Source: Lotus japonicus (Eukaryota; Streptophyta; Magnoliopsida; Fabales; Fabaceae). Taken from it: a stretch of DNA of 64,000 nucleotides. The notes under the pieces are model-generated. The model ran no database searches. It worked only from the letters and a program-made list of their open reading frames with translations, and had not been told where the DNA came from. This document shows positions 1-64,000 of this stretch, in pieces. The position numbers and the translations under genes were made by a program. Positions within the stretch are counted from its first letter, which is position 1. Every line of letters begins with the position of its first letter. The stretch spans positions 106,609,760-106,673,759 of the forward strand of contig NC_080041.1 in the NCBI RefSeq assembly GCF_012489685.1, given 5' to 3'.

Positions 1-2902
1 CCTCTTCCGGCAGTCAAGAATCTTGACTAGTTCTTTAAGACACCATTTAGAGTCTGCAAAGTTTTCCGACAAAACAACAATTGCAAACCTTGATTCTTCA
101 ATGGCTTCAAGAAGTTTCTCAATTGGGGCTCCACCCTCCAATGCTTCATTATCTTTGAAGGTCTCAAATCCCTCTTTGCATAAAGCATCATAGAGATGAT
201 TTGTGAAAGTCTCCCGAGTATCCTTTCCTCTAAAACTGATAAAAATTTGGTAGCGGGCTGTTGAGTGGCTTAGACTGACTAATGATTCTTGCCACTTCTC
301 AATAGACTTATTTTTCAAGGAAAACGCCACGTCTTTAATTAAACCCGGTAAGCCATTGCATTTAAAAGCAACATCCTGTACCACTTTAAATAGATCAATC
401 TGGGAGTCAACGCCTGAAAGTTTTTGTAGCAGGGAAAAAGCTTCCTCATTAGATAAGGGCTCGAGAGGAATCAAATGATCACATCCCATCAAGATGCAGT
501 CTGTCTCATTACGTGCAGTCAAAAGGAACTTGTACTGTTTACTATTATAAGGAACACCTAATTCTTGCAGTTTAGACTTCGACGGAAAATTATCCAAGAT
601 AACAAGAGTAGTTCGATCCTTCCTTTCTAATGCCAAAATTATTTTCATTATTCTCGCACCATCATTGTCATCTTTTTCAAACACGTTCAAGGAGCTAGCA
701 ATTCCCACTCGAATGCTCTTGATATCTTGATTCTCAGACACGGTGAGAAATACCACTCTACGAAAAATCTTTTCATACTCTTCTATCTCAGCTTTCAGTA
801 ATGCTGTTTTACCAGAGCCTCTCTTTCCATACAATCCAAGTACATAGCAATTATCATCTTTTAGTCCCTTTATAATTTTCTGTGAAGCCACTTTTGTGGA
901 GTTGAAATAATACCCAAAGTTTCCGGAAGGAAAGGATTGTAAACTTGAACTAGGAGTTGGTAATGCAATCTGATCATGGCAAGTATCATGTTGTACTTGT
1001 GCCTCCAAGTGTTGATATGGACTATCTTTTGAAGAATTGTACTTCTCCCCCTCCTGCACCATCTTCTCCAAGGCTTTTTTGGCATCGACCTTCTTCTTGT
1101 GCTCCTCATCCTCGACCTTGTACTTCTCCGCCTCCTGCACCATCTTCTCAATCTCCTCTTTCGAGAGTCTCCCCTCGTCATTTGTAATAGTGATATTGTT
1201 TTTCTCACCAGTAGTCTCATCTTCAGCAGAGACCTTCAGGATACCATTCTCATCAATGACAAAGCAAACATTGATCTGAGGAACACCCCTTGGAGCAGGA
1301 AGAATGCCACAAAGCTCAAATTTACCTAACAAGTTGTTGTCGCTGCTCCTTGTTCTCTCACCCTCGTACACCTTGATCAACACACCAGGCTGGTTGTCTG
1401 AGTTGGTTGAGAAAACCTGCTCCTTCTTGAATGGGATTGGACAGTTCCTTGGAATCAGGACAGTCATGACACCACCAGCAGTTTCCACACCAAGTGAAAG
1501 GGGAATGACATCCACCAACACAAGATCCTTAACCTTCTCATGACTCTCATGACTCAAGATAGCAGCCTGAATAGCAGCTCCATAAGCAACAGCCTCATCT
1601 GGGTTGATGCTCTTGCAGAGCTCCTTCCCGTTGAAGAAATCCTGCAACAGCTGCTGCACTTTTGGGATCCTAGTAGACCCACCAACAAGAACAACATCAT
1701 GGACACTGCTCTTGTCCATCCTAGCATCCTTCAAACACTTGTCAACTGGCTCCATGCACTTCGTGAAGAGGTCCATGTTGAGCTCTTCAAACTTTTCACG
1801 AGTGATATCAGTGTATAAGTCAACACCTTCATACAACGAGTCAATCTCAATGGTGGTCTGTACAGTGGATGAGAGAGTCCTCTTTGCCCTTTCACATGCG
1901 GTCCTCAACCTTCTTAAAGCCCTCGGGTTCCCACTAATGTCCTTCTCGTGCTTCCTCTTGAACTCCTCAACAAAATTGTTCACCATCCTGTTATCAAAGT
2001 CCTCACCTCCAAGATGCGAGTCACCCGCAGTGGAATTAACTTCAAAGACACCATCTTCAATGGTTAAAAGAGAGACATCAAAAGTACCACCACCAAGGTC
2101 AAAAATCAACACATTGATCTCATCATCACCGGTGTCACTCTTGTCAAGGCCATACGCAATGGCAGCCGCTGTAGGTTCATTAAGTATACGCATGACATTG
2201 AGGCCTGCAATGACACCAGCATCCTTGGTGGCCCGGCGCTGGGAGTCATTAAAATACGCCGGGACAGTAACAACAGCATTCTTCACAGCAAAACCAAGAT
2301 AAGCCTCAGCAATCTCACGCATCTTGCTAAGGACCATGGAGGAAATCTCCTCAGCTGTGAACTTCTTCTCCTCATTCTTGTAGCTAACAACAATCATAGG
2401 CTTGTCGGCTGAACCAGCAATAACCTCGAATGGCCATAGCTTGATGTCACTCTGAACTGAATCATCAGAGAAACTCCTTCCAATCAAACGCTTAGCATCT
2501 ACAACCACATATTCAATTCAATTCAATTCAACTAACCAATAACTCCATCACACAACTACTTACTGCATAATGTTAACAGATTCATACATTCATTCAAACA
2601 GACATTTCGTCGAACAATTCGAGTGCATTATCAAAACAAGCAAAATGTGAAGCTAAAACAGAGGAAGGGGATGATGCTATACCGAAGACAGTATTGGTGG
2701 GGTTTCTGGTGACCTGGCTCTTGGCGGCATCACCGATTAAGCGTTCGGAATGAGTGAAAGCGACGTAAGAAGGGGTGGTACGGTTGCCCTGGTCGTTGGC
2801 GATGATTTGGACGGCGTCGTGCTGCCACACTCCGACGCAGGAGTAGGTGGTGCCGAGGTCGATTCCGATGATAATAGGACGCTTTGCTTTACCGGCGGCC
2901 AT
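1..2902 (-). CDS. Hsp70-NB-ARC-TIR fusion gene, copy 1 (3' end beyond window)
   Basis: Exon 1 is 2683-2902 (start MAAGKAKRP, then [14 protein letters not shown], the Hsp70 phosphate loop). A 184-bp GT-AG intron splits the Asp codon before AKRLIGR, the usual HSC70 intron position. Exon 2 runs from 2498 to the window edge with no stop over 832 codons. In order it encodes the Hsp70 ATPase domain ([24 protein letters not shown]), the interdomain linker ([11 protein letters not shown]), the beta substrate-binding domain, a stub of the helical lid, an NB-ARC module ([31 protein letters not shown]) and most of a TIR ([20 protein letters not shown]). The lid stub ([16 protein letters not shown]), absent from the other copies, is flanked by two near-identical EKMVQE(A/G)EKY units. 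Lid remainder and EEVD are missing. The TIR end and exon 3 lie left of base 1. Intact where visible. Biochemical role is inferred from the families only. Confidence 0.9.
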
Positions 2903-3409
2903 AGATATCTGAGAATGAAGAAAGAGAAGAACAGAGAAATGGTTGTTAGTGTGAGAAGAGAAGGAAGAAGAAAAGTGAAGTGAAGAGAAGAGACAGAGTA
3001 ATGGTTAGTTATTTAATTGAACTCCTGTGGGGTCTGAATCATTTCACGCCACAATCGTTTTGTTACTTTTAAAAGTCTAATGAATGCAACACGGTTTGCC
3101 AGCTCATCCCGTTACTTAGTTGACATTTGGGTTTGGGTTTTGGTTAACTATATGGAGACTACACTCTACATAGCTTTATTTATACCAATAATGATTCTTT
3201 CACACCTCTAAGAGAGGTGGAAAGAGGTGGAATGAGGAGAGAGATAGGAAGAAAATAAAAAGTAAGAGAGAGAAAGTATGAGATGTGATAGATGATAAGA
3301 GGAGAGAGATAGAAATAAAAATAGGTGGAAATGAAGTGTTTATAAAATGAGGTGTGTACATATCATTACTCTATCTATACAAGCAGCAGTAATATGTAAA
3401 TAGTATTGA
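2903..3409 (-). other. 5' flank of copy 1
   Basis: The first ~100 bases upstream of the copy 1 ATG are CT-rich when read in gene orientation, as expected for a plant 5' UTR. Beyond that lies low-complexity purine-rich DNA (about 3205-3350, many GAGAGA and GGTGGAA runs). No clear tandem heat-shock elements and no convincing TATA box could be assigned. Confidence 0.4.
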
Positions 3410-3725
3410 CCACATTCAAACACCTCATTTTTGTGGTAGTTTTTTAGTTACTGTTACTAAATGAAAAGCTTTGTTGAAAATGCTGAAATGTTTAACTGAA
3501 TTTAGTACAATTGATAATCTCTCTATTTATAGAGAGCTAACAAGCTTGCATAAGAAGCTAACTAATTCTGTTATGCCAGCTCAGCTTAACAACTAACTCT
3601 GTTATACTAACAACTAATCTTGATAGCTAGAATAACTAACTTCACAGCAGTAACTTATCAGTTACTTATCAGAAACTATATAGTATACTCTAATAAGCTT
3701 TGATAAAACATGTGTTTCTTCTGCT
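3410..3725 (-). mobile_element. possible LTR relic
   Basis: On the minus strand this stretch has the look of a Copia-type LTR: repeated GTTAGTT and TAACTGATAAG motifs and a TATA-like CTCTATAAATAGAG (about 3518-3537). No primer-binding site, polypurine tract, partner LTR or target duplication was found, so this is a weak call. It directly abuts the TIR relic. Confidence 0.3.
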
Positions 3726-3727
3726 TT

Positions 3728-3965
3728 CTGCTTTCTGGCGATTAAGAATCATGACAAGTTCTTTATGAGACTATTTAGAGTTTGCCAAGTTTTCAAACAA
3801 ACAAAAGTTGCTAATTAACCTTGATTCTTCAAGGGCTCCAAGAAGTTTCTCAAGTGGGGTTCCGTCTTCCAATGATTGATCGATCAACTTTGAAGACCTG
3901 GAATCCCTCATTACGCAGAGCATCATATAGATAGATGCTTTGTGAAAGTTTGACTGTTGTGTTGG
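3728..3965 (-). pseudogene. TIR-domain relic of a fifth fusion copy
   Basis: This block aligns base by base with the TIR segment of copy 1 (bases ~5-230): the regions for KILDCR, LKELV, the SRFAIV stretch, KLLEAIEES, the BB-loop region and DALC are all recognisable. It carries several small indels (for example an extra GATC in the BB-loop part and an inserted AATT) that destroy every reading frame. No Hsp70 or NB-ARC sequence accompanies it. To the right it ends abruptly at a LINE-like sequence. It is best read as the leftover of another array member. Confidence 0.75.
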
Positions 3966-4369
3966 GGATTTGTTGGGCGACTAGAAAAAACAGAAACATA
4001 GACTGAACAGAACATAAAGTTCCACAATACACTTGACTGATTAGAAAAAACATAAAATTTGAATTGTTTTCGAGAAGTCTCTCAAGTGGGTAGGACACAC
4101 CCACAATACAGTTCCACAATACACTTGACTGATTAGAAAAAACAGAAACATAGACTGAACAGAGCATTGCTACACAACACGGGTAGCACACAGCTTGGAG
4201 CCTGCTAAAACCCGAATCACAAACCAACCATATTCAAACAATTCTTTCTTTCATCAGAGAAGAGATCCACGCATCCTCCAAGCAAGCAATTTATCCACAA
4301 CTAAATTCAACAAGCCAAGGTACATTATATTCAAAAACATCCCAGGCAGTACCGTGCATGGATTAACGC
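3966..4369 (-). repeat. LINE 3' flank with internal direct repeats
   Basis: A segment containing TTCCACAATACACTTGACTG and the following GATTAGAAAAAACA occurs twice (about 4018-4051 and 4109-4144), and GAAACATAGACTGAACAGA occurs twice (about 3990 and 4146). The remainder is non-coding. Its position directly 3' of the LINE reverse-transcriptase remnant suggests a rearranged LINE 3' UTR. Confidence 0.45.
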
Positions 4370-4940
4370 TCATTTGAATTGTCTGTGTCTTGCTCTCAGC
4401 CAGTTCCAGGACCTTAGTTGGGCCAACTCAAACATCCTTTCTGAATCCTGTTGACCATTGCTAAAGATAATACAATTTCTTGTCAGCCAGATGGTCCACG
4501 CCATTACCAACCAAATAGTTTTAGCACCTTGTCTCGATTTGCTTGTCAAGAGCTCATTCCCAAACTGAACGAAATGCAGGGTACACGTCTCTGGATCTGC
4601 TGTGAGGATTCCCAGCCATCTATGACAAAGCTGCCAAATATAATTAGAGATCGGGCAGTGAATGAGGAGGTGCTGTAAGGTTTCTTCCCCGATTGTGCAT
4701 AATACACAAGTTAATGAATCAGTACTGTTAGGCAGCATCCCCCTTCGTAGTAAGTTATCCTTTGTTTATAATCTCCCCCACGGCACTCTCCAGTCAAAAG
4801 CAAGGATACTTGAAGGCGCTGCGCCTCGCCACAGAGATACAAACTTTAGAATTGGCTCTTCATCATCCTCCAAACCCTGCAGGAGGTTAAAAGCAGATTT
4901 CACTGTGTAAGGCCCTTCAGGATTTGCCAACCAAATCCAG
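4370..4940 (-). pseudogene. LINE reverse transcriptase C-terminal fragment (zf-RVT region)
   Basis: The minus strand reads YTVKSAFNLLQGL, then FVSLWRGAAPSS, FDWRVPWGRL, a TAA stop, TKDNLLRRG, then CVLCTIGEETLQHLLIHC. This is the conserved end of plant non-LTR retrotransposon reverse transcriptases, including the zinc-binding CxxC...HLxxxC motif (zf-RVT) at about 4640-4705. The downstream part is open to 4370. Endonuclease and catalytic RT domains are absent, so this is a 5'-truncated, dead insertion, typical of LINEs. Confidence 0.8.
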
Positions 4941-5059
4941 CTTTAGTCGGTCCTTTTGTTATCCTTTCTATCTTGTGTTGCACTCACCGAAAGAGAATCT
5001 GAAATCTCTCTTCTGGTTTATTTTTTTTAAGTAAAAAATTATTGTTATAGTAATATAGA

Positions 5060-6335
5060 GGCTTAAAAGCACATTTGGTCTCCCACGAATGAGATTTGTG
5101 CAAAATGAGTCCCTAAACAATTTTTTTAACATTCTCAGTCCCCCACGTTAACTCCCGTTACCAGTTTTGGTCCTTATTGTTTTTCTGTCAAAAATCTAAC
5201 GATTTCTGGAAAATCCAGAAACATTCATGCACTATTTTATCTTCTTCATACATCATTCTATGCTCTTCATACGTTCTTCAATATTTTTCAAAAAAGAAGG
5301 GAAAAGTGGAAAAGAAAAAAAACAAAATTCATAAAGCCATAACCCCACCCAAAATCTCCAACAACGTCAAAACCCCAAACCCAAAACTCCAACAACATCA
5401 AAACCCCAAACCCAAAATCTCTTTCTCAAGAGCCACCACCTCATCTCCAGATCCAAAATCTGAGCTGCCAACCTCAACCACCACAACACGTCCTCTTCTC
5501 CTTCCTTCCATAGCAGCCTTCTAACATCCAACCTTCAAAGCTCCTGCTCCTCTTCTCATAAGAACCACGACCACTTCTCTCCCCCGAATCACCACCACAG
5601 CCGCTTCCTCTATCCAAATCGCATCGCCGCTGCTCTGTATTCCCCTTTCCAGCGCCGTCGAGACCTCACTCAGCCACCTTCGACCCAAATCGCGGCCTTC
5701 TCTCTCGTTAATGGTGTTTTATTTCGAGTTTTCTTTTCAGATCTGGATGGTGGGTTTGGTGTAGGTTGAGGATGGGTTTCCAGATCTGCTTTGTTGGCTC
5801 GTTTTTTGCTCCATTACGAGGATTTGCTGTTATGACTTTTGGTGACAATCTCACTTGGCATCATCTTTTGGGATTTGGATGCTTGCTGATTTGTTTTTTG
5901 GTTGAGTTATGATTTTTTTGCTGCTGTTTGTGTCCATGAATTGGGAGTTGTGATTTGGGATGAGGAAACCCTAGATCTGGTTCTGAGCATGAGTTTCTGA
6001 TCATTGATTTTAAGGTTTTTGGTGAATTAAATGGAAGAAAGGGTTGTGATGATGAATTATTTTATTTTCTGGATTTAATGTTGGAGAAGATGATCAACAT
6101 AAAGGAGGATGGAGATGAAGATTCAAGATTATTTTAATTTTAATTAAATTTATCAATTTAAATATTATTAAAAAATTCCACGTAGGCAAAAACCGTTAGT
6201 TTTCTAACGGAAAAGATAAAAGGGATCAAAACTGATGACGGAGTATAACGTTGGGGATCAATAATGCTATTTTTGAAGTTTAGGGACTCATTTTGCACGA
6301 AGCGCATTTGTGGGGACCAAAAATGCTTTTAAGCC
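5060..6335. mobile_element. Mutator-like non-autonomous element
   Basis: Ends are long inverted repeats of more than 100 bp, beginning GGCTTAAAAGCACATTTGGT on the left and ending with the diverged complement CAAAAATGCTTTTAAGCC on the right. Flanks TAATATAGA (5051-5059) and TAATATAAA (6336-6344) match at 8 of 9 positions, as expected for a 9-bp Mutator-type target duplication. The interior (about 5320-5960) is relatively GC-rich and resembles a captured 5' UTR or promoter region, with CCCAAACCC repeats at 5342-5420. No transposase was seen. Confidence 0.75.
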
Positions 6336-6608
6336 TAATATAAACTTACAAACAATATCAGAAAATGTATGATATGGTCACCCCTTACAAACAAAAAATG
6401 TCAGAAAATATATCCCCACCATCATAAGAACATCTTACAACTGAAATAATTATTGAAATAGTCTTCAAACCATTAAATCACGATTCCACCAATAGATTAG
6501 AAGCGATCTGATTGATTTCTATATACACCAATCACACTTGAATTAAAGCTTAACCCTTACCAAATCATTGCCTGCTGATGGGATCCAGAAGGAATAGCAA
6601 TCTCTTTT

Positions 6609-9600
6609 CTAGTTCATATACATGCTTTGTATATGCAAACGATGTCTGTGATCACAGGCAAATTTGACAATCTTTTCAATAAATTGATCTCTGGTCCTGA
6701 AAAGGTATATAATATTTTGTCAATTTATTATAACCCAAGTGATGCCTGTTACATGCTGCCCATTTTATAAAACGTATATACAGTGGCGGAACTTCAACAA
6801 AATTACTGGGGGAGCTCAAATAAATTTAAATATATAAAATTCGAAATATTTTGTTAACAGCAAAAAAGTATTTCATAGTGAATCAAAAGTCATTTAGTCT
6901 AAGTATATATGTATTTTAATTTATATATTGATATCATATACTAAAATCCAAATCACATAAAGTGTTGTTAATCATAATGAAATAACTAAATTTCCTTACA
7001 TAAAGTAGCATAATCAAAGTCCAAGTTCAGCATAATCAATGTCAATTGTATTGAGAAAGTACTAAAATATTAGTATTTTATTTTTTTTATAAACTTGTTG
7101 GGTAAGTCCCCTACTTTTTCTCCTTTTTCTGGTACTATGAGTCTATGACGTTTTTTTTAAAGAATTTGGTACTTGAGTCTGTAACATTGACATAAGTTTT
7201 ATTAGTTTTAAATTTTTTTTTATGTGTATTAAATTACTCTCACAATTTTAACCCGTGTGTGGTGAAAGTTAAATATATTTTCAAAAATGAGGCTCCTAAG
7301 GATCAAAGACTCAACATATAATTTAACAACAACTTTTTACCACTGCAACTTACACTTGTTAGATATTATATATATGATTTTATAGACTATAATATATATC
7401 CTATATACTAAAAAAAAATTGGCCAAATCTGTGGGGGAGCTACAGCTCCCCTGTGTCAACCTTAAGGTCCGCCACTGCGTGTATAAAACTAAGTTTGATT
7501 AGATTTCACAGAAATATATGCTACCACGTACACAAGATACCAAACTGCATTGAAGCTAGATAATTGTAAAACTTTGATTTTTAAGTTAATTAAGAAGTAA
7601 AACTTGAACATCACACTTGCAATATAGCATGTCCGACAAAATTCTTTGTTAACAAAGTCGCGTTAAATAAATGAAAATATAAAAATTAGAGAAGTGCTTG
7701 CAACTCTTTTTTTTGAAACACTCTCTACAACAATCTTTTATTAATTGGTTGAAATTTAAGTGAATTTTATATTATTAGTGGACCATCCACAAAATTTAAT
7801 CAATGAATATATGAGAGTACCGAAGAAAATGTTAAAAAAGTGTTATTAGCCTTTTCCATATAAAAAATGGGTTAGTATTAAACAGCTTGTGTCAGTAGAT
7901 GAGACACCATTTATGAAATTTAACTAAGAATGATGTATTTGGGTAATAGATTTTAATGGATTAATGTATTAATTCATAGGATTTTTTTTCTAAAAAAAGT
8001 GTGAAATCCAGTTTTTTTTTTTAAATCAAAAGAATATACTACAAATTTATCCACAAACAAAAAGACTATAGAATATTAAAATTCCCCTGCAGCTACTTTT
8101 ACCAGATAATTTTAGTGCAAAATAAATTATTTCAAATTCTACATTATTACTTAAAATTTAAAAAATCTACCATCACTACCAGAAAACAGTCTAGTAGCGA
8201 CCATCGATTTATCCTCTCTCTCACTAACACCTTCATTTTAAAATATTTCTTCAAACAGGTTTTATAAATGATACTAATAAAAAGTCATAAATTTTATTTT
8301 TCTAAATTTTAAAATAACTAATCCAAAAATAAACTGATATTGTAAACTATAAATTAGTTTCAAAAAAACCTGCATTTCACCCTATATATTTTTTTGGAAA
8401 GTGCATTTCACCCTATATTAATTACCTAAAATCTAGTGTTTGGGTCGATAAGGTAATTTTTGAGAAAAAAAATTAAATCGTTGTCATATGAAATATAATA
8501 TTGAAGGACTAAATTTAATGAAAGAGAAATTTAAAATAACTAAATTTGATGAAAGAGAGTTTTTATAGACTAAAAATCATGTGAAAAATATACGTGGACA
8601 CCTATATGTAATTAGGATTGTCACGTGGGTTGATGATTGGATAAAAAATATTTCAAAAGTAAGATTATACTGATCAAAAAATTCCAAGAACTAAAAATTA
8701 TGAACTATTTTTATATGGACCGTTTTACATTATGGTGTGTAAGTAAGGGACCAAATACATATTTAATCCAAATTTTAAAATCACTCGTTAGAATTATTTT
8801 ATATATCCAAACAAAGTATTTCATAATTTAAAATTCCTTCAACAGACACCTAACCTAGTTAAAATTAACTACATAATCACATGCTAAATTTTAAGTTATA
8901 AAACAATTCATTCAACCGATAAATTATTCGTGAAGTCTAATTAAAAGTGTATCATGTATTCATGTGCATGGTCTTTTTTCTGTTTTTTTTAAGCTGCTTT
9001 ATACCCAAAAAAAAAAGTATATAAAAGTATACTACTTACCAATCGTGAGGCTTTTCAAATCCCGTCAGCGCACAAACATCATACAAAGCCTTCTTCCATG
9101 CTTTGATTGCATATAAATCTTTTCCATTATTTTCATGTTTGGCCATAGCATCAGCATAACTGTTTCTTACATGCCTTACGTCTGTGGGTGGCACTTCGTA
9201 GAAGATTGGCAAAACTAGCTGGTTTTTCCCCTCTTTATCCTTGCACTCAAGAATCTTGATAAGTTCTTTAAGACACCATTCAGAGTCTGCATAGTTTTTA
9301 GATAAAATGACAATTGCAAACCTTGATTCTTCAATATCATCAAGAAGTTTCTCGATTGGGACCCCACCCTCCAATGACTCATCATCTTTGAAGGTCGTGA
9401 ACCCCTCCTGGCACAAAGCATAATGGAGGTGCTTTGTAAAAACATGTCGAGTGTCACTTCCTCTAAAACTGATAAAAACCTGGTAGCGGGCGGTTGAGTC
9501 GTGGCTTAAACTAACTAATGATTCTTCCCACTTCTTTAAGGACTTCTTTTTCAAGGAAGTCGCCACCTCTTCAATAAATCCAGGTAAACCATTGCATTTG

Positions 9601-12252
9601 AATGCAACTTCTTGTGCCACTTCAAATAGAGCAGATTGAGAATTAACACCAGAAAGTTTCCGTAGTAGTGTGAAAGCTTCATCATTAGATAAGGGATCCA
9701 GAGAAATTGAATGGTCACATCCCATGCAGATGCAGTCTGTCTCGTCACGTGTGGTCAAAAGGAATTTGTATTGTTTGTTGTTATAAGGAATACCTAATTC
9801 TTGCAGTTTAGACTTTGCCGGAAAATTATCCAAGATGACCAGAGTAGTTCTATCCTTCCTTTCTAATGCCAAAATTATTTTCATGATTCTTACAGCATCA
9901 GTGTCATGTTTTTCAAACACGTTCAATGTCCTTGCAAATTCCTCTTGAATGCTCTTCGTGTCTTGATTCTCGGACACAGGGAGAAATATAACTTTATGAA
10001 AAATAGTTTCATACTCTTCTATCTTATCTTTGAGTAACGTTGTTTTACCAGAGCCCCTCTTTCCATGCAATCCAATTACGTTGAAATTATCATCTTTTAG
10101 CGCCTCTATAAGTTTCTCTGAAGCCTCTTTTGTATTGTTGAAATAATACCCAAAGGTACCAGAAGGAAAAGACTGTAAATTTGGGGTTGGTAATATAGGG
10201 CAAGTATTATGTTCTGCTTGTGCCTCCAAGCGTGAATATGGAGTATCTTTTCTAGAATTGTACTTCTCTGCTTCCAGTGCCATCTTCTCAATCTCCTCGT
10301 TCGAGAGTCTGCTCTTGTCATTTGTAATAGTGATCTCATTCTTTTTTCCTGTTGTCTTATCCTCAGCAGTGACATTCATGATACCATTGATATCAATACG
10401 AAGGCCAACAGTGATCCGAGGAACACCCTTTGGAGCAGGAGGAATGCCAGAAAGCATGAACTCACCCAACAAGTAGTTGTCCCTGGTCCTAGATCTTTCA
10501 CCCTGGTACACCTTGATCAACACAGCAGGCTGATTGTCTGAGGATGTAGAGAAAACCTGTTCATCCTTGACCGAGATCGTAGTGTTCCTTTGAATCAGGA
10601 CAGTCATGACACCACCACAAGTTTCCACACCAAGTGAAAGGGGAGTGACATCCACCAACAGAAGATCCTTAACCTTCTCATTACCCTCACCACTCAATTT
10701 AGCAGCTTGAACAGTAGCTCCATAAGCAACAGCCTCGTCAGGGTTGATGCTCTTGCAGAGCTCCTTACCGTTGAAGAAAACCTGCAACAATGACTGCACC
10801 TTGGGGATCCTAGTAGACCCACCAACAAGAACAACATCATCTATGTCACTCTTGTGTATCTTAGCATCACACAAACAGTTCTCAACAAGCTCCATACACT
10901 TCATAAAGAGGTCCATATTGAGCTTTTCAAACATGTCACGAGTGATTGTGGTGTAGAAGTCAACACCTTCACACAATGAGTCAATCTCAATGGTGGTTTG
11001 TTCGGTGGATGAGATAGTTCTCTTTGCCTTTTCACATGCGTTCCTCAACCTTCTTAAAGCCTTCGGGTTCCCACTAATGTCCTTATTGTGCTTTCTCTTG
11101 AACTCCTCAACAAACTTGTTGACCATCCTGTTATCAAAGTCTTCACCTCCAAGATGGGTGTCTCCGCCAGTTGCCATAACTTCAAAGATACTGTTTTGAT
11201 CAATGTTGAGAAGAGAGACATCAAAAGTACCACCACCAAGGTCAAAAACCAACACATTATTCTCATCGTTAGTGGTGGTTCTCGTGTCAAGGCCATAGGC
11301 AAGGGCAGCAGCGGTAGGTTCGTTGATGATGCGCATGACATGAAGTCCCGCAATGATACATGCGTCCTTCGTGGCCTGGCGCTGAGAGTCATTGAAGTAT
11401 GCTGGGACAGTTACAACAACTTTCTTCACAGTGGAACCGAGGTAAGCCTCAGCGATCTTACGCATCTTCATGAGGACCATGGAGGAAATCTCCTCTGCAG
11501 TGAACTGCTTCTTGTGATGCATGTAGCTGACAACAATCATGGGCTTGTCGCCGGGACCAGCAATGACCTTGAATGGCCATAGCTTCATGTCACTCTGAAC
11601 GGAAGCATCAGAGAATCTCCTTCCAATCAAACGCTTCACATCTACAGCCACAAATTAATTCAATTAACCAATAAGCAAAACTGTCTCATTAATTAAGCAT
11701 AAATATGATACATCCTGTTCCATCAAAATAAAGAGAACAAGAACTCCAACACACAACTACTGCATAATATTAATATATTCATAGATGAAAACACACGAAC
11801 AACGTTTATGCAAAGCGATTTATGCAAAGTGTAATGATTTCATGAAAGCTAAGTTGAATAGAATAAGTTAATTAATTAGTAACAACGTATGTACTTGTAA
11901 GTTGCAAATAACAGATTAATTATGATATAGTATGATCGCAAGTAAGTGACGTAACAACGCTAAAAGTCTATGAAAATTTGAAATGAAGTAGTGGAACTTT
12001 AAACATATATTAACATGAAATAAGGAGGGGTATGCTACCGAAGACGCTGTTGGTGGGGTTCCTAGTGACCTGGTTCTTGGCAGCATCACCGACCAAGAGC
12101 TCGTAATCAGTGAAACCGACGTAAGAGGGGGTGGTCCGGTTGCCATGGTCATTATGGATGATTTTGACACTGTCATACTGCCATACTCCGACGCAGGAGT
12201 AGGTGGTGCCGAGGTCAATTCCAATAGCAGGACCCTCTCCTTCTCCAGCCAT
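6609..12252 (-). CDS. Hsp70-NB-ARC-TIR fusion gene, copy 2 (complete)
   Basis: Three exons: 12039-12252, 9040-11641 and 6609-6696, all with GT-AG introns and matching phases, giving 967 residues. Residues 1-395 are an HSC70-like ATPase domain ([35 protein letters not shown] near 178, [10 protein letters not shown] at 205). Residues ~396-520 are linker and beta substrate-binding domain; about 522-590 are a lid stub and spacer. Residues ~590-785 are NB-ARC: P-loop [11 protein letters not shown] at 598, kinase-2 LVILDNF at 672, RNBS-B FLLTTRD at 698, GLPG at 756. There is no MHD motif and no LRR. Residues ~790-930 are TIR ([13 protein letters not shown] at 794; WCLKEL at 860 with the NADase-type Glu at 864). 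Exon 3 adds [12 protein letters not shown]...QSMYMN and the stop. The start is the HSC70-like MAGEGEGP; an in-frame ATG at 12330 would add 26 residues. Expected substrates (ATP, NAD) and an immune role are inferred from the families. Confidence 0.9.
6781..7477. mobile_element. hAT non-autonomous element in intron 2 of copy 2
   Basis: Left end CAGTGGCGGAAC and right end GGTCCGCCACTG are short inverted repeats of the hAT type. The flanks CGTATATA (6773-6780) and CGTGTATA (7478-7485) match at 7 of 8 bases, consistent with an 8-bp target duplication. The interior is AT-rich and non-coding. It lies 84 bp beyond exon 3 inside the host intron. Confidence 0.85.
7486..9039. other. remainder of intron 2 of copy 2
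   Basis: AT-rich non-coding DNA between the hAT insertion and the 5' splice site at 9039/9038 (G|GTAAGT in gene orientation). No coding similarity or complete transposon was recognised. Short open frames here have no family resemblance. Confidence 0.5.
11642..12038 (-). other. intron 1 of copy 2
   Basis: A 397-bp intron bounded by GTAGCATA at the donor and GGCTGTAG at the acceptor. It splits an Asp codon (G|AT) at the position of the single intron of plant HSC70 genes. The corresponding introns are 184 bp in copy 1 and 565 bp in copy 3. Confidence 0.85.
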
Positions 12253-12309
12253 GGATATCGTGAGGATTAATGCAGCAGCACAGAGAGAACGAAGAAAAGA
12301 GAAGAGCAG

Positions 12310-12421
12310 ATGAATGGTTAGTGTGGTCAACTAAATCAAGCTTTTGAGTTTAAATGATTAAATCTAAATCTGCTACTCTTAGCATGGGCCAAGAATCCAA
12401 GATGAATTAATTAGAAGATTT
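12310..12421 (-). promoter_or_regulatory. conserved upstream block of copy 2, proximal unit
   Basis: Immediately upstream of copy 2, the block containing TGGTTAGTGTGGTCAA, then AATCAAGCTTTTGAGTT, then CTACTCTTAGCATG recurs in diverged form at 12628-12738 and upstream of copy 3 (about 42568-42667). Shared upstream sequence suggests common promoter ancestry. No factor-binding site is claimed. Confidence 0.5.
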
Positions 12422-12627
12422 ATAATGTATCAGTTGAATGAGAGAGAGTGGTGAATAAAAAGTTCACATACACTTTAGACTCTAAGAATCAATTGAAGAG
12501 CGAATTAAGTAATTGTGCGCACGTGAGAATGAAAGGCATTTTATGGCGAGTTGTTTCTCGAGCTAACACCGAGAGTGAGAGAATTAGTTACTGTTGTCGA
12601 TCGTGAATATCCTAGTTGCACAAAAAA

Positions 12628-12738
12628 GCAATGGTTAATGTGGTCAAATAAATAAACCAAGCTTTTTGAGTTGAAAACTTGAAATCAATGATATCTACTA
12701 CTCTCAGGAAAGGACAAGTTGAATTATAAAATGAGGCT
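12628..12738 (-). repeat. second unit of the copy 2 upstream block
   Basis: A diverged direct repeat of 12310-12421: AATGGTTAATGTGGTCAAAT, AAACCAAGCTTTTTGAGTTG and CTACTACTCTCAGGAAAGG appear in the same order and spacing. The copy lies ~320 bp further upstream, so the promoter-proximal segment of copy 2 is duplicated. Confidence 0.6.
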
Positions 12739-12739
12739 T

Positions 12740-13498
12740 CTTTCATGTCATCTTGGAGGCAAAAATAAAAATTAAAAATTTAGGACCCTAACCTCGTCTA
12801 CCGACTACCATTCCTAAGAGAGTCTTCCCCGAAACCATTAGTTCTAGCCGTTTGTTCTCTAGGTTCCCCTAGATTTTAAAATGTTTTAAAAAAAAGAGAG
12901 GGATTTCGTGAGATCGAAAAGCTGAGTGAGGTGTTAATTTAAAAAATCCGTTAAGTAACTAATAACGGTATCTGCGGGGTTTATTGAAACATCACTAAAT
13001 AAACCCCATTAAGTTACCATTTTTTAAGTGAAAGTATTAATAAGATGTAACACAATTGGTAGATAAATGAACTCTTCAATTATTTATTTTAAAGTTCGAT
13101 TTCTGGACGGCAGGCCTATCCCATTTAACGTGATCTCCAAGACTCGATGAATTAACCTCATAATTGTCGGCGATGAGAATACCTTAAAATTGTGCAGTTG
13201 ATTATTTGCGCCCTTTTGTCTCTTTGCAGCTTATGTAGTTAATTTATATGTCAAATTATGGATTATACAGATCATCATATATTAGCCTTAATCTTTTTTA
13301 CATTGGCTTTTGCCGTCTTGGGTCTCAGTTCAAATTTGAAAGCGAACACACTCCTTTGTATATGCTATCTTGTACTTAGGTTCGGTTAGTTAGTTTTGTT
13401 TTTCTGTAATAAAAAATAATAAAAACTCAACTACTACAGCAAAAGTCCACCAATAACCTCTTAAAACCCTCCACAAGCCAAAAGCATATATATATAGA
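12740..13498. other. intergenic, nothing recognised
   Basis: Non-coding, moderately AT-rich sequence between the copy 2 upstream repeats and the hAT element. A short TATATATATA run occurs just before the hAT target site. No gene or complete repeat could be supported. Confidence 0.4.
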
Positions 13499-13954
13499 CA
13501 CACACGCAGGGGCGTAGGCAGGAATTTCAGAAGGGGTGACTAGGATCTAAATAAATATAATTTGTACGAAAATTTCAATTCTTATCAAATAAAAAATTTG
13601 CTAAAAAAACACATAGGTATTTTGGTGTGAACAAAAAATTAGTTTGAGTGCAAGAGATATTTAATAAAAGCATAAGAAACATAAGATTAATTTGGGTGCA
13701 AGAGATACTAACCGGCTCATAAGTATTTTGGTGAGAACAAAAAATCATGATCAACAAAAAGACTATCTTGTAGATAATTGAAGAGAAGAACCACAAAATA
13801 TCTCTTCCACACCAAAAAATTATCAGCACAAAAGTGCGTCTACCTTGTAGATAAAGATGAAACCTGCAAAGTATAAACAATTTATTAAGATACATTCATA
13901 GTTAATATTCTCAAACATATAGTAAGATCAAACATATACCTTCACACTTGAAGG

Positions 13955-16524
13955 CTAAAGTTGTGCTCGTCGTTGTTTCATAGAGTAAAAATCATCAATT
14001 ATCATATCGCTGGTATATTTTTCAGCAATTTCCTTTTCAATATAAACAACCATGTAATCAGTGAGAAAATCATCTTCCATCTTGTTGCGCAACCTTGTTT
14101 TTATAACTTTCATAGCTGAAAAAGCACGTTCAGTGGTTGCTGTTGATACAGGAAGAGTCAAAACAAGTCGCAACAATCTATCAAGTAAAGGATAGACAAT
14201 TGATTTTTCACTCTCAACTAACTTTTGACACAATTCACCAATAGTGGACAAATTCTGAAAGTTGACATCTTTGATCACATCAAATTCATAATGTTGCAAT
14301 TCATATGGTAACTGAATCTTTTCTTGGCCAGAAAAATCCGAAGGATAGAATTTCTCAACAAGACTGCAAATATGCTCAACATTAAATGACTTGAATGAAT
14401 CCTTAGGATCTAAAGCTGTGCTCAATTTAAGAAGTTCAGTTGCTTGCTCACTGAACCTGCTATTCAATTTTTTCAACTGATAATCGATGACAACATTAAA
14501 TACATCAATACGGTAATGGTGCTCTATTGTCACTTTATCCTTTTGACGACGAGATCGAATTATGTCAGAGAAAGAAGAGCTCATGTCTGGAACTTCAATA
14601 GATCGACTATCACAAAAAGATCTAACATTTTGTAGAAGAGAATCCCAACCAAAATCCCTTAACTCTCGAATTAATGATTTTGTGGTAAACACCAAACAAA
14701 TAGCATTCAAGATGTCTTGAGTTTTTTTTTGTAAAGCTTGACAAAGTTTGTCACAGATTCCCGTAAGTTCTTTCATCAAGTGTAAAATGAAAACAAATTC
14801 AAATGACATTAATGATTTGAAAGCATAAGTGGCATCACCTCGTTGAGAATAAGTAGATCCTTCAATGGCCAAGTCTTCAAGAACCGTAGTTGTTGCATTA
14901 TACAATCGTAAAAGATGGGTTATTGAATTTAAGTGGGAACTCCATCTAGTGTCACCGGGTCTTTGTAGTGTGCTAATTTGATTTGCCCCCCTTCCTGTTT
15001 CAATCTCATCATTTGCAACTAAATGTGAAATTTCATTTGCATAAGCAGCTTGCAACTCATCATTGCGTTTACAAGAAGAACCTACAACATTGACAATCAT
15101 ATTCAAGTTTTGATAAAAAGCATGAACATCAACTACTTCTTTAGCCGAAGCAACGAGAGCAAGTTGTAACTGATGAGCAAAACAATGTACATAATATGCA
15201 TAAGGACATTCTTTAAGGATCAAAGCTTGTAAACCATTCCACTCTCCACGCATATTACTAGCCCCATCATATCCTTGGCCCCGAACACTTTTAATGTTGA
15301 GATTATGGTGAGATAATATAGAACAAATTCCTTCCTTAAGAGTATGTGAAGTAGTATCTCTCACATGTATCATATCCAAGAAACGCTCCTTAACATATCC
15401 ATTCTTGTCAACAAATCTAATGACAAGAGCCATTTGCTCCCTCTTAGATTCATCACGAGCTTCATCAACAAGTAAACAAAATTTTGCATCACCAATCTCT
15501 TTACGAATATCACTTTGCACCTTCCTTGCAAAAACATGTAAGATTTCTTTTTGAATAGTGGGTGATGTGTACTTTGCATTTTGAGGGGCATTTTCCAAGA
15601 CAACTTCATCTACTTCTCTATTATAAGAAGCCAAAAGTTTTATCATCTCTATAAAATTTCCCCGATTTTTAGATCTCACACTTTCATCATGCCCTCTAAA
15701 AGCACAAGCTTGAAATGTCATCCATTTAACGGCATCCACAGAAGCTTTAAGACGCATGCGATTACATGAAATTTGTTGTGAAGTTTGCTTTGATAGAATT
15801 TATCAATATGACAATACTGATTTTTGAAATCTTCACAACATTTAAGAGCAACATTATGAGATGAATTAGGACCGTCTCCTACATGAGTTAAAAAAGAACA
15901 ATCTTTTCCACTATTTACTTTTCTCCAATTTCTAAATCCTTTTGAAGTGAAAGGACTTGATTTTTTAGAAAATAAATAGCAAGGAAAGCAATAACAAGCA
16001 TCCATTTCAGGCGAGTACTCTAACCAAGGAAAAGTTTCAAACCAACGAGCTTGAAATCGACGATGTTGATCTTGAAAAACTGTAAGAGAGAATAATAATA
16101 GTTAATTACTAAAAATATAAATAATAATAGATGTTCATATGATATTAATAAAAAGAAAAATGGATAATGTAGAGTACATACCAGAAAACGGATATTCATC
16201 CATCAAAAATTGATACGGTCCAAACTTTATGTATGCTCTTCTAATTTCATCTTGTTGATTAACAAGATAATCCAAAATTCTTGGACGCTTTCCAGGATCA
16301 CGAATCAAAGCATCAATATTGATTCTTTCTTGTTCAATCCTCAAAGCTTTTGAAGGAGGTGGTTGGACAAGTTGCTCTACGGTTGATTGTGTTGGTTGTC
16401 CAACTTCAACGATATTTGAAACATTAATATCTATTGAAGTTGGTGAAACAAGTGAAGGTTGTGCTTGTTCATCATCTCTCTCTTTTCTCTTAAAGAAAAA
16501 GTCAATAGTTTTCTTCTTCTTCAT
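13955..16524 (-). pseudogene. hAT transposase (ZMYM1/TTF-type), one frame break
   Basis: Exon 1 is 16182-16524 (MKKKKTIDFFFKRKERDDE, a typical start). A 102-bp GT-AG intron follows, then exon 2 to 13955. Exon 2 opens with the TTF-type zinc-finger region (RRFQARWFETFPWLEYS, then CYCFPCYLF). Near 15785 the frame shifts by one position between KFYQS and QTSQQISCNRMRLK. After that a 600-residue frame is open: FRGHDES, CLLVDEARDE and GQGYDGASNMRG (acidic active-site region), CFAHQLQLAL, and the C-terminal dimerisation region ATTERAFSAMKVIKTRLR. With one frameshift as the only lesion seen, this copy is probably inactive but young. Confidence 0.85.
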
Positions 16525-17497
16525 TTTTCAAGCTAATAAAATAAACAATTTGAGTAAAACAATAGAGTTTGAGTAAAACAATAGAATGTGCAAATAAAAA
16601 ATGAATTATATAGTAAATTTATCACTAGTGGAATAAAATTGATTATAATAACACAATACATGACTTTGATTATAACTTCGAAGTTCTTTCTATATTTAAT
16701 CTTTTTCTTAACATTCAAATAAACAATTAACACTAACAAATTCATCAAAAAACAACAAATTAAAGCAATAACATAACAAGAAGGAAGCAACGAAAGCAAA
16801 AACTCTTTATTGAAGGCTAAATCTTAAAGGGAACTTTTTACAAACACTTGGTGTGCATATATTTTTCACTTTTTTTTCAAGCAAAACACAAGCACCACAA
16901 ATTCAATCTCATATAATCAGACCAATTAAGCAACAAAAAAGAGAATTGAACCAATAAATTTGAGTTTGAACACATGAAAATTTGAATTTCCATAAAAAGT
17001 GATATATGAAAAAGTAATAGCAAGAAAGAAAGTAGATTATAGAGAGGTTCTAAATGTTGTACCAGCAAAATCTCTTGTTCTTTCTTGCTTTGTTTGAGTT
17101 GTTTCTTCAATGTCATAAATCCAATTAGACAATGAAGTCTTATTCTCTTTGCCTTTGGCCTTTTCCCTTGTTTTTTTCCTTCTCTGTTCTTCTTCTGTTT
17201 CCTTAACCAGCAGTAACCACGCTTTTGTTTCTTTATTTTTAAATTGTAGTGTCTTTGCTTTAAATTGTACTAGTGTGTGGGACCCGCATATGTGTTATTA
17301 AAAGAAAAAAAAATAGAAGACTAGGTGCTCACGTGCAGACAGCAGTAAATGGAAATAAGAAAAGAAGAGGTGTCGTGTAGCCTTGCCCACTCACTCACAT
17401 GCTATGTCCCATGGGGTGACTACATTCAGCTTCAATTTTTTTTCCCTTAGAAATGTTAGGAAGCCAGGGGTGACTAAGCACAGGGAAGTCACCCCTG
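16525..17497. other. 5' non-coding part of the hAT element
   Basis: Between the transposase start and the terminal repeat the sequence is AT-rich and non-coding. It presumably holds the element's promoter and subterminal transposase-binding region. No motif is specific enough to name. Confidence 0.5.
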
Positions 17498-17865
17498 TGC
17501 TTCCGCCACTGCACACACGCATTATGCATTGACGCCAAACCAACAACCCCTAACGTCTACATCCCTGGTAGGGGTCCCCATTTAAAATCGAAATAGGCGA
17601 TAGGTACTACCAGACGGATCCTATCAATAGGGTTATGTATAGGCATTTTGGGGTCTAAGGCGAAAAATGTTAAAGTGACTTTCCTTTAACAAGAATCTTA
17701 TAGAGACTTAAAGGAGTATATCATATAAATGATTAAATTTTTATATTAATATATCTTCTAGTTTTTTGAGCTGAGAAATCATTTATTAGAGTTTTACAAT
17801 TAAGCAATTCTTACATTTCACATTCAATAAATAAGATAGTTAACTCATTCAATATATCTTTGTTG

Positions 17866-17870
<5 letters not shown>

Positions 17871-17904
<34 letters not shown>
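17871..17904. repeat. (AT)n microsatellite
   Basis: Seventeen uninterrupted AT dinucleotides. The surrounding 17520-17980 stretch is otherwise unremarkable AT-rich DNA in which no gene was recognised. Confidence 0.95.
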
Positions 17905-17907
<3 letters not shown>

Positions 17908-17980
17908 AAAATGTTGACTTTATATTTAAACAATTTTAATATTGAAAAACTTCTTTTAACAGTAGCTGAAGGAATAAGAA

Positions 17981-18180
17981 TGAAAATCACAGTATCAGGG
18001 AAAAGAGAGAGCGTGAGAGAAGAATCAAAATGGGGAGAAAAGTGTTTCTATTATTCATTGTGAGAGAAAAATACAATAAGGTCCTTATATAGACCCATTC
18101 AACTAACTAGCTTACAAATCTGTTAAGCCTTAACTAATCACACAATTAACCCCGTGAACATTGGGATTAACTACTTAACA
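17981..18180 (-). repeat. 3' LTR of the Copia element
   Basis: On the minus strand the LTR begins TGTTAAGTAGTTAATCCC directly after a purine tract and plausibly ends ATTTTCA at 17981. It contains a TATA-like TCTATATAAGG. The start is firm; the end is inferred from the TG...CA rule. Confidence 0.6.
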
Positions 18181-18341
18181 CCCCCCCTTAATTCCAATTG
18201 TTCAACAGACAAACAGAAATCAAATTGCTGAAAAAGTAAACAAAAAACAGCAAATTCAGTAGCAAAAACACATCAAATTCTGCAGCTCTTCAAATGTTGC
18301 AATACTTCCGGAACATCAAGCTGCAGACTCTGCAGTCTTCA

Positions 18342-20844
18342 TCAAAAGCTAACAACATTCAGCATAGCTCTCATGTTCCTGAACCTCTCAGTTTTCAAAC
18401 CCTTAGTCATAATATCTGCCACTTGCAAATCAGTTCCACAGTGCTTCAAGCTGATCTTTCCTTTTGTTACTTGATCACGTAGGAAATGGTATTTAGTCTC
18501 AATGTGTTTACTACGTCCATGGGAAACTGGATTCTTAGCCAAGTCGATAGCAGATTTATTATCCACTTGCAATTCCACAACTTCACCAATATCCACATTC
18601 AATTCACTCAACAATGAGGATAGCCACAGTGCTTGACAGGCTGCACTACAAGCAGCTATGTACTCAGCTTCACAGGTTGAAAGAGCAACCACAGATTGCT
18701 TCCTTGAGCTCCAGGAAATAGGGGCACCGGACAAGAGAAAGACATACCCTGATGTACTTCTTCTATCCACCTTATCTCCACACCAATCCGAGTCTGAAAA
18801 TGCTACAAGTTGTAGCTTAACCTTCCCTTCTTGATGTGGAAATAAAATGCCATAGGTCAATGTCCCTTTCAAGTATCTCAAAATCCTTTTCGCAGCAGCT
18901 AAGTGTGATTGCTTTGGCTGAGCCATGAATCTACTAACAAGCCCTACTCCATAAGAAATTTCTGGTCTGCTATGACAAATGAATCTTAGACAACCCACAA
19001 GCTGTCTAAACAAAGTAGCATCAACTGAAGCTTCATTCTCTGAAAACTCCAGTTTCAAGTTACCTTCAACTGGCACTGTGACTGGATTACAATCAATCAT
19101 GTTGAACCTCTTTAGAATTTCAGAAACATACTTCTTTTGATGCATAACTACTCCTTTCTTGGTTTGAAGAAACTCAATACCAAGAAAATATGCTAATTCA
19201 CCCAGATCAGACATCTCAAATTCTGATTTCAGATTCAGTTTCAACTTCTCTATCTCAGTTTCATTACTTCCAGTGATTACCAAATCATCAACATATAAAC
19301 ACAATAGTAAGACATCAGAGTTACTAATTACCTTGATGTAAACACCATGCTCTACTGTGCACTTCCTGAAGCCAGTTTGAGTGAGGAAAGAATCAATCCT
19401 TTTGTTCCATGCCCTTGGAGCTTGCTTTAAGCCATAAAGGGCTTTCCTCAATCTCAAAGCCTTTCCATCACTATCAGCAACCTCAAAACCAGGAGGTTGA
19501 GAAACATAGACCTCTTCTTCAAGAGGACCATTTAAAAACGCTGATTTCACATCTAACTGCCAAAGTTTCCATCTATGCCAACTAGCCAAAGACACAATTA
19601 ATCTTACTGTTTCAAATCTGGCAACTGGAGCAAATACTTCACTGTAATCGAACCCTTCTCTTTGCATGAAACCCTTGGCAACTAGCCTTGCTTTATGCTT
19701 GGCTATACTTCCATCTGGTTTCAGTTTAATTCTAAAAACCCATTTTACAGCAATTGGAACTTTCCCTTGAGGCAGAGGTACTAGCTCCCATGTTTTGTTC
19801 CTTTCAATTGCTCTAAGTTCTTCTTTCATGGCTTCACACCAAGTGTTATCCTTTATTGCTTCATGGAAAGTCACAGGCTCAGCTTCAGCTGAAAGAGCCA
19901 AGTGAATCAATTCTCCATCATCAGTGATTGCACTATCTGGAAAAACATTATAATCATTGAGTCTTGAAGGCATGCTTCTATTCCTTGTTGACCTTCTTTC
20001 AGCTGCAACTGGAACTGAATTGTCAGCAGTTACATGCTCATTTACTTGCTGTGTTGTAGTATTATCTGAATCAAGAAGCAGCTTGAGGACTGGCTCACTT
20101 TCTTTGTTGAAATTCTTCCAAGTGCTAGCCTCATCAAAGTAGACATCCCTGCTGTAGACTACTTGCTTGGTTTCAGGATTCAAGAGTTTGTAGGAACCTG
20201 TTGGATGATATCCAACAAAAACCAACTGCTCACTCTTGTCGTCAAGCTTTCTCCTCCTTTGATCAGGCACATGTCGGTAACAAACTGAACCAAACACTCT
20301 CAAGTGTTTCACTGAAGGTCTCCTTCCAGTCCATGCTTCTTCTGGTACTTTTCCTTCAAGCTTGAGTGTAGGACATCTATTCAGCACATAGGTGGCAGTA
20401 ACAACAGCCTCTCCCCAGAAACTGTTTGGCAACCCCTTACTTTTTAGCATACTTCTCACCATATTCATTATGGTCCTGTTTCTTCTTTCCACAACACCAT
20501 TGTGTTGAGGTGTATAGGGAGCCGTCACCTCATGAGCTATTCCATTCTCAGTACAAAATCTTTCAAATTCAGTGGAAGTAAATTCACCACCTCCATCAGT
20601 TCTAAGCACTAAGCTGTTTTCCAGATTGCTTTTCAGTCAGAACTTTGAAGTTCTTAAAATTGTAGAACACTTCACTTTTAGCCTTGATCAAATAAATCCA
20701 CATTTTCCTACTGAATTCATCCACAAACAGTACAAAATACTTGTTTCCACCAATTGAGGGAACCTCAAATGGTCCACAGACATCAGCATAGACAACATGC
20801 AACAAGTCACTTCCTGAAGCCAGTTTGAGTGAGGAAAGAATCAA
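18342..20844 (-). pseudogene. Copia pol: integrase, reverse transcriptase, RNase H
   Basis: The frame 18342-20609 is open for 755 codons: integrase C-terminal core ([24 protein letters not shown]), reverse transcriptase ([23 protein letters not shown] catalytic motif) and RNase H ([25 protein letters not shown]). The upstream integrase part (20602-20844: YADVCGPFEVPS, FVDEFSRKMWIYLIK) is in another frame. A small frameshift therefore lies near 20605, between EKQSGKQ and LRTDGGG. The protein would not be made intact. Confidence 0.9.
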
Positions 20845-21063
20845 TCCTTTTGTTCCATGCCCTTGGAGCTTGCTTTAAGCCATAAAGGGCTTTCCTCAAT
20901 CTCAAAGCCTTTCCATCACTATCAGCAACCTCAAAACCAGGAGGTTGAGAAACATAGACCTCTTCTTCAAGATGACCATTTAAAAACGCTGATTTCACAT
21001 CTAACTGCCAAAGTTTCCATCTATGCCAACTAGCCAAAGACACAATTAATCTTACTGTTTCAA
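20808..21063 (-). repeat. duplicated reverse-transcriptase segment
   Basis: These 256 bases are an almost exact direct copy of 19360-19615, from CACTTCCTGAAGCCAG to CTTACTGTTTCAA, encoding [13 protein letters not shown] to TQTGFRK. In the duplicate one residue differs (FLNGHLEEE for FLNGPLEEE). It is joined directly to the start of the integrase fragment, out of its normal order. Confidence 0.95.
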
Positions 21064-21691
21064 TTGTATTTATTTGTGGCTTCCGTTTCTTTACCTCTTC
21101 AAATAGATTAATTGAGTTTTAAAGTTTTACCTTCAGTTACATACTCACATGAATTCAACCGTTAAATGTCTTGTGGTATTAGAATATTAGCTTTATTCCT
21201 CTTAATTGGACGATACGTTGGAGAGCACCAGTTTCATTTTGTACTTCAAGTTTCAATCATCCTTTTAATAACTTTAAAATGCTATATCTCCTGTTCAAAA
21301 AAAAATGCTATCTTTGTTGGGCTTGGAGAATAGCATAATGGTTGGAAGTAAAAAACGCTTCACCATCTTATAAGAGAAAAATGAAAGAGAATAGTGGGAA
21401 AGAAAAGGAAGTATCTTCCTCTCCCTTTAGTGATGGAAAATGAAATAATGTCTTCTTCTCATTTTCTTTTCTAAACATTGTTGTAGAGACTCCAACATGT
21501 TTAGATTATGAGTGCACACAATACCTTGCATGTGACTGTGTTAACCTTGGGAAGCAAACCCGACATTAGATTTCACCGAAGGTCTACCGGAAATTTTACT
21601 TTTTCAAAGCAATGGTTCTTCCACTTTTGCAACATTTCTTCCTAATTTTCCAAGAGTAGCAACTGTTAAGAATATATATATATATGAAAAC
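21064..21691. other. intergenic, nothing recognised
   Basis: AT-rich non-coding DNA between the Copia fragment and the next inverted-repeat element. A short (AT)n run lies at about 21671-21685. No coding region or repeat family was recognised. Confidence 0.4.
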
Positions 21692-22591
21692 GCAAATTTC
21701 TACCTTGAAATTTAGCTTATGTGCGACTTAAACTCTTACCTTTTAAAATGTCTATTTATAACCATAAACTTTTTTAAGTTCTCAAAATCAACCCTCTGTT
21801 AACATTTTTGTTAAATTTTGTCACATGAATTGCACATGACATTTTCTCTCCCAGAATTACCCCTCTTAATGAATAAATGAAAAAAAAATGCTTGGTTTCT
21901 TGCTAGATTTTTTTCCTCACCTTTTTTTCTTGTATAGCCATGTTTGGTAATTTATTGGTTACATACTAATAAAATAGCAAAGTAAATTCTAGTATAGTAT
22001 TCTTCTCAATAGCACATCCCTAAATCTACCACATTCTTCTGCTTTAGCTTAGGAGTTAGGACTACTACTCCCAACAATACTTACATATCCTTCCTCTAAT
22101 ATCCTATCCAAACCAATATAAAAAATAGTCTTTCAATTTAATGATTGAAATTGAAATAGACCTCGATAACAAGCTTGTCTTCATTACCATTAGTCAGTTC
22201 ATTATCAGAAATCGTCTCAGTAGATCTTATAGTAGAAATTGAATTATGTGATGAATGTTTAGGAGAAAAAAGCCTTTAACAAACTAGTAATTAATAACTC
22301 GTTAATAAGAAACGATAGATGTGTTGTCATAAATCTAATAAATTTCCAAACATGGCTAAATGAAAAAAAATGTAGGAAAAAATGTGGAAAGAAATTAAGC
22401 ATTTATCACTGATTCATTTATAGAGGTAATTTAGGGAGAGAAAATGTCATGTGACAAATTTTGTTAAAATTTAACAAAAATGTTAACAGAAAGGTAATTT
22501 TGCACACTTAAAAAGCGAAAGGTTATAAAAATATCTTTTAAAAGTTGAGGGCTTAAGTCGCAGGTGAGTAAAGTTCAAGATAGTTTACTGC
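21692..22591. mobile_element. large inverted-repeat element (MITE-like)
   Basis: The two halves are inverted copies. Left: TGCGACTTAAACTCTTACC, GTTAACATTTTTGTTAAATT, CACATGACATTTTCTCTCCC. The right half carries the complements of all three in reverse order, ending GCTTAAGTCGCAGGTG. Inner parts (CCATGTTTGGTAATTTATT versus AATTTCCAAACATGG) also pair. Several hundred bases pair with only a small loop, giving a foldback structure. Superfamily and target duplication are undetermined. Confidence 0.75.
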
Positions 22592-22754
22592 AAAATAAAT
22601 AAATAAATTATGAACAATAGGGTGTCCACTAGGGTGGACTACCTAAAAGGTAAGGAATGAAACAATGAGAGATTTTACAACACATTGATATCAAGCATCT
22701 CCTTTGATGATTTAGTACAAGGTAGAAACATTGAAATTTTTTTATTTCTTAGGA

Positions 22755-24589
22755 GTGAATACCCAAGTTGGTCCTTGAACTTAGTGCAGTCTGGTCCCCT
22801 CTACTTGAAAAATAGCTCCATAACTCCTCCAACTTGCCAAGTCAATTCAGGTTGGTCCTTTTCACTATTTTCCATTCGTCCTTGGAACAACAAAGCACAT
22901 GTGTCAGTTGATCCTCGTGGCACCCAATACATTCCCCCCCCCCAAATCTTTCTTTCAGATGAGTCCTTGATGCGGTGGCAGGCATGCTTTGATTTGACCA
23001 TTATTCGGGCAAATACGTCCTTGCCACCTTTGGTACTTGAAACGAGTGGTTCTAAAAGAGGAAACTTCAGTCTCCATCTTCCTTGCCCGTTCCAGAAGCA
23101 ACAAGCATTCCTTGGGAGAGCAAAGAGGAAATCTAGCGAATGGGGCTTGACATCGCAATGGAAGAGTCTTCGATGCATTATGGTGGTTGTAGAGGAGGAA
23201 GGAACGAAGACGGTTGCACTAGGTTCTTCGTCCTCGACGTGAAGGTATGCACTTGTTATTTTAAAGTCATTCTTTGTTGAGGTACGGTAGAGTCTAATTT
23301 CAACATTTTAGTGTGTTAGTTTAGCATATAGCTTTCGTTTAGGGTTTAGGAAGAAATGGTATAATGGTTGTGTTGGAGTGGTGGAAAAATTTTGGGTTTT
23401 GGGTGGTTATCATACATGGGAATGAGAAACAAATTCTCTTACAGTTTGTGAGGATACCATCAGTTGGTTTTGTGCTTCGAAGGTTATGATTGTGTTCTAA
23501 TCAGAAAACCCCCAAATTTGTAATATTGAAACTTTGATGTTGTTACTTTTGTGCTTGTGTTATGTTCAATGTAAATGGATTACAAAATGACACGTATATT
23601 ACACCATGGAGGAAAGCTTATGGTGGAGGAGGATACTGGAGGTGTGAGATATTATGGTGGTCAGATGTGTGTTTGGGAAGACATTGGTTGTGACACCTTT
23701 AACATATTTATGTTGGAGGACTTGGCTGAAACACATTGTTATCCCAGGTTTGAGAAAATTTGGTGGAGGAATACTTAAACTGATGTTAAGTTGATCTAAT
23801 TCAAGTTATTGGAGATGATTTTATAACATACATATTTATAGTAGCTAGGTCAAACAACTGGGAGATTAATGTGTTCTTTGAGCATCATATTGAGAGTGAT
23901 AAATATATTGTTGAACCTGCACCTGCACATGATGATGCAGGTACTGATTAGATGTTGGAAGGTGATGATAGTGAAAATAATAATGCTGACAAGGAAATGA
24001 TGGATGAGAAAGGAAAAAAGGTTTGTAAGGGGACGAAGCCCAGTAGGGGGTAGAAGCCCATGCCAGAGGTTGATAGCATTGAAACAAAATCTCTTGATTG
24101 GGGGCGGAAATTATGAAGGTAATGCTAATTCTGAAACTGACAGTGGATATGAGCCATTAGAGGTTCAACAACAGGAGTGATCTTGTGAAAAAGGGGGCTT
24201 GAGTTATCATAGTGAAGAGCTACACAACCCTGCCAGCTCAGGTGCTGAAGAAAACTCAAGCAAGAGATCAGTTTTCCCTCAATATAGAGACGATGCTAGG
24301 TTTGGGAATGTGTACTTAGAGCTTGGGATGGAGTTTGCTGGCTTGGGGTCATTCATGCATGTTGTCAAATTGTCAAATACTACACTAAAGATGCAGAAAG
24401 ACAGATCAGATGGGTGAAAATGACAAAGAGAGGGTCAGGGTTGTTTACAAATATGATGAATGCCCTAAGAAGATATTATGTGCTTGGAGTAAGCCACAAC
24501 TAAGTTTTCAAGTGAAGACATTTTATGGAACACACACTTGTTGTAGAACATTCAAGAATAAGCAAGCAAACACAAAGTGGGTTACCCAG
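22755..24589 (+). pseudogene. Mutator-like transposase gene, 5' part, broken
   Basis: The stretch at 22755-22860 (GTTGGTCCTTGAACTTAGTG and TTGGTCCTTTTCACTATTTT) resembles Mutator-like terminal sequence. At 23575-23778 a frame reads LHHGGKLMVEEDTGGVRYYG and then a region rich in ordered aromatic and acidic residues, as in the N-terminal PB1-like domain of plant MULE proteins. At 24199-24590 come FPQYRDDARFGNV and LELGMEFAGLGSF (MuDR DNA-binding domain). After a frameshift follow NDKERVRVVYKYDECPKK and the zinc-finger part FYGTHTCCRTFKNKQANTKW. Several stops and shifts break it. It is then interrupted by the Gypsy element and resumes at 34802. Confidence 0.75.
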
Positions 24590-24910
24590 TGGACTGGGCG
24601 AGACCCCAGGGTCCCTCGCCTAGGAGCGCTAACCTCATACAGGGAGCGCGCCAGGGACTTGGGTCTCTCTCCCCGAGGCCCAACTGGCCCATTTAGATAT
24701 ATTAAAGGCGCGAAAGCCCAACTCAGCCTCTATAAATAGGAGGGGGACACCAATTGTAAATGACTCTTAGCTCATTGGAGAAATATTAAGATTGAAATTC
24801 AGTTATTCTCTCTCTCTCTAAGCGGTCAGAGCTTCTCTCTCTAAGGCATTCATACCGTTTTCCTCACACTTTGGGTACTCTACCCCATTCAATGTTCACA
24901 GGATAGAACA
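24590..24910 (+). repeat. 5' LTR of the Gypsy element
   Basis: 321 bp, starting TGGACTGGGCGAGACC, with a TATA-like CTCTATAAATAGGAGG at about 24730 and ending GGATAGAACA. Near-identical to 34458-34796; the main difference is a shorter CT run. Confidence 0.95.
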
Positions 24911-24935
24911 TTTGGCGCCGTCTGTGGGGAACGGT
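24911..24935 (+). other. primer-binding site region
   Basis: TTTGGCGCCGTCTGTGGGGA immediately follows the LTR, the position and TGGCGCC form seen in plant Tat/Athila-type Gypsy elements. The primer tRNA was not determined. Confidence 0.75.
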
Positions 24936-25139
24936 AGATTTCGATTCCCGGACTACGTGGATCGTGATTCAGTTGCGTGAAGCTCGATTTTCTGTGCGAT
25001 TTCTCTTCAGTTTTTCTTGGTAGATCGTGATTTGGTTCCCGCGCGATTCGCAATTTGATTTCGGGAAGTTCAAGTTTCTGTGAAAATTCGTGCGATTCAG
25101 AGGCTTGCGGTTGAATTCTCGGTTCATCAACAGAGCCTG

Positions 25140-26691
25140 ATGGAGCCATCTCGCCAACGACGTGGCAGGGAACCGGAGCGAAGTTACATTTCTTCCCCGC
25201 GCACCTCGAGATTGGATAGACACCGCCGTGCAGAAGCACGTCGTGCTCTAAGCGGTGACTTACGGTTGCAAAATGAGTGCCTGCAGGAACAATTGAGGTA
25301 CTATCACCTTCGGCAGTGGAATCAAGAAGAAGAGGAAGCTGAGGCCGCTGTTGAGGTCAAGCCTTTCTCGGCAGCAGTACGAGAGGTGACTGTGCCGGAC
25401 GGTATGACACACCTCGCGTTGGAAGCGTCCGACGGGAAAACCGATCCGAAGGATCACTTGCTTCTTTTCAATGCAAAGATGGCGATGAGCGCGGTTTCCG
25501 ACGCAGTAAAGTGTAGAATGTTTCCTTCCACACTCCGAGGAGCAGCTATGGATTGGTTTGTGGCTTTGCCTCAAGGATCCCTAGCCAAGTTCCGCGACTT
25601 CTCATGAAAATTCATTGACCATTTCTCCGCGAGAACAATCGAGGATCTGTTTGACATGCGGCAGCAGGAGCGTGAAACCTTGGAACAATATATGAAAAGA
25701 TACAGTGTTGCATTCGCAAGGTTTGAGGAACTGGAGCCACGCATGTGCGTGTGCGCTTTCAAAGGCGGTTTATCCCGGGGAAAGTTTAGTCGCGAACTAA
25801 GTAGGGACCTGGCATGCTCAATGATGGAAGTCCGCGCCCGAGCGCAAGACTGCATCCTAGAAGAAGAAATTGAAGCACACAAAAGGAAGCAAGAGAGGGC
25901 GGTGAATGTGGCGCTGGCGAGAAAACGGGTACAGGATGAGGAAGCAAGTCGCGAGCAAAAGGTTAAAAAAAGTTGGTCGATCTGTTAAGAATAACAAGGG
26001 AGGACGACTCAATCGGCGTTCTCGCCGAACAGCCGAGGCGAACCAGCGAACGAGGCCGAAGGGGCGCTCAGGTAAGGAATTGACAAAATTACTCTTGAAA
26101 GCAGGAATTGAGGACATGAACAGGGAAGGCAAGTGCAGAATGGACCTAGGGTGCGAGGCGAAGAATCGGCCCAAATGGTGTGAGTACCACAACTTGGAAG
26201 GCCATGACACCACCGACTGTTTTACGCTTAAGGGTCAAATCAGACAGCTACTCAAGGCGAGACAGCCATGGGCGACGAAGAGGAAGGAAGCTGAGGAAGG
26301 CGAGAGCGGCGAGGGCGAAGGAACGGTGGAAACAGCTAACGTGATCATTGTCGGGGGTCGCGAGGGTGGCGATGGCGTATCAACAATAGGGCAAAGACAG
26401 GCAGGGGTAACAACATCGATGCCAGGCTGTCCAGCTCGGCCTGGATACGAACACCCAGACATAGTAATATCGTCCGCAGATTTTGAGGGAATCAAGACCC
26501 ATACAGATGACCCCTTAATGGTAATGGTGAGAATCAGAGGTTTCAATGTGCAGAGGGTGCTATTGGACAAAGGTAGCTCGGCCGACATAATCTACGGGAA
26601 CGCATTTGAGCAGTTGGGACTGAGGGACGAGGATTTAAGGCCATACACAGAAAATTTGGTAGGATTTTCGGGGAAGCAAGTTCAGGTGTGA
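25140..26691 (+). pseudogene. Gypsy gag and start of protease, broken
   Basis: Starts MEPSRQRRGREPERSY. The gag core follows (DGKTDPKDHLLLFNAKM, AAMDWFVALPQGS), is stopped by TGA at about 25605, continues in the same frame (TLEQYMKRYSVAFARFEEL), then shifts frame near 25970. The next frame has a zinc-binding-like WCEYHNLEGHDTTDC and the protease region RVLLDKGSSADIIYG. The catalytic D-T/S-G triad is DKG here, so the protease would be dead. The frame is cut at 26686 by the nested element and continues VRGYVELDTIFG at 30746. Confidence 0.85.
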
Positions 26692-29600
26692 GACCCAAGT
26701 TTTTAAGCTTAGAATAAATCGATAAAATTCCTATTCACGATTAGTTTCGATGTAACGTGAAGGAAAACTGAACAAGTGTTCATCAAATGGAATAAATTTA
26801 TGAAGGAGAAAGTTCAGGAAAAGGCTAAGGATAACATTAGAATCGATATAAGTTATAGCGCAAGTAATATTCGCTTATACCTAGGACTAGAGCGTTAATA
26901 AACGACTAATTTACCTTTAAAGGCACGATAGAAACTAATTCAAAAAATCTTCAGAGAAATGTTAGAACTTCTCTTAATCCTTTCTATGACAAGCGTTTCG
27001 ATACGAAACCCTGTAATGTATGAACGTCCGAATCTAATTCTCGGAAGTTTGCCGAAACTAAATCCCTGATAGCTCAAGAACCTTAAAATAAACTGTCGAT
27101 GAAGACTTTTTCTATTCGGAGCTTCAAACGAAGATTCCACACGTGTGTACCTATTTCTTTCGATATTTCTAATCTTTCTTCAGAAAGAAGTTTTCTCATC
27201 CGACATCAACTGCACAAAGTAGTTTTTCGGGTAAAATAGATTTACACCGACTTTGGATCGTTTGCTTTAATTCTGAGAAACCTGTTTCGAGTTCTGGAAT
27301 TCTGTCTCCAGAACCTATCTTAGAATTCACAGAGGAATGCACAGGAAAAATCGGAATCGCGAAATTTTCATTTTTCCCGCGTTTTCCATCTTCTATAAAT
27401 AGCATGAAAAATAAAAAACTTCATCACCACCATCAACACTAAACCCGCGAGCTTGAGAGGAGAAGGGGAGGAAGTTATTTTCGCCGTTTCTTGCCTGATC
27501 GTTGCACCGACAGTTGCTACGCGAAGACCTCGAGGTATAGATGTTATTCCTTACCTCTGATCGTCAATTCTGTCGCTTTTCTCTATGTCTTTCTGTGCTC
27601 AAAGTTTCGAGCTTTTTGTAAAACTGTCCAAATAACTTGATTTCTCTGTCTAAACCTATTCTCTACTAACCCAAGAGTACTTCTAGCGGATTACATTTCG
27701 CCGAATCTCGCTGAATCGCCGCCGAGCTTCAATTCTGCTCAAAAACCCATTTTTCGGCTAAAGTTTCGCCCTTTAGACTTAAAACTCTCGACTGAGCTTA
27801 GCGCCAGTAGGATTAGTTGTCATAAACGTCATTGGTGACGTCCCCATCTAATTTGTTTTTCGAAATTCCAATTTTGAATTTCCGAGCTAAAAACACTGAC
27901 CAAAATACCCCTGCGTCAGTTTTCGATCCGATAATTTTTCCGAGCTTTAATTTGCCTTAGTTACGACTAATGATAACCTAGGAATCAAGTTTGATCGAAG
28001 AAAAAGCGCCGGACACATTTGCATGTGTGTGGCCGAGAGCACCTCAAGGGGGGGAGGAAAATTTCTCTTTTTCGAAAACTCGTCTTATCGCGTTAGATTA
28101 TCGTACTTCGGAGTTTATAATTCTTCGTGTAACCTTAGTAATTATTGTTTGCTGAGTTTCTGACTGATTGTGATTGAATTATGTGATTTCGCTCTAAGGT
28201 TCGTTTGAGGAATTCCGTGGAGCGGAAGGAGGAGATCGTGAAGGAACGCTGCAGGATCGCACTGGAGGAACTACAGGTGAGGGCTACTCACTGAATACTA
28301 GCTAATGCTTTAGGCGTCGACGAATTCGACTTGATTTATTGTTTATGCACTTGATTGTGATTGACTGGGAAATGTTTTCTAGAGGCTTCGGCTTAGTGAA
28401 CTAATTGAGACGTGTGTCTCCGTTTTCTAAGGCTTCGGCTGACATTGTTGATTATTTATCGCTTGAATTGTTGTTGATATTGATTCACATGCTATGTGCT
28501 AAATGGTTAATCTAGGATGTGTTGATATATGTGCCATGACTGTTGGGTTGTGTTACTTTGATTACGCAATTACACATATATTTGTTGTACGTCAGAGTGA
28601 GGATAACGGGCAGTTATGCCACACTCATCATGAGATTTTGGGAAAGTTTGACGGGACGAACGGAGGTTCGGGCCTTGTTATTTTTTTAATGGATCAAGAC
28701 CTTCTCTGGGAGTTACTTGGGATTATGGGATCTTTTAAACTCATAAGATTGGAGATAAAACTAAATGGAAACTATTTTACAAGGAAAATTCATAATACGC
28801 TAAACAACCTCTGAACCCTTTAAATAATGATAACAATCTCAGATGAAAGCTTAGGGTTTGAATATTAGTTTTGGAAAATGAGAAGTGTCGCCGAATCCAA
28901 GTTTCGGAGAAATTAATAAGTTTCTGAGTATGTTGATACTCTTTTTCTCGATGAGCGGTTTATTTGTTTGGCTATCTAAAGGATAAGCCGGGGAACTATA
29001 AGTCCCAAGCACATTAGTACTCTTTGCTCGCTGAGCAGTTTTTGACCATCGGAATTAGATGAGTCGGATGACTTGAGAAGTTATCACGAGTGATTGCACT
29101 CTTTTTATATTTAGTTGTCTTTTGTCACAGAATCGACATTTACCTTAGGGTATTCTTTTTAGAGACAATAAGTTAGCTAGAACACGTGACGACGTGATGA
29201 GTGAGGTCGGAGACGTTGTTTGGCTAATCACGTTGCATTCATTCACACATTTTGAGGTTTATACACGGTGGGATGCCGGACCTCGGTGGATTCCAAAATG
29301 GTCATAAGACCCGGATTTCCACATAAGAACACTGCGGTGATTCTTAGTAGCATACAGAAATGGCAGTCCTGCGGGTATACTGCTGATCTGACTACATTTT
29401 GTTTGGTGTAAGAGACGCCCGAGCGGAAATGGTCCCATTGTGGCCGGTGCTAGGATTGACTCGTTGGTGCCCATCCTTCCGGATTGCATCTTGTTCCTCG
29501 TCATATCATTCATGCACCATGCATACTGACTTAGTTGCCGAGTATGATTGTTACTTGTTAATCTTACTTGATATATGTTATTTGTCAGTAATTATCATTT

Positions 29601-30740
29601 ACATTCAATTGGAAGATACACAATTTATAATGCTATCACAAACTTCTAAGCTTAAGTAGTTATCCCTTAAACTTTATCTACTGGGTGTATTACTTATGTA
29701 ATTCCTTGAGTTGACCCTCGCATCTGCTGTTTGTGTTTTGGCGGACTACGCCCATTGTCAGATGTCCATGGCGGATTGGTTTACGATGGTCCACCCTTCG
29801 GGGGGGACTAGGTTTAAGATGCTTGATCAGGAGATCCCCGACTCATGGGTGGTCGACCCCGCTGGCCACAGAACGATCTACTCGGGGAGAATAATGGAGG
29901 ATCGTGTCGACAGTCTGGGACATTTGACGGAGGGAGTACTGAGGCGTTACACTGTCAGCTTTAACCTGCCACCCGGCGTGCACTGTGGACCCGGTGTAGA
30001 AGCACCACCACCACCGTCGTCTTCCGACGACGAGGACCCCTTGGAGGAGGAGCCTGTGGGAGGGATTTCATCGGACTCTAGCTCACCTACTGTTGTTGTT
30101 ATTGATGACTTTGGATCAGGTCCCGGACCCGCGAAACCAGCCCAGGAGCATGTTGCAGTAGCGAGAGAGGGGATGGTTGCAGACATTGACCTAGTCGTCC
30201 TGGATTCTGATTCAGACGACGATCATGCCAGTATGTAGTTGGGAGTGCTGGGGTGTACTCCTCTGGACAGGATTAGGGTAGGAGTAGCGTTATAGCTTTG
30301 GACGTCATGTTCATATTTTGGGGCAGGGTAGGTCCCCGACCGTTAGCTTTTTGTGTGGTTTTCTTTATGGAAATCACAGAGAGTTGGTCGGACTAGGAGG
30401 TCTTGTTTAGGCCGTTTTGGGCTGACATACTTTTGTTTTGGAGGACTGTATTACGAACACTTGACCTTTTATTTTGGTTTGTACATATTTGCCCACGGGC
30501 ACTACTTTCTCGACACTGGAGGATACTCGTGACGTGGCTTACTACTTACAGCGGGGGCTGTAAATATATTTTACATTTGTTATGTTTATCTTTCGCTGTA
30601 GAGTCTTTATTTCGACAAGTCTTTATTTCGACAAGTCTTTATTTTATCATTTAAACAAATCGAAAAAAAAATATTCACATTTTTCCGCTTCATTTTCATT
30701 TTGGTTACTAAAGTGACGCCACCGAAATCAGGGTGTTACA
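26687..30740 (+). mobile_element. nested solo-LTR-like insertion, 4.05 kb
   Basis: Begins TGTGAGACCCAAGTTTTTAA and ends ATCAGGGTGTTACA, that is TG...CA. It is flanked by an identical 5-bp duplication TCAGG (26682-26686 and 30741-30745). Removing it restores the protease frame exactly (KQVQ then VRGY). It contains no gag or pol. Size, ends and position fit a solo LTR of a large Gypsy (Tekay/Ogre-size) element, though a short non-autonomous element cannot be excluded. Confidence 0.85.
29711..30238 (+). other. open frame inside the nested LTR, unknown
   Basis: A 175-codon frame: an N-terminal half with DWFTMVHPSGGTRFK and VVDPAGHRTIYSG, then a proline run and an acidic, serine-rich tail (SSSDDEDPLEEE, DSDSDDDH). 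I do not recognise it. Composition is much more GC-rich than its surroundings. It may be an LTR-internal transcribed region or a non-coding coincidence; a host gene is unlikely because the whole block is flanked by a TE target duplication. Confidence 0.35.
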
Positions 30741-30745
30741 TCAGG

Positions 30746-31578
30746 TACGCGGCTATGTGGAATTGGACACAATTTTTGGAGTGGGCGAGGACGCCGAGCT
30801 TTTGAAGATAAGATATTTGGTCCTACAAGTCGTGGTAGCTTATAACGTCATCATCGGGCGAAACACCTTAAATCGCCTCCATGCAGTTATATCCACGACC
30901 CACCTTGCAGTAAAATACCCGCTACCCTACGGAAGGGTAGGGAGGATAGCAATAGACCAAGAAGGGGCGAGGAAATGCCGCAACCATTGCCTTAACTTGT
31001 ATGGTAGAAGGGGAGCTGACGGCGGACACAGGTGTCATGAGATTCGAGTGGCTGGAGGCGAGCAAGGGCATCCAGCGGTACGGAGCCAGAGCACCTCGGG
31101 CGAACTAAGAAAGCAGGTCGGCAAGAAGATGAACGGGGCGAAGAAAGGGAAAGAACAGGACAAGGGGAATAGTGTACCCTCTACCCAAATAGACAGTGAG
31201 TGGTACAACGAGAGATGGGACATGAACGATACCAGTAGAGGTATATTGGCGATCGAGCCCAGGCTCACCATCGAGCAAGAGCGACGCTTAAGTAAGCTGG
31301 TAGAGGACAACGTCAACCTCTTTAGTGGGGAACAAGGAGGAACCATTTCCAGGGAGCTGCCCATATTAGACCAGCTCTCTAGGAAGGCTGGAGAAAAGGA
31401 CAAACAACGGGAGAATCGCCAGGATAAGAGGAAATGCGAACAGTTAGTGGATGGAAGTGAGAGGTCAATGAAGTCAGCCCGGCACGCCGAGTGGGAGGAC
31501 GAGCAACGATGGATTCCTTCCTACGACAAGAAAGTCAGGCAAGGCGACGAGGATGGAATACTGGGTGTAATACTCTGA
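30746..31578 (+). pseudogene. Gypsy protease end and pol N-terminal stub
   Basis: Continues the frame cut at 26686: VRGYVELDTIFGVGEDAELL, then YNVIIGRNTLNRLHAVIST, conserved after the protease in plant Gypsy polyproteins, and TIEQERRLSKLVEDNVNLF, the segment that normally precedes reverse transcriptase. It ends at a stop at 31578 without any RT motif. The element is thus deleted for polymerase functions. Confidence 0.8.
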
Positions 31579-32502
31579 CCAAGGAAACAACCAGGAAGCT
31601 AGGACTAAAAATTAAGATGCACTCCTTTTCTCCGACACGGGAGTTTTTTAACGAGGCATCCCTTGATGTAAAAATTTAAACAAATCAAATACAAAAGGAT
31701 ATTCTTAGCAATACTCCTAGCTATCGAACTGAGACGGCAGCCTAGTGGGAAAAATTCCCTGAAGGTGGCGATCCCAACATGACCTTGATGTCTTGGGATC
31801 GCTCCGGAAAGTCCGACGCTGACCGTAGCCCCTGCAGACGACGTGTGCGGATGAGCTTCCCGTCGCCACTCGTTGGCGGCGTGCGCGAATAAAGCTCCTT
31901 ATCCGAAGAACCTCCCCGAAATATGGGCGAGTCGAGTCTTCTTGAAACGCGGGAAGCATTTTTAACTAGGCCAAAAGTCTCGGGTAAACTCGTATGGTCA
32001 TTGGGCCCCGAGCAATTGTAAGTCCCCACCTAATAAGGCTGGAGGGGCCGCACCTGCTCTTACGGGAAATATTGGTGCGAACAAAAGCCTCGGTAAAATA
32101 CCGAGCGAAAGTCCTAGTTATACGTAGCACACTCTCGAAAATTACTCATACAAAACTGGGAGACTAGCACTGAAAACATGAGCTAGGCGACGAAGAACGA
32201 AAGGCGAAGATAAGTAGCGGGCCGCCCGCCTCGCCCGCTTAACTATCCTTCGCTCATTTAATTATTCCTTCATTTCTTCATTTATCTGTTTACGTCGTGA
32301 CGATTTACTAACTCGGTTATTTTTTTACTCGCATGATTTGCAGCACAGAACATCCTTGGCGGGATATCCATGCCCAAAGATTGTAACAAGAACAGCATCG
32401 GCAGAGAAGATGGACAAAAGGAGAAATAGACATAAGATGCAAAAAGAATTTGGAATTCTCATTCAAGACAACAAGGGAACAAATTATCGGTACAGAATTG
32501 AC
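31579..32502. other. Gypsy internal non-coding region
   Basis: No reverse-transcriptase, RNase H or integrase motif was found on either strand between the protease stub and the antisense ORF. Short open frames on the minus strand at 31717-32029 have no recognisable family. Confidence 0.5.
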
Positions 32503-34017
32503 CTATTGCTCTACATCTTCTTCGGTCAGGAAATGCTCGGCGAAGAAGCCTGGGGGATCCTCGGTCCCAACCAATCCTGAGGAGGTAACCTTTTTGAACG
32601 CCCCCATCTGGCGAAGGTCGATCAGTGGGTGGAGGTGTTCAACTTGGGCTTTGGCGAGGAAAAAGCCACGACCTCGCTCGAAAACGGCATTTGCAACAGC
32701 ATCTGATGTCATCTTATCCTCCAAGGCCTTCACGTCAAGTTGGGCTTGAGTCTTCGCCAAGGATAAGGCCTCGTCTCTCTTCGCCATTTCAAGGCGAAGG
32801 TTTTCAAGGTCAGCCTCCAACAAAGAAAGGGCTTGGTCTTTGGAAGCTACCATGTCTGCCTTCGCGTTAGCTTCCAGTTGCACCTCCTGTCGCAGCTCCG
32901 CCAGGGCTTCTTCCAAATCGGAAATTCTCTTATCTCGGAACTTTAGGCTCACCGCCGCGCGGCTGGCCTGCTCGGCCCGCTCTTGGGAGCAGGAGGTTTC
33001 TTTGGCAATCAATTGAGCATGAAGCGCCTCGCCTTCTTCGGATAATTTAGCATTAAGAGCGCGGAGGCGAGCCACTTTCGATTGCAATCCATCAGCATCC
33101 TGGGCGGACCGGTTAAAGCAATGAAAGGCGTGGAGAATTGTCGCCAATGCACCTTTTAAAACTTTGTCTAGGCCATATCGCCTCGCTACCTCATCCATCC
33201 TCGCCACTTGAGCTGGTGTCATAATTAGGGACGGTGGAGCGCTGGTAGGAGGCGCAGAGCTTTGACCGAGAGACGGCGGGGCAACCGCTGAAGGGGAGAA
33301 GGGTTTGTCAGGTAAGTTGCTTTGGATGTTCGGCGGAGGGGCCGGTATCGCCTTCGAAGGTTCACTAGGGTGGTTTAACTTGGGATTAGAATCTTCCTTA
33401 CCAGAGGACGATGCAGCAGGTGCGGTGTGTAGTCTCTTTGGGGAAGGGCAAGGGTCTTCCTCGCCAATAGGCTGTTTCCCACTCGCCTGGATCTTCAGCA
33501 GGGACGTCTTGTCGCTCTTTAAATTCACCCGTGGAGGAAACGAGACATTTCTCCTCTTCTTAAAGGAGGTCAGAAGCTCCCCGTTGGCATGATGTAATTG
33601 TCCTAAGGCAAAGAGAGCAAGGATAAGCTAGCAGGAAATGAAAAACACGAAATAAATAGGGAAGAAGGATTTACCAATCACGCGGGAGCAATCTAAAACC
33701 GGAAGTCTGGCCAGGAAGTCGATGACAGCTTTGTCTTCTGGGGTCAGGGAGTCCCCGGGTGGGTCGATTACTTGGCACACCTCCTGAGTCCAGTAGAGGG
33801 GAAAACGGGCAGTGCCATCCCTATGAGTGAAAACTTCGGGATACTCGTGGGACACTACGACCCTGAAGAACTTTCGAGCCAAGTCAACAGTAATGGTGGG
33901 CTAGAAAGGTTTAAAGCGTTGGCGACCCTCTCTGGCTTCCAGGGAAACCCAGCTGCGCGGTGGCGACGGCGGAGCGGACACGCGATAGAAGTAAAAGAAA
34001 TGGGAAGGATGCATTAA
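32503..34017 (-). pseudogene. antisense spliced ORF of the Gypsy element (Transposase_28-like plus coiled coil)
   Basis: On the strand opposite to gag, an upstream segment reads FFYFYRVSAPPSPP and WVSLEAREGRQRFKPF, then a TAG stop (about 33902), then PTITVDLARKFFRVVVSHEY to LDCSRVIG at 33675. A 72-bp GT-AG intron (33603-33674) leads into QLHHANGELLTSFKKRRNVS and a 367-residue exon ending at 32503. This exon has a proline/serine linker and a long heptad-rich coiled coil (ALEEL, LRQEV and LENLRLEMAK type repeats, about 32640-33080). The layout matches extra antisense ORFs reported in Tat-lineage elements. The TAG suggests decay. Confidence 0.7.
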
Positions 34018-34457
34018 ATGAAAAGTTACCACAGTTAAAGCTTATTGGGCCAAATTCGGAACGACAGGCTTCACAAAGATTCGAGGGGACGTTTCAGAGA
34101 TAGCGGGATAGCGGTTGGGATTCTAGGGATTTGCTGACCTTAACACTACGTCAGCGCTCAACACGTGTCTAAGTGTTGCGGATCAAAACACGTGCATGGC
34201 TACGATGGGGCGAGCGCGCCAAAAGCTATTGCCACAAGACCACTTGTAGACACTGTTCGCCCGGAAGGGGGAGACGCAGAAAAAAGTCTGGAATGTATAG
34301 ATTTTAGATGCTTTATTCTCTAAGCCATGTTGGCTACTGTTCTCCATTTTATTAAAAACTTTAGGTTCTAGCATTGGCTAGTTTTTCTTACGGCGCTCGC
34401 CTTAGCTTTTCTGCTTAAAGACACACTTAGCTGTCATGCTTCGAGCTCGGTGTCTTG

Positions 34458-34671
34458 TGGACTGGGCAAGACCCCAGGGTCCCTCGCCCAGGAGCGCTAA
34501 CCTCATACAGGGAGCGCGCCAGGGACTTGGGCCTCTCTCCTCGAGGCCCAACTGGCCCATTTAGATAGATTAAAGGCGCGAAAGCCCAACTCAGCCTCTA
34601 TAAATAGGAGGCGGACACTAATTGTAAAGGACTCTTAGCTTATTGGAGAAATATTAAGATTGAAATTCAGT

Positions 34672-34706
<35 letters not shown>

Positions 34707-34796
34707 AGAGGTTAGAGCTTCTCTCTCTAAGGCATTCATACCGTTTTCCTCACACTTTGGGTACTCTACCCCATTCAATGTTCACAGGATAGAACA
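34458..34796 (+). repeat. 3' LTR of the Gypsy element
   Basis: 339 bp, matching the 5' LTR with few substitutions. It is longer by an expanded CT microsatellite (34675-34705). High LTR similarity indicates a relatively young insertion. Confidence 0.95.
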
Positions 34797-34950
34797 CCTA
34801 GAAGCTTGAAAATAGATTCTAAACTCAACCTACCCTAACACACCATGAAGCCTTTGATATCATGAAGAGAGATTTGGGGTGCATTTGAATGACAGCAAGA
34901 TTTTCAGATCATTGAAACGGGCAAGGCAAGCTGTGGAAGGCAGGAAACCT
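34797..34950 (+). pseudogene. Mutator-like transposase gene, continuation after the Gypsy insertion
   Basis: Right after the target duplication, frames read CTAGAAGCT..., then TTTGATATCATGAAGAGAG and DSKIFRSLKRARQAVEG. The last matches the segment following the zinc finger in MULE transposases (residues like Y/FRAKR.A...IEG). It continues what was cut at 24589. Stops and shifts show it is dead. 34955-35060 is a degenerate AAAATC(A/G)ACCCTAAAC repeat. Confidence 0.55.
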
Positions 34951-35204
34951 TAAAATCAGCCCTAAACCCTAAAATCAACCCTAAACATTAAAATCGACTC
35001 AAAATTCCAAAATTGGTCTGAAAACCTGAAATCGACCCTGAACTTTAAAATCATCGCTATAAGTGACCTCGGTTTGGATCATTGAAACGCAGTCATACAG
35101 TTTATGAGGTACTTACAAAAGACAAAAGATTACATGAGCATATAAGAAGTTAGAAAATTTGGAGATCATTAGGTATTCTAACTCTGATCTTACGGGTTGC
35201 CAAG

Positions 35205-36117
35205 GAATAAATGATCCACTTCTGGTTGTGTTTACATGCTATATGGAGAAGCTATATCTTGGAAAAGTGTTGAGTTAACACTTGTAGCTCTCTTCATTAT
35301 GGCGGTATAATGCATAGCTTGTTATGAGGCAACCATTATGTGACATGGCTGCGAAATATTGTCACTAGGCTGTGCGTGTATGTGTTTTCTTATGAAGTTG
35401 AAAGACCAATAAAGATTTATTGTGACAATTTATTCACAGTCATGTATTCGAATAACAATAGAAGCTCTTCAAAGTCTAAACACATAGACATTGAGTTTCT
35501 AGTTGTTAATGAAAGGATTCAGAGTAAAATAGTGTCTATTAAGCATATTGGAACAAACTCAATGCTAGCAGACCCACTTACTAAAGGTATGACACACAAG
35601 GTCTTTCAGGAGTATACTGCTCATATGGGTGTTGTCATAATTGATAATATGAAGTTTTAGTGGGAGTTTGTTTCTATGATTGATAGTTTTCATTGACACT
35701 ATTGTATTACTTTATGTATGATCAGTTTTTCTGCAGAGTTAAGTTGATGGTTTTATTATGTGTATTACTCTGAATGTTTAATCTTTCAATTGTGGTTTGA
35801 CATCAAGTTTGAAAGACTAAGGTTTGATCTCACTCAAGAATAAAGGACCAATTGGAAATAGGCATGATTAAGATCACATTGCATGTAATTTCCAGTTACA
35901 CATCCATACCTGATCTATGTCATTGAATATATTTGATATGGTGGTCATTGATGGATCTAGTTACGATAAATGTAATGAAGGTCGCTTTGGTCTCATATTG
36001 GTATAGGAGATGGACCAGATTGATTAAAGATGATGTTTTTTTTAGCAAGTTTAGTGCGCACCTAAGGTTGTCAAGCGTAATTGTCATTAGAATTAATTTG
36101 TAACCCAAGTGGGAGAT
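35205..36117 (+). pseudogene. Copia RNase H fragment with 3' non-coding end
   Basis: After a broken stretch (VELTLVALF, CIACYEA), a frame reads RPIKIYCDNLFTVMYSNNN, SKSKHIDIEFLVVNERI and NSMLADPLTKGMTHKVF, the C-terminal end of Copia RNase H. It is followed by ~450 bases of non-coding sequence and the purine tract AAGTGGGAGAT before the LTR. All upstream pol domains are absent. Confidence 0.85.
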
Positions 36118-36503
36118 TGTTGGGTTATTTTTAAATAAGGTTTACAAATTAAGACATTTACGCTTAAGCTAATAATAAGTATTGGGCTGATAGGGTGATC
36201 TAATTAAGAAGCTCAATTTACATCCTATGCCGGTATGGGCTTTGCAATGTATAACCTCCCAATAGTAAACCTAATTAGAGTTAATGGGGCTCTAATTAGA
36301 TTTTTATATAAAGATCATAGGGTTTGGTCCCCAAGGCTAATCTTACAAGTCACTCATCTCCTCCATTCCCATCAGTAGAGAGAGAACCCATTGAGGAAGA
36401 GACTAGTCTGTGGAAGATCATAACCCACGACCAGTTCATCATCACATATCCAATGGAGACAGGTATGTCTACTGATTCCAATTCATTCCCTGATAATCTG
36501 ACA
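36118..36503 (+). repeat. Copia 3' LTR
   Basis: Begins TGTTGGGTTATTTTTAAATA directly after the purine tract and ends ATAATCTGACA (TG...CA), about 386 bp, with TTTTTATATAAAGATC as TATA-like sequence. No matching 5' LTR in the window. Confidence 0.7.
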
Positions 36504-37058
36504 TGAGTATCTAATTAGGACCTTTAGTTATTTTTTCCCATCATAAACAATTAATTATGTCATAAAACAAGCTCAAATAAATTCTTCCAAATAGAGTACT
36601 TAAAAAGAAATAAAAAACTCGCGTTAAAAAAAACTTTTCTCCAATGAGTAAAATAATATTGAATAAATGTGTAAATAATTACAACCAAAATCTATATATG
36701 ACACTAACCATTTACAACAAACTCTGTCTCGTGCCACACTCGCTGTAAGAGAAGCAAGAGTCTTTCATTCTAGTTTATATACATGTTTTGTATATGCAAA
36801 CGATGTCTGTTATTATGGACAAATGTTATGATCTTTCCAATAAATTGATCTGTGGTCCTGTAAAAATGTAACACCATATCATTTATGATTTACACAAAGA
36901 TTACTTATTAAAAGTTTTTTTTTTAACTTTTATAAAACATTTCTCCCATCTTTAAAATTTGATTTGATTTATATAAACAAATAAAAAATATTTGACTCTT
37001 TTCTGATGTATAAAAAAAAAAAGTATTTGACTTTAGTTCATAAATCGTTTTAAATAAT

Positions 37059-37768
37059 GGGTTAAATACGTTTCTGTTCCTACCAAACAGAGAATTATTG
37101 GGTTTGGTCTCACAAAAATTTATTCTTTGAAATGCATCCCCAACTTATGAAAATACTCATGTTTTGCCCCCTAGAACCAACACCTAAAAAATGGGCATTG
37201 CTCCAGAACCCATTGAAAATAATAGGGTATAGTTTTTTTTGATAAGCCATGATTTATTATTAAAGGGCACAAGGGGTGCAACTCAATTACAAGATAGATA
37301 ATTCAAAACATTACAGAAAAGTAGATAGAAAGCAGGGGATAGCAAAACAAAAAAGAAAGAGTTACAGTATAGGGGAAAAAGAGCAAAAACGTAAAAGCCA
37401 AGACTATCATCACTAATTCAAAGTAATGCTCCCTGCTTATGTGTGTTATGATCCTCCAAAGGACTATACTCTTTAGTTCATTTTTTACCATATAAAGGAC
37501 TAATTTGTTAATCTTAAAAAGTTTATTATGGAGAAAAAATGACTAAAATGAATGAAACCCTTCACATTTAACGGGGTACTAAAGAGATTGTCAATTTTTT
37601 TTTAAAGAATTACTTCTTTAATATTTTGATTCCTCGAAATTGTATATGCATTTGAATTTTGGTTTTAGTCCCTTTGGAGGACTCAAACATGTGTATTTTC
37701 AAAATTTGGAATTCATTTCAAGAAAAAATATTTGAGAAACTAAAATCAACCAATAACTTATTTAACCC
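37059..37768. mobile_element. Mutator-type MITE in intron 2 of copy 3
   Basis: Ends GGGTTAAATACG and ATTTAACCC are inverted. Flanks TTAAATAAT (37050-37058) and TTAAATATT (37769-37777) match at 8 of 9 bases. The middle (about 37225-37490) looks like a separately inserted repeat fragment. Confidence 0.6.
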
Positions 37769-38263
37769 TTAAATATTTTATCTTTTATGATCAATTTTTA
37801 AACGATTTTTTTTTGAACTTCTTTAATCAACATGAAATGTAATAAAATATGATTTTAATAACTGATCATTGACCGTATAAAATTTTTCTTACACAAACAT
37901 CATCTTAAAGTTTTTCAATTTTACCACTTCATAATTAAATTAAAATTACAAAAAAAAAAGTAATTGATAAAATATGATTAGACGTTTGTGTAAAAAAATT
38001 ACACTGCAAAATCTATATTTTTTCGGTACAAAATGCTCAAAGATGCAAATCTATATTAAATAAACTCATCAAATATTTAAGTAAGATCATTTTTTAACAT
38101 ATTTATTATAACAATTTTTAGCATAAAAATAACTTTTAAGCTAAAACAAACAAAAAGCTCTTACTTAAAATTTTAACTTGAAAGTGATAAATTTTTAATT
38201 TAAAATTTGAAGGTAATAATTTTTTAATTGAAAATGAATTGGGTAAAACGGTAATAAAATTTA

Positions 38264-38821
38264 GGCAAATATGTTTTTGGTCGTTATAACATACCCACTT
38301 ACCGTTTGTAGTCCTTTTAAAATATTTTTTTTTTTCATCCTCAACATATCAAACGTTCTGTTTTTAGTCCTTGACGTCAATTTTTTCATCAAATACTAAC
38401 ACAAGCAGATCCAAGATTAAACCCCTTCCATCTATGAGACTTTGTGTCATATCTTCCTTCTTAAACCTCTCAAACCTTAGTGTAGTAGAATCATCACCGT
38501 TCTCATCACATGCATCACTAAGAAGTTCTCCAGCTTGATAGTCATCATCAATCTCATGCACTATATAGACACTGACTGCTTCATCACCACCGTAAACATA
38601 TACCTTGCTTTTATTTGGTTGTTGACTAACACTATTTGAACCTTATGGGCTCTCTTTTTTGGTGATATTTCCATTGTAACCTTCTTTTTGGATGAAAAAC
38701 TTGACATTAAAGACTAAAAACAAAACGTTTGACATGTTAATGATGAAAAACGAAAAAAATATTTAAAAAAGACTAAAACCTAAAGATAGTATATTATAAG
38801 GACAAAAAACATATTTAAGCC
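38264..38821. mobile_element. Mutator-type MITE with perfect 9-bp duplication in intron 2 of copy 3
   Basis: Inverted ends of ~120 bp start GGCAAATATGTTTTTGGTC and finish CATATTTAAGCC. They are flanked by identical TAAAATTTA (38255-38263 and 38822-38830). A 65-codon minus frame inside (38364-38561) has no recognised family. Confidence 0.85.
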
Positions 38822-41800
38822 TAAAATTTAATACTTTTTTGACGGGATACAATATGAAAATTCCATATAACAAACATTTAAGATGAGTTTAGAAAATTAA
38901 AGTGATAATTTGAATATAAAAATGAGATGATTAATCATTAATTTTAGTAAAAGCTTGTGCCCTAAGGAAGGTGTGGGTAAAAGAGGAATTTAAATGATTA
39001 ATGTAAAATACACGGTTCAGGAGTTAAAATAAAGAATATTAAATATATCAACTATTTTTCTTGATAATTTTTTAACAAATGTTTTTTCAAATTTCAACAT
39101 TATTAGAAGAAATTTCAAATAACATTTTTACTTGAGACAAATAAAAAATTAGTTTTTTTTTTTAATTTATGAGATGGCTTTTTCAAAAATTTAGTAATAT
39201 AACTAAAAGTAATTGAAAGTTTACTACGTACCCTTTGTAAGGCTCTCCTTTTAGGTAGGAAATATCAATCAAAGCTTGTGCCCATTCTTGTACCATCTGA
39301 GAATCTTTTCCTAACTCTTTTTCATGTTCGCCCATGGCTTCACCATACCTCCCTTTTAGATGCCTAATGTCGGTTGGTTCCACCTCATAAAAAATTGGCA
39401 AAACCAATTGTTTCTTCCTCTTCCGGCAGTCAAGAATTCTGACAAGTTCTTTAAGACACCACTTAGAGTCTGCAAAGTTTTCAGACAAAATAACAATTGC
39501 AAACCTTGATTCTTCGATGGCTTTGAGAAGATCCTCGATTGGGGCTCCATCCTCCAATGATTGATCATCTTTAAACGTCTTGAATCCCTCCTTACACAAA
39601 GCATCATAGAGATGCTGTGTGAAAATATCACGCGTATCTTTTCCTCTAAAACTGATAAAAATTTGGTATTCGGCCGTTGAGTGGCTTAGACTAACTAATG
39701 ATTCTTCCCACTTCCCAATGGATTTCTTTTTTAAGGAATATGCCACATCTTTAATTAAACCAGGTGAGCCATTGCATTTAAAAGCAACTTCCCGAGCCAC
39801 TTTAAATAAATCAAACTGGGAGTTGACATCTGAAAGTTTTTGTAGCATGGCCAAAGCTTCATCATTAGTTAAGGGATCTAGCAAAATCAAACGGTCACAT
39901 CCCATGGCCTCGCAGTCTCCCTTGTGACGTGTGGTCAAAAGAACCTTGCACCGTTTTCTATTATAAAGAATCCCCAATTCTTTTGGTTTAGACTTTGTTG
40001 GAAAATCATCCAAGATAAAGAGAGTAGTGCCATCCTTCCTGTCCAATTCAGTAATTATTTTCACTATTCTCATGAAATCACTGTCATCTCTTTCAAAATG
40101 CACATTCAACGAGCTAGCAATTCCCTCTAGGATGCTCTTGATATCTTGGTTAGTGGACACGGTGGGAAATATAACTCAAGGAAAATTCTTTTCATACTCT
40201 TCCATCTCAGCTCGCACTAAGGTTGTTTTACCAGAGCCCCTCTTTCCATATAATCCAATTACACAGCAATTATCATCTTTTAGGGCCTCTATAATTTTCT
40301 GTGAAGCCTTTTTTGTAGAGTTGAAATAAGACCCAAAGTTTCCGGAAGGGAAGGACTGTAAACTTGGAGTTGGTACTATATTCTGATCACAGGTATCATG
40401 TTGTAATTGTGCCTCCAAGTGTTGATCCTGCACCATCTTCGCAATCTCCTTCTGCCTAGTACTCATATCCTCAGCAATGACATTCATGATACCGTTGGCA
40501 TCAATGTCAAAGGAAAAATTGATCCAAGGAACGCCCTTTGGAGCAGGAGGAATTCCAGAAAACTCGAATTGACCCAACAAGTTGTTATCTCTGGTCCTGG
40601 AACTCTTACCTTCGTATAACTGGATCATCATACCAGACTGGTTGTCTGAGGAGGTTGAGAAAACCTGCTCCTTCTTGGTTGGGATTGTGGTGTTCCTTTG
40701 AATGAGTACAGTCATGACACCACCGGCAGTTTCCAAACCAACTGAAAATGGAGTAACATCCAACAACAAAAGACCCTGAACCATCTCATTACCCTCACCG
40801 CTCAAGATAGCGGCCTGTACTGCAGCTCCATATGCAACAGCCTCATCAGGGTTGATGCTCTTGCAGAGCTCCTTCCCTCTGAAGAAATCCTGCAACAATG
40901 ACTGTACTTTGGGGATTCTGGTAGAGCCACCAACAAGAACAACATCATGGACACTTCTCTTGTTCATCTTGGCATCCTTCAAACACTTCTCAACAGGCTC
41001 GATGCACTTCCTGAAGAGGTCCATGTTGAGCTCCTCAAACTTGGCACGCGTGATTGTGGTGTAGAAGTCAACACCTTCATACAAAGAGTCAATCGCAATG
41101 GTGGTCTGTGAGGTGGATGAGAGAGTCCTCTTTGCATTTTCACATGCGGTCCTCAACCTTCTTAAAGCCCTCGGGTTCCCACTAATGTCCGTCTTGTGCT
41201 TCCTCTTGAACTCCTGAACAAAATGGTACACCATTCTTTTATCAAAGTCTTCACCTCCAAGATGGGTGTCACCGCGCGGCAGTGGCCTTAACTTCAAAGA
41301 TACCCTCTTCAATGGTTAGAAGAGATACATCAAAAGTACCACCACCAAGGTCAAAAATCAACACGTTCTTCTCACCGTAACTGGTTGCCTTCTTGTCAAG
41401 GCCATAGGCAATGGCAGCAGCGGTGGGTTCATTGATGATATGCATGACATTAAGGCCCGCAATTAGACCAGCATCCTTCGTGGCCTGGCGCTGGGAGTTG
41501 TTGAAGTATGTTGGGACAGTGACAACGGCATTCTTTACGGTGGAACAGAGATAAGCATCGGCGATCTTCCGCATCTTCCATAGGACCATGGAGGAAATCT
41601 CCTCAGCAGCGAACTGCTTCTCCTCGTTCTTGTAGTTGACACCAATCATGGGCTTGTCGCCAGGACCAGCAATAACTTTGAATGGCCATAGCTTCAGGTC
41701 ACTCTGAACGGAAGCATCAGAGAATTTCCTTCCAATCAAACGCTTCGCATCTACAACCACAAATTCAATTAACCAATAAGCAAACTACCTCAACATTTAA

Positions 41801-42567
41801 CGACAGCAAAGTCAATTCCAACCTACCATATCCTGTTCCATCGAACAAATAACTCCAGCACACAACTACTGCATAATATTAATAGATTCATAGATTCAAA
41901 CACAGATTCAGACTAACAACACGAATTCTGTGTAGAAAAACAATAGTGCGGTAAGAAAAAATTCAAATCAAGAAGCTAAAACAAGAGTGAAAAGAACCGC
42001 ATGAAAATCCAAACTCCAAATTAGATACTTAATAACAATCTAGGAGCTAGTAAAAACAACAAGGAACAATAACGTGCAACTTCTGCAAATTATAAGGCAA
42101 AGCAATTTTGGAGAGCAAAACAACCAAAGTCATGAAGCTAAACAAAAATTGAATAGAATCAGTTATTTAGTAACAACCTATGTACTAGACTACTAGTAAA
42201 AATTGCAAATAACAGTTTACGATGTAGTATCATAAGTAAGTGACATAACATAGCTAGAAGTCTAAGAAAAACTAACATTTAAAACATAAACATTAAATAA
42301 GGATGGGGATGCTACTGAAGACAGTGTTGATGGGGTTCCTGGTGACCTGGTACTTAGCTGCATCACCGATGAAGCGCTCACAATCGGTGAAACCGACGTA
42401 AGAGGGGGTAGTCAGGTTGCCCTGGTCGTTGGGGATGATTTCGACACGGTCGTTCTGCCACACTCCAACACAGGAGTAGGTGGTGCCAAGGTCGATTCCA
42501 ATAGCAGGACCCTCTCCTTTTCCGGCCATCAATATCTGAGAATGCAGCGGCACAGAGAGAAAGAAGA

Positions 42568-42667
42568 AAATGGTTATTGTAATAGTGTGGTCTAATAAAT
42601 CAAGGTTTTACGTTGAAATCAAAGTCTGGTACTCTCAGCTTGTGCCAAGTTGAATTAGAATATTACT
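42568..42667 (-). promoter_or_regulatory. conserved upstream block of copy 3
   Basis: Contains AATAGTGTGGTCTAATAAAT, AATCAAGGTTTTACGTTG and TGGTACTCTCAGCTTGTGCC, in the same order as the two blocks upstream of copy 2. It marks a shared ancestral promoter region. Confidence 0.5.
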
Positions 42668-43930
42668 AATTGTATTTCAAAATTCTAAATGAAACACTGT
42701 ACGTAGTTTCACAGCCTAGGAAGTATCATTTGAATAGTTCAATTATCAGTTGTTAACTTCATAATTAGTTGTTAATTACTTCACTATATTAAAACAAAAT
42801 AATATCAGTCACTATCCAATGTCAACTTCAGATTTCTTTATTTCCTTCCCATTTGTGCACTCATTCATTATTTGAAATATTTGCTTTCATGATCTTAACT
42901 CTAAGCTTCAATTCCCACTAAAAAAAATGGGGATTCACTCTTTCTATAATTCAGATTAGAAAATAAACTAAGTAAGGAAAATTGACTAATATACAACACA
43001 ATCATCCAAAGCCCACTGATTAATATTAAGCCCCAAGAGACAACCTTAAAAAGAAACATAGGAATTGAAATGAGGTATTTCAGTAGAAATGGAAATCAGA
43101 GCGAACCCTTAATTGGCGGAAGCGTTCGAATTTGGGGCCGTGTTGGTTTGAAGCAGTTCGGAGGGGACGCCATGAGGAAGAGCAGAAATGAATCTTCAAG
43201 ATGGTTGAAGAAGAGAAACGAGTCTTGGTCAAATCGTTTGTTGCAGAATGCGACCGTTTTCATCTATTGTATGCAAGCTCTACACAGAAATGTTGGAAAC
43301 CATTAGGGACTGTAAAGTATCCACAATAACAGCAATTTTACACAAACACCCAAATAAACCATTCTTCGACATCCCACTTTTGTAGGGTTTTTTTTACAGC
43401 TAGTACACTTTATGACGGTTTCTAACCGTCGCAAAAATGAGTGTCTGATAGTGGTTTACACTACTTTTGTTTTACATTATTTTAGTGTGCACTGCCACCC
43501 CTCCGGCAGGGATGAAAACCAAACGTCGGCCATAGTCTGAGGCCTTGATCCGGAAGTTACGCTAGTGAGGGACGAAAACCAAAATTCAGCTAAAATTCAT
43601 GGACCAAAAACATATTTAACCCTAATTTTTTAGAATGTTACCAAACATGCACATATAAATGCTTGGTGTCAAAATCCTGGCTCTGCCCTTGAATAGAGCA
43701 TAATGTTTTGTTCACACTTCACTGTAAATGAAAAAGAAGTGGATGGGGGGAAGAGATATGATGAAATGAGAGAAAAAATGAGAGTGTGATTGATGATATG
43801 ATTGAAAGAGAAAAGAGAAATAGTTAGAAAGTGAAACGAAAATGATGGGGAGATGTGAATTAATGATATCTTTGTAATAAAACATCTACATGGCAACTGC
43901 AGCCCAACTAGACCCAAAACCAACCAATTC
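42668..43930. other. intergenic, no supported gene
   Basis: AT-rich spacer. A 78-codon plus frame (43070-43306, MRYFSRNGNQSEPL...) is not recognised. Near 43590 a GGACCAAAAACATATTTAACC motif resembles the end of a Mutator-type MITE, but no partner end was found. Confidence 0.35.
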
Positions 43931-45702
43931 CCTACTAGTTAATATGGTTAAATATATTTTTACTTCCTGTAAAATAAGGGTTTAGGGTTTAATATATTAT
44001 AACCGTTGGGAAAAGTCCCTCTTTTCTTTAGCTTTCACATCGGTTATATTACAACCGTTGGGAAAAGTCCCTCTTTTCTTTAGTTTTCACATCGGTTATA
44101 TAACAACCGTTGGGAAAAGTCCATCTTTTCTTTAATTTTTACACAAACGCTGAAAGCTTTCTTCCTCAGTCATTCACGAAAAAAACAAGAAGCTTTCTTC
44201 CTCAGTCTTTCTTCCTCAATCAGTCCTTCTTTCCACTGCGCGTTTGGTTCTTCTGTTGGTGGCGGCGTCGTTGGTTTTGGCCATCTTGACGGCGGAGTCG
44301 TCCACCACATCAAACAAACTCACCTTCCTCTTCCTCTCTGTACCCATCAAAACCCTAATCTTAAACCTCTTCGACTCTTCCGTTGGTGGTGGCGCCGTTG
44401 GTTTTGTGTTCCTGCTTCGACACTCAATTCCTCTCTGTACCCATCACTCACTTCAGATTTCTAAAGCGGGACATCAATTCCTCCTCTGTGGTGGCGTCGT
44501 TGGTTCTTCTGTTCGCTTGCACCAGGTTCCTACTTCTTCTCCTCCTCTGTTATCTTGTTTCCTCCATTGGTTTTGTGTTATTCACGATTTTCAATTTTCA
44601 TGCTCTGTTTTTCTCATTTCGATCAATTAGGGTTTTTTCTCAAATCACTCTAGTTACAATTTCTGATAACAAATTGTTTTTTCTCAGAAACTGAATCAAT
44701 TTCTAGCTCGCTCACATGTACGCTTGATTTGCATTTGCAGGAAGTGACAAGGTAATCAATTTGTGTTTCGTTCCTGCTCTTGTTCAGTTTCCGTTCCTGC
44801 TTTGAATCGATTTTGCACTGAGTTTTCGATCATGCTCTTGTTCAGTTTCCGTTCCTGCTTTGAATCGACGCTGCTCCTGCTGTGACTCGCCGCCGCTCTT
44901 TCTTTGTGGCTCGCCACCGCTCCTGCTTCGACACTATCAAGGTAATCAATGTTGTTGCCTTCATGAACATTCCATCAAAGACTGAAGGCAAGTTTAGAAT
45001 AATCACTGATATTGCTCTAATTTTTAATTCAATTGTCCTGAGTTACTCTAATTTCGAATAATCAAAATGTTACAAAGTTTATGCTTGTTTGTTGTGTTGT
45101 TCTGTTCACCTAAGTTTATTCTTGTCTACAAATCACTCTAGTTATGTTCACTGATAAACACCCTATTTTTCTCTTTTTTTCACTCATGTTTGTGGTCTCT
45201 TAACAGAGTGGATATCCTCAAATCATTAATCTAACTGAAAAAATACGGGTGTTGCTTGAGTTAATGAGTATTAATGGTGCCAAACAAGCTTAAGTGTATC
45301 TTAAGATCAGTGCTTATCACAAACATCTGGTGATGACACTAATAAGTATCAAAGATTAAGTTATACTAAGTTAACTAATGGACAGAGAAATAGTGCAAGT
45401 GATCTGGTAAGTACACATTTCACATCGGTTATCTGGTATATATAAACCGATGTAAAATGCTTTTTTTTTTACACGATTTTTACATCGGTTATATCGGTTA
45501 TCTGCTATAACCGATGTGAAATGTATACATTTCACAACGGTGTTTTTGTCTCACCCGATGTGAAATATGTACTTACCACATCGGTTGTATAACCGATGTG
45601 AAAAGTTGAGGACATACCACATCACCTTTTTTTACATCAGATGCAAACCGATGTGGAAAGTCAAAAATAACCGATGTAAAAAGTACTTTTTCTAGTAGTG
45701 CC
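43931..45702. mobile_element. CACTA-type element, right end identified, left end unclear
   Basis: The right end reads TTTTTCTAGTAGTG, i.e. CACTACTAGAAAAAG inverted. It is preceded by many copies of ACATCGGTT in both orientations (about 45420-45690), typical CACTA subterminal repeats. Similar CACATCGGTTATA motifs occur in the 52-bp tandem repeats at the left. No matching left CACTA terminus was found, so the span is approximate. The interior (44200-44950) is CT-rich with repeated TCGCCGCCGC-like and TGTTCAGTTTCCGTTCCTGC sequences, possibly a captured 5' UTR. Confidence 0.55.
44001..44150. repeat. 52-bp tandem repeat, about 3 units
   Basis: Units begin AACCGTTGGGAAAAGTCC at 44001, 44053 and 44105 and contain TCTTTTCTTTAG and CACATCGGTTAT. 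The third unit is more diverged. Confidence 0.9.
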
Positions 45703-45952
45703 TTATTCACTCACTCAATGGTTCGGAGGAACATTTAGTCTTAAGCAAGCAGTGCTTATGGTGTAGGGAAAAAAGGTGGATCATATTAAATGTTTCGTTT
45801 CTATTTAATTGTGATGCAATCAAGAACAATGATTTTAGTCATGTTTTGTATCCTCTTCTGTGATAATAATTTGGTTTGCTTTTGTCTTAATTTAGTATAT
45901 TACTAGTTGCATTTGGTTAGAGTTGAATTTTTAGGCATAAAATATACACTTA

Positions 45953-46388
45953 CACTTCGTTTGGTAGAGAAGAGAGATAGAGAAGAGAGAGTAAGAAAGA
46001 GAAAAGTTGAGTAGAGAGAAATATGTGAGAAATAAAGTAGATTTAGAGGTTGTTTGGTATGATAAAAGGAGAAGAGCGATAGAAAAGAAAGAATGAGCTG
46101 GAGGAGGGAGAAAAACTAATTTTTATTGTGTCAAAACATTTATGGCGGTTTTTGACAATTTTTGACAACTTGTAACCGCAAAAAATATTAAAATATGAAT
46201 AAATGCAGCAACTCTCCTCTCTCTCTCCCCCCCCCCCCCCATTTCTCTTCATTTTGGGGAGACCCAAAAACCCACATTCTCACCTCTCTCCCCCTACTAA
46301 ACAAGGGTGTTTTTTTTTTCTCTTCTCTAACTCTCTCCAACCTATCTTTCTCTTCACAAACTCACCTCTACCAAACAAAGCATTAGTG
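45953..46388. mobile_element. MITE with GTTTGGTAGAG ends
   Basis: Left CTTCGTTTGGTAGAGAAG and right CTCTACCAAACAAAGC are inverted; the interior is purine-rich left and pyrimidine-rich right, so the halves pair. It includes a C14 run (46227-46240). Target duplication not resolved. Confidence 0.6.
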
Positions 46389-46819
46389 AAATAAGATTTA
46401 CTTTGAAAAGTCAACCCATGCATATGTGTTAGGAATATTTTTAGTTGCAGGTGCAGATTCTAGCTCATAAACTAGACACAATGGCTGGGTCTTCACATAC
46501 ATCTCCAAAGTCCAAACTGTCAAGTTTAATCGGTAGCAATTTTAGACATGTCACTTGCAAATAGAATTAGATTTATTTTTGTTGCAGATGCAGATTCTAA
46601 CTATTTTATTCTTCTATTCTTCAGCACTTGGACTCATTGAGAGGCCTGCTGAACTGATTTTCAGTCGTGGTGCTATATACCTAAAGAAGTCTTCTAAAAG
46701 TTGTATTATTGTAAAGAAAACATGTTTTTTGCTCTATAGTCACATGCTTGCAATGTCACTTCCATTCACTTTCTTAGATATTAACCAATGCTCATTTTGT
46801 TTTCCCTATAGAAATATAT

Positions 46820-46941
46820 CTCGCGACTTAAAAATCACGAAATGAAATGTCCGTTGGTAAAAGTTTTTAGGGTTAGACCAACGGTTTTAAACTCTTTACC
46901 AACAATTTTCTGCCGTTGGTATAGGCAAATTTCTTGTAGTG
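46820..46941. mobile_element. CACTA right-end fragment
   Basis: The last ~120 bases (AAATCACGAAATGAAATGTC, ACCAACGGTTTTAAAC, CTGCCGTTGGTAT, TTCTTGTAGTG) closely match the right end of the CACTA element at 53390-53502, so it is the same family. No left end was found. Confidence 0.7.
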
Positions 46942-47455
46942 GCACTATCTGGGTGGCTCTCCATTGTAGGTGTCGTGCGACTGATAGGACTATACTTGTC
47001 CTTATTTTCGGCTTTGGGCCTCCCCTAAGGGTGTAATCGTTACGGGTTGTTTGTTTGTGGGTTCTCTAGAGGTGTATGGGGTCTTTGATGTTGTGACGAA
47101 GTTTTTGCCGGTTTTTGTTGGCTTGGTTAGTGTACCCATGTTGAAAGGAGATATATCTCAACTTTATCTCTATATATATTGCAAAATCTCTCATTGTTTC
47201 ATTCCTTACGTTCCAAGTTCTATTATTCACCATTTTTTATTTATTTTGCAGTATTATTTTATTTATATTTCTTCATTATTTTATTTATATTATTTTATTC
47301 TTATTCTTTGCAAGAGAAAATATCAAATAGAAATTATGAATATAGTTTTAAAAAATTGAAGAAAAAGAAAAGAAAAGATGAAAAACTGATTGAAACCGAA
47401 TGTGTAGCGTTCATGATAAGTTTGTTATATCTATAATCTATCTATCTATAATCTA
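46942..47455. other. intergenic, nothing recognised
   Basis: Non-coding sequence ending in a short ATCTATCT microsatellite (about 47430-47460) just before the Helitron-type start. No feature supported. Confidence 0.35.
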
Positions 47456-49019
47456 TCTATAATATATATAAAAGCAAAGTTTTTGCAACCTTGGGGGTAA
47501 AACAGTAATTTAATACTTTAATACACATGGGTTGAAATTTTTCCATGGTCATATACGTAAATTTATGAGTACTTCAATATGAAATCAATTCTGGCCATTC
47601 ATTGCTTCTAATCCTAACCGTTGATCATTTTCTTATGAAACTCTTTGTACAATCTTTTCATATTCTTGGTCGTTTTATTTGTTGCTTTTGTAACTCCTGA
47701 TTATGGATTATGGTTACAAAATCACCAAGAGTTTCTTCCTTCATCTCCCATATATAAAACATTTTTCCATTCCCCTTTCAACTTATTTTCATCTCTCTCA
47801 TTTTAACCTTCAGCATCTCCATTCATGGGCAGGTCATATCTCTTCGATTTGGATTCTCCAACAGCATCATTCCAGCACAAGAAGATTTTTCATCAGGTTA
47901 GAAAATTTTCTTTTGCGTCTTTTCTTCTCCATCAGTCACTTCTTCTTCATCAATTTTCATTCTCAGGCATTGAAGTTTTTCTCCATCATCATCTTCCATC
48001 CGGTAAGAGCTCTTCTTTTTTCGCCTTATTTATCCTTTTTGATTTATCTGTGATGATTTTGCCATTTCTTTTTCTTCAGATTTTCTTCTCATATTACGTT
48101 CTTCCCAAACGGTCTTATTTTTTCTCATTCGTTCTTCTCATTCTTCATCTTCCACTCCTGTAAGATTCAGTCTTTATTCGCAATATGCACGTTATTATCG
48201 CTTATTAAATAGATGAAAATTACAAATTTTATTTTACTTTTGTAATTTATGCATGTTTTGTTCTTTGTTGTTGATTATCAATATTATTATGATCTATTTG
48301 TAACTTCTATTTAATTTCAGAAGTATTTTATCTTCATAAACTATGAAAGTCATCTCCTTGATTATTTCTCTAATTGTGTTTCATTATTTTTCTTGCACAA
48401 TTTTATGATGTTTACTTCCATTTCTTTGACAGTTTAATCTTCAACCAATGTAAGTTTTTTGCTTTCTTTTAATTTTGATTAATTTATTATCAACTTAGTT
48501 GACCAAATGATAATAGTTTCTTCTAATCCGGTACAATGGAGCCTCTTTTTATCTTTTACATTTCATTGATTTAATTTCAATTTGTTTCTTTTTTCAGATT
48601 TTCTCATTGTTGTTTTCCATTCTTCCATTGTTACATCTTAAAAACATGTAAGTTTCTTGCATTTTCCGTAATTTTTATTGTTTCATTATGAACTTAGTCG
48701 ACTAAATGAGAGTCACCTTTATTTTATTTCATAACTTGGTGTTGTCATCTTCATCGTCTACCTTAAGCTTTATTCAATTTATGTCATTTTTAGGTGATAT
48801 TTACACTATGAATGTGGTCACTAATTTTACATTATTTTTTCAGTTTTCAGTTTTGTTTTTCCTTCTTATTTATTTTTTCTATCAACTCTATTTGGTGAGT
48901 TTTGTTTCATTTTTGTTTATTTTTCGATTGAAAGTAAATTCCTTGATTTAAAAAAAGGTTTCATATATTTGTTTTTACCTATGAGATTTTAAGTAATTAA
49001 TCATACATATTATTTCATA

Positions 49020-50020
49020 TGTGATTTTTCCGAACCCGTTCGATATTCACCAGACTTTAAATTTCAGTCGTTTGATATTCCCCTTGAACTTCCTCCATCA
49101 ATGTTAGTATATAACTTTCAACTATTAAGGTCAAAATTATTTTAAATGAAATTATTATTATTTAATTTATATGAGTTATGGAATGTCTTAGGTCAACATT
49201 AATATTAAATATGATATTAGTTATGAATTTCATAAGACGCATATCATTAGTTTAGGTTTGTTGAAGTATTAATCAATTAATATTTAATATTAATAATAAA
49301 TCTTAAAAGTTAAAGGTCACTAAATAAAAAAAAACCCCTACCTCTTCCTCTTGAACTTCCTTCATCAATGTCATTCTATAGACTTCTACTATTAATTGAA
49401 ATAAATAAATTTATTATTATTTATTTCATATGATTTATGAAATTTAAAAACAAATTTATATTTATTTATATATTGAGAAGTTTAGTAACCTCAAGGGCAA
49501 AATAGTCTATCAATAAACAATGTTTCATATATTTATTTTTATCTATGAGCTTTTAAGTAATTATATGTATTATTTCATATGTGATTTTTTAGAACCGTTC
49601 GATATACAACAAACTTTTAATTTCAGCCGTTCGATATTCCCCTTCAATTTCCTCCATCAATGTTAGTTTATAACATTCTACTATTAAGCTCAAAATTATT
49701 TTAAATAAATTTATTATTATTTAATTTATGAGTTATAGAATATCATAGGTCAAAATTAATATTAAATATTATATTAGTTATGAATTCTATAAGACACATA
49801 TTATTAGTTTAGGTTTGTTGAAGTATTAATCAACTAATAATTAATATTAATAATAAACCTTAAAATTTAAAGGTCACTTAATAAAAAAAACTCCACTATC
49901 CCTTCCTCTTGAACTTCCTTCATCAATGTCATTCTAGACATCTACTATTAATTGAAAATTACTTTAAAACAATTTATTATTATTTACTTCATATGAGTTA
50001 TGAAATTCAAAAAAGTATGC
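49020..50020. repeat. diverged ~270-bp tandem units, first block
   Basis: Units share CTTCCTCCATCAATGTTAGT, CAAAATTATTTTAAAT, TTTATTATTATTTA and GGTTTGTTGAAGTATTAATC. At least four diverged units occur here, and more lie at 54360-55660 on the far side of the CACTA insertion. Confidence 0.75.
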
Positions 50021-51449
50021 TTAATACTAAATAAGATCTTACCAAAAAGAAAAAAAGACTATCACCAACCCTTTTCTCTACAACTATATAAATTAATAAG
50101 TGTTAATACTCATTCAACTTGTGCACTTTACATAAGTTTTGTTGAAGCATTTGCTTTTGTATTTTCAAAGGCTCAAGCTTCAAGACATTTTTCCAGGTAC
50201 ATATACCCAACAATTAACTATTGATGTACTAGCCTAGAATGTTAACACGTATTCTAACATTCTTTTTATTTCATTATGATCTTCAACTTGATTTCATCAT
50301 CTAAAATTGAAATACCTAAAGAATTATTTTCTCATTAATTTGCTCAACTTTTGTTATGTAGGATGACTCAAACAGTTTGTATGTTCCATGTGTGTGAAAC
50401 AAGAGATTTCAAAACACCTCAAATTGTTAATAGTATTGAAGTGCTCTTAATCGTTGAAAATGTATACAATTTCTTTGTTATCCTCACTTTCATGGTACCT
50501 AATTCAAACTATTTATTGTTACCATAGCAAAGTGAATTTTTAAAATTGTAGTTTTTCAAATGCCCACTACAACAAAACTGCCATATACCTACGGATGCTT
50601 ATAAATATCATATACTGACAGATATATTATAAAGTGTGGGTATAAGTAGTTTATAGCGACGGTACTTATTATGGTCACTAATTGTTTTAGTGACAAAAAG
50701 TGAAATTATAGGAATAGACATATCAAAAATGTTAGTTTTTCGCGTTCCCGCAATACATTTTATTACCCTCCAACTTGCTCTTCTTTCTTTCTCAAATTCT
50801 TTCTTTCCCCTCATCCTTCCAATTCTAGGGTTTAGTCTCATCTTATGAAAATGGTCCTACATTCTGCCCAACCCTTACAAGGGCTCCACTTGCGAGCTCT
50901 GTTGCGCTAGATCCCCTCAAAATGAAGTGATGGTGTGGGTCGAGAGAGAGAGAAGGAGAGTTGCAAGGAGGAAGATCCTCTGGGCCTAGATTTGAGACGA
51001 GGTGCTGTTTTGGGTCGTGCGGTGGCTCCTGGTGCAATTCAAGACATAGGGGAATCGAATGCGGTAGTGCGAGGTTGGGTTTGGTCTGGACTGTCAGCGC
51101 TTCTGGAAGCGAGGTCGATATGCGATGGTTGCTGGCTTGGTGGTCTGAATCATGATAGGGGTTGTTGGCTGACTCTCGAACGATGGTTGATTTGGGTCAA
51201 AGAAGGTTGGGTTTTGTGAATTGGTTGTTTCTAACTTTACGTTTGTTTTATACTCTTTGATTTCATTGTCTGTAATTTGCATTTTTACCTTAACAACTTT
51301 AAATATTTGGTCACAGAGAACATTGATTCAAGAAAATAGGTCATACTTTAGATTTGAGACAGTTGAATCCATATCAGGCAGATTAATTGAGGTTTTAGTT
51401 TTTATTCTTTATCCATTAAATTCTTCATTGATGTACTCTTTATTGACAG

Positions 51450-51707
51450 AATGGGCTAGCATTGGATGAAAAAAACTATAAAGAAGCAATGGATCTGTTT
51501 GGAGAAACCAAGTATATTCTACTGACAAATGTTTCATCAATGGGGAATGCAATGGTACGCAAGTTCATTTTTATTTAAGTGAAAAATATGACTTGTATTG
51601 AAGTTTTTTATTTGAATTCATGAGGTTGTATAATCCTTTTCCAGTCTGAAGATGCAGAGCAGTACTGGTTTGCTTTTATTTTATACGCAAGCAGGAGATT
51701 GACTTAA
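51450..51707 (+). pseudogene. captured retinoblastoma-related (RBR) gene fragment
   Basis: Two exon-like pieces with GT/AG borders. 51450-51554 reads [20 protein letters not shown] then [15 protein letters not shown]; 51645-51707 reads SEDAEQYWFAFILYASRRLT and a stop. This resembles the conserved N-terminal region of plant retinoblastoma-related proteins (EAM.LF.ETK, NVSS.GN, EEAERFWFAFILYSVKRL). A stop directly after RRLT and the absence of the rest show it is a fragment. A following piece at 51735-51839 (RLGWKGIKLEGLTETHI) is not recognised. Confidence 0.6.
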
Positions 51708-52585
51708 GTATTTTACTGACTTTTCTTTCTAGTATCTAAGATTGGGTTGGAAAGGCATTAAATTGGAAGGCTTGACAGAGACACATATCTCTATGGCATT
51801 GGAAGATCTGGTGAAAGTAGGAGAGTCTTTGAAAGTTTGATGTCACTGCTTATGGAATACATGCTCTCATGCTGCACTTTTTATGACAGATTGTCTTGGT
51901 TAAACATATGTCAGATTTTTTCCTTCTGTTCCATTGATCTCTGATACCAGTTAGTCTCTTTCTGCATGTTATAATAATTTCAACAATGAACCTGTTAAGT
52001 TGGAAGTCCTAGTTTTGCATGTTGAGCACACTTGTTAGAACTTTACTCCGATTTCAGAACACAGATCCATATTAGATTTGGTTCGTATAATTAATCTTTC
52101 TCTATGGAAGGTTGATTTGCTAGAGAAATTGGTAATGTATTGAGTCAGTCAAATAATGTGGTCTAAGGCAAATTTATAATATCTTTCTTCAAATCTAAGA
52201 TTGCAGTTCACTAGCTTTTCCGTCTACTATATAAGTTTGTAGATTGTTATATTATTTGTTGTGATCATTTATTCTGTATTAACATTGCAGAATTTTTCAA
52301 ATAGCTTTCTCAGTTTTTGCATTCAGCCACTCATGCTTTCTTTGCATTCAACGGTAATTCATTTTCCTTATACTCTTCCTAACTTAGTTATATTAGATAA
52401 CTAGGCAATATCAGTTTCATCTAGTATAAAAAGATTGCTAGGAATTAAGGTGTATACAAACAAAAAGAGTGCATAATAGTATTATATGAGCAGGATTTAT
52501 GTATAGGTTATTTTGGAAGTAACCATACATAAATAGTTTCCAATCATGATGATTAAGAAAGTTGTTTTTCCGAACATGAATGCAG

Positions 52586-52720
52586 GCACAACAGGATTTG
52601 GAGAATTGCTGCTATCAACGAAGCAGGAGGGTGGAAAGATAGAATAACAATGGAAGATACTGACCTTGTTGTTTGTGCCAATCTTAGGGGATGAATTTTT
52701 TGCACCTTGGTGACCTCCAG
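52586..52720 (+). pseudogene. captured cellulose-synthase-like A (CSLA) exon fragment
   Basis: Bounded by TGCAG on the left and CCAG|GTGAAT on the right. It reads [20 protein letters not shown] then [11 protein letters not shown]. This matches the catalytic TED region of CSLA mannan synthases ([21 protein letters not shown]). One base is missing near GTTG and one near the end, where GWKFLHLGDLQ would be expected, so it is frameshifted. It is only one exon long. Confidence 0.8.
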
Positions 52721-53505
52721 GTGAATACTGTTCTTTCTACTTCCTTACCAAATAGATTAGAGATTCTAGTAGTAAGAATAGTTCAAAGTTCAAACTATTA
52801 TATGGTGTAAGTATAATAGTTTATGTATTAAGTTTATCATTCTCTGTTTTCTTTATCATTTTTTGTTCAGTTGCCTTTGATACAGCTTGGCTTTGGAATT
52901 TCCAAATGGCAACGGAATTGGATTCAGATTGAAATCGTCTACAAGTGTTTTCTTTAATTAGTTACCAACTTGTTTGTTAAAATCAAGTTGTTATTCATGC
53001 TATAGGGAAAAAAGAAAATGACCCTATCTTTTGAGTTACTTTATGTAAGCTTTGTTATCTTGTTTTATTTAATAAAGTAGTATTAAGTGTTATCTGATGT
53101 TACTTTCAAAAAAAATGAAGTGTTATCTGATGTTAAGATATTTTTATGTTTGGTTTAATTGTTAACTTTATTTTGATGTTGTAAATTACCATACTTGAAT
53201 GTCGGTTTTGAAAACTTATGCAATTGCAGCGGTCAGAAACCGCTGCTAAAGAACATTTTTTTTTATACTACCAATACCTATACCGACGGAATAGAAGTTG
53301 TAGGTATATATGAAAGTGTTTTACCTACGGATTCATAACTGTCACTATAGGATATACCGACAAAAATTTATCCGTGGGTATAGCGAAATAAAAACCACGA
53401 AATGAATTGTCCATCGGTAAAGGTTTTTTGGGTTATACCCACGGTTTTAAACCCTTTACCAACGGTTTTCTGCCGTTGGTATATGGCAGTTTTCTTGTAG
53501 TGGCC

Positions 53506-54359
53506 ACAGTTTATTGACACACTATGTGCAGGACAAGTTTATGCGATTCAAAATTTTATGGTTCAAGCACCTGCTAGAAAATATAGAGTCACAAAGCGCA
53601 AATACATGATTACTTGAATGAGCATCTCAAGAACTGAAGAGGCTACAAGTGAAACTACTTCTGAAGCAAAATATAATTTTATACAATTTAATATAGTTGA
53701 CATCATTTTCATGTAATCGGTCATCTTTGAAGAAGCCAAGGTTTATAGGGCTAATTTGTTTTATAAAAGAAAGGACATATAATACCACATGGAAAATAAT
53801 TGCATCTTCTAAACTACAATAATCCATATGGCTTAATCTCTAACATTGCTTCCTTAAATGAATGACCCTAATACTATGTTGTTTCTTACCTTTCTTTTTT
53901 CATTCTTCATTACTTTACTCTGCATATTGCATCGTTCTCCTCAATAGCCACTAATTAATACTCAATTTCCCCAAAATGCATATTGCATATATACAAAACT
54001 TCTTAGGATATAACTTTCAAATGTCCATGTTCATAAATAAGTATTCGTTGCTTACTACTTCTCTTATTTTTTTCTTGAAAAAATGTCATGGTCCAAATTT
54101 ACTTAGATTGTGGAAATTTTATCTAGACGGATTTAACTTGATTTCATCCTACTTTATATTTGGTTTAATATGAACAAACTATGAATTATTTGTAACCAGA
54201 TAAAAGACAACGAATTATTTATTTTTTACATATTTATTACTTTCAAGTTTATATATCAACGTTAATATAATTATAATTTTTACCGATACTTAATTTTAAA
54301 ATAACGAATAGCAAAACCTAATATTAACAAATTACAATTTTTTATTTAAGCACATATAT
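53506..54359. other. AT-rich Helitron interior, no gene recognised
   Basis: Non-coding DNA immediately right of the CACTA insertion; open frames are short and unlike known proteins. Confidence 0.4.
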
Positions 54360-55661
54360 TGTTGAATTCGTATGAGTTATGAAATTTCATAGGAAAAAAT
54401 TTACATTAAAACTTAGGGAATTTCATAAGACACACATTAATAGTTTAAATTTGTTGAGTCATTAATCAAGTAATAATTAATATTAACAATAAACTTTAAA
54501 AGTTAAAGATCATTCAATAAAAAAACTATATTCATTTCATTTTGGACTTCATTCATTAATGTTAATTAGTCTATAGTTTTCTACTATTAATCTCAAAATT
54601 ATTTTAAATTAATTTATTGTTATTTAATTCATATGAGTTATGGAATGTCATAGGGGTGAACTTAATATTAAATATGATATTACTAAAAAAATATACATAA
54701 TAAATAAATAAAAAATAACAAACATGTGATGCCAAAAAAATCCTCCCCTTGAACTTCCTCCATTAATGTTATCCTATACTAGCTTTCTACTACTAACCTC
54801 AAAATTATTTTAAATGAATTTATTATTATTTATTTTGTATGATTTATGGAATGTCATAGAGTACACTTAACATTAAATATGATATAACCCAAAAATATTA
54901 TACATAAATACCAAAATAATATCACAATATCACAAATATGTGATGCAGAAGAAAAAATCGACTAATGTCAATAAAACCCCATTTCTCTCTCTTTCCCCTT
55001 GAATGTCCTCCCTCAATGTTAGTTTTTAACTTTCAACTAATTTATTATTATTTAGTGTATATGATTTATGGAATACCATAGCGTAAACTTAATATTAAAT
55101 ATGATATCACTAAAAAAAATATACAAAACTACCAAAATAAATATCACAAACATGTGATGCAAAAAGAAAAGGAAAACCATCTCTATCTCTTTACTTCCTT
55201 CATCGATGTTAGTCTTATAACTTTCTATTATTAACCTCAAAATTGTTTTAAATGGTTTTATTATTATTTAATTCATTTGAGTTATGGAAGGTCATAGGAC
55301 AAAATTAATATTAAATATGATATCACTAAAAAAATATATATAGGGAATTTCATAAGACAAGTTTAGATTTATTGAAATATTAATCAACTAATAATTAATA
55401 TAAATAAAAAATCTTAAAAGTTAAGGTCAATCAATAAAAAAACTCCCCTAACCCTTCCTCTTGATCTTCCTTTATCAATGTCATTCTATGAACTTATACT
55501 ATTAACTTCAAATTGCTCACAAAAAAAAACTATTAACTTCAAATTATTATAAATAAATTTATTATTATTTATTTCAAGGGTTATAAACCTCGAAAAAACA
55601 AACTTAATATTAAATAAGATCTTAAAAAAAATACTACTTCTATCTGTAAAGTACAATAAAA
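54360..55661. repeat. diverged ~270-bp tandem units, second block
   Basis: Further units like those at 49020-50020, with TTGAACTTCCTCCATTAATG-type starts and ATTTATTATTATTTA segments at about 54540, 54740, 55000, 55190 and 55450. AT content is very high. Confidence 0.7.
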
Positions 55662-58600
55662 TCTATAAACTATATAAAGAGAGAGTTTTTGCAGCCTTAG
55701 GGGCAAATCAGTAATTCAACAATTAATTTTAAATACTATGAAAGTTGGGCATGGTTATTTTAGTAAAAATGAAATTTATTTCACTTGGATTGGATCTCAG
55801 CCATTGATTCCATTGCAAAGATTCAATCTCAGCCGTGTATTCCTTTCCAACCTCTCGCATTTCAGCCGTTACTGCATCCCCATTTAAAACGACTTTTTTT
55901 GTTGAGAGAAATTTAGTTTCACTTACTCACACTACATCACCATTGCAGTCGTTACTGATTTTTTTTCGTCTTCACGTCTTCCATCCGTTTTAGTTCTTCA
56001 ACCTCTTTTAAAGGTGTCGCGCGTTTTTCCCTTCACAGCTTCCATTCGAGTTGCAGCGAAATTTCGAGACTGAGGCAGGTGCGTTAAGTTGAAGACTTGA
56101 AGCTCCCTTGCTCTCTCCTTGATTTGCTCACAGGTACCAACACCCTAGAGGAGATGAAGCATTGTTTTCCCTTTCTGTGTCATTTTTTCTGCTTCTTTTG
56201 CTCACTGAATTTTCATTTACTTGCAGAAACGATTTTCTTCATATGGATTGGCTAATTTCTCATAGGTATTTTTTATTTTAAAACTTTTGTTTTCTTTCAG
56301 TTTGGTTCTGTTCCAATTTTGGGAAAATTATTATGTGGGTTCATCATTTGGTTAAGGGATGTGTATAATTTTGTATTGCACAATTTTCTTAAATTGAAGG
56401 GTAGAGTGTTCTTTGGCAGATTGAGGAAAATGACTATGGGTTCATGATATTGCAGGTGAGACAAATGTTTTGAAGAGGGTTCATATGTTATCCCAGGTGA
56501 GAGAAGAAAGCTATTACCCTTTTCCTTTTATAATGCATGTCAAAGGAAGATCACCGTATTTTCCCTTTCTAAACTCTCTTCCTATATATATCTTTTCTAT
56601 CTATTTCACTTTCTTGAATTTGTTTCAGAACTTTTTTAGCTAATTTAACCTGCTCGGTTTTATTTAAGAAGAAAGCCAATGTCAATTCCCAGGATTTTCA
56701 TGGGGTTCTTGGAGTTTGATGTGTTCTCCATAACATTTATAAGATCGATAGAGGAAATGGATTTCTGCACTAATGTTACCGGTTCATATGGTTGTATTTC
56801 TAGGTGCAAGAAATAGAAATTGGGGTTCTCCACTTGCAGTTGTTATTTTCTTTTGTCCATTCACCTTTTCTCCCCCTTCCCTTTCTTCCAGGTAATACTT
56901 TACTTAGTATAAACCTCTTTGATATACATACTTAAAGGATTGAAATATTCTATATAGTTTAACTAGAAATCACGGCACTGATTAATAAATACGGAATTAA
57001 TTCACATATAGCCAATATAGCAACATGGCTTGCATTTCACATAAGCCAGTATAGCAATTTCAGAGTTATATTAATTCACATATTGAATTCATGGTACTGA
57101 TTATATTCAAAATTTACTATATATAGTTTAAAATCAGAACATTGGGGGAAGAGTTTACCTATATGCTTTACCGTTTCAATTCTATTATGGGTAATCTATT
57201 GTTTTATGAGGATTTGCTACTCATGACAGTTACAAAGAATGATAGACTAATGAGGACAATCCACAATCTGCTCCGTTCAAATATACATTGTTGCTATAAA
57301 CTTTTTATAAGATAGGCTAGGCATTGAATATCAACAACACTAATCCTTCTATTTCAATAAAAACAACCCCTAAGTGAGAAACTTTGGAAACTAACATCAT
57401 AGTGGATATGGCAACGGGGAGAAAGAGAGGCATACGACAATTCATGCATTACTGGTATGAATTTGTCCAATAAGTTTAGAGCATTATTTAGAGCCACCAG
57501 AAAGCTAAATGTGCATATGCACCTGGGACTCAAAAGAATGTTTTAGGTGAAGTCATTTGGTGGAACAATGTTTGCAAGTCATGTTATTACAAGTTAGAAA
57601 TGATTGCAAAAACATCATAGTAAAGTTGGCATCTCATTATTGGATTGCTTTTACTTGGATATCTAAAGTACTTTGATATGAATTGCTTGACTAATTGTGT
57701 TTGTGGTTGTTTTCCTCTTATAGGTGTGAAACAACATAGATTGATTTCTGATTTCTTGTGCTTGGCTGAACAGGTAATGTGTCTCCCCATTTTGCAATGT
57801 CATCCCATAGCAAGTTATTTTGTAATTTAATTTTTTGTTCTTTTAGTGAACCGGGGTCCCAAGCTCAAATGTAATGTCTAAGCTTAGGGACAGTGGATAG
57901 TGTATGAGTGAAGTGTAGAGTGAAGAAGATATCTTTTTCCTAGCTCAAATTATCATCTTATAGGCCTCCTTCTTGCCCCTTGGACTTCTGGAGGTTTCTC
58001 CTCCCCATTGCCTTATAAATGTGATGGTAGTGGCTCTTATGATTTTGGGGGTTATTGACGACCATTTATTGGTAGAGTTTGAGCCAAGCATGAATTTCCA
58101 TGTGTGTGCAATTTGCAATGTCTCTTTCAATCCGAGATTCAATTTCTTAAATGTTAACGGGGTATAGTTTGAGTAGTGTAGAGAACAATGCAGAATATTC
58201 TGAGGCAAATGTTGGTACCTCCGAGGACACAAAACCTTTAGTTGTTTAGGAAAATATAGAATTTCTTCTCCTTCATTTTGTTTTCTGATTTGTTTTTTGT
58301 GGTGCAGATATGAATGATGTAATAGATGGAGAGTTGCTGGGTGGATCATATCATCCATATGCTTAGGGGAGTTTTCCTCACATATGCAGCTTCATATAGC
58401 TTTTCTCAATCTGTCTGCACATGCCCACATTGTTTCGAATCCTATGCTTTCTTTTTCTTCAATTGTTGGTTCCGAATCTGTTTTTCCTTTTGTTCAATTG
58501 AACAAGTTTAACTTTTTTCAAACTATTTTTTTTATTGTTTCTTACTTTCAATTTTCGTTTTTTTTTTGTAAAGTTTTTTTGTCTGTTATTTGCTTTTTAA

Positions 58601-59413
58601 GCTAGAAACTAAGTGAATTTTTATGGTCTGCTATTTTCTTACTTCAAGTTATTTGATATTATATTATATCTCGCTATTTTATCTCTTTCTAATGATTACT
58701 ATAACACCTCTCCCATTTTCCCTCATTTCGCTTTGACAACAATCAGACCCCATTCACTATGGGTGGAACTACCAGAAGACCATGGTGACGCTCAATATCG
58801 CTTTTGAGTTTAGCGTAACCATATCTTCTACCCATTTCATACTCATTCAAAGGCGATAACTTATTCAAAGATAATGTGGAGCCTTAGTTTATAACCGATA
58901 TCCAACTTTATTTGCCTCATGATTTATAATTGACCTGATTTCTTCTTTATTTATGAGGTCCATTTTGAAAATAAAATTCATTCAAATATTCAGACCGTAA
59001 AAGAGACATTACTCTACTTAAAATTCATATGTGTTATGATTGATTCCAAATATCCTCACCGGAACACAATACTGATTGAGCTAGGAACATTAATATCATG
59101 GTGGTGTTGGGGCAAAAAATATGTTTAAAACTTTGAGGGATTATCACATCATCACATTGAGGTAAATAGTAAACACAAGTGAGTTACCACATTTTTCACC
59201 AAAAACCGAAGACATTAGGTGTATGAATTATCTTACTTGTAAAAAGCTCAAAGTTGTCATTTTCCTTCTTTGTTAAACTTACTCACACTTGATAGTGTCT
59301 TATATAATTATTTGAATAAACATAATAAAACTAACACAATTTTTTTAAAAAAACTTCCCGTAATAAACAAATAAAGAAGATTCCCCGTGCATCGCACGGG
59401 TCCAAAGTACTAG

Positions 59414-59998
59414 TTATTCATAAAAATGATGTCGAAGCAAGTTTAATAGGTAAAAACGTGATATAACAACCACCTATAGATAATACCGACAATAAAAATA
59501 GTCATAATTCCAATCAAGATTCTTATCAAAAGAAAGTTATTTTAAAATTTTCGTCTTGGACTCCAAATTGTCTATACACAGCTCTACTTATAAATAATCA
59601 TATTTTCAAAATCAAGAAAATATTAAAGGTTAATGCTTAAGGTTATAACTAAACCGCCGGTACAGAAAAGGGACTTATAGTTTATTAATAATTTTTTTCG
59701 GTGTTAATCAGATATTCCCACAATCTATAATCGTGAGACTAGTCATTCCAAAAATAAAGTGGAGTTGCACTTTAAATTTTAGACTTTTCAGTGAGTTGAA
59801 ATAAAAATACAGTTTAAATCAAACAAATATATAGCAAGTATGCATATTAAAAGTTGCTTGATTAAAAAATACACTCACTTTTAAAAGTACTATTCGCCGA
59901 CAAATTATTGTTTGTGAGTAAATAATATTTAAAAAATGTGTAAATTACAACAAAAATCCATTTCTGACCCAAGAACCATTTGCAACAACCTCTTTCTT
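59414..59998. other. intergenic between Helitron end and copy 4
   Basis: AT-rich spacer containing the 3' flank (and presumably polyadenylation region) of copy 4. No specific signal can be named. Confidence 0.4.
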
Positions 59999-62900
59999 CT
60001 AGTTCACATACATGCTTTGTATATGCAAGCGATGTCTGTTATTCCGGGCAAATTTTATGATCTTTCCAATAAATTGATCCCTTGTCCTGCAGTAAAATAA
60101 ATTTGTTCAAACCCAGCAAGAAATAATACCTGAACCACACACAATAGATCACAAAATTCCTTTCAATAAAGTCACATTTAAAATAATAACTAGAATATAA
60201 AAATGAGGTAATTAATCATTAATTTGAGCAAAAAGTTTGTGCTATAAGCAGTGGCGGAACTAGAAAAAATAATATGAGAGGGCCAAAATAAAAATTTAAG
60301 CGTAAATTAACATTTTTAATTAGCAATAAATACATATATGCACAGAAAATAATAATTACACAAATTCATATACTTATTGAAAGTTTTCAAATTTTTTATT
60401 CTCGGATTATTTTTATATATAATTATATTATTTTTATTTATCATTTTTAAAAGTGTTTTTATTAAAAAAATATTATTTTACTCTTAATATTAGTTTTTGA
60501 GAGAAATTTATATATTAATGTTATCTCTAAGACTATTAGTTTTCCTCTTGTAATAATAAAAAGTTATTCTAAAACCATCAAAATTTTAACACTCATTTTA
60601 ATTTGTAAAGAAAAAAATATATCATTGTGATTGTTTTGATACTTGCACTAATTAATAGTATATAATATAATAGTATATAATTGTTCATAGAACTTTTGGG
60701 AGGGCGAACCGGCCCTCCTCTGCCCCAACGTGGCTCCGCCACTAGCTATAAGGATGGTTTGGGTAAAAAAGAAATTTGAATATCAGGAGCTGTATAAATG
60801 ACTCATGGTAAAGTTTGAGTTAAATAATTTAGAGTTTAATTTATATGCACTTACATCGTCAACTAATTAAATTTTAAGTATGTGAGAAAATCTCTCTTTT
60901 TATTTAATTTCATTAATTGACGTGACACATTCTTGAAATCTGATTGGTTGACGGTGTAAAAACACTTTACACCATTTGGTGCATTATCTTTTTTCTCAAT
61001 AATTCATGGTTCTAGGTGGACCAATCACATTTAAGATAAGTGAATTGTAATTTTATATTTTTTAATTAATTTTTTTATTAATCCAGTTCAGGCATTTCAA
61101 AAAAAAAAAACACACGGTTCAGCAATAATTTTTTTTAAATATATCAACTATTTTGCTCGATAGTTGTTTAACACATAATAAAAGATTTCAAATGTCGATA
61201 TTATTAGAAGAAATTTCAAATTTTAAATTTGACAATTTATTTTCAAATAAAACTTTTTAAGTAAGACATATTCAAAATTTAATTTTTAAAATTTAAAGAT
61301 AAATTTTTGAAAAATTTGGTAATATGGAATTTAACTAAAAGTAATTCAAAGTAACCAAACAAACATTTATAGTACGTTAAATATCTTTTTATGGTAAATT
61401 AAAAAAATGTTAAGAATAAAAATGTGCAAATTTAACTTTTTAAAACATTTAGTAATATGCCTTTAAAAAAAAAGCATTTAGTAATATGGAATTTAACTAA
61501 AAGTAGTTGAAAGTTTAGTACATACCCTTCATAAGGCTCTCCTTTCAAGTAGGAAATATCACTCAAAGCTTGTGTCCATTCCAGCACCGTCTTAGAATCT
61601 TTTCCTAACTCTTTTCCATGCTCAGCCATAGCTTCACCATACCTCCCTTTTAGATGCCTCACATCAGTTGGTTCCACTTCATAAAAAATAGGCAAAACCA
61701 ATTGTTTCTTTCTCTTCCGACAATCAAGAATCTTGACAAGTTCTTTAAGACACCATTTTGAGTCTGCAAAGTTTTGAGACAAAACAATAATCGCAAACCT
61801 TGATTCTTCAATGGCTTCAAGAAGTTCCTCAATTGGGGCTCCATCCTCCAATGATTTATCATCTTTGAAGGTCTCAAATCCCTCCTTACACAAAGCATCA
61901 TAGAGATACTTGGTGAAAATCTCTCGAGTATCCTTTCCTCGAAAACTGATAAAAATTTGGTAGCGAGCCTTTGAGTGGCTTAGACTAACTAATGATTCTT
62001 CCCACTTCCCAATGGATTTCTTCTTTAAGGAAGACGCCACATCTTTAATTAAACCAGGTAAGCCATTACATGTAAGAGCAACTTCTTGTACCATATAGAA
62101 TAGCTCAGACCAAGAGTCAACACCTGAAAGTTTTTGTAGCAGGGCCAAAGCTTCATCATGAGATAAGGTCTCCAGAAGAATCAAATGGTCACAACCCATG
62201 AAGATGCAGTCTATCTCGTCACGTGCGGTCAAAAGAACCTTAAGTCGTTTGCTATTGTAAGGAATACCTAATTCTTGTGGTTTAGACTTTGTTGGAAAAT
62301 CATCCAAGATAATAAGAGTAGTTCCATGTTTCCTTTCCAATCCTGAATTTATTTTCATTGCTCTCACGACATCACCGTCATCTCTTTCGAAATGCACATT
62401 CAAAGAGCTGGCAATTCCCTCTTGAATGCTCTTGATATCTTGGTTATCAGACACGGTGGGAAATATAACCCTATGAAAAATCTTTTCATACTCATTTATC
62501 TGAGCTTTCACTAGTGATGTTTTACCAGAGCTCTTCTTTCCATGCAATCCAATTATAGAGCAATTATCATCTTTTAGTGCTTCTATAAGTTTTTGTGAAG
62601 CCTCTTTCGTAGAGTTGAAATAATACCCAAAGGTTCCAGAAGGGAAGGACTGTAAACTTAAAATTGTGGTAGGTCTTGTAATTTGATGGCAAGTGTTATG
62701 TTCTACTTGTGGTTGATCTAGAGCATGCTTTGTAGAATTGTATTTCTCGGCCTCCTGCGCCATCTTCTCGATATCCCCCTTCGAGAGCCTGCCCCTGTCA
62801 TTTGTAATAGTGATCTCGTTCTTCTGCCCAGTAGTTTTTTCCTCAGCAGAGACACTCAAAATACCATTGAAATCAATGCTAAAGCAAACATGGATCTGAG

Positions 62901-64000
62901 GAACACCCTTTGGAGCAAGAGTGATGCCAGAAAGCTCGAACTTACCCAACAAGTTGTTGTCCCTGGTCCTAGAATAATCACCCTCGTAAACCTGGATCAA
63001 CACTCCAGGTTGGTTGTCCGAGTGGGTTGAGAAAACCATCTCCTTCTTTGTCGCAATCGTAGTGTTCCTTGAAATAAGGACAGTCATGACCCCACCAGCA
63101 GTTTCCAAACCTAGTGAAAAGGGAGTGACATCAACCAAAAGAAGTTCTCGAGTCTTCTCATTCCCCAAACTAGTCATGATAGCAGCCTGAACTGCAGCTC
63201 CATAGGCAATAGCCTCGTCAGGATTGATGCTCTTGCAAAGCTCCTTCCCGTTAAAGAAATCCTGCAATAGTGATTGCACTTTTGGGATCCGGGTAGACCC
63301 ACCAACAAGAACAACATGATGGACTCTACTCTTGTCCATCTTAGCATCCCTCAAACACTTCTCAATAGGCACCATGCACTTCATAAAGAGGACCATGTTG
63401 AGCTCCTCAAACCTGTCACGAGTGATTGTGGTGTACAAGTCATCGCCTTCATACAAGGAGTCAATCTCAATGGTGGTTTGTGTAGTGGATGAGAGCGTTC
63501 TTTTTGCCCTTTCACAAGCGGTTCTCAACCTCCTTAGAGCCCTTGGATTCCCACTAATATCCTTCTTGTGCTCCCGCTTGAACTCATGAACAAAATGGTT
63601 AACCATTCTATTATCAAAGTCTTCACCTCCAAGATGGGTGTCACCGGCAGTGGCCTTAACTTCAAAGATACCATCTTCAATGGTTAGAAGAGAGACATCA
63701 AAAGTACCACCACCAAGGTCAAAAATTAACACGTTCTCCTCCCCACCAACACGGGCTGTCTTCTTGTTAAGGCCATAGGCGAGTGCAGCAGCAGTGGGCT
63801 CATTGATGATACGGATGATGTTAAGGCCGGCGATGGCACCGGCGTCCTTTGTGGCTTGGCGTTGAGAGTCATTGAAGTATGCTGGGACAGTGACAACAGC
63901 GTTCTTCACAGTGGAGCGGAGGTAAGCCTCGGCGATCTTACGCATCTTCATGAGGACTATGGAGGAGATTTCCTCCGCGGTGAACTGCTTCTCCTGGCTC
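59999..64000 (-). CDS. Hsp70-NB-ARC-TIR fusion gene, copy 4 (5' end beyond window)
   Basis: Exon 2 runs from the right window edge to 61526 without a stop and ends GAAGG|GTATGT. Exon 3 is 59999-60086, acceptor CTGCAG, giving [17 protein letters not shown] to QSMYVN and stop. The visible part starts in the Hsp70 ATPase domain ([39 protein letters not shown]), then linker [11 protein letters not shown], beta domain, NB-ARC ([31 protein letters not shown]) and TIR ([20 protein letters not shown]). The P-loop is GKKSSGKT, one Gly replaced by Ser, which may weaken nucleotide binding. The lid stub seen in copy 1 is absent. Exon 1 lies to the right of the window. TIR and NB-ARC are closest to copy 3. 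Intact where visible. Confidence 0.9.
60249..60744. mobile_element. hAT non-autonomous element in intron 2 of copy 4
   Basis: Starts CAGTGGCGGAACTAG and ends GGCTCCGCCACTA. It is flanked by a perfect 8-bp duplication GCTATAAG (60241-60248 and 60745-60752). AT-rich, non-coding interior. A separate insertion from the related one in copy 2. Confidence 0.9.

Follow-up and report, generated by a model that had tools for sequence, protein, structure and literature searches.

The locus analysed here raises a question of gene structure, origin and function: does one plant gene encode an Hsp70 chaperone followed by an NB-ARC module and a TIR domain, and, if so, where does the fusion come from and what might it do? 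The window is a 64,000-nt stretch of Lotus japonicus DNA (NC_080041.1:106,609,760-106,673,759), and all coordinates are positions in it. A first-pass annotation had described a single fusion gene in this stretch. That gene, copy 2 in the table, is real, but three further copies had been overlooked; the window contains four copies in tandem, one of them broken.

Copy 2 contains a stop-free open reading frame of 872 codons (11654-9036, minus strand). Splicing of its three exons across introns that both start with GT and end with AG yields exactly 967 residues ending in SMYMN and then a stop, in full agreement with the product and coordinates given earlier. Pfam searches recovered HSP70 (PF00012, residues 4-483, E = 3.4e-193), NB-ARC (PF00931, residues 511-720, 3.1e-29) and TIR (PF01582, residues 724-866, 2.6e-39), which confirms the reported order of the domains in one polypeptide. 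The single 2.6-kb exon that had been proposed does include the Hsp70/NB-ARC and NB-ARC/TIR joints as well as the NB-ARC and TIR, but the first 71 ATPase residues are encoded by a separate exon 1. The latter is identical to residues 1-71 of P0002 (Lotus japonicus, 939 aa), a database entry that is identical to the copy 2 product over its full length and terminates at a TAA just within intron 2. The first intron lies at what we take to be the usual plant Hsc70 intron site, on which a literature search gave nothing useful.

Table. Fusion gene copies and related features in the window (positions in nt)
Feature	Position	Strand	Content	Match or remark
Copy 1, exon 2	1..2498	-	Hsp70-NB-ARC-TIR	Window edge cuts TIR; whole protein is P0012
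Copy 1, exon 1	2683..2902	-	Hsp70 start	100% to P0012
Isolated TIR remnant	3732..3933	-	TIR in two frames	Related to fusion TIRs (44-65% identity, two pieces; family D6)
Copy 2, exon 3	6609..6696	-	TIR-distal tail of 28 residues and stop	
Copy 2, exon 2	9040..11641	-	Remaining Hsp70 ATPase, beta domain, lid stub, NB-ARC (NB+ARC1), TIR; single open frame	P0001
Copy 2, exon 1	12039..12252	-	Hsp70 ATPase residues 1-71 and first base of next codon	
Copy 3, exon 3-like	36770..36857	-	Tail and stop	
Copy 3, exon 2	39232..41750	-	Hsp70-NB-ARC-TIR	Pfam domains
Copy 3, exon 1	42316..42529	-		
Copy 4, exon 3	59999..60086	-	Tail and stop	
Copy 4, exon 2	61526..63999	-	Hsp70-NB-ARC-TIR	5' part outside window; whole protein is P0020 (967 aa)

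Two lesions, a frameshift near 41270 and, at 40178-40176, an in-frame stop, make copy 3 (42529-36770) a probable pseudogene; copy 4 extends from beyond 63999 to 59999. A chance origin of the architecture is ruled out by the E-values and by its presence in all four window copies as well as in other species. At the gathering threshold, the window matched no known RNA family.

The Hsp70 of copy 2 is of the cytosolic type, with the ATPase and beta domains kept and the lid and tail truncated. Across 22 fusion models, the ATPase and peptide-pocket residues are mostly conserved: E175, D199, T204 and D206 are present in all 22, K71 in 18/18, and D10 and T13 in 17/18, with four models lacking the region of the last three residues. 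The beta-type substrate-binding domain is recognisable by sequence, with low confidence in the predicted structure. The alignment of P0020 to HSP70A stops at residue 540 of 651, and the full alpha-helical lid and the EEVD tail are absent from the fusion. The interdomain linker, DLLLLDV in 12 of 12 canonical Hsp70s, is looser in the fusions, with Thr replacing its second Leu in 10 of 22; mean entropy over the 15-residue linker stretch is 1.13 in fusions versus 0.05 in canonical proteins, and copy 2 reads DLLLVDV.

The NB-ARC of the fusion has a P-loop and is a stump comprising NB and ARC1, without ARC2 or the MHD motif. The TIR begins 38-40 residues past GLP, the predicted structure passes from the ARC1 helices directly into the TIR, and no LRR family was matched by Pfam in the fusion. 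The catalytic-type Glu noted in the first-pass annotation is present in the TIR, which would be of the NADase type. Related to the fusion is a legume CC-NB-ARC-TIR family whose members include the Medicago “TIR-like domain protein TSDC” P0133, the Melilotus “nodulation protein” P0219, Abrus P0130 and Lotus P0126; no function of the family or of any member was found in the literature examined. The fusion NB falls within the clade of this family (100/98), and the fusion TIR falls in the TIR clade of the family with its fixed spacing after ARC1. The family has an NB of the CNL type, judged against few CNL-type NB references (two P0279 units, together with P0127 and P0154, which themselves derive from Rosaceae proteins with N-terminal TIRs), and a TIR of the TNL type. 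Its members mostly start with a stretch that, judged by eye, is coiled-coil-like, whereas the fusion lacks an N-terminal coiled coil and has the Hsp70 in that position. Sequence comparison identifies the fusion as a cytosolic Hsc70, truncated after the first part of the lid, that shares an exon with, and runs on into, the NB-ARC1-TIR body of the CC-NB-ARC-TIR family, with an NB of CNL (CCG10-like) descent and a TIR of TNL descent. The idea that the chaperone replaced the sensor part (LRR) of a receptor does not hold: the parent family already lacks ARC2 and LRR, and by the same comparison the Hsp70 occupies the CC slot, not the LRR slot.

Protein searches returned at least 21 three-domain clusters among the matches listed, three of them being window copies; where the species is named, all are from Lotus japonicus or Trifolium, with three named Trifolium species represented. 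The survey of relatives that had been proposed supports a real gene family shared with Trifolium. No Medicago fusion model occurs among the best 120 matches listed of each of 7992, 483 and 938. Several Trifolium models are truncated or continue into FtsZ, and the C-terminal FtsZ of P0051, P0055, P0058, P0123 and P0019 is probably a model run-on into a neighbouring gene. We take IPR013126 to denote the Hsp70 family. No paper describing Hsp70-NB-ARC-TIR was found in the open-licence literature, in line with the statement that no such family had been described, although earlier listings may exist in supplementary tables on NLRs, and the portion of a legume NLR survey available lists IPR013126, undescribed, as a domain of the NLR sets in both Trifolium pratense and Medicago truncatula.

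In a first, quick Hsp70 tree of 50 rows, the fusion clade had a support of 83 and its sister was P0013_601, whose source, the Lotus model P0013, has two Hsp70 units and an NB-ARC stump. In a 46-row tree without four long or odd rows (P0083_648, P0013_601, P0027_10 and P0090), the fusion Hsp70s form one clade (98/93). The fusion NB-ARCs likewise form one clade (99/93) inside the legume CC-NB-ARC-TIR family, in a tree that kept 59 of 65 domain matches; pieces of P0013, P0134 (two), P0318 and the second of P0293 were left out as short, and P0002, a duplicate of P0001, was removed from this and all other trees. The TIR trees contained 66 of 74 rows in the first version and 65 in the later one, from which P0142 was also removed (left out as short: P0024, P0028, P0137 (two) and single pieces of P0127, P0142 and P0149). 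Here the CC-NB-ARC-TIR-like P0125 falls among the fusion TIRs, possibly through exchange between neighbours, and a single clade of fusion TIRs is not rejected (p-AU 0.106). On the 46 Hsp70 rows, a single clade of Lotus copies is rejected (p-AU 0.002, in a test run after the first Hsp70 tree had been seen), which places the fusion and its duplication before the Lotus/Trifolium split.

Between the unbroken copies, dN/dS is below 1 in every part and ranges from 0.16 to 0.65 in the domains, the beta domain being the least constrained. Pieces of the broken copy 3 give 0.18-0.45, so that a low dN/dS is no proof that each copy works today. The fusion is old and duplicated, and selection has apparently kept it.

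The reading that we favour, with a probability of about one half, is that of a TIR immune protein derived from an NLR, at whose front an Hsp70 has been integrated as bait or sensor. The Hsp70 would capture or sense pathogen factors that engage cytosolic Hsp70; its engagement would cause the NB-ARC1 parts to assemble, C-terminal TIRs would then meet and cleave NAD+, and the cleavage would send small-molecule signals to EDS1-type complexes. In ordinary NLRs, ARC2 with its MHD motif maintains the ADP-bound off state, and since both are absent here, NLR-style switching may not apply to the fusion. Purifying rather than diversifying selection argues against a fast arms race on an Hsp70 bait, although of the domains the beta domain shows the weakest constraint. 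In the available excerpt of PMC8982422, plant immunity involves cytosolic Hsp70, to which pathogen effectors bind. An old, natural, multi-copy fusion allows a possible plant guarding of Hsp70 to be tested directly in a model legume; it also indicates that an NB-ARC and a TIR from two NLR classes can recombine in reverse order and that the N-terminal slot of an NB-ARC-TIR protein can be refilled by a chaperone.

An unlikely alternative is that an active, lidless Hsp70 controls the TIR directly through its ATP cycle and peptide binding: an unfolded protein or J-protein would shift the Hsp70 state, NB-ARC1-TIR would be freed or clustered, and proteotoxic stress would lead to NAD+ cleavage, with Hsp70 supplying the off switch given elsewhere by ARC2/LRR. 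The largely kept ATPase and peptide-pocket residues of the 22 models, the loss of lid, ARC2 and LRR, the position of the NB-ARC where the lid should be and the fact that constraint is weakest in the client-binding beta domain are consistent with such gating, but the looser linker should weaken the allostery that it requires, even if copy 2 keeps DLLLVDV. Also against it, no perfect three-unit heat-shock element lies within 1 kb upstream of copies 1-3; if one mismatch is allowed, copies 1 and 3 have a single element each and copy 2 has none (expectation, 0.1-0.2 per pattern), and there is no support for the fusion having taken over the heat-shock promoter of the Hsp70 gene. Rather unlikely is the stricter proposal that the allosteric cycle is itself the switch of an NAD-cleaving TIR, with NB-ARC1-TIR in the lid's place and a client or J-protein, not an LRR ligand, as trigger; if true, the state of protein folding would be wired directly, at the molecular level, to immune cell death.

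It is quite improbable that the Hsp70 has no sensing role and is a built-in chaperone, acting in cis to fold or stabilise the NB-ARC-TIR tail attached to it. Its catalytic residues are conserved, and excerpts of PMC8982422 and PMC6032283 link cytosolic Hsp70 and SGT1 to NLR-type immunity, but many related CC-NB-ARC-TIRs (~540 residues) have no Hsp70 and no need of one, and the fusion lacks the EEVD tail and retains little of the lid. We consider equally improbable a chance chimera that was tandem-duplicated and is drifting, the joined protein having no selected function. The broken copy 3, the isolated TIR remnant, the defective Trifolium models and the longer Hsp70 tip branches of Lotus fusions (0.08-0.24, versus 0.004-0.095 in plant canonical rows) fit decay, but the same joints have been kept on both sides of the Lotus/Trifolium split, the catalytic residues of the three domains are intact, and the domains have the dN/dS values given above. 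Misjoining of separate Hsp70 and NB-ARC-TIR genes by assembly or annotation is rejected: the relatives come from database entries whose names point mostly to automatic gene models, but the window DNA has the Hsp70/NB-ARC joint within an open exon four times over, and the fusion recurs in the Trifolium entries.

Compared with known systems, the fusion shares its catalytic residues with cytosolic Hsp70/Hsc70 (bovine Hsc70, Chlamydomonas HSP70A), and the exons of the window copies are 77-85% identical to the plant Hsp70 P0085; it differs in the lid cut in its first part, the missing EEVD tail, the looser linker of many members and the attached NB-ARC-TIR. Plant TIR-NB (TN) and TIR-only proteins are a known class, which, like the fusion, have a TIR with Glu, an NB and no LRR, whereas the fusion has the reverse order (NB before TIR) and an NB of CNL descent. 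With the legume CC-NB-ARC-TIR proteins it shares the NB clade, the TIR clade and the 38-40-residue GLP-to-TIR spacing, and the 11 final residues of copy 2 exon 3 recur as the C-terminal tail of P0126; these proteins have a coiled-coil-like CNL N-terminus (by eye), and the fusion has Hsp70 instead. NLRs with integrated domains, exemplified by RRS1-WRKY and RGA5-HMA in the excerpted text of PMC6032283, likewise combine an NB-ARC protein with a foreign domain of host origin, but the fusion lacks LRR and ARC2, has its TIR at the C-terminus, and its effector binding is putative.

The fusion of Hsp70, NB-ARC and TIR lies within an uninterrupted reading frame. In copy 2, an ORF of 872 codons without a stop (11654-9036, minus strand) yields, from N- to C-terminus, Pfam matches to HSP70, NB-ARC and TIR that all exceed their cut-offs by a wide margin. 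Splicing of 12252-12039, 11641-9040 and 6696-6609 reproduces exactly the 967-residue product proposed in the first-pass annotation; both introns start with GT and end with AG, and a protein search returned a 100% match to this product (P0002, Lotus japonicus). Both the Hsp70/NB-ARC and NB-ARC/TIR joints fall within exon 2 and are therefore not products of splicing or gene-model choice. The architecture is present four times in the 64 kb, always on the minus strand.

Copies of the fusion and neighbouring features (window positions)
Feature	Position or state	Strand	Evidence
Copy 1	past left window edge	minus	exon 1 found
Copy 2	complete	minus	exon 1 and exon-3 tail with stop found
Copy 3	frameshift near 41270, stop at 40178-40176	minus	exon 1 and exon-3 tail with stop found
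Copy 4	past right window edge	minus	exon-3 tail with stop found
Separate TIR remnant	3933-3732	minus	
hAT-type transposase ORF, just upstream of copy 2	13955-15799	minus	Pfam DUF4371 and hAT dimerisation
Copia-type retrotransposon polyprotein fragment, between copies 2 and 3	18342-20636	minus	Pfam RVT_2, integrase

All three domains were found together in 19 of the best 120 matches listed (7992 scored) in the protein search, and a second search added P0122 and P0124, giving at least 21 three-domain proteins, including the entries of window copies 2, 1 and 4 (P0002, P0012 and P0020). Five more proteins among the matches listed carry HSP70 and NB-ARC without TIR (P0048, P0051, P0055, P0058 and P0178, the last a partial entry from a 1785-base contig). 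Where the fusion entries listed name a source, it is L. japonicus, Trifolium pratense, T. repens or T. subterraneum; within Hologalegina, Lotus is a member of the robinioid clade and Trifolium of the IRL clade. In the Hsp70 tree, the Lotus copies are dispersed among other fusions, and constraining them to one group was rejected (p-AU 0.002, in a test run after an earlier Hsp70 tree had been seen), which implies that a single fusion, and at least one duplication of it, preceded the split between Lotus and Trifolium. In the Trifolium models P0051, P0055, P0058, P0123 and P0019, FtsZ domains follow Hsp70-NB-ARC or NB-ARC-TIR; the FtsZ part is likely a neighbouring gene. P0013 (L. japonicus, 1102 residues) contains two Hsp70 units and, after them, the initial portion of an NB-ARC, and may be a decayed fusion beside an intact Hsp70.

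An Abrus NB-ARC-TIR query (best 120 of 938 matches) revealed a broader family of legume proteins, most of them about 500-570 residues long, with Abrus, Lotus, Medicago, Melilotus, Trifolium, Vicia, Lathyrus and Cicer among the matches listed; Abrus lies outside Hologalegina. NB-ARC precedes TIR in 6 of 10 Pfam-scanned relatives (P0125, P0126, P0129, P0130, P0133 and P0137), NB pieces flank the TIR on both sides in P0142, and P0140, P0143 and P0198 are ordinary TIR-first proteins; in the additional family members included in the trees, domain coordinates place NB immediately before TIR. The TIR starts 38-40 residues after the GLP motif in 20/20 fusions and in 18/19 CC-NB-ARC-TIRs, the remaining one being unmeasured. 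The N-termini of these relatives are coiled-coil-like as judged by eye; the front of P0126 (Lotus) is a long repetitive insert, and that of P0129 (L. japonicus) consists of two MSP domains in place of the CC, which may reflect either another swap of the N-terminus or the merging of gene models. Three CC-NB-ARC-TIR-like proteins of Melilotus officinalis (P0219, P0225 and P0238) carry the public-source label "nodulation protein". In a set of legume TIR-TIR proteins about 330-350 residues long (P0277, P0284, P0290, P0298 and P0317), the second TIR belongs to the CC-NB-ARC-TIR clade and the first lies outside it.

Hsp70 residues were counted across 22 fusion models, of which four lack the TIR. All 22 keep E175, D199, T204 and D206 of the ATPase (bovine numbering), and likewise R171 and N174, which are J-protein contacts. 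Among the 18 models containing the relevant part, K71 is present in all and D10 and T13 in 17, the exception being P0024, which has a different N-terminus. Peptide-pocket positions (numbered on the plant Hsp70 P0085) are mostly conserved, with F434 and V444 in 22/22 and A412 replaced by Val in 16/22. The interdomain linker, invariant in 12/12 canonical Hsp70 rows, is loosened in the fusions, its second Leu being Thr in 10/22; the most variable 15-residue stretches are this linker (entropy 1.13 versus 0.05 in canonical rows) and beta-domain 421-435 (1.21 versus 0.03). The lid is truncated, as P0020 matches Chlamydomonas HSP70A up to position 540 of 651, and the 967-residue copy 2 product does not end in EEVD. 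The P-loop GKT of the NB-ARC is present in 20/20 fusions; ARC2 is absent, judging by the GLP-to-TIR spacing and a predicted model. The TIR motif WCLKEL, with a catalytic-type Glu, occurs in 19/20 fusions, the other model stopping before it, and is matched by 17/19 CC-NB-ARC-TIRs.

Among the three unbroken copies (for copies 1 and 4, their in-window part only; dS 0.22-0.77), Nei-Gojobori dN/dS was below 1 throughout: 0.17-0.31 for the ATPase domain, 0.43-0.65 for the beta domain, the least constrained of the domains, 0.32-0.78 for the Hsp70-to-NB-ARC linker, 0.27-0.35 for NB-ARC and 0.16-0.31 for TIR (88 codons in comparisons with copy 1). Pieces of the broken copy 3 gave 0.18-0.45, which points either to recent damage or to a coarse measure. 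In the Hsp70 tree, tip branches are 0.08-0.24 for Lotus fusions versus 0.004-0.095 for plant canonical rows.

The structure, descent and residue conservation of the fusion are directly supported. The gene is presumably expressed; in its product the TIR would cleave NAD+, NB-ARC1 would aid assembly and the Hsp70 part would sense. The integrated Hsp70 may be bait or sensor for pathogen factors, because effectors such as HopI1 and Pi23226 bind cytosolic Hsp70 (a passage in PMC8982422), because this is the usual logic of integrated domains (passages in PMC6032283 and PMC4759884) and because R171 and N174 are conserved. Against it stand the missing ARC2 off-switch and the copy comparisons, which, at their coarse resolution, gave no indication of diversifying selection. 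That the ATP/peptide cycle of Hsp70 instead controls the TIR directly would account for the absence of lid, ARC2 and LRR alike; the loosened interdomain linker weakens this alternative, which we consider unlikely.

No description of the architecture was found in the literature, as covered by titles, abstract openings and main-text passages. IPR013126 is the InterPro entry for the Hsp70 family. The nearest record is an InterPro table of legume NLR sets in PMC11734081, which has this entry, by ID alone, for Medicago truncatula and T. pratense; the parts of that source covered neither describe the fusion nor mention Lotus, include LRR-only proteins in the NLR sets, and report the C-terminal domain of FtsZ from T. 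pratense alone. The main texts of two NLR-architecture surveys (PMC4759884 and PMC11126693), where covered, do not mention Hsp70. Set against these known systems, the fusion is an NLR-derived protein with an integrated domain, unusual in both its domain order and its integrated partner.
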